In this document: one piece after another, positions 1-64,000 of the stretch
How positions within the stretch are numbered: position 1 is the stretch's first letter
How the letters are laid out: every line of letters begins with the position of its first letter
Assembly: GCA_950295325.1 (NCBI GenBank)
Contig: OX485806.1
Location: 55,299,169 to 55,363,168, forward strand
From: Polytrichum commune
Taxonomy: Eukaryota > Streptophyta > Polytrichopsida > Polytrichales > Polytrichaceae
Direction of reading: 5' to 3'
DNA length: 64,000 nucleotides
Translations under genes and position numbers: made by a program
Notes under the pieces: generated by a model
Seen by the model: only the letters and a program-made list of their open reading frames with translations
Databases searched by the model: none
What the model was told of the DNA's origin: nothing

Positions 1-1178
1 AGTACATTAGAGGACTTCATAAGCATGGCATTTATTCCATCCGCCTAGTACTCTCTGTCTATGTAAGGTATGTGGATTACTCTGGGTTGGGCAAGTGGAC
101 CAATTAGAATCATGCCAACTGGGACATTGCTGGTTTGTCAAATTATTTGGGTCTACGTCTGCAACCACTTTTCATAGTGTTTTAGTAGGCAAATGTTACC
201 CATTTAGCTATTCGTTAGCAAATACTTATATGATATGTTGGAGTGGTTTTTGGTTTGTGTTGAAATGAAATGAAATTGAAGTGAATTTCATTTTTTGATA
301 CCAAATGTACTAGAATTATATCAAGATGATAACAGATGATTTTCACTCTGCACGAACTTGTACTATACAGATGTTAATCTCTTGCATATTCCATGCAGTG
401 AGTGTATGTGCACCTCATTTGAATATGTTACTCAAGGGCCATTATTACTCTACATATTTGCCCTTAATTAGCCATAGTGCCACATTGGGCCAATTTTCAT
501 TAAAGCAGGTTGAAATTGATTAGTCCTGTCACCAAATTGACCACTACTGTTTCCCAATAATGCAAATGCCAATCATGATTTGGAGTCTTTCTCCCATGGT
601 GTTTATGGAAGCATGTATAGCCTAGTCGTATTTGGATGTCATAGTGCTTCACTAGTCTTTCACTAGTCATTGCTTGCATATCCAACTAGTCATTCACTAG
701 TCATGCACTACGAGTTTTGTTTGGGCAGATGTTACTGGTGGTGTATTGCCGAGTAGGCGTGGCTTCCCAAGACTCAAAACCCATACATTCCCTAAACCCA
801 AATCCCAAATGCACCTACATGAAGATCACATCCTATATTGTGTCGTGATTGTTGACCAACTGACATTTAGCTAGAGTTCCAGCAGTGATGGAGGTAGAGG
901 CCACACTGCATTCACGAAGTTGGATTTTATACCATGGTCTGTAGGCTTCAACTAACATCCTTTCTTGGATGAGCACTAGAGTGATTCCTTTGGAACGACC
1001 ACCCTAAACCACGTTGCAATTTCTGATTGAACAGGCATGGGGGATTCTAGTGGCTCCAATTTCGGTACTTTTCTGCACGGTGACGGGACGTGAAATCTTC
1101 TGAAAGTATAGTCGATACATTTGAAAGTATTGGAGCCACTATAATGTTTAGTGTTTACTCCTACGGGAGATCCTACTA
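1..1178. other. Spacer with no supported gene
   Basis: AT-rich DNA with no reading frame I can support. The only visible structure is a cluster of short direct copies of CACTAGTC between about 650 and 702. Upstream exons of the phosphatase relic at 1179 could lie here, but I see no convincing HAD motif. Confidence 0.5.
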
Positions 1179-1465
1179 GTGTTTTCACATGTGGAAGGCC
1201 ATAAGCCAATTTTCACGTGGTCATCAAAGGATTGCGAGTTAATTCAAACGAGTGATGAGGTTTCATTGTGGGGAAAACCCTTGCCCAAGGTTTGGAAGAA
1301 ATGGCCATGTTGGGATGCTACCAACACTGTTATCATAGACCACCATGAGCCTAGAGTGGACTGCAACCCACAATCGAATGTGATCATCCCCCCCTTTCTA
1401 TGTTGAAAATATGAAGGATTTATTTGAGGACATAGATTATTTAAAGGAACACTTATGGCTAGCTC
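1179..1465 (+). pseudogene. FCP1/NLI-type phosphatase exon, left half (broken)
   Basis: The reading frame resembles the C-terminal half of plant FCP1/NLI-interacting-factor-like HAD phosphatases, which remove phosphate from protein Ser/Thr residues. Visible family signatures are a TWSSKDC stretch, then KPLPKVWKKWP, then an ATNTVIID..P loop and NPQSNVIIP. A C7 run at 1388-1394 shifts the frame by one base; the next frame continues with FYVENMKDLFEDIDYLKEHLW, as expected for the family. The exon stops abruptly at 1465, where MULE A begins, and resumes in the same frame at 12356. The N-terminal catalytic DxD part is not seen, so this is a relic or one exon of a dead gene. Family assignment is from pattern memory, not a search. 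Confidence 0.6.
1457..1465. repeat. Target-site duplication, left copy (MULE A)
   Basis: GGCTAGCTC here matches GGCCAGCTC at 12356-12364 at 8 of 9 bases. The difference is C/T. Nine bases is the usual Mutator-superfamily duplication length. Confidence 0.7.
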
Positions 1466-1590
1466 GGGAAACTTAGTAGTGTGAGCGTAGAGCGGAGAGC
1501 GGAAATTGGAGAGCGGAAAATTTTGAATTTGTTGGGTAAAAATAAGACAAGCAGTGCCTATTTCCGTGGAATTTATAGATAGTTTAATTC
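1466..1590 (+). repeat. MULE A left terminal inverted repeat
   Basis: The block with GTGAGCGTAGAGCGG and two further GAGCGG repeats pairs with the inverted block at about 12190-12355. The arms are diverged and contain indels, so the inner limit is approximate. Confidence 0.6.
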
Positions 1591-2023
1591 AATTTGTTGG
1601 AAGGCACCCCAATCCCGTGGAGATATTGACCCAACCTAGGTCGAGGAACAAACGGAGCCTAAAGGTGTGGAAGAATGTATTTGTTATGAAAGATCTTATA
1701 GTCTAGGTTTTGAAATGGTTTCATATTAAATTAGGGCTGACGTCATCAATTGAAATCAAACATCAAAACATATGTTGAAGAAGAAGTTGAATGGTACGGT
1801 ATTCATTCCAAGAACTCTTAGATGTCCAGAATTCCCATACCCAAATTTTTTGATTGGCCGAGATAATGTAGGTGAAGTTAGGTGCCAACCTCAAGACTTA
1901 CGAAAATGTGTATTCAGTTTAAGTAGCTATATACAAATTACTCTACTTTATTTCCATCTATACCCTATCGGCTGGGCATGTCCAATATGGATAAAATGAT
2001 TCAAAGATCATGCCATAGATAAC

Positions 2024-3401
2024 TGTGAGCCCAAAATCGGTGCCCATATGTTCAATTGATCCTGTGAAGTCGTTCTTATGTGATTTGGAAATTCTTTTAG
2101 TTACTTAAAAACTTAAAAAGAGTGTAAAGGTGGGTTTTGGTTTGGAGATGAGTTTTACCACTAGTTTAAGTGTTTAGTAGATTGGGAGTGAACGTATTTG
2201 ATTAAGGAGAGTGAAGGATTGACTGGGATTTGTTGTGAGGTGATGGCTGGGTTGAATGATTAGATTAGGCTAGGGTGTGTTAGAATTGGGTTGAGGAGAT
2301 GTCCGAATTAGGCTTGCCCAGGGTTCACTGTGGGATAAGGTCACTGTGACCTAGTTAATCCCGGAGCCAAGGTTACCCAAGGAGTTGAGTGGCCGCAGCT
2401 GGGACCTCTCTCTCAAATGTTGAAGCCAGGGGGGTTGCGGCAGTAGGTTGCCGAGGGAGGACTGCCTAACGGATTGCAGTCAATTCTGCACCGATGAGGA
2501 GAGGGGAGCAGCAAATAAGCAAGGAGGTGTGAAGGCGAGGGGCGAGAATGCGGCAATAACCGAGGCCGAATGAGGCAATGCGGGCACTTCAGGAGGTGGA
2601 GGGAGAGGCAGATTAAATGAAAACGAGGGGAGGTAGCTGGGATTGCTACCTCTCGGCCAAGCTCCAGAATTCTACATGCCAGATTTTGATTTTGATTCGG
2701 ACTCGGTTGTAATAATACTAGGTTTACCATTAGAATTCAGTTCTGATTCAGAAGGGGGGATTCAACCTCGGAGTTAGGATGTAGATGAGTGAGCGGCGGG
2801 CTTGCTGGAGGAAGGGAGGTTCCCTCATGCTCGTCGTCCGAGAGGGGAGTCTGGAGGTGGATCGACGATACAGGTCTTACAAACTACTGGTATAAAGCCT
2901 GGTGACGGGCGTTGACGGGCGGAGGGTCTGGCCAAACAACGCAGATTCTGCGGTAACTGGGAGTGACTGAGGTTATGCACTAGGGCTAATACCGATTCGA
3001 AGGGAGAGGCCCATGGGCCAGTAATGATAATTGGGCAATTAGGCAAGGGCAAGGGGTAGATCAAAAGGGTTAGGAGGGGGTAGCAAGGATTGGGAACCGG
3101 TTCCAGGGGGGAAGGGCCGTGGCTCTCAACCATGAGACATTGTGCAATTGGTTCACAAGACATTTAGTCTAGGCTACGGGTGGTAGTATAGTGAGTGGGT
3201 TAGTGGGTAAGGGGTGTAGGTTAGGAGATAATAACATTTCTTAATACTTGTAATTCATGCTATCAAATGGAAGTGATGATTTGGTGGGACATCCTATGAA
3301 CTTCACACATGTTAAGGGTTCAGTGAACAGTTAGCAGTGAATGTGGGCTCTAAGCCTCTACCCGGACTATGACGCTTAAGGGTGGGGGTTTAGGGCTGAC
3401 A
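2024..3401. mobile_element. Solo LTR (family TGTGAGCC...GGCTGACA), nested in MULE A
   Basis: The sequence starts TGTGAGCCC and ends GTTTAGGGCTGACA, giving the TG...CA ends of an LTR about 1.38 kb long. A second copy with the same two ends lies at 42463-53799, split by a Ty3 element. The last ~50 bp are clearly homologous between the copies (a GACGCTTAAGGGTGGGGGTTTA-like block). No internal retroelement coding is attached here. The flanking 5-mers, ATAAC and ATCTC, do not match well, so no target duplication supports this copy. Long open frames inside it on the minus strand are shadows of G-rich DNA. Confidence 0.65.
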
Positions 3402-3553
3402 ATCTCCACCGCACACCAGCAGCTCTCCAATTCATCCCTTAGCTTAGCCAATGAATGCAATGACAAATCCCCCAAGTCCGACATAAGAGTCCTTTGCGAA
3501 ATCCGTGTGCTGACGTGGCGGCTATGTGAGAACCACATCAAGTTTAGTTGAAA

Positions 3554-3844
3554 TTAAGTGATGAGATTATGTTCGCGTGGCAAACAAACCCTTGGGATAG
3601 CATTGGGACCCATCGCGTATTCATATTGAGCCAAACGAAGAGCATTGTACTCCGCACTTTTATCCACAATCATTTTCCATGCTTTGCAAGATAGCCTCAA
3701 ACTATGGATTAGCAAGAAACGGAGTTGGGTGTCCAATGTCGTCTCTGCACCCATATCCACATTTGCGGCATCCACCAACAAGTTTGGGACCAAGACCGTC
3801 AATTGTACATCTTCATCCAAATACAATGCAAGAGGCGCCATCAA
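3554..3844 (-). CDS. Unrecognised protein fragment
   Basis: A 96-residue open frame next to the solo LTR. The C-terminal half (LSCKAWKMIVDKSAEYNALRL) reads like real helical protein, rich in Lys, Leu and Tyr, and unlike random translation. There is no motif I can name. It may be a last exon of the minus-strand gene just upstream (4590-6530) or a relic of another element. No start is chosen with confidence. Confidence 0.3.
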   Translation of the reverse strand: MMAPLALYLDEDVQLTVLVPNLLVDAANVDMGAETTLDTQLRFLLIHSLRLSCKAWKMIVDKSAEYNALRLAQYEYAMGPNAIPRVCLPREHNLIT

Positions 3845-4589
3845 GTCCGATTGGCGTGATCTTCCCCAACCTGATGCGCCAACCCCAATCGGTTACAAAA
3901 TGAGACACATATATCATATGAATCCAACCCAACTGAAATGTGGCCGAGAGCTAAACCTTAACAAAAACATATTAACCATTCAAACCATTCAAAGTCACTC
4001 ACAACCTTAGGTTCTCTCAAGTAGAACTAAACTAGACAACCTCCAAAGTATATTCAACCCGTCCACCCGAACCTATAAAGAGAATTCAAATCAAACACCA
4101 ACCTAACATGAATAAGGGATTGACTGAGGTTTGCAAAAGGCACATGGAAAGTCAACAAATATATTTATAAATTTTTTTAGCAAAAACAATACATATGGGA
4201 TGGAGGTCCGAAATCTGGTCCTACATTCTTGAAGTAGGCCTAACAGAAAATCAAATCAAAAGACCATGTCATTCCGAATATTCACAACCGTTAATTTATT
4301 TTGTTTTTACCATGTGTGAAGACTTGCATGAATAGAAATCCATTGAAATAGCATTTGATTGAGGGCTTGGTCACATATGGCTTCACACTATACTTACAAA
4401 TCCGTGACCACATTACATAATTTTGGAGGTGTTTTGGGACGGCCTTTGGACACCTTCTTGTGGGCTCTCACAATTCATGGTCACGGCTCTAGGCTCGTGT
4501 GTAAATGTGGTTTGCAAAAGGCACATGGAAATTCAACAAATGAACTTATAGAAAACTCAAACATAAACAATACACAGGAGATGGAGGTT

Positions 4590-6530
4590 CCAAATGCACG
4601 AGGCGTAGTCAAGGACTTGGACTACCATGTCTATCACTATCCTCGCCCTGATCGGCCTCTATGTCTAGGAAATCCAAAACTAGTTTGTTGAAAGGGCGGG
4701 TGGGACTAGGAGGTTGGGATGGTTCTTTTGCCAAAAGATGGGCAAGGTCCGCAGCATACGAAGGGAGCTCAAACGTCGTCGAAGAGGTTGCAAACATGTC
4801 CGCATTAAGGACACGAATCGGGCTGTCAATATGAACTCTGAAAATATAAAACGAGAAAACAAAAAAAAATTAGCACATGCCAAAAATCCGGAATGGTCAA
4901 GATAGAAATGAAAACAAACAAGTAAGAAGCCAAGAATGAATTTACACACACAGCAAATCAAAATTGTGCTTTGCCATCTTCCGGGGAGGAGGAGCAAAAA
5001 CCGATCCTCGTTGTGGGGCAACATGCTGAGAAGTGTGTTTTTGTTCAGTTTCACACATGGGGAGGAGGATGGACTTGAAGATGTCGATGTCCGACTCAAG
5101 CGCCACAATATGGCGTTGAATGAATCGACATGCAATGACAAAACCTCCTAGAATAACGAAATGCGAGAAGGTGAGCATAAGGGAAGGAATGAGAAATGGA
5201 ACAAGTAAAAAAGAAAGCAAAACAATAACGAACAAAGTCATAAGAAAGAAGGAGAAGAAAAACCAACCAAGGCCATATTGCCAATCCATGATAATGTCGT
5301 CCTTGTCACTGAGGGCAGAGAAAATGATGGAGAAGAACTCGGGACGCAGGGCCCCTACCCCACCGTCAAGAGACCTCTTGTCTTTCTACCAAGAGTTGGG
5401 GCCAAGTAGACATTTTCAATTAGCCGTTGGGCCTAGAAGCCTAGCAGCTTCAGACCATCATAACTTCCTTGTATGATGTTTGATACTAACACCCAACCAC
5501 TTCATCTTCATCTACGTTTCACGTAGATGCCGATGCACTCCTCACTTGCCCCATTCGAGCACGTATTAAGGAAGTTATGCCTGTTTGAACCTTGGCAATC
5601 TTGGAAATCACACCCAGACATTAGGATGAATACGACCCGCTCCAACCTGCAAATCAAAAATCCAAAGAAAAATATAAGAAGACAATTTTTGAATTAGAAT
5701 GAATAAACGGGAAAACAATAAAATATCGCACAAACCTTAGTAAGGAATTCTTGGATGCGACGGTAAGCTGGAGGGGGAACCTTGGACCGCATGAGATCCT
5801 CCATTAGCTCCCCCATGTCGACATTCTCAAGCAAAGACAGAGAAGACGACTTCTCCGAAGAAGTTGCGGAGGTATCCGGAGCAACGGCCTTCCTCTTGCG
5901 TGGCACGGAGGGAATGGTGACACTGCTATGGGAAGGAGCAGGAACATGGTCCCGAGAAGGGGCAGAAGGAGTTGCCGTTGGATTTCCGACAACTATGGTA
6001 GCTGGAGTGCGCTGAACAGAGGCTTTGGTGAAAGAACGGGTGGACACTTGACTAGAAGCCAATTTCTTACCCTTGCCTATGGCCTTCACCGGTGCAACCT
6101 CTTTGTCAATGGCGGGAGGAGGAGGATTCTCATCTTCATCCGACTCTTCCTCCAATTCAATGACCTCAGGGGCAGCGGAAACAAGGCTGTTGTAGAGGGG
6201 TTCTTCTACTTCGGGAACAAATCCACGAGAACAATCCAGGTACCAACCACCAGCGACCAAATGCACGTGTGGAAATTTTGCAAGTTGCATGGGCATGTAC
6301 ACACAAAGATTTGAGTTGTCATCGATCCACTCGTGAAGGAAAGACGGCAAGGACGAAGCTGGAAGAACATTCTTTACGATAAGCTCACGGTGAATGTACC
6401 TACGAAGTGAAGAAAATTAGAACAAAGAAATGGAGAGAAAAGAAACGAAGATATGAAGGACAAAAGAAAAAAGAAAAATAATTACCGGTAAGCAAGGCAC
6501 TTGATAGCAATGGGTCACTGCTGTCCATGG
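4590..6530 (-). pseudogene. Unrecognised multi-exon gene inside MULE A
   Basis: Several exon-like blocks lie in order on the minus strand with plausible GT-AG borders. One block ends at about 6487 (TTACCG|GTAATT). A block from about 6401 to 5738 follows (CTTCGTAG|G ... ACTAAG|GTTTGT). Others start at about 5650 (TTTGCAG|G), near 5153 and near 4828. The 6401-5738 exon encodes an acidic stretch (EVIELEEESDEDE), then basic and Ser/Pro/Thr-rich sequence, so the product may be nuclear. The last block ends in a Pro-rich, Asp/Glu-rich tail. In-frame stops occur (for example TGA where VWVRFPR-like sequence suggests Arg). I do not recognise the family. It runs opposite to the transposase, so it could be a captured host gene or a second element gene. 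Confidence 0.4.
5509..5529. repeat. Short perfect hairpin
   Basis: CATCTACGT and ACGTAGATG form 9-bp arms around a TTC loop. It lies in the third exon-like block of the unrecognised minus-strand gene. No function is assigned. Confidence 0.5.
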
Positions 6531-6787
6531 GTCAACACCATGGAAGTTTTGGCAACACGATGATCAACACCATGGAAGTTCACCTTAGCCATTGGCTACC
6601 TACGAAGGGGAGAGTCCCGAATGCATGTGTAGGAGGGTTTGGTGACCTAGCCATGAGCTTGAAGGTCCGCGGTTTTGGGAGCTAACCATGCATGTGCGTG
6701 GGATGTGCAGGTTAGCGCTCGTGGCACTTGCTAGGTTGGAAAGGCGGTCAAGCTAGGTGAAGGAAAACTAGCAAGGGTTGCGACATA
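6531..6787. other. Spacer upstream of satellite array
   Basis: About 260 bp without a gene. It holds two copies of a short CAACACCATGGAAGTT block near 6535-6585 and is the putative upstream region of the minus-strand gene. Confidence 0.4.
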
Positions 6788-7863
6788 GACCCTCTCGGTT
6801 CCGAGAGGGTCTCACTCTAGTGCACACACAAAAAATTTCAACATAAGACCCTTGGGAGTCCACATACATTCACATACATAAGGCACCTCATACTTGTCAA
6901 AATCAAGTCCATACTATCGCCACCTCGACCCTCTCGGTTCGGAGAGGGTCGGACTCTACTGCATACACATAAAATTTCAACATAACAACCTAGCTAGTCC
7001 ACATACATACACATACACAAGGAATATCATACTTGTCAAAATCTGGTCCATACTACCACCACCTAGACCATGTCGGTTCCAAGAGGGTCGGACTCTAGTG
7101 CATACACAAAATATTTCAACATAAGTACCTACCTAGTCCACATACATACACATACACAAGGCACCTCATACTTGTCAAAATTTGGTCCACACTACCAAAC
7201 CCTAGACCCTCTCGGTTCCGAGAGGGCCCGACTCTAGTGCATACGCAAAACATTTCAACGTAGGTACCTACCTTGTCCACATACATACACATACACAAGG
7301 AACCTCATTCAAGTCAAAATCTGGTCCATACTACCGAACTCTAGACCCTCTCGGTTCCGAGAGGGTTGGACTCTAGTGCATACAAAAAAAAATTTAAGAT
7401 AAGAACCTAGATAGTCCACATACATACACATACACAAGGAACCTCATTGAAGTCAAAATCTGTTCCATACTACCGCCACCTAGACCCTCTCGGTTCTGAG
7501 AGGGTCCGACTCTAGTGCATACACAAAAAATTTCAACATAAGTACCTACCTAGTCCACATACATGCACATACATAAGGAACCTCATACTTGTAAAAATCT
7601 GTTCCATACTACCGAACCCTAGACCCTCTCGGATCCGAGAGGGTCGAACTCTATTGCAAACACAAAGAATTTCAACATAAGTACCTACCTAGTCCACATT
7701 CATTCAGATACACAAGGAACCTCAAACTTGTCAAAATTTGTTCCATACTACCGCCACTTAGACCCTCTCGGAACCGAGAGGGTCTCACTCTAGTGCACAC
7801 ACAAAAAATTTCAACATAAGACCCTAGCTAGTCCACATACATACACATACACAAGGAACCTCA
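6788..7863. repeat. 139-bp tandem satellite, 7.7 units, hairpin core
   Basis: Eight hairpin cores start at 6788, 6927, 7066, 7205, 7344, 7483, 7622 and 7761, exactly 139 bp apart each time. Each core has arms GACCCTCTCGG and CCGAGAGGGTC around a two-base centre (TT in most, AT in the seventh, AA in the eighth). The third core is damaged on the left arm. The rest of each unit is AT-rich and holds a CACATACATACACATACA-type stretch. The array stops at about 7863, exactly where homology to the MULE transposase begins, so it has replaced the transposase N-terminus. No indel between units implies recent homogenisation. Confidence 0.9.
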
Positions 7864-10800
7864 CTATCATACATCTTTCCGATTCCTCCGATGGTGATGA
7901 ACCCCCCGTATCCACTCCCATTCACAAGCCATCCTCATCCTCCGTCCGTTCCACCTTTGTTACCCTGCCTCTTCTGTCTCCTCTTCCTCCCTCCCCAGCT
8001 AAACCCCCGAATTCCATTCTTCAATGTCTACGTACTCTTGCTTCCATGCCCGGTAGGAAGAACATCCTCAAGAAGCTTGATTATGACTCCTTACAAATTG
8101 AAGACGTGAATTTTCTGCCGCCTGGTTTTGATGGGATTCGAATGTTTGTCCTCCCCCCGTTGGTGTCTCTTCCTCTCATACCAAGGCTAAATCCATGGAC
8201 GGCATGGACAAACGCTATGACGGCCATGTTTGGACCAAAACCCAGACCACCAATATCACCAATGACATGGGCCTTTCTTTTCGCTCCTCCAGTTGCGTTG
8301 GCCACCTCCAATGCCATAATCCTCTTTGCGATTACCTCCAACGTGCTCATTGCACTTCCCCGGTTAATGAAACTGATTTCGACGGCTTCACAAAGGTGCC
8401 CTTTCCCGTTGGTGGTCCCTTCCCTTTGGGCTCCACTCTAAAGTGCAGGATCTGTAAGGAGCCCCCTACGTGCATTGCACCATGCCACGTCAAAATCTTC
8501 TATGTCCACGGCAATGACACAACTCAACGTGCGTGCATTCATCTTGGCAACCGTTGCCACCTAGTCAAGGTCGGCAACTGCAGAGATAGCCGCCAGCGCA
8601 TCGACGCCCTAATCGAAGAGCACGTCGAGCAAACGCCCCAAGCCACTCATAGCAAAATCGTCCTTGAAGCTAGCAAGGACCTTGTGGGTGAGTTCCTCCT
8701 CCGCAATGATAGTGATCCTCATCGCCTTCTCTCGTTGGAAGAACTTGAGCCTGTTTTTTATCGTTGGAAGGAGTTGAATTCCCCCCACCTCCTTAACAAG
8801 GTTATCAATTTCAAATACTTACGTAGGTTAGGGGTTATGGATGGCATTTCCAAGCTTTGAGGTGTCAGCAACTGGGCCTATGTCTAGCGTAATCAATTCC
8901 CGGCCCAGGGTGACGATACGGACAAAGTTTTTGTTTTCAAGATGTTTGAGGTCGACCCTGGCAGTGGGGTCGACTTGGTTAAGCGCATGCAACCTGGTGG
9001 GGATCTCGAGCATGGTTGGATCATGTCTGACCATGTCAAATGCGTCGCCAAATGGACCACCATGGCCTGCCACGTATACGACGGAACCTACCAACGCATC
9101 ATGACCATCGCTTGCTGCGACTTCCAATCCGAGGCCAAGGATGCTCAAGTTCTTTTCTAGCAGAACCTCAACCAAGTCATGTCCTGGCACGGTATCCCAC
9201 ATCCAAACTTCATAGGCTTCATGGTAGACAGTGCCCAAGCTAATTGGAACGTTGTGCGGTTCAGGAGATCCTAAAGTTCCAACGGAGGGCCGTGAGCGCA
9301 CTTGTTATTTTCACTGGAAACAATCGCTTCAGAAACATACGAAATCGTATATAAAACATGAGTTACAAGACCAACATAGACACCTTTGCCTTCAATATCG
9401 GAATGCGTCGTCTATGGAAGAGGCGGACACTAGGTACCTAGCTATCAAGGCTTGGTGGGCGTCGTCGAATTGTACAAGTGAGGATGGTCTCAAACACCTC
9501 CAACTATGGCTTGCTTTTTGGCACTTCTGCTACTTTCAATGGGGTGGTTTCATGGAATTGGTACATTTCCCTTGTGATTCATTTCTTTTTTCTGCATTTA
9601 TTTTCCTCTCTCTGTACTCCCTCTTATACTATATTTCTCCAATCAGGAAAAGGTATTGACCCAAGACCAGTTGGCCGAGATGCCGTCGTGCAATCTTGCG
9701 GAGTCCATCCACAACAAGTGGCTTCAAGCCTCTGGCAACAAGGGTGGAGATTTGTACGTGGCTACCGTGGACGACTACATTCGCGCCTTCTTACAAGTTG
9801 TTGCATACTACCAATTCCTTAAAGGTGGAGTTGGCGGTGATGGTCCAAGCAAAGAAGAACTGAAACTAAGGGGAGCTCAACGTCGAGCTCAGCGTATTGG
9901 CGACCCCATAGTGTTGCAGAAGGTCTTGCATGACATGCCCGGTGGGGAAGAGTTTGCACTCGCGATCCACACCTTGAGGGCGCCGAGGTGTTTGGATCGC
10001 AGAAGCGAAGATCGGACACTCCAATTGGTGATGATGGCGAGACGCACCGCCCCGATACCGTCAACTTCTCTCACCCTCCCCCCGCTAAGCGAGTCACTCG
10101 ATCTCAACCAGTACCACTACCTACTATCATTGAGGAGTTTTTCCCGTTTGTACAAGAGGTTCAAGTGCCTTCTCCAGTAGGAATTGGTTTTCATCGTGTC
10201 ACCGCCGTACAAGAAACCAAAGTAGATGTCTCTCTTTGGCATATTGCCCGCTACCGCATACCTCTAGGAAGTCTTGTTGGGCTAACCATGCGGGCACGAA
10301 GAAGAAGTGCACTGCAAGAATTGTCACCAATAATAAGAGCGTCCATGCGCCGACCTACACCGGTATGTGGCATCATTACACACTCAAAGCGGAGAAGCGC
10401 ATGGACTTCGTCTTTTGCCCAGACGACATCGAGCATTGTATAGTAGGGCCCTCGTCGGAAATGGGTCATGCCGTTCTTTGCTGATGATCAGAAACCTCCC
10501 ATTCCTCCAATCTGGCCCGTCAAGATTGGTACCAACCTCACCCGTTCTGAGATCTTCGCGCTTGAGAACGCAGGTTTTCAACTCCCACCAAATGAGCGCA
10601 TCACACCAACTCGACTCTTCACCAATTCCGCTCCCCCACCAGATATGTCTGGAATCCGTATTCCAGACAACCCAGACTTCATCCCTCCGACAAGATTGTC
10701 CAAGGTTGTTCGACGATCCATCAACGCACCTTCGGCAAAGCAGACGCAGATGGTTTGCCTCTGCTGAAGCTATGCATGGTACTGTTCCGAAATTAACTAT

Positions 10801-11103
10801 GATCCCTCAACTGGGCTTTGATTGCATTATCATTATGTAGTCCAAGTCAAAACCGCAACCCCCCATCTACCAAGTCATAGTGAGTTCTCTTCCAGAATGC
10901 AATTGCGAATGCTTCTTGGATATGATTTCCAAGTTTGCCGCAAACGAAATTCTTATCTGAATTGTAAGCATCTCTATTACATCTTCATCAAGGTTTCTAA
11001 TTTGGATGCGGAAGTGAATTTGTTCATTCACGCCCCGACCTTTAGCTTCAATGAAGTCAAACTCATCCTCGAAAGGGGTCTTTTGACACATTCTACTTCC
11101 TAG
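7863..11103 (+). pseudogene. MULE A transposase, decayed copy
   Basis: Collinear with the minus-strand transposase at 59156-62906. Order of parts: a Ser/Asp linker (LSDSSDGDE), a WRKY-GCM1-like zinc region at about 8195-8350 (RYDGHVW ... C.GHLQC...C), a MULE-type core with GFMVDSAQANWN and a CYFHW motif, and a C-terminal SWIM-like region (LNCKHLYY). Frameshifts occur near 8152 (C6 run), 9262, 9960 and in the SWIM region. In-frame stops at 8858 (TGA), 8885 (TAG) and 9158 (TAG) sit where MULE B has Arg, Gln and Trp. An intron at about 9561-9650 (donor GTACAT) matches the intron position in MULE B. The N-terminus is missing, replaced by the satellite. The gene would have cut and moved the element. 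Confidence 0.75.
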
Positions 11104-12190
11104 AATTCATCTCAGCCTACCAATACATTGTGTCCTACTAGATATGCCAATTGTGGATATTATGTGAACTCAAAATTGTTTGCGATAATAAATAAAATTC
11201 CATGGATTATTTTTATTCCCTTCAAGATGTTTTATTACAACACGGAATTGTGTCAAGCATGCCTATTATGTATATCAACTATACTTCCGTGTTTCCATCC
11301 TCCTACATGCTTCGGACTTCTTTTCGTTGTCCCTTCTTGATGGAGGTGGACCCGGTCGAAGCAAATCAACGTACGAAACCGTTTTATCCCTCATTCGATT
11401 CTTCAATGGACGACGATGCGGCGGTAATCCTCTCATCCTATCGCAAAACGACAAAGACCTCGAACATTCGACTACCATCTTGACTTCCTGCTCCATGTCG
11501 ATTGACTTGTCTTCATTCAAATCATGCGCATCATTTGCCTCACTATTCATGCACCTTGTTTCGTCCTTCTCCTGCACATCACCTCGCATTTTTTTTTTTT
11601 GCATATCGTTTCTGTTCCTTCTGCATCCTAAACCTCCATGCTTGTGTGGATTGCGAAAATGGAGTGAGTTCGTAGTCATCACTATGTTGATTTCCAACAC
11701 CTATGTCATGTTCCGACGATGGATTAAAGGGAACATGGGCATCTCCTAGACTTTTAATCTCCTTCTCCCATCCTAGGCCAGCAAATATGTCTCTCCCCTC
11801 TCCCATTGTGTGCATATGTCTCTACATCCGTATTGGATGTGAGTATAACTTATGTCCTCATTTATATACAGCTGAAGATAATCTCTTCGACCACAAACAA
11901 TAAATTGTTGGAGTCCAAGCTCTAGAGTTGACTCACACATAGGACAAAGATAAAAGTGATGGAATAAAAACGAAGCAAGTTGATCACCCTTTCTATTTTG
12001 ATTGACTCATTCTTCAATTATACCAACATCGATAAAATTATTTTCATTCGTTCTTTCTTGGTTCATCATTGGTTTTATCATATACTTATTTGTTTTATCT
12101 TAATTTATATCATTTTAGTACTTCCCAATTTCCAAATGTAATGAGACCATTTCAAATTCAGGGCCTTTTGATTTTATTTTTGGATCTAGA
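11104..12190. other. MULE A 3' non-coding region
   Basis: AT-rich region between the end of the transposase and the right inverted end. It holds a T13 run near 11590. Open frames near 11202-11815 show no family features and overlap on both strands, so I do not call them. Confidence 0.5.
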
Positions 12191-12355
12191 TATTCCACGG
12201 AAATAGGTCACAATTTCTACTATTTTTAGGAGAATGTTGAATATTCTAAGCATATTTGAGTCTTTTTTTAACTAATTCTAAATTTGATCTAAGAAGTTTA
12301 CTAAATTTAATTCCTCTCCGCTCCCCGCTCTACGCTCACATAGAAGTGTCGTTTT
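12191..12355 (-). repeat. MULE A right terminal inverted repeat
   Basis: The reverse complement matches the left end: GTGAGCGTAGAGCGG close to the tip and CCTATTTCCGTGGAAT about 150 bp inside. The tip reads GTGTCGTTTT immediately before the right target-duplication copy. Confidence 0.6.
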
Positions 12356-12420
12356 GGCCAGCTCTTCAAGGCCTCTATATGCACCAGGACGTTGGAAGTT
12401 TTTGGTTCACTTTCAATCTA
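12356..12420 (+). pseudogene. FCP1/NLI-type phosphatase exon, right half
   Basis: Begins with the right target-duplication copy (GGCCAGCTC). The codons then continue the phosphatase frame left at 1465: LW plus ALQGLYMHQDVGSFW. The duplicated codon is CTA on the left and CCA on the right; Pro is the more family-like residue. The exon end is not certain. It shows that MULE A entered an exon. Confidence 0.55.
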
Positions 12421-12731
12421 TCCAAAATGCAAGCAGGGGTGTGTGAATTGAATCAATTTTCAAAGAACATGGCAAACACAATTGTGCAAGTTCCAAGAGG
12501 TGAGGGGAGTTGTGAACTTGAAGTTCACAATGCACATTGTCCCCCCTCCTTTTAGTTGGTCGATGACTAATTGAATGTGGATTTTGCTTGCATGTGTAGG
12601 TGGTTCCCGGGAAGGAATTGCGGGGAAGGGGTGTGAAAGCAGGGGATAGAACATCAGGCAATACAACATTGCATGCACTCTAGGTTCATGCAATCCATTT
12701 CTGAAGTTTTTTAATACCAAATAAATGAAGT
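12421..12731. other. Spacer, no supported gene
   Basis: About 310 bp to the right of the phosphatase relic. It could be phosphatase intron or 3' sequence. No motif seen. Confidence 0.4.
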
Positions 12732-13259
12732 ATGTGTTGTTGGGTGTGGGTTTTTGAGTCTATTATGGACGTCACATTGCAGGGCAAGGAAAACAATGTA
12801 GTTCCACACGAAAGACTGATTGCTGACACAATGCTAATTAGATATTTACATTGTATGAGGTATGTGATTGATTGTTTTGTGGATGGTGTATGGGTGCACT
12901 TCAATGTTGGGCAATCCGTGCATATGATGAGTCCAAAAAACAAGAAACGGAAGGTGGCCATTGGTAAAATCAGCGGTGTGGGGGTTGTGGATAAGTTTTA
13001 TTTCAAGGTCATTCCGGAGTTTTGCTACAAAGTGGACGTGACCACTGCTTACCTAGGTGATGTGAAACTTGCATATCCATATGAGAACGGAGACCAATGG
13101 TTAGTGCAAGATGTGGTCGGAGGATGCACACTGTGGAATGAAAGGAACGTGAGAGCAACATTATTTTCCTCCCACGTACTTATCAGGGAGGACATAGAGG
13201 GCTTCCGCACTGTAAACTCTCAACCCACATATGAACACGCCCATGCACGCCCAATTTGA
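12732..13259 (+). CDS. DUF8039-like transposon-associated fragment
   Basis: A 175-residue open frame. From about residue 70 it reads KKRKVAIGKISGVG, then beta-rich sequence, then QWLVQDVVGGCTLWNERNV. The pattern of a short G-rich start, a variable middle and a D-x-x-G-x-x-x-x-W end recalls the DUF8039 domain found with plant CACTA/Ulp1-type elements. This is pattern recall only. No transposase catalytic motif or Ulp1 protease is attached, so it is probably a relic. The first ATG is not a sure start. Confidence 0.35.
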   Translation: MCCWVWVFESIMDVTLQGKENNVVPHERLIADTMLIRYLHCMRYVIDCFVDGVWVHFNVGQSVHMMSPKNKKRKVAIGKISGVGVVDKFYFKVIPEFCYKVDVTTAYLGDVKLAYPYENGDQWLVQDVVGGCTLWNERNVRATLFSSHVLIREDIEGFRTVNSQPTYEHAHARPI

Positions 13260-13335
13260 AATATGTATTATTTTTCAAATATGATCCCCATGTTCATATT
13301 GAGTCTCCATCTTTAATGTTTGAATGGTAGTTGCA

Positions 13336-13340
13336 TGCTT
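13336..13340. repeat. TSD TGCTT, left copy (inverted solo LTR)
   Basis: TGCTT here equals TGCTT at 15606-15610, directly next to both ends of the inverted LTR. Confidence 0.75.
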
Positions 13341-15605
13341 TGATGCACCCCGTGGGTCGTTCCCTTGCAATTTAACTCAAGAAGACTCACGGTGAGACAT
13401 CACGTAAATTTATATTCGCTTGAGAACTACCGTGCCTCATTAATATGTTCAGTCTCTAATTAATAATCCCTCTCTTCTCCTTATGATATGAATATAATTA
13501 TTGGAGTGAATATAATCTCATTATCTTAATTCTTACTCTCAATGTAAGGCATCATTGATAATAAGAACCATTAGATTTAAAGAAAGCTTCAAGAGGTGTA
13601 ACAATATCCGTGATAATAATATAGTATTTAATAAATTGTATGAATCCTTAATGTTAGTACTTCATAAACATTAATCACACAAATGATAATAATCTTATAA
13701 TGATGAGGAAGATCTAATATTCTTGAATCGTCCTTTTTAAGCTCAAGTGTTACTACTTATAATATTGTAACTTGACATGTATGCATATAGTAGTTATAAT
13801 TTCATAAACACATCATTGATTGTTTTGCAATGTCACGTTTAACATTCAAAGTGTTTTAATGACAAGAATAATTATAATTTTCTTGAGGTTTATTCAAGAG
13901 AAAGAACTCCTCTTTAATTGTTAATGACATCCAACAACTCACAAAGTATCTTAAGAGAAGAAGCATTTTTACTACAAAGTGTTTTTTAATGACAAGAAGA
14001 TAAACCTATCTCTCTTGAGTTTTGCTCAAGAGAGAGAGAGATCTTCTCTTAAATAGATAATCCTTCAAATTGTAATGACATCCAACAACTCACAAAGAAT
14101 CTTAAAGTAAGAAGCTTCAATAACAATTGTAATAAGTAGATTATCTTATATCAATATTACTTCATTCATATGTATTCAAACTTTGCTATGAGTTAATGTC
14201 TTCATCATTCTTGTTAATCATAAGTTCAACAATCAATATGTAGTATAATATGTATAATACTTATAAGTCAATTATGTAGTTATTGATAATAAGCTCCTCC
14301 TTTTTTGAAGGAGTTGCAATCGTTAAGTTGTTTTGCTTAAATCATAACATGCATATAATTCTTCAATCCTTCAATCACATGTATATTTATAATTCCCTTT
14401 TGAGGAGATCAATGATAAGTTCCGCTTTGAGAGATAATCTTATTTCCTTCACTCAAGTTGACAATCGCTTTCTCAATTCAATCTCTCTCAAAGTCCCATT
14501 GATTCTCCAATTTGTCTTGAGCGCTTTGTTCTCACCCTCACACTATCTTTTGAGTTCTTTCTCAAAAGAGTCTACTCAATCTACTCTACTCTCGGTTGCT
14601 CAATCACATAAGCTACAAAGTACCATTGACGACTCGTAGTTCAAATTGAGAGAGGTAGAAAGATCACACGCATTTGTAGAAAAGATAAGTGTATTGCAAA
14701 AGTTCCTCGAGAGGAGAGTTACAAAAGCTTCAAGTGATTATTGACACTCAAATTTAAGATAACTTCGTTGTGTAGAAAATGAGGTATAGGTCTCCTAAAT
14801 TGCTTCCCTTATATAGTTTTTTCCTTCTATCTCAAAATCTTTGTTTAAGTGATTGTAATCTTTTACTATCCTAGATAGCTATCTATCTTCACATTTGTAG
14901 ATGCTACTTATCCTAAACGGTTATAACCATTTCACTACACTAATGTTTTCACTACCAAGATTTCACTATATTCTCCTTGATAGTCAATCAAATCTTTGAT
15001 TGTATCAATTCCGATATTTGGTACTTGGAACATGCTCGTAGAATGTACCCTATTCCTATATTATCCTTAATGTCTTCATAATGTCTATGTATCTTAAGAA
15101 TCTAAAATTCTTATAATCATGTTCTCAAAATCCTACATTCTAATATATTCCATAATTATGTCTCTTCGGATATTCATACATCCTCAACATTCTAATATAC
15201 CCCTATATATCCTTTATATAATCCTATTATAAGTATTTCTAATTAAAAGTTCCATTGTGCTAAGTACTTAATCCCCTTCGCTAAATACTTAATCTCCTTG
15301 GCTAATACGTTGGGATCCTATAGCCGTAGGTACCGGCTCCTAAAGCCGCGCGTCCTCCTTGTAAAGCCGCGGAAAAGAGGGCCTATTCCCGTGGTCAACA
15401 TCCTCGGCACCATTCGTTCTCGGGCCTTTCCAGAGTCTTCTCTTCTCGGTATCCAACTGCTCCTTACTGCAGCTCCAGCCTTCCGATTCCAATGTTCCTC
15501 TTTTTGTTTGTTAAGACTCTCGCTCTGATTGTAAAACTTCTGTCCTTAATGCCTTCTAATTGCTTGTGATGCTCTCATTTGTAAGCATAATGTTTGTATT
15601 CAACA
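13341..15605 (-). mobile_element. Solo LTR, minus orientation, same family as 22749-24939
   Basis: Read on the minus strand it begins TGTTGAATACAAACATTA and ends GGTGCATCA, as the plus-strand LTR at 22749-24939 begins TGTTGAGTACAACATTA and ends TCCATCA. Long stretches match throughout, for example the region ending GTGAGTCTTCTT and the TATA region. It is 2,265 bp. The flanks carry a perfect 5-bp duplication (TGCTT) and no PPT or PBS, so this is an independent solo LTR and not the 5' LTR of the neighbouring element. On the minus strand a TATA box (CTATATAAG) lies at 14809-14817. Confidence 0.85.
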
Positions 15606-15641
15606 TGCTTGAAGGGTATTGTAAACGCAATTTCTCTTGCT

Positions 15642-17450
15642 ATGGCGGGACAAGTTATTGAGGAGATCATCGCGGAAGCGCATGAATAAGAAGGCCATCA
15701 TCAAACCTTCGAAAATACTTGGTTCACCATATTAAGTGCACCTTATTGGTGGCCAACAAGAAAAAATGACGTATCAAGTTATTGTGACGAATGTCCGGTC
15801 TGCTCACGACGAAATGAAGGACGGATACATGAACAAGAAAATGATACTTTAGTACTAGACTCGGTATCGGATGACGAGTCAACCACGGAAGAGAACCACG
15901 CAACGGATTGGAGAACACCTTATTTTAAGTACTTGAGAAATTGACAAGTACGTGGGGAAAATATTACCAATGAAAAACAACTTCAATGGGCAAATAAATG
16001 CAAGCGGTTCATTCTCAACGGAAGAACCTTGATAAGATTACTACCCAACGGAGATACGCGAATATGCGTCACACGAAGCCGAGGAGGAAAGATAATAGCG
16101 GCAACCCACAATGAAAAGGGCAAGCACTTGACCTTACCCATGACTAAACAATTAATATTCTTTAGTCCATATTGGTGGCCTACGATTGACAAGGACATCA
16201 AATATCATGCGGAGTATGAATGTGAAGAATGCATATTAGAACTCAATGGGAAGCAAGAAGAGATGAATCTAAAAGATAAACAAGTGACTATATTAAAGCA
16301 AATGTCACCATCGGATTGGAGAAAACCTTACCTCGAATATTTATTATTCGGAAAGGTAATGAGCAATGACTTAACTGGAAAAGAGAAGGAACGGATTGTG
16401 AATAGAAGTCAATTCTTCGCCATCATGAATAGGAAACTAATGAGATGATTTGTCGCCAACGAGATACCCAAGGAATGCATCTCGGAGAATTGGATACTAG
16501 AGTTTTTAAAGGAACTCAATGGGAAACATCAAACATATGAAGAGATGGTAGAAGAGGCAGCACAAGGACCATATTGGTGGCCTATTATGACTCACGACAT
16601 TCGAAGTTTTATCAAGCAAAATTCTAATTACAAGCAAAGAAATGGTACTACGCTAATTCAACCAAGGAGTGATTCAACCAAAGTAGATTGGAGAAAACTG
16701 ATAATGAAATATTTGAACCAAGGGAAAACCAAAGATCGAGATCTAATTGAACAAGAATATGGAACTTACTTCATGGAAGAAGGAGAATTATGAAAGGAAG
16801 TAAATCATGGAGAAAGTAAAATATGTATCGCGGGAGACCAAGTCAAGCATCTAATTAAAAGAGTACATGAGCAAAATGGTTGTCACCTCAACCTGAACGA
16901 TACAATTCAATAAATAATCAACAGGCCTTATTGGTGGCCTACCATAGTACAAGATACGGATGATTATATCAATGAAGAATGCCCAAAATGTAAGAAAAAC
17001 ACAACAGCTAAAATACAATGCGGGGCAGTTACTACCGATCCACATAAAGATTGGAGAATACCATTTATTGACTACCTATTACATGGGAGATTGACAACAC
17101 CGGCGACAGTTTCTCAAAGACAACAAATAGCGATAAGAAGTAGACATTTTCAACTAGTCAATGGGAACCAATTAATCAAGGAAGGAGCCGATGGGATGAA
17201 ACGGCGATGTGTCTCCGGACCAATAACCGAGGCGATCATCGCCGAAGCGCATGAAGGCATTGCGGGAGGACATTTCGCGGCGAACATCACATTACATAAA
17301 ATGTTGACCGTGCTTTATTGGTGGCCCACTATGAAAAGGGACGTTTATATGTATTGCAAACAATGCAACATATGCCAAATAGTGGGACCAAAAGTATCCA
17401 AGTCATCACAACCATTACACCCAATTATGCCTATGGAAGTATTCCAAAGA
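15642..17450 (+). pseudogene. Tandem RNase H-integrase linker + H2C2 modules (5 copies)
   Basis: One reading frame contains five copies of a PYWWPT-like motif, at 15741, 16167, 16569, 16926 and 17313. Four intervening DWR-x-P-x3-YL motifs lie at 15906, 16314, 16686 and 17049. All spacings are multiples of three: 426, 402, 357 and 387 bp between YWWP motifs. In ordinary Ty3 elements this linker plus H2C2 zinc domain occurs once, just before the integrase core. Zinc ligands H...H...C-x2-C are visible in modules 1, 2, 4 and 5; module 3 has lost its cysteines (SFIKQNSNYK). In-frame stops at 15687, 15942, 16446, 16791 and 16911 interrupt an otherwise continuous frame with no shift. The modules are diverged from each other, so the duplication is old. 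Confidence 0.8.
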
Positions 17451-18258
17451 TGGGGATTGGATTTTATAGGACCAATCAATCCACCGGCTAAAGGTACTAA
17501 AAACAAATACATCATTACCGCCATGGACTACACCACCAAATGGGTAGAAGCGAGAGCACTTAAATATAATACCGCAACATCTACCGCAAGATTCATATTT
17601 GAGGAGATCATCACCAAATTCGGATGTCCAATTAAACTAGTTAGTGACCAAGGGAGTCACTTTCTAAACGAGACAATCCAAAATCTTAACTAAGACATTT
17701 ATGGTTTTACATCGTAAATCGACAACTTATTAACCTCAAGATAACGGACAAACCGAGAGCACCAACAAAGTCATCAAGACAACACTTACCAAGATGGTAA
17801 ATGCCAATCGCACGGATTGGGACACTAAACTATATGCGGCATTATGGGCATATAGAACGGCGTACAAAGTTACTACCAAGCATACGCCATTTTCATTGGT
17901 ATTTGGAATAGAAGCATTACTTCCATTATCATTCATCTACAACGAGGAGAATCTACAACGGAATCAAGAATGGCATCCTGATCTTAAACGGAGAATGAAA
18001 CAATTAAAGACATTAGACTTGACCCGTATCAAAGCAAAGGAAAATATCGAGCATACTCAAACCATGAGAAAGAGAAAACAAGATAAAACTTTAATGGAAG
18101 GCAAGAGGTACAAACATTGCAAGAAACCCTCTTATGATACTAAGGAAAAGAACGGCGGAATTCATCAACAAAAGGAGAAATTAGATGAGAACAAAATTTC
18201 CAAATTTCACAAAGGACAAAAGATTTTGTGGCATCAACGCAAGATTTTGTGGATTTAG
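17451..18258 (+). pseudogene. Ty3 element A integrase core and C-terminus
   Basis: The DDE integrase core follows the fifth zinc module. The first Asp is in LDFIGPI, the second in SDQGSHF, and the Glu in NGQTESTN after a frame change. The frame is lost near 17690, and a TAA at about 17727 follows in the second frame. The C-terminal part ([18 protein letters not shown] ... TPFSLVFG) is typical of Ty3 integrase. This enzyme would insert the cDNA copy into the genome. Together with the stops upstream it is inactive here. Confidence 0.8.
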
Positions 18259-18912
18259 TACAAGACGACATTCACCCAGTAAAACCAACCACCCTAATGA
18301 CGACTCAAGTTATTCGTATGTTGAGAAGAAACCATGTGATTTTTACGAAGGACAAGGAAAAATTCTTACATCCCCGGATTATGAGGAAGTACACTACAAA
18401 ATGCTTGAGTGTTATCACATACAACCATTGAGAGTAGGGATTCACGATGAATTACCAACAAAAATTAAACCAGGGGTAATAATGGAAAATTACCCTATTC
18501 AACCTCTACCAAAAGGGACCTCGAATGAGCAATCAAACAATGGAATACAAACAATAAAAACGGAAGTTGTTATTCAAGTATTGACAAGGAGGAATAATCA
18601 CGACAAAAATGTGCCACACTTGGACGAATTAACTGCAAGCACACTTTATGATTATGATAAGATCACGTCAATCAAGGAAAATGCACATGTCATGTACAAT
18701 ACCACGAAGAGTGTCTGGAATCATAAACCCCAACCATGTTAACCATGTTATGGTTACAATACATGTGTAAGGATTGGTACCTAATCTTTATGGTACTATT
18801 AACTTGTAATTGGTACTTACCATAATGGAATTCATCCATACATTCATCCAGCAATGACATTCACATTATCAATACATGCCTTCAACAAAAGGATTATATA
18901 ATTGAGCGGATA
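18259..18912 (+). pseudogene. Integrase tail and linker to additional ORF
   Basis: An open frame (to 18742) rich in Lys, Asn and Thr runs from the integrase C-terminus into the spacer before the additional ORF. A short direct repeat AAGATTTTGTGG occurs near 18219 and 18240. No domain is recognised. Confidence 0.4.
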
Positions 18913-20658
18913 TTGAAAACAATATTTCAATCACACTTTGAAGATATTCAGGGTTTTATACCAGAACCTTCAGAAATATTGTCAAATTCCGAGTTAAAAT
19001 CCAATTTAAATATTATTGGAGGAGTCCGCGCAAGGCAGACCCCAAGCAAGGAGGAAACATTACACAAGGTGGCGTCCTCTTTGGCTTACACCGGTATAAA
19101 ACAAATACCACAAGTTAGCCACATCAGATTATACCAGGTTATAACACCCAACAAGGACAACCACATAAGTTCAAGAACTCCAACCATATTAACAAACCTC
19201 ATCATGATCAGCACAAAGGCAACGAGCCTAACAGAATGGGAACTTAGGGTTATAGTGATTCATAATCCAAACCTACAACAACAAGTCCATCATAGTATAC
19301 ACAAACATTTTGGAGCAGCTGAGACAGTGAGTGAGTTCAGAGTTAGACTTTTCACTTTATCCACCATGAGAACTCCAAGCAAGGAGAAGGGGAAGGCACC
19401 TCAGATGAGAGCAGTTGAAGATATAGTCTTTAGTACAGAGATGGCCGCGTTGGACTTTAAACCAACTCTGGAGGAGGAGACTTTTTGGCAGCTCATTGGA
19501 CTAGATCGATTTGTAACTAGAGGGACATGGGAGATTGTTAATATTCCAGTGATTCAGGAGATCATTACCAATTTAAATCTAGACACCATGGACTCTGTCT
19601 TGAATGGCCAACCATTTTCAATTTTTCCAAAGGACTGGAAGAACAAAATGAGAGCAGTTTTCTATCTTACGACATTCTCAGCAAGAAGGGAGCCAGGAAC
19701 GCCAAAGGTCAAGGCTGCAGACATCTTTCCTAACTTCAATGACAAAGTGAAAAACAAGACATGCATTTGCAAGATTGGGGACTGTACCATTATGGAAGCA
19801 AAGAGGCCATTGAGGTTCTTCAACTCCTTATTCTTGCTACGAACTACTGCTAATATTATTTCTTGTCAAGCAATTGCACACATTGCTGATGCTCTCAATG
19901 GGAAGTTAGTTGATTGGCCGACACTATTTAGAGAGATCATACTCACAGAGCTCAAGAATATCAAAGAAGAATTGTTTAAGGACAAGACCACGATGTTGAA
20001 ATCAATGATGGCACCCCCTCTTCCCATGTTAGTTATTGATGGGGGGTTGTTGACTGTTTCACAAGAAATTGAAGCAAGCATACTTATGCCAGCTAATCTC
20101 ATAGAAAAACCAGTTTCAAATAAAAGAAAGATAAGACCCTCAATGGAACTTACCCCAGGAGAGCCATCAGAAACGAAAGAAGCACCACAAATTTGTGTAG
20201 CCATGGCCACACCAACCATAGCAAAACCAGAAACCATTCCTAACATTGTTATAGATTTACGAAACCCTTTAGAGACCCAACCATACTCATTCAAGGCAGA
20301 GAGAGAAGTTCCAAAATCTGTGAGTACACCAATGGAACCAACAAGCAATCAAAATGTGCTTATAAGCACAATGGAGAAAGGTACTTCACAATCAGTTTTA
20401 GAACCATTAATGGACATTCTACAAAAATTCCGAAACACTACCCAGCTGTTGGAGAATTGGATTTCAGTCACCACACTTTCTTCCAATAGCACACAACACA
20501 ACTATGCGCTCATCACAGACTCGAAAAAATACAATCAATTATCACAGAGGGGAACTCCAAGGTTACAATATCATACTCTACAACTACACTACGCTCTGGC
20601 AGTAGTACAGTCTACTCTAATAGCCGCTACTCCTCAGCCGGCCGACACCGAATTTTGA
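18913..20658 (+). CDS. Additional ORF of Ty3 element A (unknown function)
   Basis: A 581-residue open frame, the longest intact one in this element, lying between integrase and the LTR on the coding strand. Tat/Athila-like elements often carry such an extra ORF there. The middle (about residues 155-370) looks globular: EETFWQLIGLDRF, then FSIFPKDWKNKMRAVFYLTTF, then a helical stretch ending LNGKLVDWPTLFREI. The C-terminal third is Pro/Thr/Ser-rich and likely disordered. There is no clear envelope signature; I see no strong signal peptide or transmembrane helix. The start at 18913 is simply the first ATG in frame. Confidence 0.55.
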   Translation: MKTIFQSHFEDIQGFIPEPSEILSNSELKSNLNIIGGVRARQTPSKEETLHKVASSLAYTGIKQIPQVSHIRLYQVITPNKDNHISSRTPTILTNLIMISTKATSLTEWELRVIVIHNPNLQQQVHHSIHKHFGAAETVSEFRVRLFTLSTMRTPSKEKGKAPQMRAVEDIVFSTEMAALDFKPTLEEETFWQLIGLDRFVTRGTWEIVNIPVIQEIITNLNLDTMDSVLNGQPFSIFPKDWKNKMRAVFYLTTFSARREPGTPKVKAADIFPNFNDKVKNKTCICKIGDCTIMEAKRPLRFFNSLFLLRTTANIISCQAIAHIADALNGKLVDWPTLFREIILTELKNIKEELFKDKTTMLKSMMAPPLPMLVIDGGLLTVSQEIEASILMPANLIEKPVSNKRKIRPSMELTPGEPSETKEAPQICVAMATPTIAKPETIPNIVIDLRNPLETQPYSFKAEREVPKSVSTPMEPTSNQNVLISTMEKGTSQSVLEPLMDILQKFRNTTQLLENWISVTTLSSNSTQHNYALITDSKKYNQLSQRGTPRLQYHTLQLHYALAVVQSTLIAATPQPADTEF

Positions 20659-22715
20659 GGCCATGGAGGAATCCTGCACAACCAAGCTGAACGAAATCAA
20701 GACTCAGCAAAACTCCAGAGCCCGCGGCCAACGACACCTGAGCAAGGACAGCTAAGGAGGGTGATTACCTTCAACAAAAGGTGGCAAACAAGAACATGGC
20801 TGCAGCAAATTCGCATGAGTCATTCCACGCCGCACACACACAGGATAGGCATCAACAGGAGTTGATCAGCTCTAAAGGGAAATCGCCGCCCCAACATGTC
20901 GACAACACAGCTGCGAAGACAGCAAATACTCTTAAGCACAACGCAACCATAGAAAAAATCGAAAGAAACCACCAAAACGCTGCAGCTACCCATCACCAAA
21001 TCATTCAGGACAACCAACAGACGTCGCCGCTCCACAACGCGGCAGCAGGAAGCAGTCACGAAAGCGCCGAAATATTTCAGACATCGTGCCATGAACTTCG
21101 ACAGCAATCAGTCCTCTCCTAGACCAAGTACGCCGCCGAAGAAAACCGGCATCACAGCGTCGCCGAGGAGAACCGGAATTTGACACAAAAATCAACACTC
21201 CAAGGCCAGACCGCAACAACAACAGATCAATCTTTGAAGTATCAATAGGTTAGAACTGAATGCGAGACAACAGAGGAACAGAGTCGCTGAAATGCGGCAA
21301 CCCTCACCCGGCAACTTAAAAAACAGGTTGAAACCTTACAAAGCCAACAAGAAGCAAGCAGCCAGGAATTTCAAAAACAGGTGGCGGCCTTGAAGAGCCA
21401 GCATGCAATCGAACTCAAACAGGTACTCATCGCTGAGAGAAACTAGCATCAACAACAAACATTACTTCTCCGAAGTGAGCATGCCGCCGAACTAGCCAAA
21501 ACCCACCAACTCACAAAGGAAATGGAACAGGCTGCCGAACAGAAGATTACCGTTATACAGGCCCAGTATGCCGCGGCACAACAGCTTGCGGCAAGCACCC
21601 AACAAATCAAACACAAATTCCAAGTACAGAGGGAAAAACTGTTGAGTGATAACCGCAATCGGAAGCAGATCGCCGCCGTCGCCACCAAACAGGAACTCAA
21701 CTGACTTCGGCACATTATCTCCGACCTTCGGAGAGACACGGCAAAAAAACTCCAGACTTTCCAGGTGGAAATCAAAGCTTACAACACCCAACTCCACATC
21801 TTAGCCACAAATACACATACAGATCCAGATAGAGTAAGGGAACTTACAAAGATTGAAGCTTTCGATCTCTGGGTACTGAAACAGCCTGCGACAGAGGACC
21901 AAATGTCTCCACAAACACTTTTGCACAGGGTCACATCAAAAATCCAGCATACTTTGAAGAACCTCAAAACAGAGTTATCCCAGGCTACACAAGAGCGAGA
22001 TGAGTTTCAAAATCAACTGGAGCAACAACAAGAAGAACATCCTCCGAAATGGGAAAACATGTTAGGGGACGTAAAAATCGAAGATACATCAAACCTCATC
22101 GCAACCACTATGAGAAATTTTTCAATACTACCATGCGTATAAACCTTTGGATCCGAGGAACAATTCCAGATTTTGTGTATGAAGGCCACTCCGACAGCCA
22201 AAGACCTTTTAGTTTTCATGTGGATCCTCAAAGATCTTACTATGCAAAAAGGAGTTGTTGAAATCACCACAACAAACCCTAACTTCTACCTTACAAAGTT
22301 TTGTGTCACAGCACTCACCCACATGGCAAAACACCATGAGGAATTCTACAGCAACATTGAGAATAGGAAGAGCCTTCCACAAATTGAACCTTATGATTCA
22401 GAAATCATAAAGGAGATCCAAGATCTGACAAATTCAAAATTTCCACAATTTCTAACGGCACTTGACGGATTGGCACAAGAAGATACTAGATTGCTACATG
22501 AGGCTAGCCACCAACACCACAACCTCATCAGAAAATTTCCGGATTCCTTTCCACAAGCATTTCACAGAATTCAACTACAAGGTTACATCACAAGGGCACT
22601 TGAGGATAGGAAAAACAATTTAGAGCAAAAACAGATCACTACACCACATGCTCGAACTCTCCTCTATCTTCCTCAATACGATCCAGGGAGTATGAGAATT
22701 CCTAAAAGATCCTGA
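20659..22715 (+). pseudogene. Coiled-coil coding region with stops (Ty3 element A)
   Basis: Frames across 20781-22715 encode a Gln/Ala/Glu-rich protein with heptad-like runs, for example AKTHQLTKEMEQAAEQKITV and VTSKIQHTLKNLKTELSQAT, predicting a long coiled coil. Stops and frame changes interrupt it. It lies directly after the additional ORF and before the purine tract, so it is probably the C-terminal part of the same or a second accessory protein. Coiled coils are common in capsid-interacting or motor-linked proteins, but no function can be read here. Confidence 0.5.
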
Positions 22716-22730
22716 GGGCAGGATCTCAAT

Positions 22731-22748
22731 TTGGGAGGGGGATAAAAT
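22731..22748 (+). promoter_or_regulatory. Polypurine tract of Ty3 element A
   Basis: TTTGGGAGGGGGATAAAA directly precedes the LTR start TGTTGAG. This is the expected site of plus-strand DNA priming. Confidence 0.8.
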
Positions 22749-24939
22749 GTTGAGTACAACATTACATCAAGAACAAGCAAGTGGAAGTAGGAAGAGGAAC
22801 ACCGAAATCTCAATCTAACATCAAAGACAAGCAAGTGGAAGTAGAAGAGGAACACCGAAATTCAAAGGAACGGTCGAAGAATGCACTTCGGAGGCGAAGT
22901 AACCTCGACCACGGTTATAGGGTCCACTGTCACGGATATACGAGGAAGTCCCGCGGTTATAGGGTCCCTTACCCACAGCAATGGGTCCCCAGCGGCTTAG
23001 TGTAGGAAAACCTAGAATTTAGAGATAGGGACTATTATGTAAGTATGAAAGGGCTTATATGAGGAGTATATAGGGGTATATAGGGATATTATGAAGTATG
23101 TAGAACTAGAATTCCATCCCGTTAGTATAAGTATATGGGATTTTGTCAAAGACAATTATGAAAGAAGAATATTAAGCAATTACGAGAAGTATAAGGACAT
23201 ATAGGAATATGGTACATTCTACTAGTATGATCATTGGAATTTAAATCAATCAATATGAAGATTTGATTGATTCTCAAAAAGGATTTGGAATGTAGCCATG
23301 ACAAAGATATAGTGGAATCTTATAAAGACAAACATTATAGTGGTAAAACGGTTATAACCGTTTATGATAGATATCATCTACCTATGTCGGAGATAGGTAG
23401 TTATCTAGGAAAGTGGAGTTAACAACCACTTTAGATATAGATTTTGGGTTAAGAAGAAAAGACTATATAAAGGGAGTAATTTTAGGAGACTACACCTCAT
23501 TTTCTACACAATGAAGTTATCACAAATTTGAGTGTCAACAACACTTGAGTTACTTTTGTATCTCTCCTCTTGGAGCTCTTTTGCAATACATTATCTTTTC
23601 CACAAATGTGTGTGTGACCTTTCTCTCTCTCTTTCTCAAATTGAACTACGAGTTGTCAATTGGTACTTGTGACTTAAGTGATTGATAAAACGAGAGGAGA
23701 GTAGGTGTTTTGAGAAAAAACTCAAAGTATTAGTGTGAGAGTGAGAACAAAGCGCTCAAGAATAGTTGGAGTATCAATGGAACTTTGAGAGAAGTTGTTA
23801 TGAGTAGTAACGTCAATTTAACTTGAACGTCGGAATTACAATTAACTCTAAAAAATAGAACTTATCATTAAACTCCTCAAAAGGGAATTATAAATATATA
23901 TGTGATTGTATGTTGAAGAATTATATGCATGTTATGGACGATTAAAGTAAATTTCTTAACGATTACAAACTCCTTCAAAAGAGGAGGAACTTATTATCAT
24001 AAACTACATAATTGACTTACAAGTATTATGCATATTATATTATATAACATATGTTTGAGTATCGAACTTATTTTATGATTAACAAGAATGATGAAGACAT
24101 TAATTTACATCAAAGTTTGAATCTATATGAATGAAATAATCTACTTACTACAATTGTTATTGAAACTTCTTTCTTTAAGTTTCTTTGTGAGTTGTTGGAT
24201 GTCATTACAATTTGAAGGATTATCTATTCAAGAGAAGATCTCTCTCTCTCTTGAGCAAAACTCAAGAGAGATAGGTAAACTTCTCGTCATCAAGAAATAC
24301 TTTGTAGTAAAAGTGTTTTTTCTCTTAAGATACTTTGTGAGTTGTTGGATGTCATTACAAGTGAAGGATCAACTATCAAAGAGAAGATTTCTCTCTCTTG
24401 AATAACTCAAAAGAGTTATAATTATTATCGTCATCAAGAAACACTTTGAACGTAACATTGCAAAACAATCAATGATGTGTTCATGAAATTATAACTACTA
24501 TATGCATACATGTCAAGTTACAATATTATAAGTAGTAACACTTGAGCTTAAAAAGGAAGACTCAAGAATATTAGATCTTCTTCATCATTATAAGATTACT
24601 ATCATTCGTGTGATTGATGTTTATGAACTACGAACCTTAAGGATTCATATAACTTATTGAAAACTATATTATTATCGAGGATATTGTTACACCTCTTGAA
24701 GCTTTCTTTAAATCTAATGGTTCTTAATGATGCCTTACATTGAGAGTAAGAATTAAGATAATGAGATTGTGTTCACTCCAATAATTATATTCATATCATA
24801 AGGAGAAGAGAGGGATTATTAATTTGAGACCGAACATATTAATGAGGCACGGTAGTTCTCAAGCGGATATAAATTTACATGATGTGCATCGTGAGTCTTC
24901 TTAGCTAATTTGCAAAGGAACGATCCACGGCGTCCATCA
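22749..24939 (+). repeat. LTR of Ty3 element A (plus orientation)
   Basis: Starts TGTTGAGTACAACATTA and ends GGCGTCCATCA, 2,191 bp. It follows a polypurine tract and is followed after three bases by a PBS-like sequence, so both ends are well placed. An inverted homologue lies at 13341-15605. The first 200 bp contain two near copies of a CAAGTGGAAGTAG..GAGGAACACCGAAAT block. Confidence 0.85.
23464..23471 (+). promoter_or_regulatory. LTR TATA box
   Basis: TATATAAA within CTATATAAAGG, about 715 bp into the LTR and conserved in the inverted solo LTR. Likely the core promoter of the retroelement transcript. Confidence 0.6.
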
Positions 24940-24942
24940 TTT

Positions 24943-24960
24943 TGGCGACCATGCTGGGGA
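24943..24960 (+). promoter_or_regulatory. Primer-binding site
   Basis: TGGCGACCATGCTGGGGA begins three bases after the LTR end. The TGG start fits pairing with the CCA end of a tRNA, the usual minus-strand primer. I do not name the tRNA. Confidence 0.65.
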
Positions 24961-25141
24961 TTTCTTGCCATTAATGTGTCTCGGTGATTTTTAAGTGTGA
25001 AAGGGACGAAAGCAGAGGTTCTTGGCGAATGTGTTAACTAAGCACGTGGAGAATTACGCCAAGAAGAGCGGATAACCGCAACGTCATATCTACCAATTGA
25101 AACTTAACACGATTCGGAGATAATGCGCCTTACTAGTAAGA

Positions 25142-26075
25142 ATGTCAAATGAGACGAGACATATGGAAGACGACCGGGAGATACGTGATACGTTGAATGA
25201 ATTTAACTTCATCACTTTTTGCGAGGCAATACTCAAGGAGACCAAAATTCAAGAGAAATTCTATCAAGTGGAGATTGAGGAATCCCTACTCTACAAATTG
25301 TGGCACACAACGGGAGAAATTTCCAATGAACATCAAACAAAATTGGAACGTTAAATCAAAGGAGAAGATAGTGAACGACCAAAAGGAATTAATATCAAGT
25401 TGGCCATGGGAATATCCCGATTACATCAAAGAATCTAACAAAGCGGAAGAATGGATTAGCACCAAACGATTTCGTGACTTAATGGTATGTATGAACCAAG
25501 TATACATCGATCAAGCGTGGAGAAGTTTTGAAGAAAGGCGGATTAGTTTCACGTACCGATCAGAGTTTGAGAGAAGAATCAAAGACTCACCTGAAGAATT
25601 ACAAGCCATCATATTTTCTAAAGTGTGGAACAAAGGCAAGGATACGTTGTGGGAGTGCATACCGGGAACAACAAATCAAAGTGGGTACCATTATAATCTA
25701 GAAGGGTTCCTTTACGACCTATACTACACACGAGTAATGGTACCGGCTACGATCAATGATTCCTTGGTCTGAGAACGTCCATTGCCGCGATAACTTACGA
25801 GAAAGATTAGAAGAAGGATCCGAAGAAAAACAATTAATCGGACGACTTGAAGCCTCACATGTCGAAAGAGCAATTTTGAGGAAAATTGAGAAATCAAACG
25901 TGAAAGGAGTATACGTGATCGATGATCTTATAGAAGACCTAGACACTAAAGGAATTGTGAGTCATTGGCCTTGGGAGTACCCGGAGTTTAGTTGGGACAA
26001 AAAGGTCCTAACTCAATATGAAGGAGTAAAGAGGTTCCTAGATCGATACGACCCTAACCAATCTTCTTTTAAATG
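25142..26075 (+). pseudogene. Gag-like region of a truncated second Ty3 copy
   Basis: Downstream of the PBS, three successive frames encode charged helical protein. The frames change near 25350 and near 25770. A WPWEYP motif occurs twice, in ISSWPWEYPDYIKES and IVSHWPWEYPEFSWD, suggesting an internal duplication. The position after LTR and PBS makes it the 5' coding region of an element that shares the LTR at 22749-24939. Coding quality ends near 26070, where AT-rich spacer begins. No zinc knuckle or protease is present, so the copy is cut off. Confidence 0.5.
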
Positions 26076-26834
26076 CCTAAATTCAACAATCTTAGCTTGT
26101 CGCCCGTTTGATCAAACGACCTTCATCCGCCCCGACTTCATCAACTTGACGCTTCATCCATTCCACGCCTCATCCACTCAATGCGGCCCTTCACTAGCGC
26201 CTTCATCAACTCGACATATAATCTGTTTGACATTGTCCTCCGCTCACGTCTTCATCAACTCAACACTGTGTTGACCTTTGTTTCTTGATTAATTGTTTGA
26301 ATAATACTAACTAGTTGACTTTAATCTAATTTCTATCAATTTAATTTTTTCCTTATTAAACCGTGAACCTTAATTCAAATTGTGAGCAGTTTTGTTGGAA
26401 TATTATGGATGATAGTATAATGCATCTAAAATTTAAAGGTAAAAAATTACTGAGAAAGAACTATGCCAAATCTACGTAGTAGAGATTCTCTGTATCCACC
26501 TACAAATTTTTTTTTGTTATACTAGTAGCTCATTTTAAGATAACACCAGTCAATGCAACCAACATGATTCGATCCCGGATTAATGCATACCTAACATCAA
26601 TCTCTTACACTACTTGGATCCACAGACAAATGTCTTAAACTTTGGTTGCCACCTATATATTGATCGTTTAGGGTTGCTTCAAGCAAGGTTGTTTTCCCCT
26701 ACTCGACACAATGCCGTATAATTGTCTAATTATTTTAATAATTCTCCTTAACTAACATGAGCCTAATTCCTAACAACTAACTGTTCTTTTTAATAGAAGG
26801 TGAGCCTTAATTCAAACTACGAGCAGTATGGGTG
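26076..26834. other. Spacer, no supported gene
   Basis: AT-rich DNA with no motif. It lies between the truncated gag-like region and the Copia relic. Confidence 0.5.
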
Positions 26835-27379
26835 GTTCATACCGTAATCAAATGGTCGAACGAGTAGGGCAAACTATCAAGTAAGTTATGACCACATCTG
26901 TGTCTTTCATAGGCATTTCGAAGCACGTGAGTTGGTCCGCAATACATTTTATTTTGTTAATTTGATGGAGCATGTCATCACCTTCGTCCATCTTTATAGT
27001 GAAAAACTTACGTCTTATGATCAAAATGTTAGACAAGCTTTTGGTCTTGTGTATGTTGCATAATATCTTCCACATTTTTGTTGGTCCTTCGCATCATTTC
27101 ATGTGTGCCAACTCTCTGTCCACAAACCTCGTGGCAATAATGTTAAAGGTCTTTTTGCATTGTCACTCTTACTTCTTCTTGTCATTTGTCAATGGCGGTA
27201 TATGGAGGTAGCGCCTCTAAACTGTGCACAATCTTCCAAAAATCTTTGGTAGCTAACACCATCTTCAATTTGAACTTATGAAAGTTGATGTTATTGCCAT
27301 TGAATTTGTCAATCATTGTAATTTCTTTGTCCTCAACAAAAAAATATTTGAGGGCCCAAATGTAAATTTTTTTTGTCAT
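26835..27379 (-). pseudogene. Ty1/Copia Gag relic
   Basis: Read on the minus strand it begins near KFNGNNINFHKFKLKMVLATKD, continues with FNIIATRFVDRELAHMK and MWKILCNIHKTKSLSN, and ends with DVVITYLIVCPT / LPYSFDHLIT. This is the classic order of a plant Copia Gag N-terminal (UBN2-type) domain. At least three in-frame stops lie between about 27090 and 27180. No pol region follows, so it is an isolated fragment. Confidence 0.75.
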
Positions 27380-27539
27380 TCAATGTACCATAATCTTTAG
27401 AAATACTTAATCAAACTTTGATTTCACCTAAAGCTACATAAAATTTACCCCCTAATAAAACCATCACTTGTATGCTTAAAGGTTAAAATGAATCCTTTCC
27501 TTTCATAGATAAAAGAATTTAATGTGTTTAAAAACAAAA

Positions 27540-28640
27540 AAAAATCACTCAAATTCTAAATCGTTATTTTACACTCCACAAATGAAAAAAAATCGCTCAA
27601 AACTCTCAAGCTAGCAAACTTAAGCTTTTTGGAATCAAATCAATTCAAATTACTTACACTAAGTTGTTCCACATTTAGGTCAATACTCCAAACTGGTGCA
27701 AAAACCACTCAAAATTTACAAGGTGAAAAATTTAAGCTCCTTCGCATTCAAATACACTTAAGCCACTCAAAGAAGGTTGATCCTTACTAAATTCAATATC
27801 TTAACACTCTAAATTAATAAAATGATACTCAAAATCCTTAGGAATCAAATCTAAGCTCCTTGGCACTCGAATGAACTCAAATCACTCACATAGGATTGTA
27901 TTCATTCAAGTCAATACCTTAGTACTACAAATTGATGCCTAATTACTTCAAAAACTTCAAGGATACAAATCTTAGCTCCTCTGCATTCAAATGAACTCAA
28001 ATCATTTACACATGGTAGTATTCACTCAAGTCAACAACTTATTTCTTCATATTGGAGAAATAATACACAAAACCTTAAACGATGCAAATTAAGCTCCTTG
28101 GCATTTAATAGAGTCAAACCATTCAAAGAATGTCCGATTCACTCAAGTCGGCACCTCAACACTCCGGATTGATGAAATGTCACTCAAAACCTTCACCGAC
28201 GCAAATTTAAACTCCTTGGCATCTAAATGAATTAAAAATACTCATATAATATCTTATTCATTCAAATTAGCAGCTTAATACTTCAAATTGGTGAAATTTC
28301 ATTAAAAACCTTTAAGGAAGCAAATCTAAGCTCATTGGCGTTCATATCAACTTAAAGCACTAAAAAAATCAATCTCACTCAAGTGAACACATTAACACTT
28401 TGAATTGATGAAATAACACTCCAAGCCTTCAACGTTGCAAATCTAAACTCCTTGGCACTCAAATGAATTCAAACCACTCAAAGAATATCCAATTCATTCA
28501 AGTCAACACCTTTATACTTTGGATAAATATAATATCTTTTAAATCCATTAAATAAGAAAATTTAGGATGTTTGCCACTTAACTAAGATCAAATCACTCAC
28601 AAAAATTGGATCTCCACTCAAAAACAAATATGATCTACAC
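27540..28640. repeat. Diverged ~119-bp tandem repeat, about 9 units
   Basis: A TAAGCTCCTTGGCACTCAAA-like landmark recurs at about 27621, 27733, 27852, 27972, 28090, 28208, 28327 and 28444, with a weaker one near 28565. Spacings are 112-122 bp. A second landmark, CACTCAAGTCAACAC, recurs in the same rhythm. Units are diverged and AT-rich, unlike the 139-bp array, so this is an older satellite-like array. Confidence 0.8.
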
Positions 28641-30574
28641 TCATGCATTCAAAAGGAATAAATTCACACCAAATGAGCTCTCTGATGTATCAACACTCCG
28701 CCAATGTGCTCCACAATGGTCTTCTCCTCCAAGAATGCTCCGATGTACTAGAAAATTGCTTTCAAACTCCAAGACTCCTCCAAAAATTCCAAACACCTCC
28801 AAAGCGCCTCCAATCAGATCCGGCCCTCTCCAAGCTCTTTTAAAATCGATATCCTTCCTCCAAAATGCACTGAGTTCATAACATGTTGAAAATAAAAGAA
28901 GAAGGTAGAGAGACCTACGTAGCAAGGTAATACACAACACACGTTGATGACATACAATGGAGAAAGTAATTAGAATCTTCGTTTATGCCTTTATTTATAT
29001 GAATATTTTACAACCAACATTGGCATCCCATTTGGGACAATGTCACTAGTGCAACCTAAAACTATCCTCCAATACATAGCTCATCAGCAATCGACTTGGA
29101 GAAGTAGACACTAGACTGTTTTTATTAGATAAATTTGGTAGATTCAACTAACTACATCAAATATAGACCATGGAAAAATCTCATGGTTTGGATTCTAGAA
29201 ACTTTTGGAAATTTCTTAGGATTCTATATGAATTTCATTTTGAACAAATCTTAGAACTCTAGGAGTTTTCTCCATGTCTTTCATTTTCATCCAACTTGTC
29301 ATGTCACCTTGTTTTCAGTTTCCTCCATAATTTTTGGTTTCATCCCTAGTTTCTAATTTCTAGTTTCATTGGAGGGGTGGATTTTTCATTGAAAACCTAA
29401 ATGACATGCATAGGTCATTATGAAATTAAACCCCTATATATGAGACATCTATAAAGAGAAAAAATGTATACAAACTAACGGTAGGCTAGAAAATTGCCTC
29501 ATGTATTTATGCTAGGTTTTTATATTTAATGTGAGAAACGTCTGCACGACATGCAATAAATATATATATCATAAATGAAATACATATGTTATTACACATT
29601 AAATCCACTATCATTTTCCAATGAAAATCATTATTTATTTTTACATGCATAGCATGTAACCCAACAATTGTAATAAACAAACAAAGACAAGAACACAATA
29701 ACTTAGTCACAATCGAGAGAGCAAAATTCCTAGGAGCCCATGAGGGATCCAAGAGCCTCTTGTTGTGAAATTTTAGAACCCAAATGCAAACCCTAACAAA
29801 TATGGATGGGGTAGTCATTGAGGACTATTACCACATGACAACTATGGATGAAAATGCCAATTGAATGAAACTAACATATTTTATTTTGTCATTTTTTCCC
29901 TAAACCTTAGGCCCCCTTTTGTACATGTCTTTTACTTCAAGATTCTAAATAACATTTTTAAAATGTACACGGTAGAGAAAAGTAATACCTTTCCTTTGTG
30001 TATATTATGTACATTAATGCTTCAAATTATACCTCTTTTTACACTCACATTGGTTTGTACATGGTATTACAAGTCCATTGAAGGCTCTCATATACATAAA
30101 TCTCTATATCTTACAACATGCATCAACTTAGTATATTTTGCACATTATTGTCTCTATAAAATCCTTTCTATGCACTCGCGTGTGGTTACACATGCATTGA
30201 TTGGTACACCCCTGGATTTATAATGTAGACCACAAGTATGGGCATGCACCATACCAAGCTTTGCATTTGTGCATATAAATTCATATTCAGGCTATCTTGC
30301 ATTGTTGTTGAATGTGTTGTCGTCAGAGACCAACCGGTTCAAAAGTAGGTTAAATGGTAATTATCCAAGTGATGGCCGTTCAATGTCAATGTATAGTAAA
30401 TATCCACAATGACTTCACTCACTTAGGATAAGGTTTAGCCTTCCCTTATAAGATTCATTGTAAATCAAGTCTTTAAATACATATTTAATTGAGATGAGAC
30501 CCACATGCCTTTGGAATTAGAGTGACGTAAAGTATGCAGACCTTTCATGGTCATTGTTTAAAGATTGGATTACT
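28641..30574. other. Spacer, no supported gene
   Basis: AT-rich DNA. Short open frames at 28606-28940, 29507-29818 and 29861-30223 show no family features. Confidence 0.5.
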
Positions 30575-30885
30575 ATGTTTGAGTGGTGTGTGGTTAGATG
30601 TGAATTTAAGAACAAACACCAAAAATGACATGTATTCTTTTAAGAGATTGGAGTACATGTTCAAAATTTGCTCACCATTCTAAGTTCAGTAGTCATCATA
30701 ATTTGAAAAAACCTATATGATTTTTGTAATACGCTCAAGAATCTTCACTTACATAATGGTTCTTATATTCAAATCAACTCTAGAAATTATGAAACAAAAA
30801 ATACAAGCAAGATTTGGAACTAACAATCATCTCTCACTAATTGCATGTTTCACATCCTAAGAGAAGTGGATGCATTGCTAAAAGT
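30575..30885 (+). repeat. Direct repeat flanking Tigger region, left copy
   Basis: Homologous in the same orientation to about 34775-35040. Shared blocks are TTTGAGTGGTGT, GAATCTTCACTT and CTAATTGCATGTTTCA..TCCTA.GAGAAGTGG. The copies are diverged. The pogo/Tigger-like element lies between them. Confidence 0.6.
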
Positions 30886-31385
30886 GTCCATTTAAGACAT
30901 GCTTGCCATAATGGATACAAAACCTTGCAGTGCTGGAAAGAGGAAGGACATTGTGCAAAGCTCCCTCCATTATTCTGCAATGGGAAGCCTTGTCATGCCA
31001 CCTACTACACCGCAATCAAATGATACCCTGACATTGTTCTCCACCCCCTCCACTCCCTTGACCCATTCCACTTCCAGCACACCCAAATATTGTTACCAGA
31101 ATACGCGTTACACTTTTGACCCACCATTTTCACCCTCCTACCAATCATCCCACAAAACATAAGCATTATAATGTCGATGGAGGTAGACATAACTCCTAAA
31201 AGACAAGGGGTATGCATCAAACATGTGTTATCGTGGTTTGGTGACCATTTGGAGTTCACATACAAAAGGTAACTATTAATGGTGATTTTAGACTACAATT
31301 ATACAGTTGGAATCAAGATAACTATGAAATATCATTGGAAATGAAATCAGAAAAATTTATTTTTCTATAATGATATTAACCTATA

Positions 31386-31410
31386 CAGTCTAACCTTGAT
31401 AATATCACAC
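31386..31410 (+). repeat. Tigger-like left TIR
   Basis: CAGTCTAACCTTGATAAT followed by ATCAC. Pairs with the reverse complement of 33411-33435. Confidence 0.9.
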
Positions 31411-31627
31411 CATCCGTTTCACCATAAAGTGTGATATAAACAAGGTGTGACATATTTGATAATGTCACATTTTGAAGATTTGTGCATAATGTGATATTAT
31501 CAAAAAAAAATAGGTAGAAAATCAAAATGAAATTACAATGTAAAAAAAAAAAAAAAAACAAACACAAGACTTCAATGTTTTTGAATGTAAAATATAATTC
31601 AAAATTGTGAATAACAACATGAGCACA

Positions 31628-32824
31628 TCACAATGTGTCATTGAGATCAGGTAAAGACCTCTCACTAGAGACAAAGAAGCTTCTAATGTCACATTGTTTT
31701 AGTGATGTTAAATGTCCAACACCAATTCTAATGTGTTTGTCATGGATGTTTTCCATTCCTAACAACTCATGAGTGTTGAAAATCTGAGAACCTTGGCTAG
31801 CCATAAAATTCAAAACATCTTTAGCATATTTTTGTGCATCGCTTAGCTTCACTACTTTAGACTCATCATCATTGCTATTAACAATCAATGGGTATTCTTC
31901 CATGGAATCAAGTACATGTTCGCCATCTTGCACTAATTGCACAAGCTCCTCAATAGAATATTCCACCTCAAAATCATCTTCACCTTCCATGTTTATGTAC
32001 TCTAAAGGACTAAGCTTTTCTATAGGCTTGCCTTCAACATCCAAACCCAAATTCAATGCGGCGATGAGATTGCCCAATTCCAAAGCTGCTTCCTCCATTT
32101 TGGACTTCATACGTTCATCAGAATTGTTGATATCTGCATTCCACGCTGCAGGCAATATGGCAAACTTTCTCCAACAATTTCTAATGGTTTGATCATCTAA
32201 TTCATGCCATGCCGCCACACACCATAGCATTGCTTGAAATAGATCAACATTCAGTTTCCCCAAATCTTCATTTGAGTTATCAATTTGTTGCAAAGTCCAG
32301 GCAACAAGCTTGCGTTTATAGCACATTTTGAATGCTGCAATCACTCCTTGATCCAAAGGCTGAACAACTGAAGTCACATTTGGTGGAAGAAACAATATAG
32401 TGATATGGGAGAGTACAAAAGCATTAAATCCATCTATAACTTTTTTGACCTCACCATGAATATCATGGCTTCCTGCATTATCCATAATAATGCAAATTTT
32501 TCTATCTTGCAATGCCATTCTTCGGTTCTCACTCTTCACCCAATGTGTAAAAGCATCACCATTCATCCAGGCTGAATTGTTAGAATAATAGTGTACTATA
32601 CTATTTGGATCAAACTTCCGAGGAAAGCATCTGGGACGTGTTGATTTGTGAATGAAAACAAGCTTCAATCGCTCCTTCCCTGAGATATTAGTGCAAAGCC
32701 CCAATGTCACACGGTCCTTCTTTTTATTTCCTTTTGCCTTCCCAATATTCAAAGTCTTGCAAGGAGAGGCTTTATAATACAAACCTGTCTCATCAAAATT
32801 GAAGATGTCTTCAGGATCTTACTA
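31628..32824 (-). pseudogene. Tigger/CENP-B-type DDE transposase, N-terminus missing
   Basis: The catalytic residues are visible in order: Asp in FNFDETGLYYK just above 32782, Asp in IIMDNAGSH, and Asp in VVQPLDQGVI, the DDD pattern of pogo/Tigger transposases. About 390 residues are open. The helical C-terminal part is acidic (GEDDFEVEYSIEELVQLVQD). Two consecutive stops (TAG TAA) lie just upstream of DPEDIFNFDE at about 32825, and no CENP-B/psq helix-turn-helix region is seen before them, so the DNA-binding half is lost or unreadable. The remaining catalytic domain is intact in frame, which suggests fairly recent activity. Confidence 0.85.
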
Positions 32825-33410
32825 GATTCTCCTATGCGACTATTGACTATAGAAACAGTGAAGACCGTGCCACATATCTTGAGATTTCTACATTGCAAAC
32901 CAATTGAACTAATTTAGCTTAAGTCGACACTACTCTGTACCAGCTCAGCTAAACCGTAGAACTTAACATCCTAAATTACTTCACACAAGCTGAAACCCTC
33001 AAAGACACATAGGTGAACACATGTGACGGAAGGTGGGGTGCATAGAGGCCAAGAAGTCTTGGCAGCGCCGTCAAAGACAACACCTTTGAGTGCCGTGTAT
33101 AGACAGCACCGTTCAGGGTTGGTGCACAGAGGCGGCTCATGACCCTTTGAATAACATTGCATTTATCACAGGGGTGGCTCATGACCCTTTTGGCTACTAC
33201 AATATGTCCATCCAACCATCACATACAATCCATACATCCAACCATCACATACAATCCATCCATATTTGATATTATCACATTTACACTAAGGATTTTGGAA
33301 AAAAAATAGTGACATTAACAAGGGTGATAGGGATAATAACGAGGGAGTTTTACACTAAGAAAATCGGTTTCAAACTTTTAGGTGACAGTATCAAGGTGTC
33401 CCATTAACAA

Positions 33411-33435
33411 GGGTGACATTATCAAGGTTAGACTG
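33411..33435 (-). repeat. Tigger-like right TIR
   Basis: Reverse complement begins CAGTCTAACCTTGATAATGTCACCC. Flanked on the right by TA. Confidence 0.9.
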
Positions 33436-34774
33436 TATATCGTCAAGTTTAATGAGATGTGTTTTGATTGGTTAATTTCATGGATGTTGTTGTATGGTGG
33501 AGAATGACAATATATATCAAATCAATAACCTTCCTACTTTCTTTTATCAATAAATTATGTAACGAAGGAAAATCTTTGATGTTTGAACATTTCAAATCCA
33601 TAGAGTAATATTGGTAATAAATATTTACAATACATCGAGAGAGGTGGTTTGAAACTTTAAATGTTACAAGTGGACAAAAAAGCTTTGCTCATAACTACTT
33701 TTTCAATTCCTCTTAGGTTACTTCCAAAAACACATGCAATCCACTTTGGGTTGATTAATCTTTTAAATGTTAAACTAAAAACCAAGTACTTGAGGAATAA
33801 TTTAATATGGGGATCATGCTGACCAAACAATAGACATGCACAATGTGTTTGGACGTTGCTGTAAATGTTTAGCTCCAAGTTGTCAACATGACACAAGGTG
33901 ACCCCATTCTCTCATTCAATTGAATGGTTGTGTTTCATTCTACATTTAGCATTTGACATGGGCCTCCACTACCTTACCTTCATAGGAATAAACCTAGAAA
34001 ATAGGGAGAAATTGACGCCAAATTGAATAATGAATAGTGCCGGTATGAATAATAAGAATATTGTTAAATTTGTTAATATTTTCAATGATAGTGTTGCTAT
34101 GAATAGTATTTCATTGAATAATACCATGATGAATGATGTTTATTGTGAATTATGCCGGGAGTATAAATCCATCCAAATTTCCAAGTTTCAACTTGAATAT
34201 ATGAATAGTTAATGGATACTTGTACTTTGTTTGGGGGGCACTTACCTTGGAATATGTCTATATGTTTACCTTGGAATATGTCTATTTGTTTAGGCACTTA
34301 CCTTAACAAAAATGGAAAACCATAGTATCAACATAATGTAAAAGCGAGTGTTATGAGGGGTGTCATTTTGTGCATAACTTGGGTTCACATGACTATTTAT
34401 GAAGGGCATGTTTGGCTTCATCACACCTACATGTGCTACCAACCACAAAACTTCATTCTATCTTGCCCCGGCCTATGTGACAGAGTCAAATGAGCTTTAT
34501 GACTCTAAACATGCCCACCAAAAATTAGATATGCCATAAATGTGATATCAATGTCCTTGTGCTCATAACGTAATTGCTAATCCAAGTAAAACATAGAACA
34601 ATTTATATGGATTATGTAAGGAACCATAGTGCTCAAAGTGTCCACAATAGATGCTTCTACATATGTTAATGTAGAAGCACAATCCATTGCACTGCCAACA
34701 CTGGTGGACCACTGCGGGTGTGACTAAGGAAGGTGTCCCTAACTCAAAGTCTGATCTTTCATGGACACTCATAT
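33436..34774. other. Spacer, no supported gene
   Basis: AT-rich. Holds a two-copy tandem block ACCTTGGAATATGTCTAT near 34243-34285 and a stretch rich in GAATAxT words near 34030-34210. No gene seen. Confidence 0.5.
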
Positions 34775-35040
34775 TTGAGTGGTGTATGGATTTAGTGTGG
34801 TGTATGGCTTTAGTGTGACTAAAAAGACATGTTGCAAAGAGATTGGACTGCATGCTCAAATTTTGATAACCATTCTAATCTGAATAGTCAAATTAATGAG
34901 GACACTATTAATAACTATAGAATCTTCACTTTGACCTTTAAAAGGATATCCATACGAGATTGAGAAATTTGAATCTGCTCATCATCTCATACTAATTGCA
35001 TGTTTCATATCCTACGAGAAGTGGGTGCAGAGAGAAGAAC
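34775..35040 (+). repeat. Direct repeat flanking Tigger region, right copy
   Basis: Partner of 30575-30885. See that entry for shared blocks. Confidence 0.6.
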
Positions 35041-36591
35041 ATCTGTTCAAGACTCACAAACCTTAAACAAATTTCGAAATCCACTGCTAGTAGTGATTAT
35101 AGAACATGCTAGACTGTGACTAAAAATCCATAGGATCACCAGCAGCCTGTTAGACAACATTCCTTTAAACTGTACAACTCTGACATCCACACACTGGTAT
35201 GCAAGGTTAATTGAAAGAAACGGTTGCACCAGGAGACACTAGCCAAACCTGCTAGCAAAGCTGCGACGAACTAAAGTCCTTCAGATACTGATTGAATAAG
35301 TGCCATGTTATAGGGTGGCATGCAATGCTAAATTAGGAAAACAGACCAAAGGAACTTAATGAAAATACTTATGCTATCTGTCTACAGGAGTAAAATCCAT
35401 CTGCAGGAAAACCCCCATAGAGCAATTCAAGAGACAAGATATAATCCTGCTTCCCATAGATACAAGCAAGCATGAAACTTGTTCAGTGTCGCCGATAGAG
35501 CAAATACCTTGCGTAATGGTAAAGTACTTCTTGTGGTACAATCATGGGAGTGTACAGAGACCCAAAGCCACCCTTTGTCATCCAAACCTTCCTAGACTGG
35601 TACCAATACCAAGACACGCATACACTTATAGCAATTCCTGCAAGGCTGATAGTTTACATGGACCAATATCAACAATGGACCAACATCAAATAGAGGTGTA
35701 ACGTCCCAAGCAAATCAATTCATTGCTTCAAAACCTTTCGCAAGGGACAAATTTATGCCGTTGCTTGATCTTAACGTATAGACTAAAGCTTTGAGTACAT
35801 CCACAAGAATCAGCACAAACAAGGCCCTTACCATAACATATTAACAAAGAGAGTTAGGCCTACAGGGGTCCACTACAAGGGCCTCCTACAGCCCCAGGAA
35901 CCCCGAAGGATGGACATTCTTTTTGTTCATAAGAAACGACTCTACACAATTCACAATGGGCCAAGCAGGAGGTACTGCTTATACTGGACAGTGGCAGTGC
36001 GCAAATCCCAAACCCCGGGAGAAAGTGTTATTAAGCCATGACAGCACAAACGGTGCCATGGGACAGACAAAGAATGACCCCTAGTTTAACCTAGAAGAAC
36101 AACATGTTTCAGCTATACTTGCTTGACTACCTTTTAAAGTCCGATGAATTTTTGATAAATAAAACACAAGTCCTGGGATACAGGGAGGGGATTTATGAAG
36201 AACCCTGGCTTGTGCAAATCCCAGCTGGATTGTCCATGCCATCCCCAATAGTGCAGCTAGTTGCTGCTGCGACAGGCACCTTATTCTGTGTGCTTCGATT
36301 GCACCGCATCAGTGGGGCCTCGAACGTTGCTCCCTCGCAATATTTGCAAGATAAAACAGCAGCGCCCTGCGTATACCCACACCTGATCTTTGCAGTGTTT
36401 TTAATTTGCTTGGTAAAGTAACGCATGTATGCCACAACCTGCCTACTTAGTACAATACTCCACCCAAGAGTTATTAGAGGTCAGTATCTATGACCACCAG
36501 CTGCACTCTTGTTGAATAATATCCTCCTCTGCATCTGCAGCACAGGACAAACCTTGTAGAAAGAGTGCCTTCACAAATAGATGGGAGTGAA
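35041..36591. other. Region downstream of the TCP gene, probably including its 3' UTR
   Basis: No coding sequence is supported. The part next to 36592 is the likely 3' UTR of the minus-strand TCP gene. I could not place a polyadenylation site with confidence. Confidence 0.4.
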
Positions 36592-38139
36592 CTATTGTGA
36601 GCTTGTAGGGTCATCGCCGCTGTCTCCTTGTTGATGCCCTGAGCCACCCATAGACTGTTGGTCAGGGTTCAAGTTGCGACTATATGCATTCAAAGCTGCC
36701 AGCATTCCTAAGTGCCCTTCACCACCAAGGCCTAACCCAGTTGCTGGCATTTGTTGACCGCCTTGCTGCAATAACATAGAACCAAGCGGCATGTGATGAC
36801 CCAAATGACCCCCTTGAAGCTCTAGGCCCACACCTCCCTGTATGTTGATCCTAGGCATCAGTGTCACACCGCTAGGCAGTACTGACGCTGTCAAAGGTAC
36901 CATAGCCCCGCTGCTGCTGGAAGTCGGAGGATTACCTTGTCCACTCCCGCCGCCTCCTGGTCCCAACTGAATCGATGTCCCCGCCGGCGCAGCCATTCGA
37001 TACCCCCCTGATGGGAACGTCCAAATTTGCTGCTCCGACGGGCCAGACATAACTCCAGGGGTGGTCCCGCTTGCGCTCACCGGCAGCATCCAGATCGTCC
37101 CTGGCATAGCGCCACTGCTCGACACCCCCGCGACAGCAGGTGCCACTGCCCACATGGCTGGCATCAGGCTCGACGAACCACCTTGCTGTTGTTGTTGCTG
37201 CTGTCCTTGCTGCATCGATTGCCTTGCGGTAGCTCGAACGGGCCTCACCGGCTCTGGCTCCTCCTTTAATCGCCCTAGGGGCGCAGGCCCTCGTGGCCTT
37301 TTCCGCAACCTACTGTCGGAGGAATCCAATCCTTCGCCGACCTCTGAAGGGGCCCCCACCAGATCCTGGTGCTGAAACCCCGCCATCATGTCGTGGCTCA
37401 TTCCAGGATCACCATGCCCCAAGCCCATGCGCCGGCTGGCGTCCATAGCTCTAGTAGCATCCATCACTCGCTCCTCCGCACTCGCCCCCCAATCGCTCCT
37501 TCCCCGCTGCACCTGCTCCTGCATCCTCGCACTCTGCAAATCAGCTTCCGTTGGACCGCCGCCAGTGCCGGCCAGGCCTAAGCTGCCATGCAACACTGTT
37601 CTACCAGCCACTGCCACAGCCATGCTCGCTGAGCTCCTCAGCGGGCCTTGAATGGACGAGGCTAAGGCCGGGACCGTGCCGGTTCCTGTTGCAGCTATGA
37701 TTGACTGCTCTGCTTGTTGTAGCAGCCACTCGATAGTCTCACCATCCGATTTGTGACCAAGCTCACGAGTGAGCTGAAATATTCGTGCTGCACATGTCGC
37801 CGGCATCCGTATCCGCCTACCGCGACCATCGACTTTAGTGTGCCTATCCTTCGTAGAGGATCGCTTCGGTGGTTGCTTTTTTGCAGCGGTGGCTGCCACT
37901 GAAGCCTGCTGCTGTAAAGGTGGCTGCTCTCCTGAAACAACAGCCATCGGTTCCTGGTGACGGGTCATCGACATACTGCCCATACCGCCTACGCCCCCAC
38001 TAGATTGTCCCTCGCTGCCGTATTCCTGCCCCATACCCGCCATAGCTAACGTGGCGTCCACCTGCGAGGACCCTGGGCCGCCCCCTAACCCCTGTCCTCC
38101 CATTGACGCCATTGCCTGTGCCAGCCGCCCTGCATTCAA
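36592..38139 (-). CDS. Class I TCP transcription factor
   Basis: An intact 515-residue plant-specific TCP DNA-binding protein. The TCP domain spans about residues 92-150 (37690-37866). Its basic region is [20 protein letters not shown], followed by the helix-loop-helix with [20 protein letters not shown]. The basic region has the short class I (PCF-like) form, and the Cys in PATCAARIF is the position known in class I TCPs for redox sensitivity. Class I TCPs bind GTGGGNCC-like sites and control cell proliferation and growth. The rest is low-complexity: a Gly/Met-rich N-terminus, a poly-Gln run near residues 310-320 and a Gly/Gln-rich C-terminus. It is intronless and GC-rich compared with the AT-rich surroundings. 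The first ATG leaves a full N-terminus, so I keep it. It is the only clearly intact host gene here. Confidence 0.95.
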
Positions 38140-38933
38140 CCTTGATCCTTTGTGACTGTCACTGAATATGCAACTCTTACGACGTACAGGTGTACAGTTG
38201 CACCATGCGCTCCTGCTGTGACTCCTATTGTCGATGATGCACCTGCTACGGTTTCAATGCTCAGCCTGAGCCATCTTCCTTCACCCGAATCTTTCAACAA
38301 TAACTCCACTAATTTGTTATAATGTTCTTTCCGGCGACCTGCAAGTACTGTACCAGCATCTTACCATCACCTCCTGCCCACTTAACCATGAGACAAGAAA
38401 TCAATCAACCAATCCAGAGCCATTTCCAACCTCATAGAGACCCTTCAGTGCTTCCAGTTGTACAGCAGCAAGAGTACCTGCCCGCTAATCGCAAATAGCA
38501 CCATCACCCGGTCCCTAACCTCCTCCTCCTCCTCCTCATGCCGCTGCACGCGTCACCTTTCAGCCCTCACCTTGAAACTGACACAACAACAACTCGCTTG
38601 GTAAATGCTCCAACCTGCACTTTACCACCTAGAAAACCAGCAACCTAGTCGCAGCCTCCAATCATCCTGAAACCCTTCTCTGTCCTATAAATCCGTCATT
38701 GCCCATAGTCTTCCTCTCGCCCCTCTCTCCTACTCGTCAAGATCTTCTCCATCACACCCACCTCCACTCCTTGGATCCCTCGACATGCAAATGTTCGTCA
38801 CGACCCGTCTCTTGTCATGTCATCTTCATTCAAACATTTAGGAAAGTATCCCGTAATGAAGATGTCCATCGTCGAGCGCTGGATCTCGCCAAGCAATAGC
38901 GATAAGATGTCTCATCAAGCACCTGCTGTCGAG
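38140..38933. promoter_or_regulatory. TCP gene leader/promoter region
   Basis: Sequence upstream of the TCP start on the minus strand. It holds a CTC/CCT trinucleotide run at about 38516-38540, which reads as GAGGAGGAG on the gene's strand; such GA-rich tracts are common in plant leaders and promoters. No clear TATA box for the minus strand was found. Confidence 0.4.
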
Positions 38934-39054
38934 GGCGGGGGGGAGCGCGGATGCACCAGTAACTTAAGGGGTGGGGGGGTCCATTATTTGCTCTTCCCCC
39001 CAGCCCGTCCCCTTAACCCACAACCCCCCACCACGCCCCCCCCCCCGGGGCAGC
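38934..39054. other. Clustered G-runs then C-runs upstream of TCP
   Basis: Within about 120 bp there are several G-runs (up to G7-G8 near 38936 and 38973) followed by C-runs (C6, C6, C12) ending in GGGG. Each half could form a G-quadruplex on opposite strands, and the two halves could pair. It lies 0.8-0.9 kb upstream of the TCP start. Homopolymer length may also be an assembly uncertainty. Confidence 0.6.
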
Positions 39055-42000
39055 TGGTGAAAAAATATACCCATGTTCCGTGTCAACGTCAAAGACGCAC
39101 CGGGCCAGGCAACTTTCGTTCAAAATGTACTTCTAAGTTGGAAATACGTTCAGAACAAATATGTACCAATCGAATGTGTTCAGACAATATTTGAATTTGT
39201 GTCAAAACCAAAGAAGCATCGCTTAATGTTATACACAACATAATTTGAGACTTTTTCAACAATGTTTGCATACCAAGATATTGTTAGATAAAGACATGCA
39301 AAAATGTCTTTCATCACTAGCATATTTACATCCTATTAGCAATTTTTCAATTTCAAAGAACAATAACAATACGATACATTCGGTTTCCCAATACAATTTC
39401 ACCTTTAGACAATATTCAAATAAACATTATTTTTATTGATTTTAATGTTGTGAATGGTGGGTTGAGCTATACCCCATGGAATTCATCCAAAGGCCTATGG
39501 GTCCATGCCAAGACAAAACATTGCCTAGGATTGTGCACATGATAACTTTTGGGATGCTTTAAATTAAGATTGTGTTGAATTCGCAACCATTAATGTACAT
39601 TCTAAGTTGTCATCTAGTTGCTATAGAGCATAGCACATGTTGTTATAGGGCATAACCAAAGTTGTTTGATAGTTTATAGAGTGGAATTTTGTCTTTGTCC
39701 ATTTATGTTGTATCCTAAGGTCGTGACAATGTTTATAGGACTCAACATGACAAGCATTAGATCTGTTTTTGGAGCACACTTAAGTTTCAAACTTCCATTG
39801 CTATTGGTAATATCTATAGCATTGTTTTTGAAAAATCTTTTCTCCACATGTTGATTTCAAGACCTCAAGACTTATGGCAGCTGCAACCAAAAGGTTATCC
39901 AAACCACCCAAAAATCTCAAGACAAACACAAAAATTAGGTATTCTAAGACTCTTGGTTGCATTTTTATAAAACCAAATCAATAGATGGAGTAGTTTAAGT
40001 GAGATTCTATGGTGTAAATGACATTGTAGTGTACAGGGTACCTCATCTCCATTGCCCAGGAAGACACAGACTACAAGTATAGATCTCAGTCGTTCATTGT
40101 AAATTGTTCGATGTCATCCATCCATTTTGATATTCAGAATATTTCAAATATGAGCTGCCGCTTGCGAAAGTCTTCATTTAATGGTCTACCTGTCCTCTTC
40201 CTCTTTTGGAAAAGGTAGGGTTTTTAAAAAAAAATTAGAGCATAATTTTGTTCTATACAGATATTGATGGAATGGGATTATTGTTTCCATGAGGGTATGA
40301 TTGTCTCTTACAGCCAGTTTACATGAGATCCCAAGTCTCAAGTCCCACTCATGTTAACAAGTCCCAAGAAGGAGGCAACTCCCAATTTGTTTTGCCTTAA
40401 GAGGCCATTATAATATCATTTTTATTATTTCATGTGTTGGATCCAATTTTTTGGCTTGACCCAACTTTTCAACACAAATCCCCAACCTCACCTTCAAAAA
40501 CATGTTGTCATATAGGCATCCATGTCGTACTTGAGAATAAAACTTGAATCCTATATGAAATGGTAAGTATCAACTTCCATGCTTGCAAAAAGAAAAAGAA
40601 AAAGATCCTTGAATTATCACTACCTCCATAAAATCTCTTGGAGAATATTATCGAATTTAAATACCTTTAGAAATCAATTCCTCATCGTTATGAAGGGGAC
40701 AAGTTCCTCCTTAGAAGTTGATGTGGCTAATCGCATCTGCCTCACCCGTATAGATCAAAACTTGAATAAACTCTGCACCAAAGAGGAAACAAATGAAAGG
40801 CTCGTCACTACATATAGTACTAACTACATTGTCTTCATCTATCACGCCAATAAAGATCTGTAGGATTCACCCCTACATACTCAAAGTGCCAACATAATAT
40901 GTCTAAAAGTTATCACCTTTAAAAGAAAAGCAACAAAAAATGTGTCAAATTTACCCCCATCCCAAAAGCTTGAATAAAAGCTTTGAACCATTTGAGAAAG
41001 AACTTAGACACCTAGGCTTTGAAGATGAGATCCAAGACATTGCACATTGCAGGCACCCTCGTAGAAGTACAAGCAACACCACATACTATCCCCCCTTTCC
41101 ACTATTTTAGCCCCTAATGATGTACCGACAACCATAGGTAATTTAAAACACACCGAATTTTCTATGCACGATCAAACAACACAAGCAACTCAAAAACAAT
41201 GAATTTGTGAAACCCGTGTTTTAAATTATTGAATGTTTAAGAAAAACATAAATATTAACAACACTTTGTTGTGCTTAGCATGTGAGCAGATGGTGTTTGG
41301 AATCAGACAATGCCAACAAAATAATTAGTACAAACAACCTAAGATCAAATGGTGCACAAAGGCTAGACAACCCATGAGGGAATTGTGCATAGGAATCAAA
41401 GAACTTCCAATGAATGATCTTTGCATTGGAATTAAATATCCCCTTTGGAAGACCTTTATGTTTGAGTTTGACATCTCCACCTAGAAGATATGAATCGAAG
41501 CTAGACAAATTTCAATAGATGAAAATTAATCATGGGAGTTGAACAATTCTCAATTAATAAACGAATCCAATTGGAATTAGGTGGTTCCAACAAAAATAAT
41601 GGATGAATAAATATAATTGGAAATAGACAATTCCAAATAGAATATTGGGTGAATGAATCAAGTTGGAATTTAAAAACTCCAACTAAAATTGTGGATGATT
41701 GATTCAAGTTGGTATTAGATTGATCCAACTAGAATAATAGATGAATGCATCAAGTTGGAATTAAATAATTCGAGTAAAGGATTGTGATAGTGCCCAAAGA
41801 TAAAATATTCATAATAGAACCAAAGATAGAGATATGAATGGAATATTATTACCATATGAGAAAAATGCCTTTGATATAAAAAAATAGGAAAAAGGTTGGG
41901 GGAGGAGAGATGATCATTTGCCTTTCTCCTATGGTCAAGTGGTTTCGATTTCATAACCAATTTCAACATTATGTTTAAATTGTAAAACATTTGTGTGTTT

Positions 42001-42462
42001 GAAATTGGCTCCTTTACCAACATTACTAGATTCCTCCCAATTCCACTAATTTAATGCCAATCCATATGCTTTCAACCCAACACCATAAATATAAATTGTA
42101 AATGCTCACATACCCCGTCTAAATTTGAAACATATTTTAATCTAGTTCATTACAAAACAATAAATTATACTCCCCCAAAATCACACAAAATATCTACATG
42201 TCCAATTACACTCGAACCCACATCATCTTTGCATTTATCCTCACCCTTGGCCCATCCTTATTAGAATGCAAAAAGACACTAAATAATACATTGTCAATTA
42301 CACACTTTGTATCTAATTTTTGTAGCCAACAACCACCACCCCAACACCATCACAAATCCATTCATGCATTAGACAAAATCCAAACCCAAATCCATACCAA
42401 AACCCCAAATCAAGTCCATTTTCATGCATTTTTTCACTTACATCACCAAAACCCCAACTTGG
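39055..42462. other. Spacer, no supported gene
   Basis: AT-rich intergenic DNA. From about 42050 to 42462 the plus strand becomes very C/A-rich and G-poor, matching the composition right of 53804, consistent with both being one region before the LTR insertion. Confidence 0.5.
42458..42462. repeat. TSD CTTGG, left copy (outer LTR)
   Basis: CTTGG here equals CTTGG at 53800-53804, directly next to both ends of the outer LTR. Confidence 0.8.
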
Positions 42463-43289
42463 TGTGAGCCCGAATTCATGCTCACAATTCATGTTAAACT
42501 TTATAAAACACTAAAACATGCGAATTAGGATGTCTTGAGTCAATTGAGGATTAGATGGGGTTGTTGTTTCCTTTGTTAGACTGTTGATTTGTTAAGCTAT
42601 TGGCTTGAGTTATTAAGTGCGAAAAAATAAAATTTAATTAATTAAGTTGGTTAGAGTTAAGGGATGCCATGCTCAAACGGCTTGAGGGTAGGGATGTGGT
42701 GTGTGTTAGAAGAGTATTGGTCGTTTAGTGTTAGGACTCTGTTCGTTTTGGGATGGGGGTCCAGATGTCCACCGGGCCCTAGAGTTTTCCGGCTCCTTGG
42801 AAAACTGTGCTAGCAGTTGAGCAAGGAGATTCGGAGGCAGCAGAAGAGAGTGTGGCGGCTGGAGCGCAGAGCACTGCCGCATTGGGTTGCAGGGTGAGAA
42901 GTTGGTGATTACACAAGGCTGCTGCCGACAAGGCTGCAATTCGGGGGAAAATAGAGCGGGATGGGTGTGAAGTCATGCAAGGGGTTGTTGCTGATTGGAA
43001 TCCACAAGGCTGGAGGGGAAAGCCACCCTCGAGGGGAGGAGTTGTGGAAGAAAGAAATGATGGCGGTAGAGACCAACAACTTCCTCGAGATGCGGCCAGA
43101 AGGGAGGAAACTAATGAATTGGTAGCTATAGGCGTAGATTCTTGAGGAGAGGCGGCTCGCTGATCAGTTGTAGGAGGCGCCGAGGAGCTGGTCTCAACAC
43201 ACCGCAACCAGCACACCGAACTGACAAATCATAAATTCTTACTGTTACTTACCTGATGGGTCGCAATGTGGGGAAGGGGCTAAGGGAAA

Positions 43290-43720
43290 TGTCACGTGAG
43301 GCGACATCGGGGGCTAAGTCACGTCAAATTAGGAGTAAATGGACTCCACTAGGAGTCCATGTGTGTTTGGATGGATTATGGACTCCATTGGGAGTCCTAG
43401 TTAGTTGTTCATCCACTCCATGGATGAAATCCACATAGGATTGGGGTTATGTGGAGAGGAAGGCATCTTGACTTGCCATTGTTGTCAAGTCAAGTCTTGT
43501 GAGTGTGTTTTGAGAGAGAGAGATCTTGTTGTTGCTATCTTATGGCTATGGTGTAGTAGATCATGAGTAAAGCCTTTTCATTCTTTCTCCATCACTTGCA
43601 CTCTTGGATTCTCCCTTTGTGGAGTGAGAGATAGCTTGACTCTTGTGTGTGAATTTCAGAGTTTCTTAAGCATTGTAAGGAGACTTCTTAGTTTCTTGAG
43701 CTTGGAGAGAGAAACCCTCA
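43290..43720 (+). repeat. Ty3 element B 5' LTR block
   Basis: TGTCACGTGAGGCGACATCGG to GAAACCCTCA, 431 bp. Nearly identical to 52620-53052; differences include two extra GA units and a few substitutions in the 3' copy. The sequence after CCCTCAT differs between the copies. Confidence 0.85.
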
Positions 43721-44055
43721 TACTTGACAACAATTCGCTTATTTTTCATTTTTGGTTGTATTTCTGAGCTAGAATGGCCCAGTAGTGAGAGCAAATGAGT
43801 GATATAAGTGTATGAAAGCTTAGTTTGCAATTCCTTGCAACCCTCAAGAAGATTTTGAGCAAAATCTCCACATTTCTCTTTTGGTGTCTCTTTGTGTTTT
43901 CTTGAATTGTTGATGGTTGAATCTTGAGACCAAATGGAATCTCAAGTCACATCTTTCTTGCTTGCAAATTGTGGAAGCAAAGTTTAATTTTTTTCATTTA
44001 AAACAAACACAACAAAAAATAAAAATAAAAATCCGATTTGTTTTTAATTTTTTTT

Positions 44056-44079
44056 GAGCTCCGGACGGATCCGGAGCTC
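44056..44079. repeat. GC-rich hairpin in leader
   Basis: Perfect 10-bp arms GAGCTCCGGA and TCCGGAGCTC around a CGGA loop. It starts a GC-rich patch (44056-44170) inside an AT-rich leader. It could be a packaging or translation-control structure; this is inference. Confidence 0.5.
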
Positions 44080-44339
44080 ACCGGACCCTCTTGGAGCTCT
44101 TGCCAGAGCTGGGGCAGCCGTGTGCAGACCGGGCCGGGGGCGGGCGGGCGCCAGCTAGGCCCTGGTAGGGGCCCATGTAAGCCTTCCTTTTTTATTTTTT
44201 TATTTTTTTATTTTTGTTTTTGTTTTCCAACATTACTTTTACCAAAATTTGTTTTACAATTACTTTTCACCTTTTTACATTTTTTTAAATTTTTACATTT
44301 TTACTTTCACCTTTCAAACTTGGCATTTAATTCTCACAA

Positions 44340-44790
44340 ACTTTGAGGTTCAAATTTGGGGGCATACTAGCTCCGATTGGAGTGAAATTTGAGCCTATAT
44401 TGTGTGAAATTTGCCAAAGAATCCAATGGTGTAATTGGATTGTTGATTGGAATTCAAAATCATTGCTGAAATTATTAATTTCAACGCTGATTTTTGTTTT
44501 TGGGAGCAAATTAACTCCGAACGGAGTGAAATTTGAGCCTAATTTGTGTGAAATCTTCCTAGGAGTCCATTGGTGCAATTAGTTTGTTGATTGGAGTCTA
44601 TAATCACCTTGGAAATTAACATTTTCAACGCTGATTTTTGTTTTTGGGAGCAAATTAACTCCAAACGGAGTGAAATTTGAGCCTAATTTGTGTGAAATCT
44701 TCCTAGGAATCCATTGGTGCAATTAGTTTGTTGATTGGAGTCCATAATTACCTTGGAAATTAACATTTTCAACGCTGGTTTTTTAATTTT
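44340..44790 (+). repeat. 144-bp tandem repeat, three units, in leader
   Basis: The landmark GAGTGAAATTTGAGCCT starts at 44380, 44524 and 44668, exactly 144 bp apart. Units 2 and 3 are nearly identical and unit 1 is diverged. Each of units 2 and 3 has a small CTCCxAACGGAG inverted repeat. The position between LTR and gag is the usual place of Ty3 leader repeats. Confidence 0.9.
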
Positions 44791-44943
44791 AATTACCAAT
44801 CTCAAACCTTTGCACAGTTTTGGAATTCTGGGGGCCTAAATAAACACTTGGCATTTGGCAAGGGATTGCCATTTAGATAGCTAGCAACAGGTGCAGGTTG
44901 CCATTACCTTGTAGATAGTTTCCGGTACTCAAGTGATTATTTT

Positions 44944-46722
44944 ATGGTGCAAACTAGGAGCCGATATTATCGATCTCCATCACCAGATTACTTGGAGGAC
45001 GTGCATACCACAAATCTTGAGCCAGAGGTAGATACCAACGAGGCTTTTGAGCCTATTTCGGCGTTGGACATTACTAGTAGGCTTCGGATTTGGAGTGTTG
45101 GCACGTTCGACGAAATGGACGACGATCACCACGGTTCAGTGCGTGATCGGTTCTCAGGTCGAGCTTTGGGCATTTCCTTGCCCGATTGGAAACTCCGGTT
45201 CCGTACCTGGATTAAGGAGAAACGCCAAAGGTCTTCCAATTTCAATGATTGGTATGCCTTTGAACTTCTGCCTTAGCACTTGGAGTATGAGGCACTCCAA
45301 ACTTACGAACGCTGGACAGAGGGTCATCAGCGACAACTTCGGGAGGTGGAGCAGTATTGGGAGGCCCGGGTTGAGCTTATTTCAGCCTTTAAAGATGGGG
45401 CGATTGCCACCTTAGCTCCACTCACATTAAAGGAGGAGGATCCACCGGAGGAGTCTAAGGACAAAGAACTGACACTTGGGCCAATAGTGGCTGGCAGTAG
45501 CACGGCTACCCTTTCACGGATGGCACGTGCTACACAGGCAGCATTGACAGTTGTTGGTCCACCACCTCCATTTAATTCCCTTACTAAATTTGTCGCACAT
45601 TTGGAGGTGGGATATGGTGGATTTCGGCGAGACCAGATGCAGCGCATTCAGGATTTCTGCCGAGAGAAGGATGACATTCCACGGACCATGTATACGCGAC
45701 TCACACGCTTTGCTGTTGAGTCGGGAGGTGTTTTTGCTGAGAGTCAGCTTGTCAAAATCTTTTTGTCTAAGATTGACAAGTGGCTACTTGAGTTGGCATC
45801 ACCTCGGATTATCCTCGACTACGAAGCCAGAGCTACGCTTGCACAAGCGTTTGCCGTGGTTGAGAGATGTGATCGGGCTCTCTGTCAACACGATGCCACA
45901 GACATGGTATCTTGGATGACAGAGAGTACGAAATCAAGAAGAATTGTCACAGCTACTAGTACTTTAGCTGAGACTCAAACCGTTAAGGAGCAAAATATTT
46001 TGCATTGTTGGGGTTGTGGAGAAGTTGGTCATTCGAAGAATGATCCCAATTGTCCTAAGAAGAAGAAAACCTAGCTTTTGGGAAAATTAAAACAAAAGAT
46101 AGAACCTGTAAAGGCATGGGACAATTCTAAAAAGAGACAATTGAAATGTAACCATTGTGGTGGCACTAATCACAATGTGGATCATTGTTTCCAACTTCAT
46201 CCTGAGATGCGGCCTGCCAGTTATGTCACTGGAAAATCTCCAAGGGAGCAGAGTCTTGAGGCTAAGGTGGCAAAGTTTGAGCAAAAGCTCAAATCTTCTG
46301 CATCTTTTGCTCAAATTTCTGAGCCGCATGCGGATGGTGGCACCTTGGATTCGGACATGTATATGTTTGGGACATCTGGAGAGGTGGTGGCTGCGGCTTC
46401 TACTCGATCACAAACATTGGCAAATGCGGTGGCTTCTACAAGTGGTGGTAGCAACGAGGTGTCACATCCTCGCCATGCCGGACCAGTGGATCAAGTTGGT
46501 CAAGCACGTTTACCTCTTTCATTTGGATTGGTAGACACCACTGTTGTTGGGGCTAAAAACCATGTACCTTTGAGAGATGGGGATTCCATCTCGAAGGATA
46601 TTACGCAAGTAATGTCATATAAAATTCTCCATATGCCATTTTTCTCGGGTTCGGAGTTGATGGCTCCGGATTTCAAGCCTGTTGGAGTTTTCCATTTAGC
46701 TGGGAAAATGTTAGAATGTTAG
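44944..46722 (+). pseudogene. Gag domain with two zinc knuckles
   Basis: Starts MVQTRSRYYRSPSPDY, a typical Ty3 Gag start. The capsid-like part includes LTRFAVESGG and a Leu/Ile-rich helix region. Two zinc knuckles follow. The first, at 46006-46053, is C-x2-C-x4-H-x6-C, slightly long. The second, at 46147-46188, is canonical C-x2-C-x4-H-x4-C. They would bind the element RNA during packaging. Stops at 45274, 46072 and 46720 interrupt the frame. Confidence 0.8.
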
Positions 46723-46728
46723 GCGGAT

Positions 46729-47310
46729 TTGCCATCCCTTCAAGTATCCCAAGCTGTTGTTGACGTACCTGTGGCTGAGGAGGTGGAGGACTTAGCCAAT
46801 TTGCGAGTGAGCCTTGCGGATGCGGCGATCATTGCTTTTGGTAAGTACATTGATATTCCTCCATCAACAATTTCAGCCGTGGACACGTCATTTTCGAATT
46901 ATGCAGCGGGAGCGACATATCTTGCAGATATTTCTGCAAGGCCTGCTCACGAGCGGCATAATTTGCAACCTGGAGTTGTACGGCTGATGAACGACAAATC
47001 TTTGTTTGTCGTTTTACGCGCGGATATTCCTACTATTTGTGTTACACCACTGAGAGTTATGATGGATTCCGGTGCTCAACCGGTTATGATTGGCAAAGGA
47101 CTTGCTGACAATCTTGGATTGATGCCAGCAAACTTAAATCCTTGTCCATTCACAATTGTGACTTCAGTAAGGGGCATTGAACGTGCAACAGGTTACACCA
47201 AGGCACCTCTACGTTTGATTTTTAATGTGGGGGCAGGACCTACCTACACTCATTTGTCAATAAAATGTGTTATTTCTAATGCTACCAACTATGATATACT
47301 TGTTGGTTAG
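46729..47310 (+). pseudogene. Retropepsin-type aspartic protease domain
   Basis: The active-site triplet DSG lies at 47065-47073 in VMMDSGAQPVMIGK, followed by LGL and the ILVG end motif (YDILVG) at 47290-47307. This is the standard Ty3 protease layout, which cleaves the polyprotein. It is open for 194 residues between two stops. Confidence 0.8.
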
Positions 47311-47589
47311 CAAGCTCTTCATCCACTTGGCTTTGGTTTGGATAATTGGACTGAAGAGGCATGAATTAGACCGGGATGGTCTTCTGGAGATGGCAAGAAG
47401 GTATTTATTCCTGTAGCATTTGCAGCTACTTCTATGACTATGGTTGCGGAGGCAATGTTTGGTTGTAGCGGTTCAGTTGCGGATTTGCCTTGTGCTCCAG
47501 TTTTGTTGGAGGAAACATTGGACTACACTTGTAATGCAGCAGAACAACAAATTTTGCCATCTTTACAAATTTCTGCTCGGCATTTCAAG

Positions 47590-48760
47590 AATCCACCTCC
47601 ACCATGGTGTACCCCTAAGGAGTTATCCGACCATTGTCAACACATTGTAGCGGATTTGGGGCTTGGAGAGACACCTCCAACGTCATCCTCAATTTCTTTT
47701 GCTCAACCCATTCGTTGGCAACCACCACCTGAAGGTATTGTCCTTATGAAAATCTTTGGGGGCATTGGCACTGGTTTGGCGGCAATGTTGGAGGCTGGGA
47801 TTACAGTTAGGCGATATATTCATGTGGATAATGGATATGCAGCCAACAGAACCGTCTGACACCACATCCAACAATTGTTGTTGAGGTACCCCGCACAATT
47901 GTCAGCCTCTGCCATTCTTGGATGTTGTGGTCAACTTTCTCAAGATGTCACTATGACTAGTGATGAGGATTTGAGAAGATTGGGCCACATGGATTTAATT
48001 ATTGCAGGATGGCCTTGTCAAGGCCATTCACGGGCAGGAACTGGCCAGGGTTTGGATGATCCTAAGTCTAGTTTGTTCACGGATTTTATGCGATTGATAC
48101 AATGGTGGTTTACCCACCAATCAATTCCGCCATGGTACATTTTTTAAAATGTGCCATTATTGGGTGATACACGGTACAAAGTGGTGAAGGATGGTGAGTA
48201 CATTAACCAAATTCTAAGTACTCCAACATTTCTGGATGTTGCATCCTTGAGATCCTTTGCTTATCGGCCTCGTTGGTTTTGGACCAATTTGGTATCACCT
48301 CAGGTGCTTTCAGCGGCGATCGCCCGCATTCCCCACCTTATGAATCGCAAGGTGGATGACATTTTAGATGATCATCGTGTTTCTTTAGTAGTTACCAAGG
48401 ATGACACCTTGCCATTTGCATTAATTAACAAGGTGGGAATTCCGGGAGGTGCACTACCTATTTTTGTGGCATATCCACGGTTTTTTGCATTTCGATCTCG
48501 TGGACCAGGCATGGTTTGGGATTCAAAATCCCAAACTCATGATGAACCTACGGTAGATGAGCGGGAACGCGCCATAGGTTTTCCTACAGGCACCACGGCT
48601 GCTCATGGGCTTCAGGAAGGTCAGAGACGTTTCCTATTGGGACAAACTATGGATCTCAAAAGCATGGTGTGGATAATTGGTATTTGTCTTGCTGCTCAAC
48701 AACGTATGGATTACCAATTGCTTCCTCTGAGGGCAAAAAATAATGGTCAGGGGGTAATGG
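47590..48760 (+). pseudogene. C5-cytosine DNA methyltransferase domain within Ty3 Pol
   Basis: A methyltransferase of the DNMT/Dcm fold sits between protease and RT. Motif I (SAM binding) is KIFGGIGTGL at 47749-47778. Motif IV is AGWPCQGHS, with the catalytic Cys codon at 48016. Motif VI is NVPLLG at 48148, preceded by TAA at 48145 where the conserved Glu of ENV should be. Motif VIII is RPRWFWTNL from 48265. Motifs IX-X are ERERAIGFPTGTT (about 48570) and RRFLLGQTMD (about 48630). The order and spacing look DNMT3-like with a short target-recognition part. The product would methylate DNA cytosines. This copy is inactive because of stops at 47857 and 48145. Cytosine methyltransferases inside retrotransposons have been reported in some eukaryotes, as I recall; subfamily placement needs a tree. 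Confidence 0.88.
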
Positions 48761-49053
48761 AGCCGCAATCCAAGGATCACATGGAGGTCAATGACACCGA
48801 GGGATTATTTTCTTTGAAACAACATGTTGCGGAAGAGATTCGAGCCCAACGTGTTTTTTCGGCTTTGGCCTAAGATTTTGGGAAGTTGGAGGCCCATAAA
48901 ATGTTTCCACTTCTATTTCTTGGTGACACTTCATATGTGGGTAGCTATTTAGCTACGCAAACTGATTGTAGTGGAGAGGATACGCATTTGGATTCAAGTG
49001 CAGATGAAGGGGGCAAAGGTGTTGTCCTCTCCACGGACTAGCAATCACAGGTT

Positions 49054-49977
49054 GTGCTGGCACCAAGTGGCAATCCTTCTATGAAGAAGAAAACCACGGA
49101 GTTTGATGATTGGCCAATTGAAGTGGGGCCAAAACTTACTGGTGTCGAAGCACAAAAGGTACGGGCATTTATTCACTTTTACTGTAATTGTTTTGCCTTT
49201 AGTCTTCATGATCTTGTAGGATATAAAGGTAAACCTATTCGTATTCAACTCGAGGACGACCATCCTATTTTCAGACGGCCGTACAGACTTAGTACATCTG
49301 AAAGGTTGGGTGTTCAAACTTGATGTCAAGAATTATTGGCAGCGGAATTGATTGAACTCTCTAATGGAGAGTATGTTTGTGTCACGATTATGCCTTCAAA
49401 GAAAGATATCTTTGGCAACTGGACGGAAAAACGGATGTGTGGTGATTATCGTCCAGTCAACCGCAAGACCAAGTTGGATCGATATCCAATGCCGATGCCA
49501 GAGGAGTTGTTTGATGCACTGGGATTTGCTAGAATCTTCAACACCCTGGATTTGAGGTCTGGTTATTATCAATTACCTTTGTTGTTGGGTGATCGGGTGA
49601 AGACCGCATTTTGGGGAATTGATAAAGATGGCAAGGATCAACTTTATCATTGGAAATTTTTACCATTTGGTCTCAAGAATGCACCAGCTGAATTTTAGTG
49701 GGTGATGGACCAATTATTGGATGATTTACCGTTTGCTAGATGTTACATTGATGATGTTATCATCTTTAGTAATAGTCCACATGATCGTGTAAGACATTTG
49801 CAAGCGGTATTTGAACGACTACAACGGTGGGGACTCCGTTTACATCATGACAAATGTAAGTTTTTCTATGATCAATTGCCCTATTTAGGCCACATGATTG
49901 TTCCTGGCGGTCTTGGTGTGCAACAGGCGACGGTGGATGTTTTGCACAAAATTCCCGCACCTAATGATGTACCATGA
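49054..49977 (+). pseudogene. Reverse transcriptase domain
   Basis: Conserved Ty3 RT blocks are present: CGDYRPVNRKT, LDLRSGYYQL (first catalytic Asp), FLPFGLKNAPAEF and the YIDD box at 49744-49755 (catalytic Asp pair). It would copy element RNA into DNA. Stops at 49321, 49696 and 49975 interrupt it; the first and last fall at positions where Arg is usual, the middle one where Gln is usual. Confidence 0.9.
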
Positions 49978-49979
49978 CT

Positions 49980-50580
49980 TCGGGCATTTCTAGGATTGGC
50001 AAATTATTATAGAAGGTTTGTCAAAAACTTTAGTTTGATTGCCAAACCTCTCACCATTCTCACGGGGAAAGACCAACCATGGATTTGGAGTCGGAAACAA
50101 CAACAGGCATTTGATACATTGAAGCAGAGGCTCGGTTCAGCGCTAGTGCTTCGACGTCCGGATGTGTCTAGAGCTTTTCAATTGCACACGGATTGAAGTG
50201 CAATAGGATTGGGAGCGGTATTGACACAGAAAAATGAAGAGGGAAAGGAATATGTGGTGGCTTATGCATCTAGAAGCAATAATAGGGCTGAATCTAATTA
50301 TTCTTCTTATGAAGGCGAGGCCTTGGCGGCCATTTGGGCCATTGCACATTTTCGACCTTATTTGTATGGGCAAAAATTTACTTTGGTGACTGATCATCAG
50401 CCTTTAAAATGGCTTATAGAATCAGATAAATTCACCGGGAAACTTGCTAGGTGGGCATTGTTACTTTAAGAATATGACTTTGAAGTTGTTCACCGAGCAG
50501 GAATTGCCAACTTGGATGCAGACGGATTGTCTCGCAATCCAAGTTCTTCAGATGAGGATTTAACTGGAGCCAGGTGGCAT
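49980..50580 (+). pseudogene. RNase H domain
   Basis: Connection motif LRAFLGLANYYRRFVKNFS is followed by the RNase H start LHTD at 50182-50193 (first catalytic Asp), YEGEALAAIWA (Glu) and LVTDHQPLKWL (Asp). It degrades the RNA strand during reverse transcription. TGA at 50194 replaces an expected Trp, and TAA at 50467 an expected Gln. Confidence 0.85.
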
Positions 50581-50712
50581 GGAGATTGTGATCGTGAGGC
50601 AGTGTCGGGTTGGCATGTTGCCACATATCTCACAATGATGTCGGGATTGGCTGCTGAGATCCTTGTGGAATAACAAAATGAGGAGGTTGATAAATATCTC
50701 GTTGTTAGTGAT

Positions 50713-51900
50713 GTGTGGAAAGACCAAGCCGTCTTGCACAAACTTCAACAAGGGATATTTCCTATTGGACTATCTGCTATGGAGCGAGATAGAGTTAGCC
50801 ATCGAATAACAAGGTTTCGTTGGGCAAATGGCTTGTTATTTCGTGTGTGGCCGAACGGAACGAGGCGCATCATTCCAAGGCCAGATCAAAGAGCTTCTTT
50901 AGTGCGGCAAGTGCACGATGAGCTTGGACATTTTGGAGTGCGAAGGACACACTCTATGTTGCCCAACCAATATTGGTGGACTGGTATGTATCAACAGGTT
51001 GCCACTTATGTTTCTAGGTGTGAAGTATGTGACCGGGTCAGGTCAAGTTTTAATACTTTATCACCTCAACTTCAACCTTTACCTATTATGGGCTTGGGAT
51101 ATTGTTGGTCTTTGGATTTTGCCGGACCGCTTACTATCACTCCACGTGGGACAAAGTATGTACTTGTGATGGTGGAGCATTTTATTAAGTGGATTGAACT
51201 CGTGGCTCTTCCCCAAAATTCCTCAGAATTGGCGGCTATGGCATTTCTTGATCGAGTTTTGACACGGTTTGGAGCACCTGCAGAGGTGTTGACGGATCAA
51301 GGGAGAGAATTTCTTGGATCTTTCGAGGTTTTGTGTACTAAGGCTTTGATTGATCATCGAACAACTTCCAGAGATCACCCTGAGGCAGATGGCTTAGCTG
51401 AACGAGTTGTTCAGACTATCAAGCGCGGTTTGCGGAAGTATGGGTTGTTTCATGGCAACCATCGCGATTGGGACTTGATATTATCATGGATATCAATGGA
51501 TTACCGTTTCAGCAGGCAAGCATCTTTGGCATCCTATAGTCCTTACCAACTCTTGTATGGACGGGAATCAATTTTACCTAGCTCTGTGCGAGAGAAATTG
51601 GCTCCTGTGGTAGACTTGGATGATCCAGATGTTTGGGCTCAATGTCTTCATGACCGAGCAAAATTCTTTCAAAAGGCCATGCCTATGGCCATGGAGAACT
51701 TAAATATAGCTCAACATCGTGATACATTACGGTATGCCCAGATCCGCAGTGGAGCTTATCGACCTCAGGTTCGTAGATTTTCCAAGGGGGATTATGTTTA
51801 CTTGCAACGGGAGGCGCCTACAACATTGGATGTCAAGGCTGGGCGCACAATTTTGCGGGTAAAAGATGTTTTACCACGTGGTATATTATTGCTTGAAGGC
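50713..51900 (+). pseudogene. Integrase: H2C2 zinc domain and DDE core
   Basis: Open without stops. The single H2C2 zinc domain lies at 50911-51030 (VHDELGHFG ... YWWTGM ... CEVC). The DDE core has Asp at 51115 (SLDFAG), Asp at 51295 (LTDQG) and Glu at 51400 (LAERVVQT), all intact. The C-terminal SH3-like part follows (KGDYVYLQ ... GRTILRVKDVLPRG). It would join the cDNA to host DNA. Unlike element A, only one zinc module is present. Confidence 0.9.
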
Positions 51901-52008
51901 AAGGATGGACAGGAATGTCATGAGCATTCAAAGAATTGTGCTCCATGTCACCTTCCCATCGACGGCTCTGTGCATCCCGAGTTGGCGGTTGTACCACAGG
52001 GTCTGCCT

Positions 52009-52146
52009 TGTTATGTGTGTGGAGAGAAGAAAGGAGCTACAACAATGTTATTGTGCGACCATTGTCAACGTGGATGGCACATGGCATGTTTGACACCTCC
52101 CCTTTTGACTCTTCCTTCTGGCAATTGGGTTTGTCCTCGTTGTCGG
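52009..52146 (+). CDS. PHD zinc finger at integrase C-terminus
   Basis: A complete C4HC3 PHD finger: C-x2-C-x11-C-x2-C-x4-H-x2-C-x15-C-x2-C, with the usual Trp two residues before the seventh ligand (GNWVCPRC). It is in frame with integrase, which has no stop between the core and here, so a fused integrase-PHD is encoded intact. PHD fingers read histone H3 tails. The place where chromoviruses carry a chromodomain is here taken by this finger, suggesting chromatin-guided insertion. That role is inference. Confidence 0.9.
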
Positions 52147-52185
52147 AAAGCCTCCCACTCTATGGGTGTTAATGGTCATGATTGA

Positions 52186-52509
52186 GGACTTTGTGGATGT
52201 TTGCCACATGTCTTAGTGGTGAAGTTGTCATCTGGTTGGTCGGAAGTTTTATGGGATTGAAAATCATATTGGGAGAGTTATCAAAGAATTCAACATAAAT
52301 TGTTGAAGGCGATTAAGGATGGGGCTCACATTGCACCCAGCCTATAGTTCTTGGGTTACTTCCTCAACCATGAATTTAATTCCTTAGATTACCACTATCC
52401 AATTGGATATGTACAGATGTAGCAACAACTTCATCATGTTCAACATCTCTACCGATGAGTGTGTTTGTTCCTAGCCGATTGGAGGGGCTCCTTATCTGCT
52501 AGGGGGGCA
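52186..52509. other. Ty3 element B 3' non-coding internal region
   Basis: About 320 bp between the polyprotein stop and the LTR region. It ends in a G-rich stretch (CTAGGGGGGCACTTGAAGAGGTGG) that may be the polypurine tract. Confidence 0.5.
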
Positions 52510-53161
52510 CTTGAAGAGGTGGTTGTTTGGCATATTAGTTTGCTATGTTTATTTTGCTAATTGATGTTGATGACGACACTCGATCTGTTGTGTTTAACGA
52601 GCTTAGTTTACACGACAGCTGTCACGTGAGGCGACATCGGGGGCTAAGTCACGTCAAATTAGGAGTAAATGGACTCCATTAGGAATTCATGTGTGTTTGG
52701 ATGGATTATGGACTCCATTGGGAGTCCTAGTTAGTTGTTCATCCACTCCATGGATGAAATCCACATAGGATTGGGGTTATGTGGAGAGGAAGGCATCTTG
52801 ACTTGCCATTGTTGTCAAGTCAAGTCTTGTGAGTGTGTTTTGAGAGAGAGAGAGAGCTTGTTGTTGCTATCTTATGGCTATGGTGTAGTAGATCATGATT
52901 ATAGCCTTTGCATTCTTTCTCCATCATTTGCACTCTTGGATTCTCCCTTCGTGGAGTGAAAAATAGCTTGACTCTTGTGTGTGAATTTCAGAGTTTCTTA
53001 AGCTTTGTAAGGAGACTTCTTAGTTTCTTGAGCTTGGAGAGAGAAACCCTCATCTTGAAGAGGTGGTTGTTTGGCATATTAGTTTGCTATGTTTATTTTG
53101 CTAATTGATGTTGATGACGACACTCGATCTGTTGTGTTTAACGATCTTAGTTTACACGACA
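52510..53161 (+). repeat. Ty3 element B 3' LTR region with A-B-A structure
   Basis: Block A (52510-52617, 108 bp) and block A' (53054-53161, 108 bp, one mismatch) flank the LTR block B (52620-53052). The A-B join is the palindrome GACAGCTGTC. The 5' LTR has only block B. The last base pairs of A' (CACGACA) with the first of B (TGTCACG) give TG...CA ends, so the full LTR may be B plus A' (542 bp), preceded by a stray LTR end. Confidence 0.7.
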
Positions 53162-53804
53162 AAAAGGCAAAATCTGCCCAAGGCAGTGAGATGAATTGCT
53201 GAGGTGCCGGCTATGGAGTTGGGCCTTTGGGTTCAGTGACCACACCTAGGGCTCAAAGGCGAATGCGTGGGAGGCAGAACTAGCAGAGTGCGGCAGGGGT
53301 CTTGAGCTATCAACCACGGGTGGATTGGGTTGAGTCCAGGGGGCTCGGCCGAAGGAAGAAGTGGGCGGTGTCATCACCCACTGACTTAGGAAGTTGCTCA
53401 ATGGGCCCAAGAGTGGAGGGAGCCAAGGATGGACCAGTGTTAGGCACACTGTAGTATTGAGTCCAGTGTTAAAGTTCAGTGGGTGGGCATGTCTAAGTGA
53501 GGCTTATTCAAGTGGTGAACCTCAGTGAGAGGCATCACGTGATCAAGGCACTTGGGTTAGAATTTCTTAGATCACGACTTAGATTTGAATTGTTTTCACT
53601 TATGTGCAAATGAAGCCTAAGTATTTGTGAATGCTTGGCACCTCTATGTATTGAATAAAATGATTAGTGTTTTCTAGTTCTATCGTTGGAATAATGGGAA
53701 AGGATTATAAGATTATGGGAGGGTTCAAGTAAAGGAGCAAGTGAGCCTTGGGCTTCCACCCAGACTACAACGCATAAGGGTGGGGGTTTAAGGCTGACAC
53801 TTGG

Positions 53805-56800
53805 ACACCTTTATACTAGCCAAATGGAAACAATCAATTTCATACCTACACAAATACATGCTCACAACCACATTTCAAATCTATAAACCACTACCATATA
53901 CACCATCACCTATCCCAATGCACGGATGCCCAATACACACAAACCTGCAAACTTAAAATGGTCAATACATGACCAATAAAAAGAAATACACCACATGGCC
54001 CACTCAATTACCCACACCCATTTGCAACCTTTGTCCACTACAAGAAATTGTCACATGCCTCCACCTATTTTTCATGTGCACAAACACCACCCCCGATAAC
54101 ATCCGAACAACTAGAAAAAACAAAATGTATGGAAAATTCACAAACAATTGCTTTCCAATTGCTAGAACACGGGACATTCCTAATGAACATCGGCATCCAC
54201 CTCAGAAACCCACCAAATAGACACAATTGTTCCATGGCTTCATTTGTGTGTCCATACCACAAACCATACCAATGCCTTGCCAAACTTTGACTTGACATCT
54301 TTGTCATCATCACCATGTGCTCAGAGAAAACCACACATTATACCATCCAAAATTCAAGCTTATAATTCAATGAAATCATATTATGTTGAGATCACAATCC
54401 CACCCTGCCACCCAATGGGAGAAACCAAAACACCAACCTTTGTTGGATGCACTAGAATAGGCCAAATCGTATTAAATACACATTATCTTAGCAACAAACA
54501 TCCTAGGATGCATACGCATGTTGCCAACCACTTCAAATAATGCTACATAATTTTAATGCCCATACTCACATGCATGTAACCAATCCACCTTATAGATATC
54601 AAACACATCACACTACTCATCCAATATATAGAAACTATAAATGCATGAGCCAAAAAATTAATGTTTAAACAATTACAAACAAAACATCCAATAATGAACC
54701 TTGCAACATGCTACCCACACAAATAAATTAAAATTAATAACCAAATCCCAAGGAATCATGCTTGAGATTCAAACCCAATAGATGTTGCAATGAGTCAGAA
54801 CTACATGCCCTTATAACACCCGCCCTTAAGATACAAAACATTGGCAAACAAAACTTATAATCCTCCTAGCTAGGCCTACAATGTTTGTTTTGTTTGCTAT
54901 TATGGGGACCACCACCAACATGAGGGAGTAACACATGTCCAATAATGTTGCTCTATACACTTATTCCATGTTTAGAAATGATCTCGTGGGTATGATCAAG
55001 GCAAAGTGTTCCTCATTCACGCCAACACTAACGGTTGGCGTCACCTCTATCTCTACACCATCAATTATGACCCCACATGACTCCCACCACCTCCAACAAA
55101 AACCCATATTTTTGGATGTTTCACCTACATCACACAGAATGTCAACATGCTACATATTGGCATACCAAACTTAGAAATGTTATTAAACATCCATAACATT
55201 TTTTCAATTGGTTTTTTCCATGAAACCAACATGTTTAAAAATTGAAACACATTAATTACCTTGTATTAATGATTTTTTCCACTAATCACTTCACTACTCT
55301 ACACAACTCCAATTTTTTTTTGTCATTTACCACAACATTGGTTTTTTATCTATGATAACTTAAAATCTATATGTACCACAATGGCCCATTGCATAGACCA
55401 AACATGCATCAGACCCCTCTTGTACAAAACAACGAGATCATTACAATGGGGAGGATTTGAATGCCTTTCCCTCAAAAAAAAATTGGCAATAACTTCTCCA
55501 CATCTTCCCATCCACCCAAAAAAATCATCTGCCTCTACCACAACAACCCCTCAAATTCCCCATATATATATATATACATATATATACACACAACCAAAGC
55601 CATCCAATATTGTTGACATTTTCTCAACACCAAGTCCCAACTCATATAATAATGCACATTCAATGCCACTTAGGTGACCAACATTTAATATTTTTGTCCA
55701 CAAAGGCAAAGCACAAGAATATTTAAATCAATAACCAAACATTTTTAAATGCCAAACACCACTATGCACATGCGTTGCCTACTAGTACCTTTACCGTGAC
55801 CTTAAAGGATTCAAAAGTTCAATTATCCTTGATACCCAAAGAAAAAACTTCTTCAATATTGAAATCCATTGTAAATGCCTATGCCAACATTCCAACACGC
55901 AAACCCCATGCCTAGAAAAAATACCTAAATAACATCATCAAAAACATCACCCCAACATTCCATGACCCTTTATACCAAGAATTTGAATATTTCTACCACA
56001 TGTGCCAAATTCTTGATTTTTGTAAATACAACCACAAAAAATCTTTTACAAAATGGAGACCGCACCTTATTACCCAACGTGATATCCATCTTCTTAGCCA
56101 ATACCATGTATAAAATCTCCACCAACACCACCATCCCATACCCTTCAATAACAGAACAAAACAAACCAAATATGCAACAACATCCAAAAAAGATTAATGG
56201 AAGAACCAACTATACCTGCCAAATATATACATGTTGTACAACCATGTTTGCTCCCAAAAACACCTATGCCTAGTGGCCATTATGAAAAACTTAGGATAAT
56301 CCCCTTCATGAACAATGTTGACCTCATTTATAATGTGTACACCAATGCCATTACCATGTTTGTAGGCCCATAGTTTGGAAATACCCAATCGGTTGCTTGA
56401 GAAACAAGACCAATCTCAAGCAAACCCCCAAACCCTTACCTTTTTGTTTTTCTCCATTAAACTAATGTTTCATTGGCTAGAAAATGACAATCATGGATTT
56501 CATTTCAACACCTCTAACACCCAAACTAACTCCAGAACATGACAACTACGGATATCATTTATCAACACCTACCACATTTGCAAACCCAAATCATTAAATT
56601 GGAATGCTTAAATAAAATGGGAAGTTTGGAATTTAGCATCCCCAAACACACCCTCGTTGGTGCCCCACACACAAAAAACAAAAAAATTGTGACCTCATTT
56701 ATAAAGTTCAAACATTCCCCATTTTCTCGCAACCAAAACGTGCACATACCTTGGGATCCAATGTATCCCCTACCTTATATAGTCCACACAACAAACAACT

Positions 56801-57060
56801 ACCCTCCACATTATCAAGACCATATCCAATCACTCCATGACCATGTGCCACAAACTCCACATAGTTTACATCATCATCAAACCAAGCACAAAATACATAT
56901 TTTGAACAACATTTTTTTCAATACCAAACATCAAGAAATTGGATAAGGCAACCATACAACTAGGTAGAATACTATTAAAAATGCAACTATTTATGCGGGT
57001 GGTAAAAATACAAAATAAAATGATGCAATTTATTTTTGGAGTCACTACAATGTCCACCAA
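53805..57060 (+). other. Strongly G-poor, C/A-rich tract (~3.2 kb)
   Basis: Many 60-base lines hold one to three G against 20 or more C; for example 55501-55560 has one G and about 27 C. The bias ends near 57060, where the strand becomes G/T-rich. A TA/CA microsatellite lies at about 55562-55595. The long open frames in this tract are composition artefacts (His/Pro/Thr/Asn-rich). No gene is supported. Confidence 0.75.
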
Positions 57061-58695
57061 TTGGTTTTAGGGCTATTGGCCTTGATGTTTGGTTGGTGAA
57101 AACATATATTTGAGAATCAATAATATAATTGAATTGACATATTATGATAAACAGGTGAAATTATTTATTTCGAGTTCTATCATTGTTGGATATTAAGTTT
57201 TGTATTATTATTATTTTGTTAATATGAATAGACTGTCATAAAAGAATTTGATGGCAGAGTGTCCAAACTAGGTGAATTGGAAGGATGTTTTGAGGTTTGC
57301 ATAAACTGGAGAAATATTTTTTTCTCTTGTGGGCCAAGGTTTTTATTTTATGGCTTTGGGAAATGAAACCTTTCACAAAATCCACAATTGTGTTGAGTTG
57401 TATATTAAAAATATTGATGGTATTTTGCATGATGAAAGTTAAATACTTCATGATATTCATTGAGTTGATTTGATATCATATTCATTGACTTAGTATTATT
57501 TTCCTCTTAAAGGTATATTTCAAAGAAAATGCATACCTAAGCCTTTTTTTTCATTGCAAACCTTTCTTACATTCTTGATTAAATGGGCTAATAGGTGAGG
57601 TGATGTTGTGGACTCCCAACTTGTTGGGTTTTTGCCCATGATTTATTGAAATTTTGATAAAATTCCATCTGATTCAAGAGGGGGCTTTGAGATTGTCCAT
57701 GGTGCCGTCACAAAAATCATGGAGAAAAACTTGAAGAAAAAACTAAACCAACCAGATGAGGTATTAAGCACGAAAATGAAACCAATACTATACCAACACC
57801 AATTGCATTTTTTACATTACCCCAAACTATTCCACCACCATTTTTTGGCCCCTCAAATCCAAATAGATTTGGACAAATAATGTTACACCTCAATGACTTT
57901 GCCTTAATTCTTAGTCCATCTCATATTACTTTCGCTTCATTATTAATATTTTTATTTTTCAATTCGAATAGGTGTGTTTGAATTTTTTGGATGAGTCCCA
58001 TTAGGCATGTGTAAAGGTTTTGGATGGATCCAATAATCCCAAGGTGTTTGTATTTGTGTTTTTTGGCAAATGGTGCAACCACAAATGGTTTCCACATTTG
58101 AAATTTGTCAAGAAACTTTGTGTGCACATAATTTTTTTGATTCAACCATCTTCCAATATTTTTCCAATGCATTTTGTGTTCCATATAAGTGTTGAGCATC
58201 TTACAACTTTGATCTAAGTATCCACATTTGTAGGTTGGCCAAACTCGCAAAGATTGATTTTCCATTGATAATTGTATATTTTGTAGTTCTTAAACAATCT
58301 CATATACTTGCTTGAAGGCCTACCAATTCCAAATGTTTCACTTTTTTGAATTTGATTCCATCATGGAATGATCACAATATAAGGACATCAAAACATTATG
58401 TGAATTTGGATGATGGTTATATTTTTAAAGATGCTTTGTTATTTTTTTTCTTGCAAAGGTGAAAACATAAGAGATGAAGTGGGGTCACATGCTACATTAT
58501 ATGGAGTTCTATTAGTAAATAGGGGATGAACAAGTTGTTTTATGATTACAACACTTACGGTACGTAGGTAATACCATACAACTGTTTTTGTCCTCATTTG
58601 TAAGTAATATCAAACATCAAATTGTATTACTCAAATCATGATGTTCATCCTTACACAACACCGACCACCACAATTTGATTTCAACAAATCGTGTG
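57061..58695. other. Spacer, no supported gene
   Basis: AT-rich, moderately G/T-rich on the plus strand. No gene or repeat supported. Confidence 0.5.
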
Positions 58696-58706
58696 GTGTT
58701 TTAATG
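58696..58706. repeat. Putative target duplication, left copy (MULE B)
   Basis: GTGTTTTAATG here equals GTGTTTTAATG at 63838-63848. Both flank the interval holding the MULE B transposase. Eleven bases is longer than the usual nine; the ends may include chance matches. Confidence 0.45.
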
Positions 58707-59155
58707 GACGAAGTTATTTTGCGAGCGGTGAGCGGTAACTTCCGAGATATTTTGATTAAAATATTATTTTAAGCAGTAAGTTCAGGGTATTTTTGGACTA
58801 CATATATTTTTAGTATTTTCTTTTCTAAACTTAGTGAACAGTGGGACCTATGACCGTGGGCAATTAAGGGCTCTGATACAGGAAAAAACGTTATTGTATC
58901 AGTGAGAAATATGGTTTAGGGTGTTAAATTAAACATTTGGAAGTAATATCAGTAATAAATATGGGTTTAGGTCAAGTCAAACACGTATTGTTTCAGTATA
59001 ATAAGAAATAGTGGTACTCCAAAAGGGTCACGCAACTTTGGAAAAAAGAAATACATGTGGTGCGTCAAATGTCTTGTAGTGGCCCTTTTAGTCTCACTAC
59101 ATTATGATTATAAAAAATCTTGCATACATATGTTTCTTCAAAGAAACAGAAAACT

Positions 59156-62100
59156 CTAAGAGTCAAGGTACTTCAATAAACCAGCCTGCAAAACTTGCTT
59201 CACTTCGTTGAAGCTAAAACTAGCTGCATGAATGAACGTGTCTGAATCTGAGTCCAAACCACACAGTACAGTAAACAAATAGTACAAATGCTTACAGTTG
59301 GCCCATTGACCCCGTTTTCCAATTGCCTTAGTTGCCATCTCCTTGAAGTTAGGACAAGTGCATGCTAGTAGCTGCGAAATCGTCAAGTAGTATTGCTGAA
59401 CCTTTGGGGGCGTGCCGGAATCCAACGAGACTATGCATCCTAAGGCAGGGGCTGGAAGCATGCACAATTTGTGCACTTTGGCTTTCAGTGATAGGGCTGA
59501 GGCACAATTATTGGCGTATTTTGTTGACAGGGCCTTCTTGTTGCGCCTAATCAACTTCCCTGAACGCCGGGTGGGAAACTCATCCGGATATGCAGGTGTC
59601 GTGTAGCTTGCTAAGTCCAAAGGTAACGGATGGTCCTGAAAAATTTTGGAAGGTGTCATTTCCTTCCGCTGGGGCAGTCTAAATCCTACATTTTCTAAGG
59701 AGAGGATCTCTTTGCAGGTTAAGTTGGTCCCCAACTTAACCGGCCATACCTCCGGAACGTTCGGGATTGAGACCACCCATCTTCTTTTTGTCCCCTTAAC
59801 GCATCTCTCAATGTCGTCATTGCAGAAAAAAAAGTCTTGAGGGTCCAATCTCTTCTTCCGAAAGTTATCCATGAGGCCTGAGTAGGTAGGTGCAGCGGTG
59901 CTCTTCCCGTCTTGTACAATCCGAGCGACGCACTTCTTCTTGGTGATTGCTTGTAGAGCAAAGCAAGCCTTCGCAGATGTCTTAGGCAGCCGTGCGATGT
60001 GCCACTGGGCAGGGTTGCATAATGTCTCCTCAATCGCGGTGACGTGGTGTCGATCCACCTGCTGCGGAGCTACGTGTGTTGGAAGTTGCGGCTGCTTTTC
60101 ATCTGCGTTTGTGGGAGAATCTGGAATTGTCACAGGAGGTGGAGAATCGTCAAGTCGGGCAGATCTGGTTTAGACGCGAGGTCGGGATATACTGATTTTG
60201 TCTGGCCTGTGAGATTCATGTTCGTCACCTAAAGCAGTGTCTGGTTTACGCTTCATAGAAACAAATACCTCTTCCCCTTCGAGGTGGGGAGTCCTGGTGC
60301 ACCACTCGTCACCGCCAGGCATCTTCAAGATGGCCTCATGCAGCGGTTTCGATATTCCTGTTTTTGCGACAGACCTCTGAGCACGCCTCAGCTTCAATTC
60401 CTCCTTCGAGGGTCCAGTTCCAGGGTTGTCTCCCTTCAGGAATTGGGAATATGTTGAGCACTGCATGAAAGCACGCACGAAATCATCGACTGTTGCCACA
60501 TAAAGGTCGCTGCCTCGATCGCCGGATTGCTGCTTCCACTTGTTATGGATAGATTCAGCAAGGTTACAGGATGACATTTCCGCTAGTTCAGCTTCACTTA
60601 GATTCTGCAATGCCCATAGAGTTCGATTTAGGTTTTAGGGGATATCAATGTCGTTGAATTATAAAGAGTGAAATATATAGGAAAGGATTTGGCAAGTAGA
60701 GACTTAACAACTCCATAAATCCACCCTATTGGCGGTAACGGAAATGCCATAAGGCCAGCTAGAGCTCCAGTCGAGGTAGAGCTTGTTCAGTTGCTGCACC
60801 GGATGACATCCACCATGCCCGAATTGCCAGAAACTTTGTCTCTGCCTCCGCCATCGATTTCGCATTCTTGTATTGCTGGCATAGTATTCGATGTTGATAT
60901 TGCAGGTCTTGACGGATATCGGCCTTGGTATGTTTCTCCAAGGACTGCGTCCAATGGAAAAGACAAGTCCTCTCTTTGTCTACCATCTTCTCAGGCGCAT
61001 CTCCACTTCCGTATGTGATTCGAACAACATTCCAGTTGGCTTGGGCACTGTCGGCCATGAAACCCTTAAAATTTACTTTGTGCACTCCATGTTGAGCCAT
61101 GAGAGCGTTCAAGTTCTTCCACACGACTGACTGGGCAGCAACATCTTCAGACTGCATGTCGCATACTGCGATGGTCATGACACGGCAATATGTGGAATCG
61201 TACACATGGCAAGCCATTGTGGTCCACGACCTGACCCGTTTGACATGGTCAAACATTATCCACGAGTTCTCCAGGTCACCACCGGGCTACATTCGTTTGA
61301 CGAGGTCGACGCCGCTGCCCGACCCAACTTCAAACATCTTGAAGACAAAAACCTTGTCCATGTTCGCTCCTTGCCCTGGAAACCTATTCTGCTGCACGAA
61401 CCTCCAATTGCTAGCACCGCGTAACTTGGTAATACTGTCCATGACTCCAAAGCGACGCATAGTCCTAAACGTGGTAACTGCGTTACGAATGTTGGGTGAG
61501 GTTAGGTGGTTACACCGATCGAAAATAACTTGCAGCTCGTCCAACTCCAAGATCTTTTGTGGGTCACCTTCTTTAGCAAGGAGGAGTGGACCCAGTACTT
61601 CCTTTGCAGTTTCAAGCACAATAGCAGAGCGAGTGGCTGAGGGGGTGCGTTCGACTTGATCCCCAATCAAGCTGTCTGTCAAATCGATGAAGTCCCGATG
61701 TTCACCTGACTTCATGGGATGGTCATGAGATCCCAAGTGCACACAAGCCCTCGTCATGTGAGGTGTCCCAGTAACATAGTAGATCTTGGCAGTGCAGACA
61801 GCTACACAGGTGGGAGGGACATTACAGGATTTGCAAACAACTGTGGAACCAGCGGGAGGTTTGGACCCTAATTCAAACAATTTCTCAGATAATCCTTCCC
61901 ACTCTGTTTCATTCACTTTGGAAGTCCTGTGGTCTCGCTGAAGATACTCACAGGCATGATTGTCGCAACGGAGGTGGCCCAAACAAGAAGATGTACGAAA
62001 CAAAAGCTTGAGATCATTCTGAATATTGGATGTAATTGTGCGAGACCAAGCATGGCCATCGTACCTTCTGTCTATTCCTCGAAGCTGCTTGGCCTTTGTA

Positions 62101-62906
62101 ATCTGCCCATGGTCACCTACAGGTGGAAATTCGAAGATAACGTCCCCATCGTAACGAGGGGGAAGGTAATCAACTTGCTGGAGTCTGATCGCATCAAAGT
62201 TAATTCGAGACAACACACTTTTGGACCGCTTACGAGCTCCAAGACGCATCAAGGAATGAATGATACTGAGAGCAGGACTTGCCACAACCTTGGCCTGACC
62301 AGGATGACTAGAGGGACTAACAGGAGGAGTTCTTTCCTGGCGAACTGCTTCTGTAGAGAGCGAAGGTCGGACTTCACTATCTGACTTTAAAACTTCTACA
62401 TCGCCGTCGGAATCATCACTCAACTCATAAATTGTATTTAGACCGGGCTCAATTTTGACCTTGGACAACAACGGTCTCTCAATGCTAATAGTGGACGACT
62501 CCCTAGGTGTTAGAAGTTCAGTCGAACAATCAAACATAGACTCAGAGATTCCATATACGCGATATTTTCCAGGCTTCAGCAACCAGAACGAACCGTCATC
62601 ACTCTCAACTCTAGTATGACGAACTGCATGTGAAACTAGACCGGTATGATCATCAAAAACTTCTTCTTCGACAAAGATAGTGACCTCACGATACTGAAAC
62701 CTCAAACTCAAAGTTGCACAAGTGACTATAGCATGACCGTCTTCACTTAATGGAAAGAGGACCGGAATAGAATGAGATTCAGCACGAAGGAGGGCCATAG
62801 TGTACGACAGAACTCTGATCAAAACAAGTCCTCTGAACATTGAAATGGTGATAATATATAACAGGAAAGGAATTACAGAGCCAACTGGCAACTTATGTAC
62901 TAGCAA
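59156..62906 (-). pseudogene. MULE B transposase (WRKY-GCM1-like / MULE core / SWIM)
   Basis: Two exon blocks, each in a constant frame. Exon 1 (62906 or ATG at 62798 down to about 60709) has an acidic/Ser linker (YELSDDSDGD), a WRKY-GCM1-like zinc region with RYDGHAW ... CLGHLRC...C near 62070-61950, and the catalytic core with GFMADSAQANWN and CLFHW. Exon 2 (about 60612-59156) ends in a SWIM zinc motif, CTC ... CKH, near 59350-59290. An intron of about 95 bp separates them (acceptor TTGCAG|AAT), matched in MULE A. Four stops interrupt it: TAG at 61287 (Gln in MULE A), TAG at 60759 and 60726 (Trp in MULE A) and TAA at 60170. There are no frameshifts. It would act in the nucleus to cut and move the element. 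Confidence 0.8.
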
Positions 62907-63155
62907 GCGGAATTACAGATGTTAATAGAGAGTCATGCATAGGAAGATGAAAGACGGCTGAAAAACCAATTTTAGATGCAAGTGCGAGATATGCAAGATA
63001 CTGAATAGTAGAATCCTATAACAAGCAAACATACATTCTAAACATTGATGATTATAATATATATTGGCAAATAAGGTCATAAGAATGACGGTCGCCACGA
63101 ATACTGTGGAGAGCATGATAATAGGCATACAATAATAAATCCTAAACAATTGGGA

Positions 63156-63584
63156 TTAACGACGAATACGCTTATGGGGCCCTTTGCCATTTTTGTCACA
63201 CTCATGTTTATGACAATGGTCAATCCCTAAACTACGAACTGCAGTGCATCCTGCGCATTCGAGTCCCTGACCTTGGGGACGTGGGGCACTCCCTAATAGA
63301 GATCTAGAGTAAATGCCCGGTTTAATAAATCCTACTCTAGAATAGGCATGAGTCTGTAAAGTAGATTTGTTCTCTATCAACGTTGCAACATCCGTTTGCA
63401 AAGATGGAATCCGGGGATGTGGACTCTGAACTGTGACCGCCGGAGTAACTGAGCAGTCAGGTGGGTTTAGACTCTTCATGTTGTCGATGTCTGCAAAACC
63501 GGGGAAAGACGACGTGGTGTGGATTTGTGATGAACTAGGAGCACGTAAAGGAGCAAGGCTCGGGAGACTTGAGTCAGTACCCAT
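63156..63584 (-). CDS. Unrecognised ORF upstream of MULE B transposase
   Basis: A 142-residue open frame on the transposase strand inside the provisional MULE B borders. The N-terminal half is Ser/Pro-rich. The C-terminal half is Cys/His/Lys-rich (CAGCTAVRSLGIDHCHKHEC), which could bind zinc. It may be a 5' exon of the transposase gene or a separate small protein. In MULE A the corresponding place is occupied by the satellite array, so no comparison is possible. Confidence 0.35.
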   Translation of the reverse strand: MGTDSSLPSLAPLRAPSSSQIHTTSSFPGFADIDNMKSLNPPDCSVTPAVTVQSPHPRIPSLQTDVATLIENKSTLQTHAYSRVGFIKPGIYSRSLLGSAPRPQGQGLECAGCTAVRSLGIDHCHKHECDKNGKGPHKRIRR

Positions 63585-63848
63585 TGGAGAAGAATATCAT
63601 GAGATGAGATGAAGGAATGGGTACAAGTAATCGGGTATTATATACACCTAGGGTGGACAGCAATGCCCGAATATATGATAACCTGATAGATCAATTAATA
63701 GTCAATAGTTATTTATGTAAATTCTAGACAACCTGTGTCATGTATGAATAGGATGTACTACAATAGTAGTCATCCCTTAATCACAACAATATAGCTGACA
63801 CCGATTAGGTAGATAGACAATAGCGGCGCCTTTTGTAGTGTTTTAATG

Positions 63849-64000
63849 CAGTGTGGATAAAATGAGGAATAAATAAAGAAACTGCAGGTTAATTATCTAA
63901 ATCCAAGATAATAGGAACATAATGATGGCGCATAGATGCTTGAGTATGGTTAGAGATGAACACTCGGTCGAGAGCGAGAATATATCGAGAAGAGAGGAAG
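63849..64000. other. Window end, no supported gene
   Basis: AT-rich DNA to the right of the putative MULE B duplication. Nothing recognised. Confidence 0.5.

Follow-up and report, generated by a model that had tools for sequence, protein, structure and literature searches.

Retrotransposons that carry a DNA cytosine methyltransferase are known from a few eukaryotic lineages. The closest described system is KnitGypsy-Dnmt3 of Klebsormidium nitens, a DNMT3-bearing Ty3 element published in 2018 by de Mendoza (PMC5890265); that report bears out the statement, in an earlier note on the present locus, that such elements occur in few lineages. Its authors read KnitGypsy-Dnmt3 as an independent acquisition in the K. 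nitens lineage. In yeast the enzyme gave no methylation, a result that they call inconclusive because DNMT3B failed too; the DIRS-Dnmt3 enzymes did methylate CG in yeast, and for these the authors offer methylation of cDNA as their view (PMC5890265). SymbioDIRS-Dnmt3 and SymbioLINE-Dnmt of dinoflagellates also have a DNMT within a retroelement, but they use a tyrosine recombinase or LINE machinery, and belong to an unrelated class of retrotransposon (PMC5890265). A 2025 paper, citing an earlier report, likewise places some DNMT3 members in retrotransposons (PMC12344493).

The element described here resembles KnitGypsy-Dnmt3 in being of the Ty3/gypsy type, in having a DNMT3-type methyltransferase in its polyprotein, in its DIRS-like repeats and in its purifying selection (PMC5890265). 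A leaky stop, a primer-binding site (PBS) and target-site duplications, all found in the present element, are not given for KnitGypsy-Dnmt3 in the part of that report consulted, and the word PHD has no occurrences in its main text. In the open-licence literature searched, we found no bryophyte members of this kind, and no PHD finger, leaky stop or target-site duplications of such elements. The kind was known before; the anatomy, breadth and integration pattern exceed the published accounts that we found.

The window, a 64,000-nucleotide stretch on contig 4 of the Polytrichum commune genome (408 Mb, 64 contigs), almost certainly contains, at 43290-53161, the decayed remains of a Ty3-type retrotransposon that carries a cytosine methyltransferase of DNMT3 type, identity and anatomy being judged jointly. 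All features of the element given below lie on the + strand. The earlier note had claimed a C5 methyltransferase inside a Ty3-type polyprotein, between protease and reverse transcriptase (RT), and had proposed a PF00145 profile search as a check. That claim holds, and the search is positive: the in-frame piece at 47863-48147 matches PF00145 significantly (E 1.8e-10, 41.2 bits against a cut-off of 22), RVT_1 lies downstream (E 4.9e-8), and the upstream aspartyl protease matches are weak (E 0.003 and 0.007, below the Pfam cut-off). The other pieces of the domain, 47434-47859 and 48151-48870, gave no PF00145 match when searched singly. Motifs I, IV (GWPCQ), VI (a stop followed by NV), VIII (YRPRW) and IX-X share one frame across 47731-48708, so the domain is where the note had put it (47590-48760) but slightly narrower, and its list of motifs holds except that the catalytic glutamate of motif VI is a stop. 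The significant PF00145 match and the DNMT3-like profile and fold rule out a chance motif match as the source of the methyltransferase call.

By both profile and fold, the element methyltransferase is nearest to DNMT3; in the profile search DNMT2 trailed by a wide margin. A profile search of the viral collection IMG/VR gave 16 loci, which we took for that reason as phage-type C5 methyltransferases; 15 of the 16 yielded an outgroup row. In the resulting tree, in which DNMT3A is represented by a single long, partial row and host plant DNMT3 is absent, the element enzymes group with DNMT3, apart from the phage enzymes, with support of 100/99. Motif IV reads PCQ or ECQ in the element enzymes and PCN in DNMT3A. 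Because it is not PCN, we use the label DNMT3-type and do not call the enzyme a standard DNMT3 member.

A PF00145 search of the moss's own genome gave 353 candidates, and all 123 that were scored matched. Twenty copies were fetched, chosen mostly for long open frames; all 20 are this element, and by repeat sequence they divide into two types, of 12 and 8 copies. The corresponding RT search gave 2780 candidates, of which 73 were scored; identity was 95% or more throughout. Of the first 20 RT matches outside the copies already fetched, 11 had no listed PF00145 match; 10 of these were inspected and all 10 carry the methyltransferase, with 961-962 of its 978 bases aligned (96.7-99.3% identity) up to the end of the fetched stretch. 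No element copy lacking the domain was found among the 20 PF00145 copies and 10 RT copies, the outcome of a second check proposed in the note, and the presence of the domain in other genomic copies rules out a private insertion in the window copy. Over their first 328-430 bases, the two A repeats described below (A1 and A2) differ by no substitution in 5 of 14 long copies, which points to recent activity. On these counts, the family is a high-copy, recently active Ty3-type retrotransposon.

The catalytic Cys and Glu are retained in 17/17 aligned methyltransferase copies, two of which have other lesions (a stop inside the domain in L011, an altered motif X glycine in L028). Within type 1, dN/dS is 0.52 for the methyltransferase, which is less constrained than the RT (0.15), and 1.08 for the PHD finger (51 codons, few changes); within type 2 the methyltransferase value is 0.24. 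Between types, methyltransferase dN is 0.28 and dS is saturated at about 2.3, at which summed dN/dS values are meaningless; medians were used. These sequence comparisons show purifying selection. CpG depletion as a trace of self-methylation was not seen: the observed/expected ratio is 0.63-0.77 in the element coding sequence and 0.50-0.77 across eight 8-kb blocks of the window, two of them including the element.

Open copies contain an ORF1 of about 1360-1386 codons and an ORF2 of about 1042-1048 codons, in the same frame with a single stop between them. ORF1 comprises a presumed Gag (weak zinc-knuckle matches), a protease below the cut-off and the methyltransferase (residues 951-1276 of the own-genome copy that we chose, for convenience, as a yardstick); ORF2 comprises RT, RNase H, H2C2, rve and a PHD finger. 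The Ty3-type order of RT, RNase H and rve integrase with a protease upstream is therefore present, the protease match being below the cut-off. In the window copy, the ORF1 frame (44884-49038) is 87% identical to the yardstick and includes the aspartyl protease region (46951-47370, with DSG at 47065-47073) and the methyltransferase domain (47731-48708, motifs I to X). The ORF2 frame (49042-52182) is 92% identical and includes the RT core (49357-49941), RNase H (50077-50511, found in the own-genome copy and mapped onto the window), the DDE integrase (H2C2 and rve, 50872-51441) and, at the integrase C-terminus, the PHD finger (52009-52143). The leader contains three tandem 144-bp repeats (44355-44786).

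The window copy keeps one frame with no frameshift, interrupted by 14 in-frame stops, eight in ORF1 and six in ORF2. Two of the ORF1 stops, at 47857 and 48145, fall within the methyltransferase; the latter (48145-48147) replaces the motif VI glutamate, and this copy of the enzyme therefore cannot be catalytic. The divergence between its A1 and A2 (K2P 0.0286) is the highest among 14 long copies. Judged by its stops, the window copy is dead.

Elsewhere in the window, an ORF at 36592-38139 (- strand) encodes a member of the TCP family of plant transcription factors (PF03634, E 4.1e-29), in keeping with a land-plant or streptophyte host. Another ORF, at 31628-32782 (- strand), encodes a DDE_1 transposase (PF03184, E 4.1e-36) and is a DNA transposon remnant of Tigger or pogo type. 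Judged by eye, the ORFs at 8195-8860 (+) and 61287-62906 (-) resemble each other in a stretch rich in cysteine, GHLxCxNxxCxYLQRxH; they have no Pfam match and are perhaps another repeat family. An Rfam search of the window gave no match.

A single in-frame TAG parts the protease and methyltransferase from the RT in 21/21 copies examined. It is followed by CAATCA in 13/13 copies (type 1 and the window; TAG CAA TCA at 49039-49047, a predicted leaky stop) and by CAATTA in 8/8 type-2 copies, so that all conform to UAG-CAR-YYA. This is the context essential for readthrough in tobacco mosaic virus (TMV), whose sequence gives 32% readthrough in plants (PMC2754532); here it lies in a retroelement, between methyltransferase and RT. 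Given the TMV-type context, readthrough is the likely route to RT-IN-PHD, and we hold it to be very probable. The earlier note had put the methyltransferase in frame with both protease and RT; the shared frame stands, but the TAG makes the product a likely readthrough polyprotein and not one uninterrupted ORF. From the position of the stop and its readthrough, the methyltransferase would be made on the Gag side, in excess.

The PHD finger is found with the same significance (E 2e-10) in the window copy and in the yardstick copy. Its nearest solved sequences (60 of 88 shown) include CHD4, PHF12, KAT6A, PHF21A, DPF, KDM5, ATXR5, UHRF1 and others, and several such PHD fingers bind unmodified H3. 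At an E threshold of 0.05, Pfam lists a PHD finger and no chromodomain. By analogy with chromodomains, the PHD finger may be a reader of the H3 tail that steers integration.

Long copies of the element have the layout A1-coding-B1-A2-B2, with A of about 432 or 331 bp and B of about 108 bp; they start with TGTCACG and end with ACACGACA. Comparison of the repeats in the window places A1 at 43290-43721 (starting TGTCACG), B1 at 52510-52617, A2 at 52620-53053 and B2, ending in ACACGACA, at 53054-53161, with the B1|A2 junction, ACACGACA-GC-TGTCACG, at 52610-52626. The element has no identical full LTR at both ends: the left end is A alone, the right end B-A-B. An assignment of 43290-43721 and 52620-53053 as standard LTRs was dropped once B1 and B2 had been found. 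Allowing for up to one mismatch, the genome has 211 places with the 20-base B|A junction and none with the reversed control, and the A2|B2 junction is identical in the eight type-1 and the six type-2 long copies.

Both flanks could be read for 19/21 copies, the exceptions being L012, which is rearranged on the right beyond A2, and L009, whose right end lies past the fetched stretch. Four-bp target duplications are exact in 16/19, match at three of four bases in 2/19 and are absent in 1/19 (L026); they coincide with the start of A and the end of B. The window is one of the two partial cases, with GAAA on the left (43286-43289) and AAAA on the right (53162-53165) of this old copy. Of the 19 copies, 14 are long and five are short forms with the layout A-coding-B (L013, L016, L022, L027, L028); the short forms have no terminal repeats and each has an exact 4-bp target duplication, and in L028 other sequence precedes its B. 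They look unable to serve again as template. We withdrew an interpretation of the short forms as proof of one-LTR circle integration, as recombination between B1 and B2 after insertion would yield the same form with the target duplication kept. DIRS-type elements have the same A-coding-B-A-B split direct repeats, but they use a tyrosine recombinase and make no target duplication, whereas the present element has a DDE integrase (rve) and exact 4-bp duplications in 16/19 copies. The element thus seems to combine a DIRS-like layout with insertion by a DDE integrase.

In type 1, a stretch of 13-16 nt directly after A1 matches a site within A exactly as its reverse complement (12 copies); in type 2, the stretch is 12-15 nt long and begins two bases further on (7 copies). 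In the window, this self-complementary PBS, ACTTGACAACAAT, adjoins A1 at 43722-43734, and its partner within A1, a candidate RNA 5' end and self-primer, is at 43478-43490. The pattern is found in 12/13 type-1 and 7/8 type-2 copies (missing in L012 and L028), and the paired positions differ between types with compensating changes. In 5000 shuffles of one A, a complementary match never reached 13 nt and twice reached 12. No PBS for a tRNA was seen by eye after A1 (no TGG start). Self-priming has been reported in plants for Tcn1, and Tf1/sushi elements and the plant Tcn1 chromoviruses have a self-priming PBS like the present element, which differs from them in its PHD finger, its split repeats and the lack of a Pfam-listed chromodomain (PMC6317226). 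Very probably, the cDNA is self-primed in the manner of Tf1.

The polypurine tract AGGGGGGCA (52501-52509) immediately precedes B1. Together, PBS and polypurine tract lead to an expected LTR of B+A. A genome-wide search with exact type-1 patterns found B1-A2-B2 at 64 places and B-A-PBS at none, the positive control for the PBS side being local only. By these patterns, the form found in the genome is a circularly permuted version of the cDNA expected from PBS and polypurine tract. It corresponds to a joined-LTR circle that has been opened on the PBS side, at GACA-GC-TGTC. A two-LTR circle cut at random does not fit the ratio of 64:0, since type 1 shows A-coding-B-A-B and no A-B-A-coding-B. We tentatively propose, as a possibility that falls somewhat short of an even chance, that the DDE integrase inserts a permuted cDNA opened at the palindromic B|A junction, so that the element would integrate from a circle junction, and that it couples this to a cDNA methyltransferase of its own and to a reader of H3 tails. 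A DIRS-like route with an RNA spanning B2 would be an alternative.

Relatives were sought from the 8000 best candidates in each search; the methyltransferase searches gave 35 and 89 proteins, and the ORF2 search 1009, of which 120 were listed. Named sources are Marchantia polymorpha, Calypogeia fissa, Sphagnum, Riccia (ORF2 only), Closterium and Klebsormidium nitens; chlorophyte relatives come from Haematococcus (no methyltransferase seen in the protein) and Tetrabaena (partial methyltransferase match). The element is peculiar neither to the window copy nor to land plants: homologues occur in liverworts, mosses, Closterium and Klebsormidium. The Marchantia, Calypogeia and Sphagnum proteins (P0016-P0024, P0059, P0079, P0090) have the same methyltransferase at 41-50% identity, several with a protease or RT; their source names are hypothetical, unnamed or DNA methyltransferase, and retrotransposon is absent from the names seen. 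The K. nitens homologues have 34% identity in the methyltransferase (P0034) and 47% in ORF2 (P0175); P0175 has the order PR-MT-RT-IN, the same as in the present element, with homologous methyltransferase and RT-IN, and P0205 is RT-IN-PHD. No ORF2 relative was found in the viral contigs of IMG/VR. One protein of this element family (P0037, 73% identity) carries the database label of a DNA cytosine methyltransferase from a Candidatus Obscuribacterales MAG; it is probably plant DNA in a bacterial bin.

Among 245 proteins, including our two ORFs, 34 have the order RT-MTase-IN-PHD and others have PR-MTase-RT-IN(-PHD); the catalytic residues are conserved in both orders. A quick, midpoint-rooted RT-IN tree of 102 rows, with no outside Ty3 clade, has a branch (SH-aLRT 99) that splits 38 rows from 64. 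On the 38-row side, the methyltransferase lies between RT and IN in 33 and was not seen in five. On the 64-row side, it precedes RT in 11 and is absent from the protein in the rest, as expected if it sits in ORF1. A quick methyltransferase tree (115 rows, midpoint root) gives the same split, 33 against 82; the smaller side consists of every one of the 32 RT-MTase-IN rows plus a single fragment without RT. In these quick trees, the RT-MTase-IN-PHD order forms a separate clade that includes chlorophyte proteins. Five members of that clade with no methyltransferase detected (P0178, P0184, P0173, P0180, P0208) could be losses, ancestors or elements with the enzyme in another ORF. A careful rooted methyltransferase tree (55 rows) does not part the two orders cleanly: methyltransferase-before-RT rows need three changes, and RT-MTase-IN rows two. 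The AU test neither rejects nor proves a single clade of element methyltransferases (p 0.41). The simplest reading of the trees is one old acquisition and one relocation. The homologues found here argue for a family wider and older than an acquisition in the K. nitens lineage; the methyltransferase-bearing lineage is probably wider than one alga, and old.

How might these parts work together? The leaky stop would make Gag-PR-MTase exceed its RT-IN-PHD extension, giving many methyltransferases per particle. The folded 5' end of the RNA would prime cDNA synthesis, as in Tf1, and the cDNA would be methylated in or beside the particle. The DDE integrase would then insert it, with the PHD finger steering to histone H3 tails, perhaps H3K4me0. 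New copies would land pre-methylated and be kept so by host CG maintenance, causing less damage or attracting less attention. Taken as a whole, the explanation that the window contains a dead copy of a recently active methyltransferase- and PHD-bearing Ty3 family, including this mechanism, seems likely to us. For the specific proposal that the enzyme methylates the cDNA or the insertion site, we put the balance at even.

It is extremely unlikely that an ordinary LTR element only seems to have split repeats through misassembly or decay. The five short forms among 19 copies do mean that B1/B2 rearrangement may occur, but the type-1 counts of 64 and 0, the constancy of the A2|B2 junction in both types and the fit of the target duplications to A start and B end are all at odds with such an origin. 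That this element took its methyltransferase from a host or a virus independently, with no relation to the Klebsormidium element, is also improbable, though somewhat less so. Such a capture would sit well with the identity to P0034 of only 34%, with an AU result that leaves a single origin unproved, with the three and two changes needed on the careful tree, and with the absence of host plant DNMT3 from the trees. Against this, Klebsormidium P0175, Closterium and the bryophyte elements fall on one side of the SH-aLRT 99 branch of the midpoint-rooted RT-IN tree; on that side, the methyltransferase precedes RT wherever both are in one protein (11 of 64 rows), and the quick methyltransferase tree splits likewise. 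KnitGypsy-Dnmt3 is also reported to have its repeats arranged in this DIRS-like way (PMC5890265, Figure 4 legend). Common descent with KnitGypsy-Dnmt3 is thus strongly favoured, on a tree without an outside Ty3 clade.

The methyltransferase might instead be a passenger, once captured and now decaying, with no function for the element. Stops in the window copy and some others, and the dN/dS of 0.52 within type 1, would agree with this; the catalytic residues kept in both domain orders, the dN/dS of 0.24 within type 2, a between-type dN of 0.28 at a dS saturated near 2.3 and the domain's presence in 10/10 RT copies speak against it, and we regard it as quite unlikely. We give equally little credence to a DNMT2-like enzyme that methylates RNA (tRNA or element RNA) in place of DNA. 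Such an activity was suggested for SymbioLINE-Dnmt by de Mendoza in 2018 (PMC5890265), and a methyltransferase on the Gag side would be with the packaged RNA, but profile and fold are DNMT3-like and DNMT2 is far behind in the profile search.

What had been reported as an oddity of one alga would thus become a wider plant and algal retrotransposon lineage that combines a writer of DNA methylation with a reader of histones. Its hosts include liverworts and mosses amenable to laboratory culture and transformation, and the lineage makes it testable why a transposon would methylate DNA. Integration from a joined-LTR or circular form is a question thought settled for retroviruses; the combination of split repeats, DDE integrase and target-site duplications offers a direct test of it. 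If the tentative scheme of insertion at the opened B|A junction is true, a family across streptophytes and chlorophytes would be writing its own chromatin state on extrachromosomal DNA before insertion.
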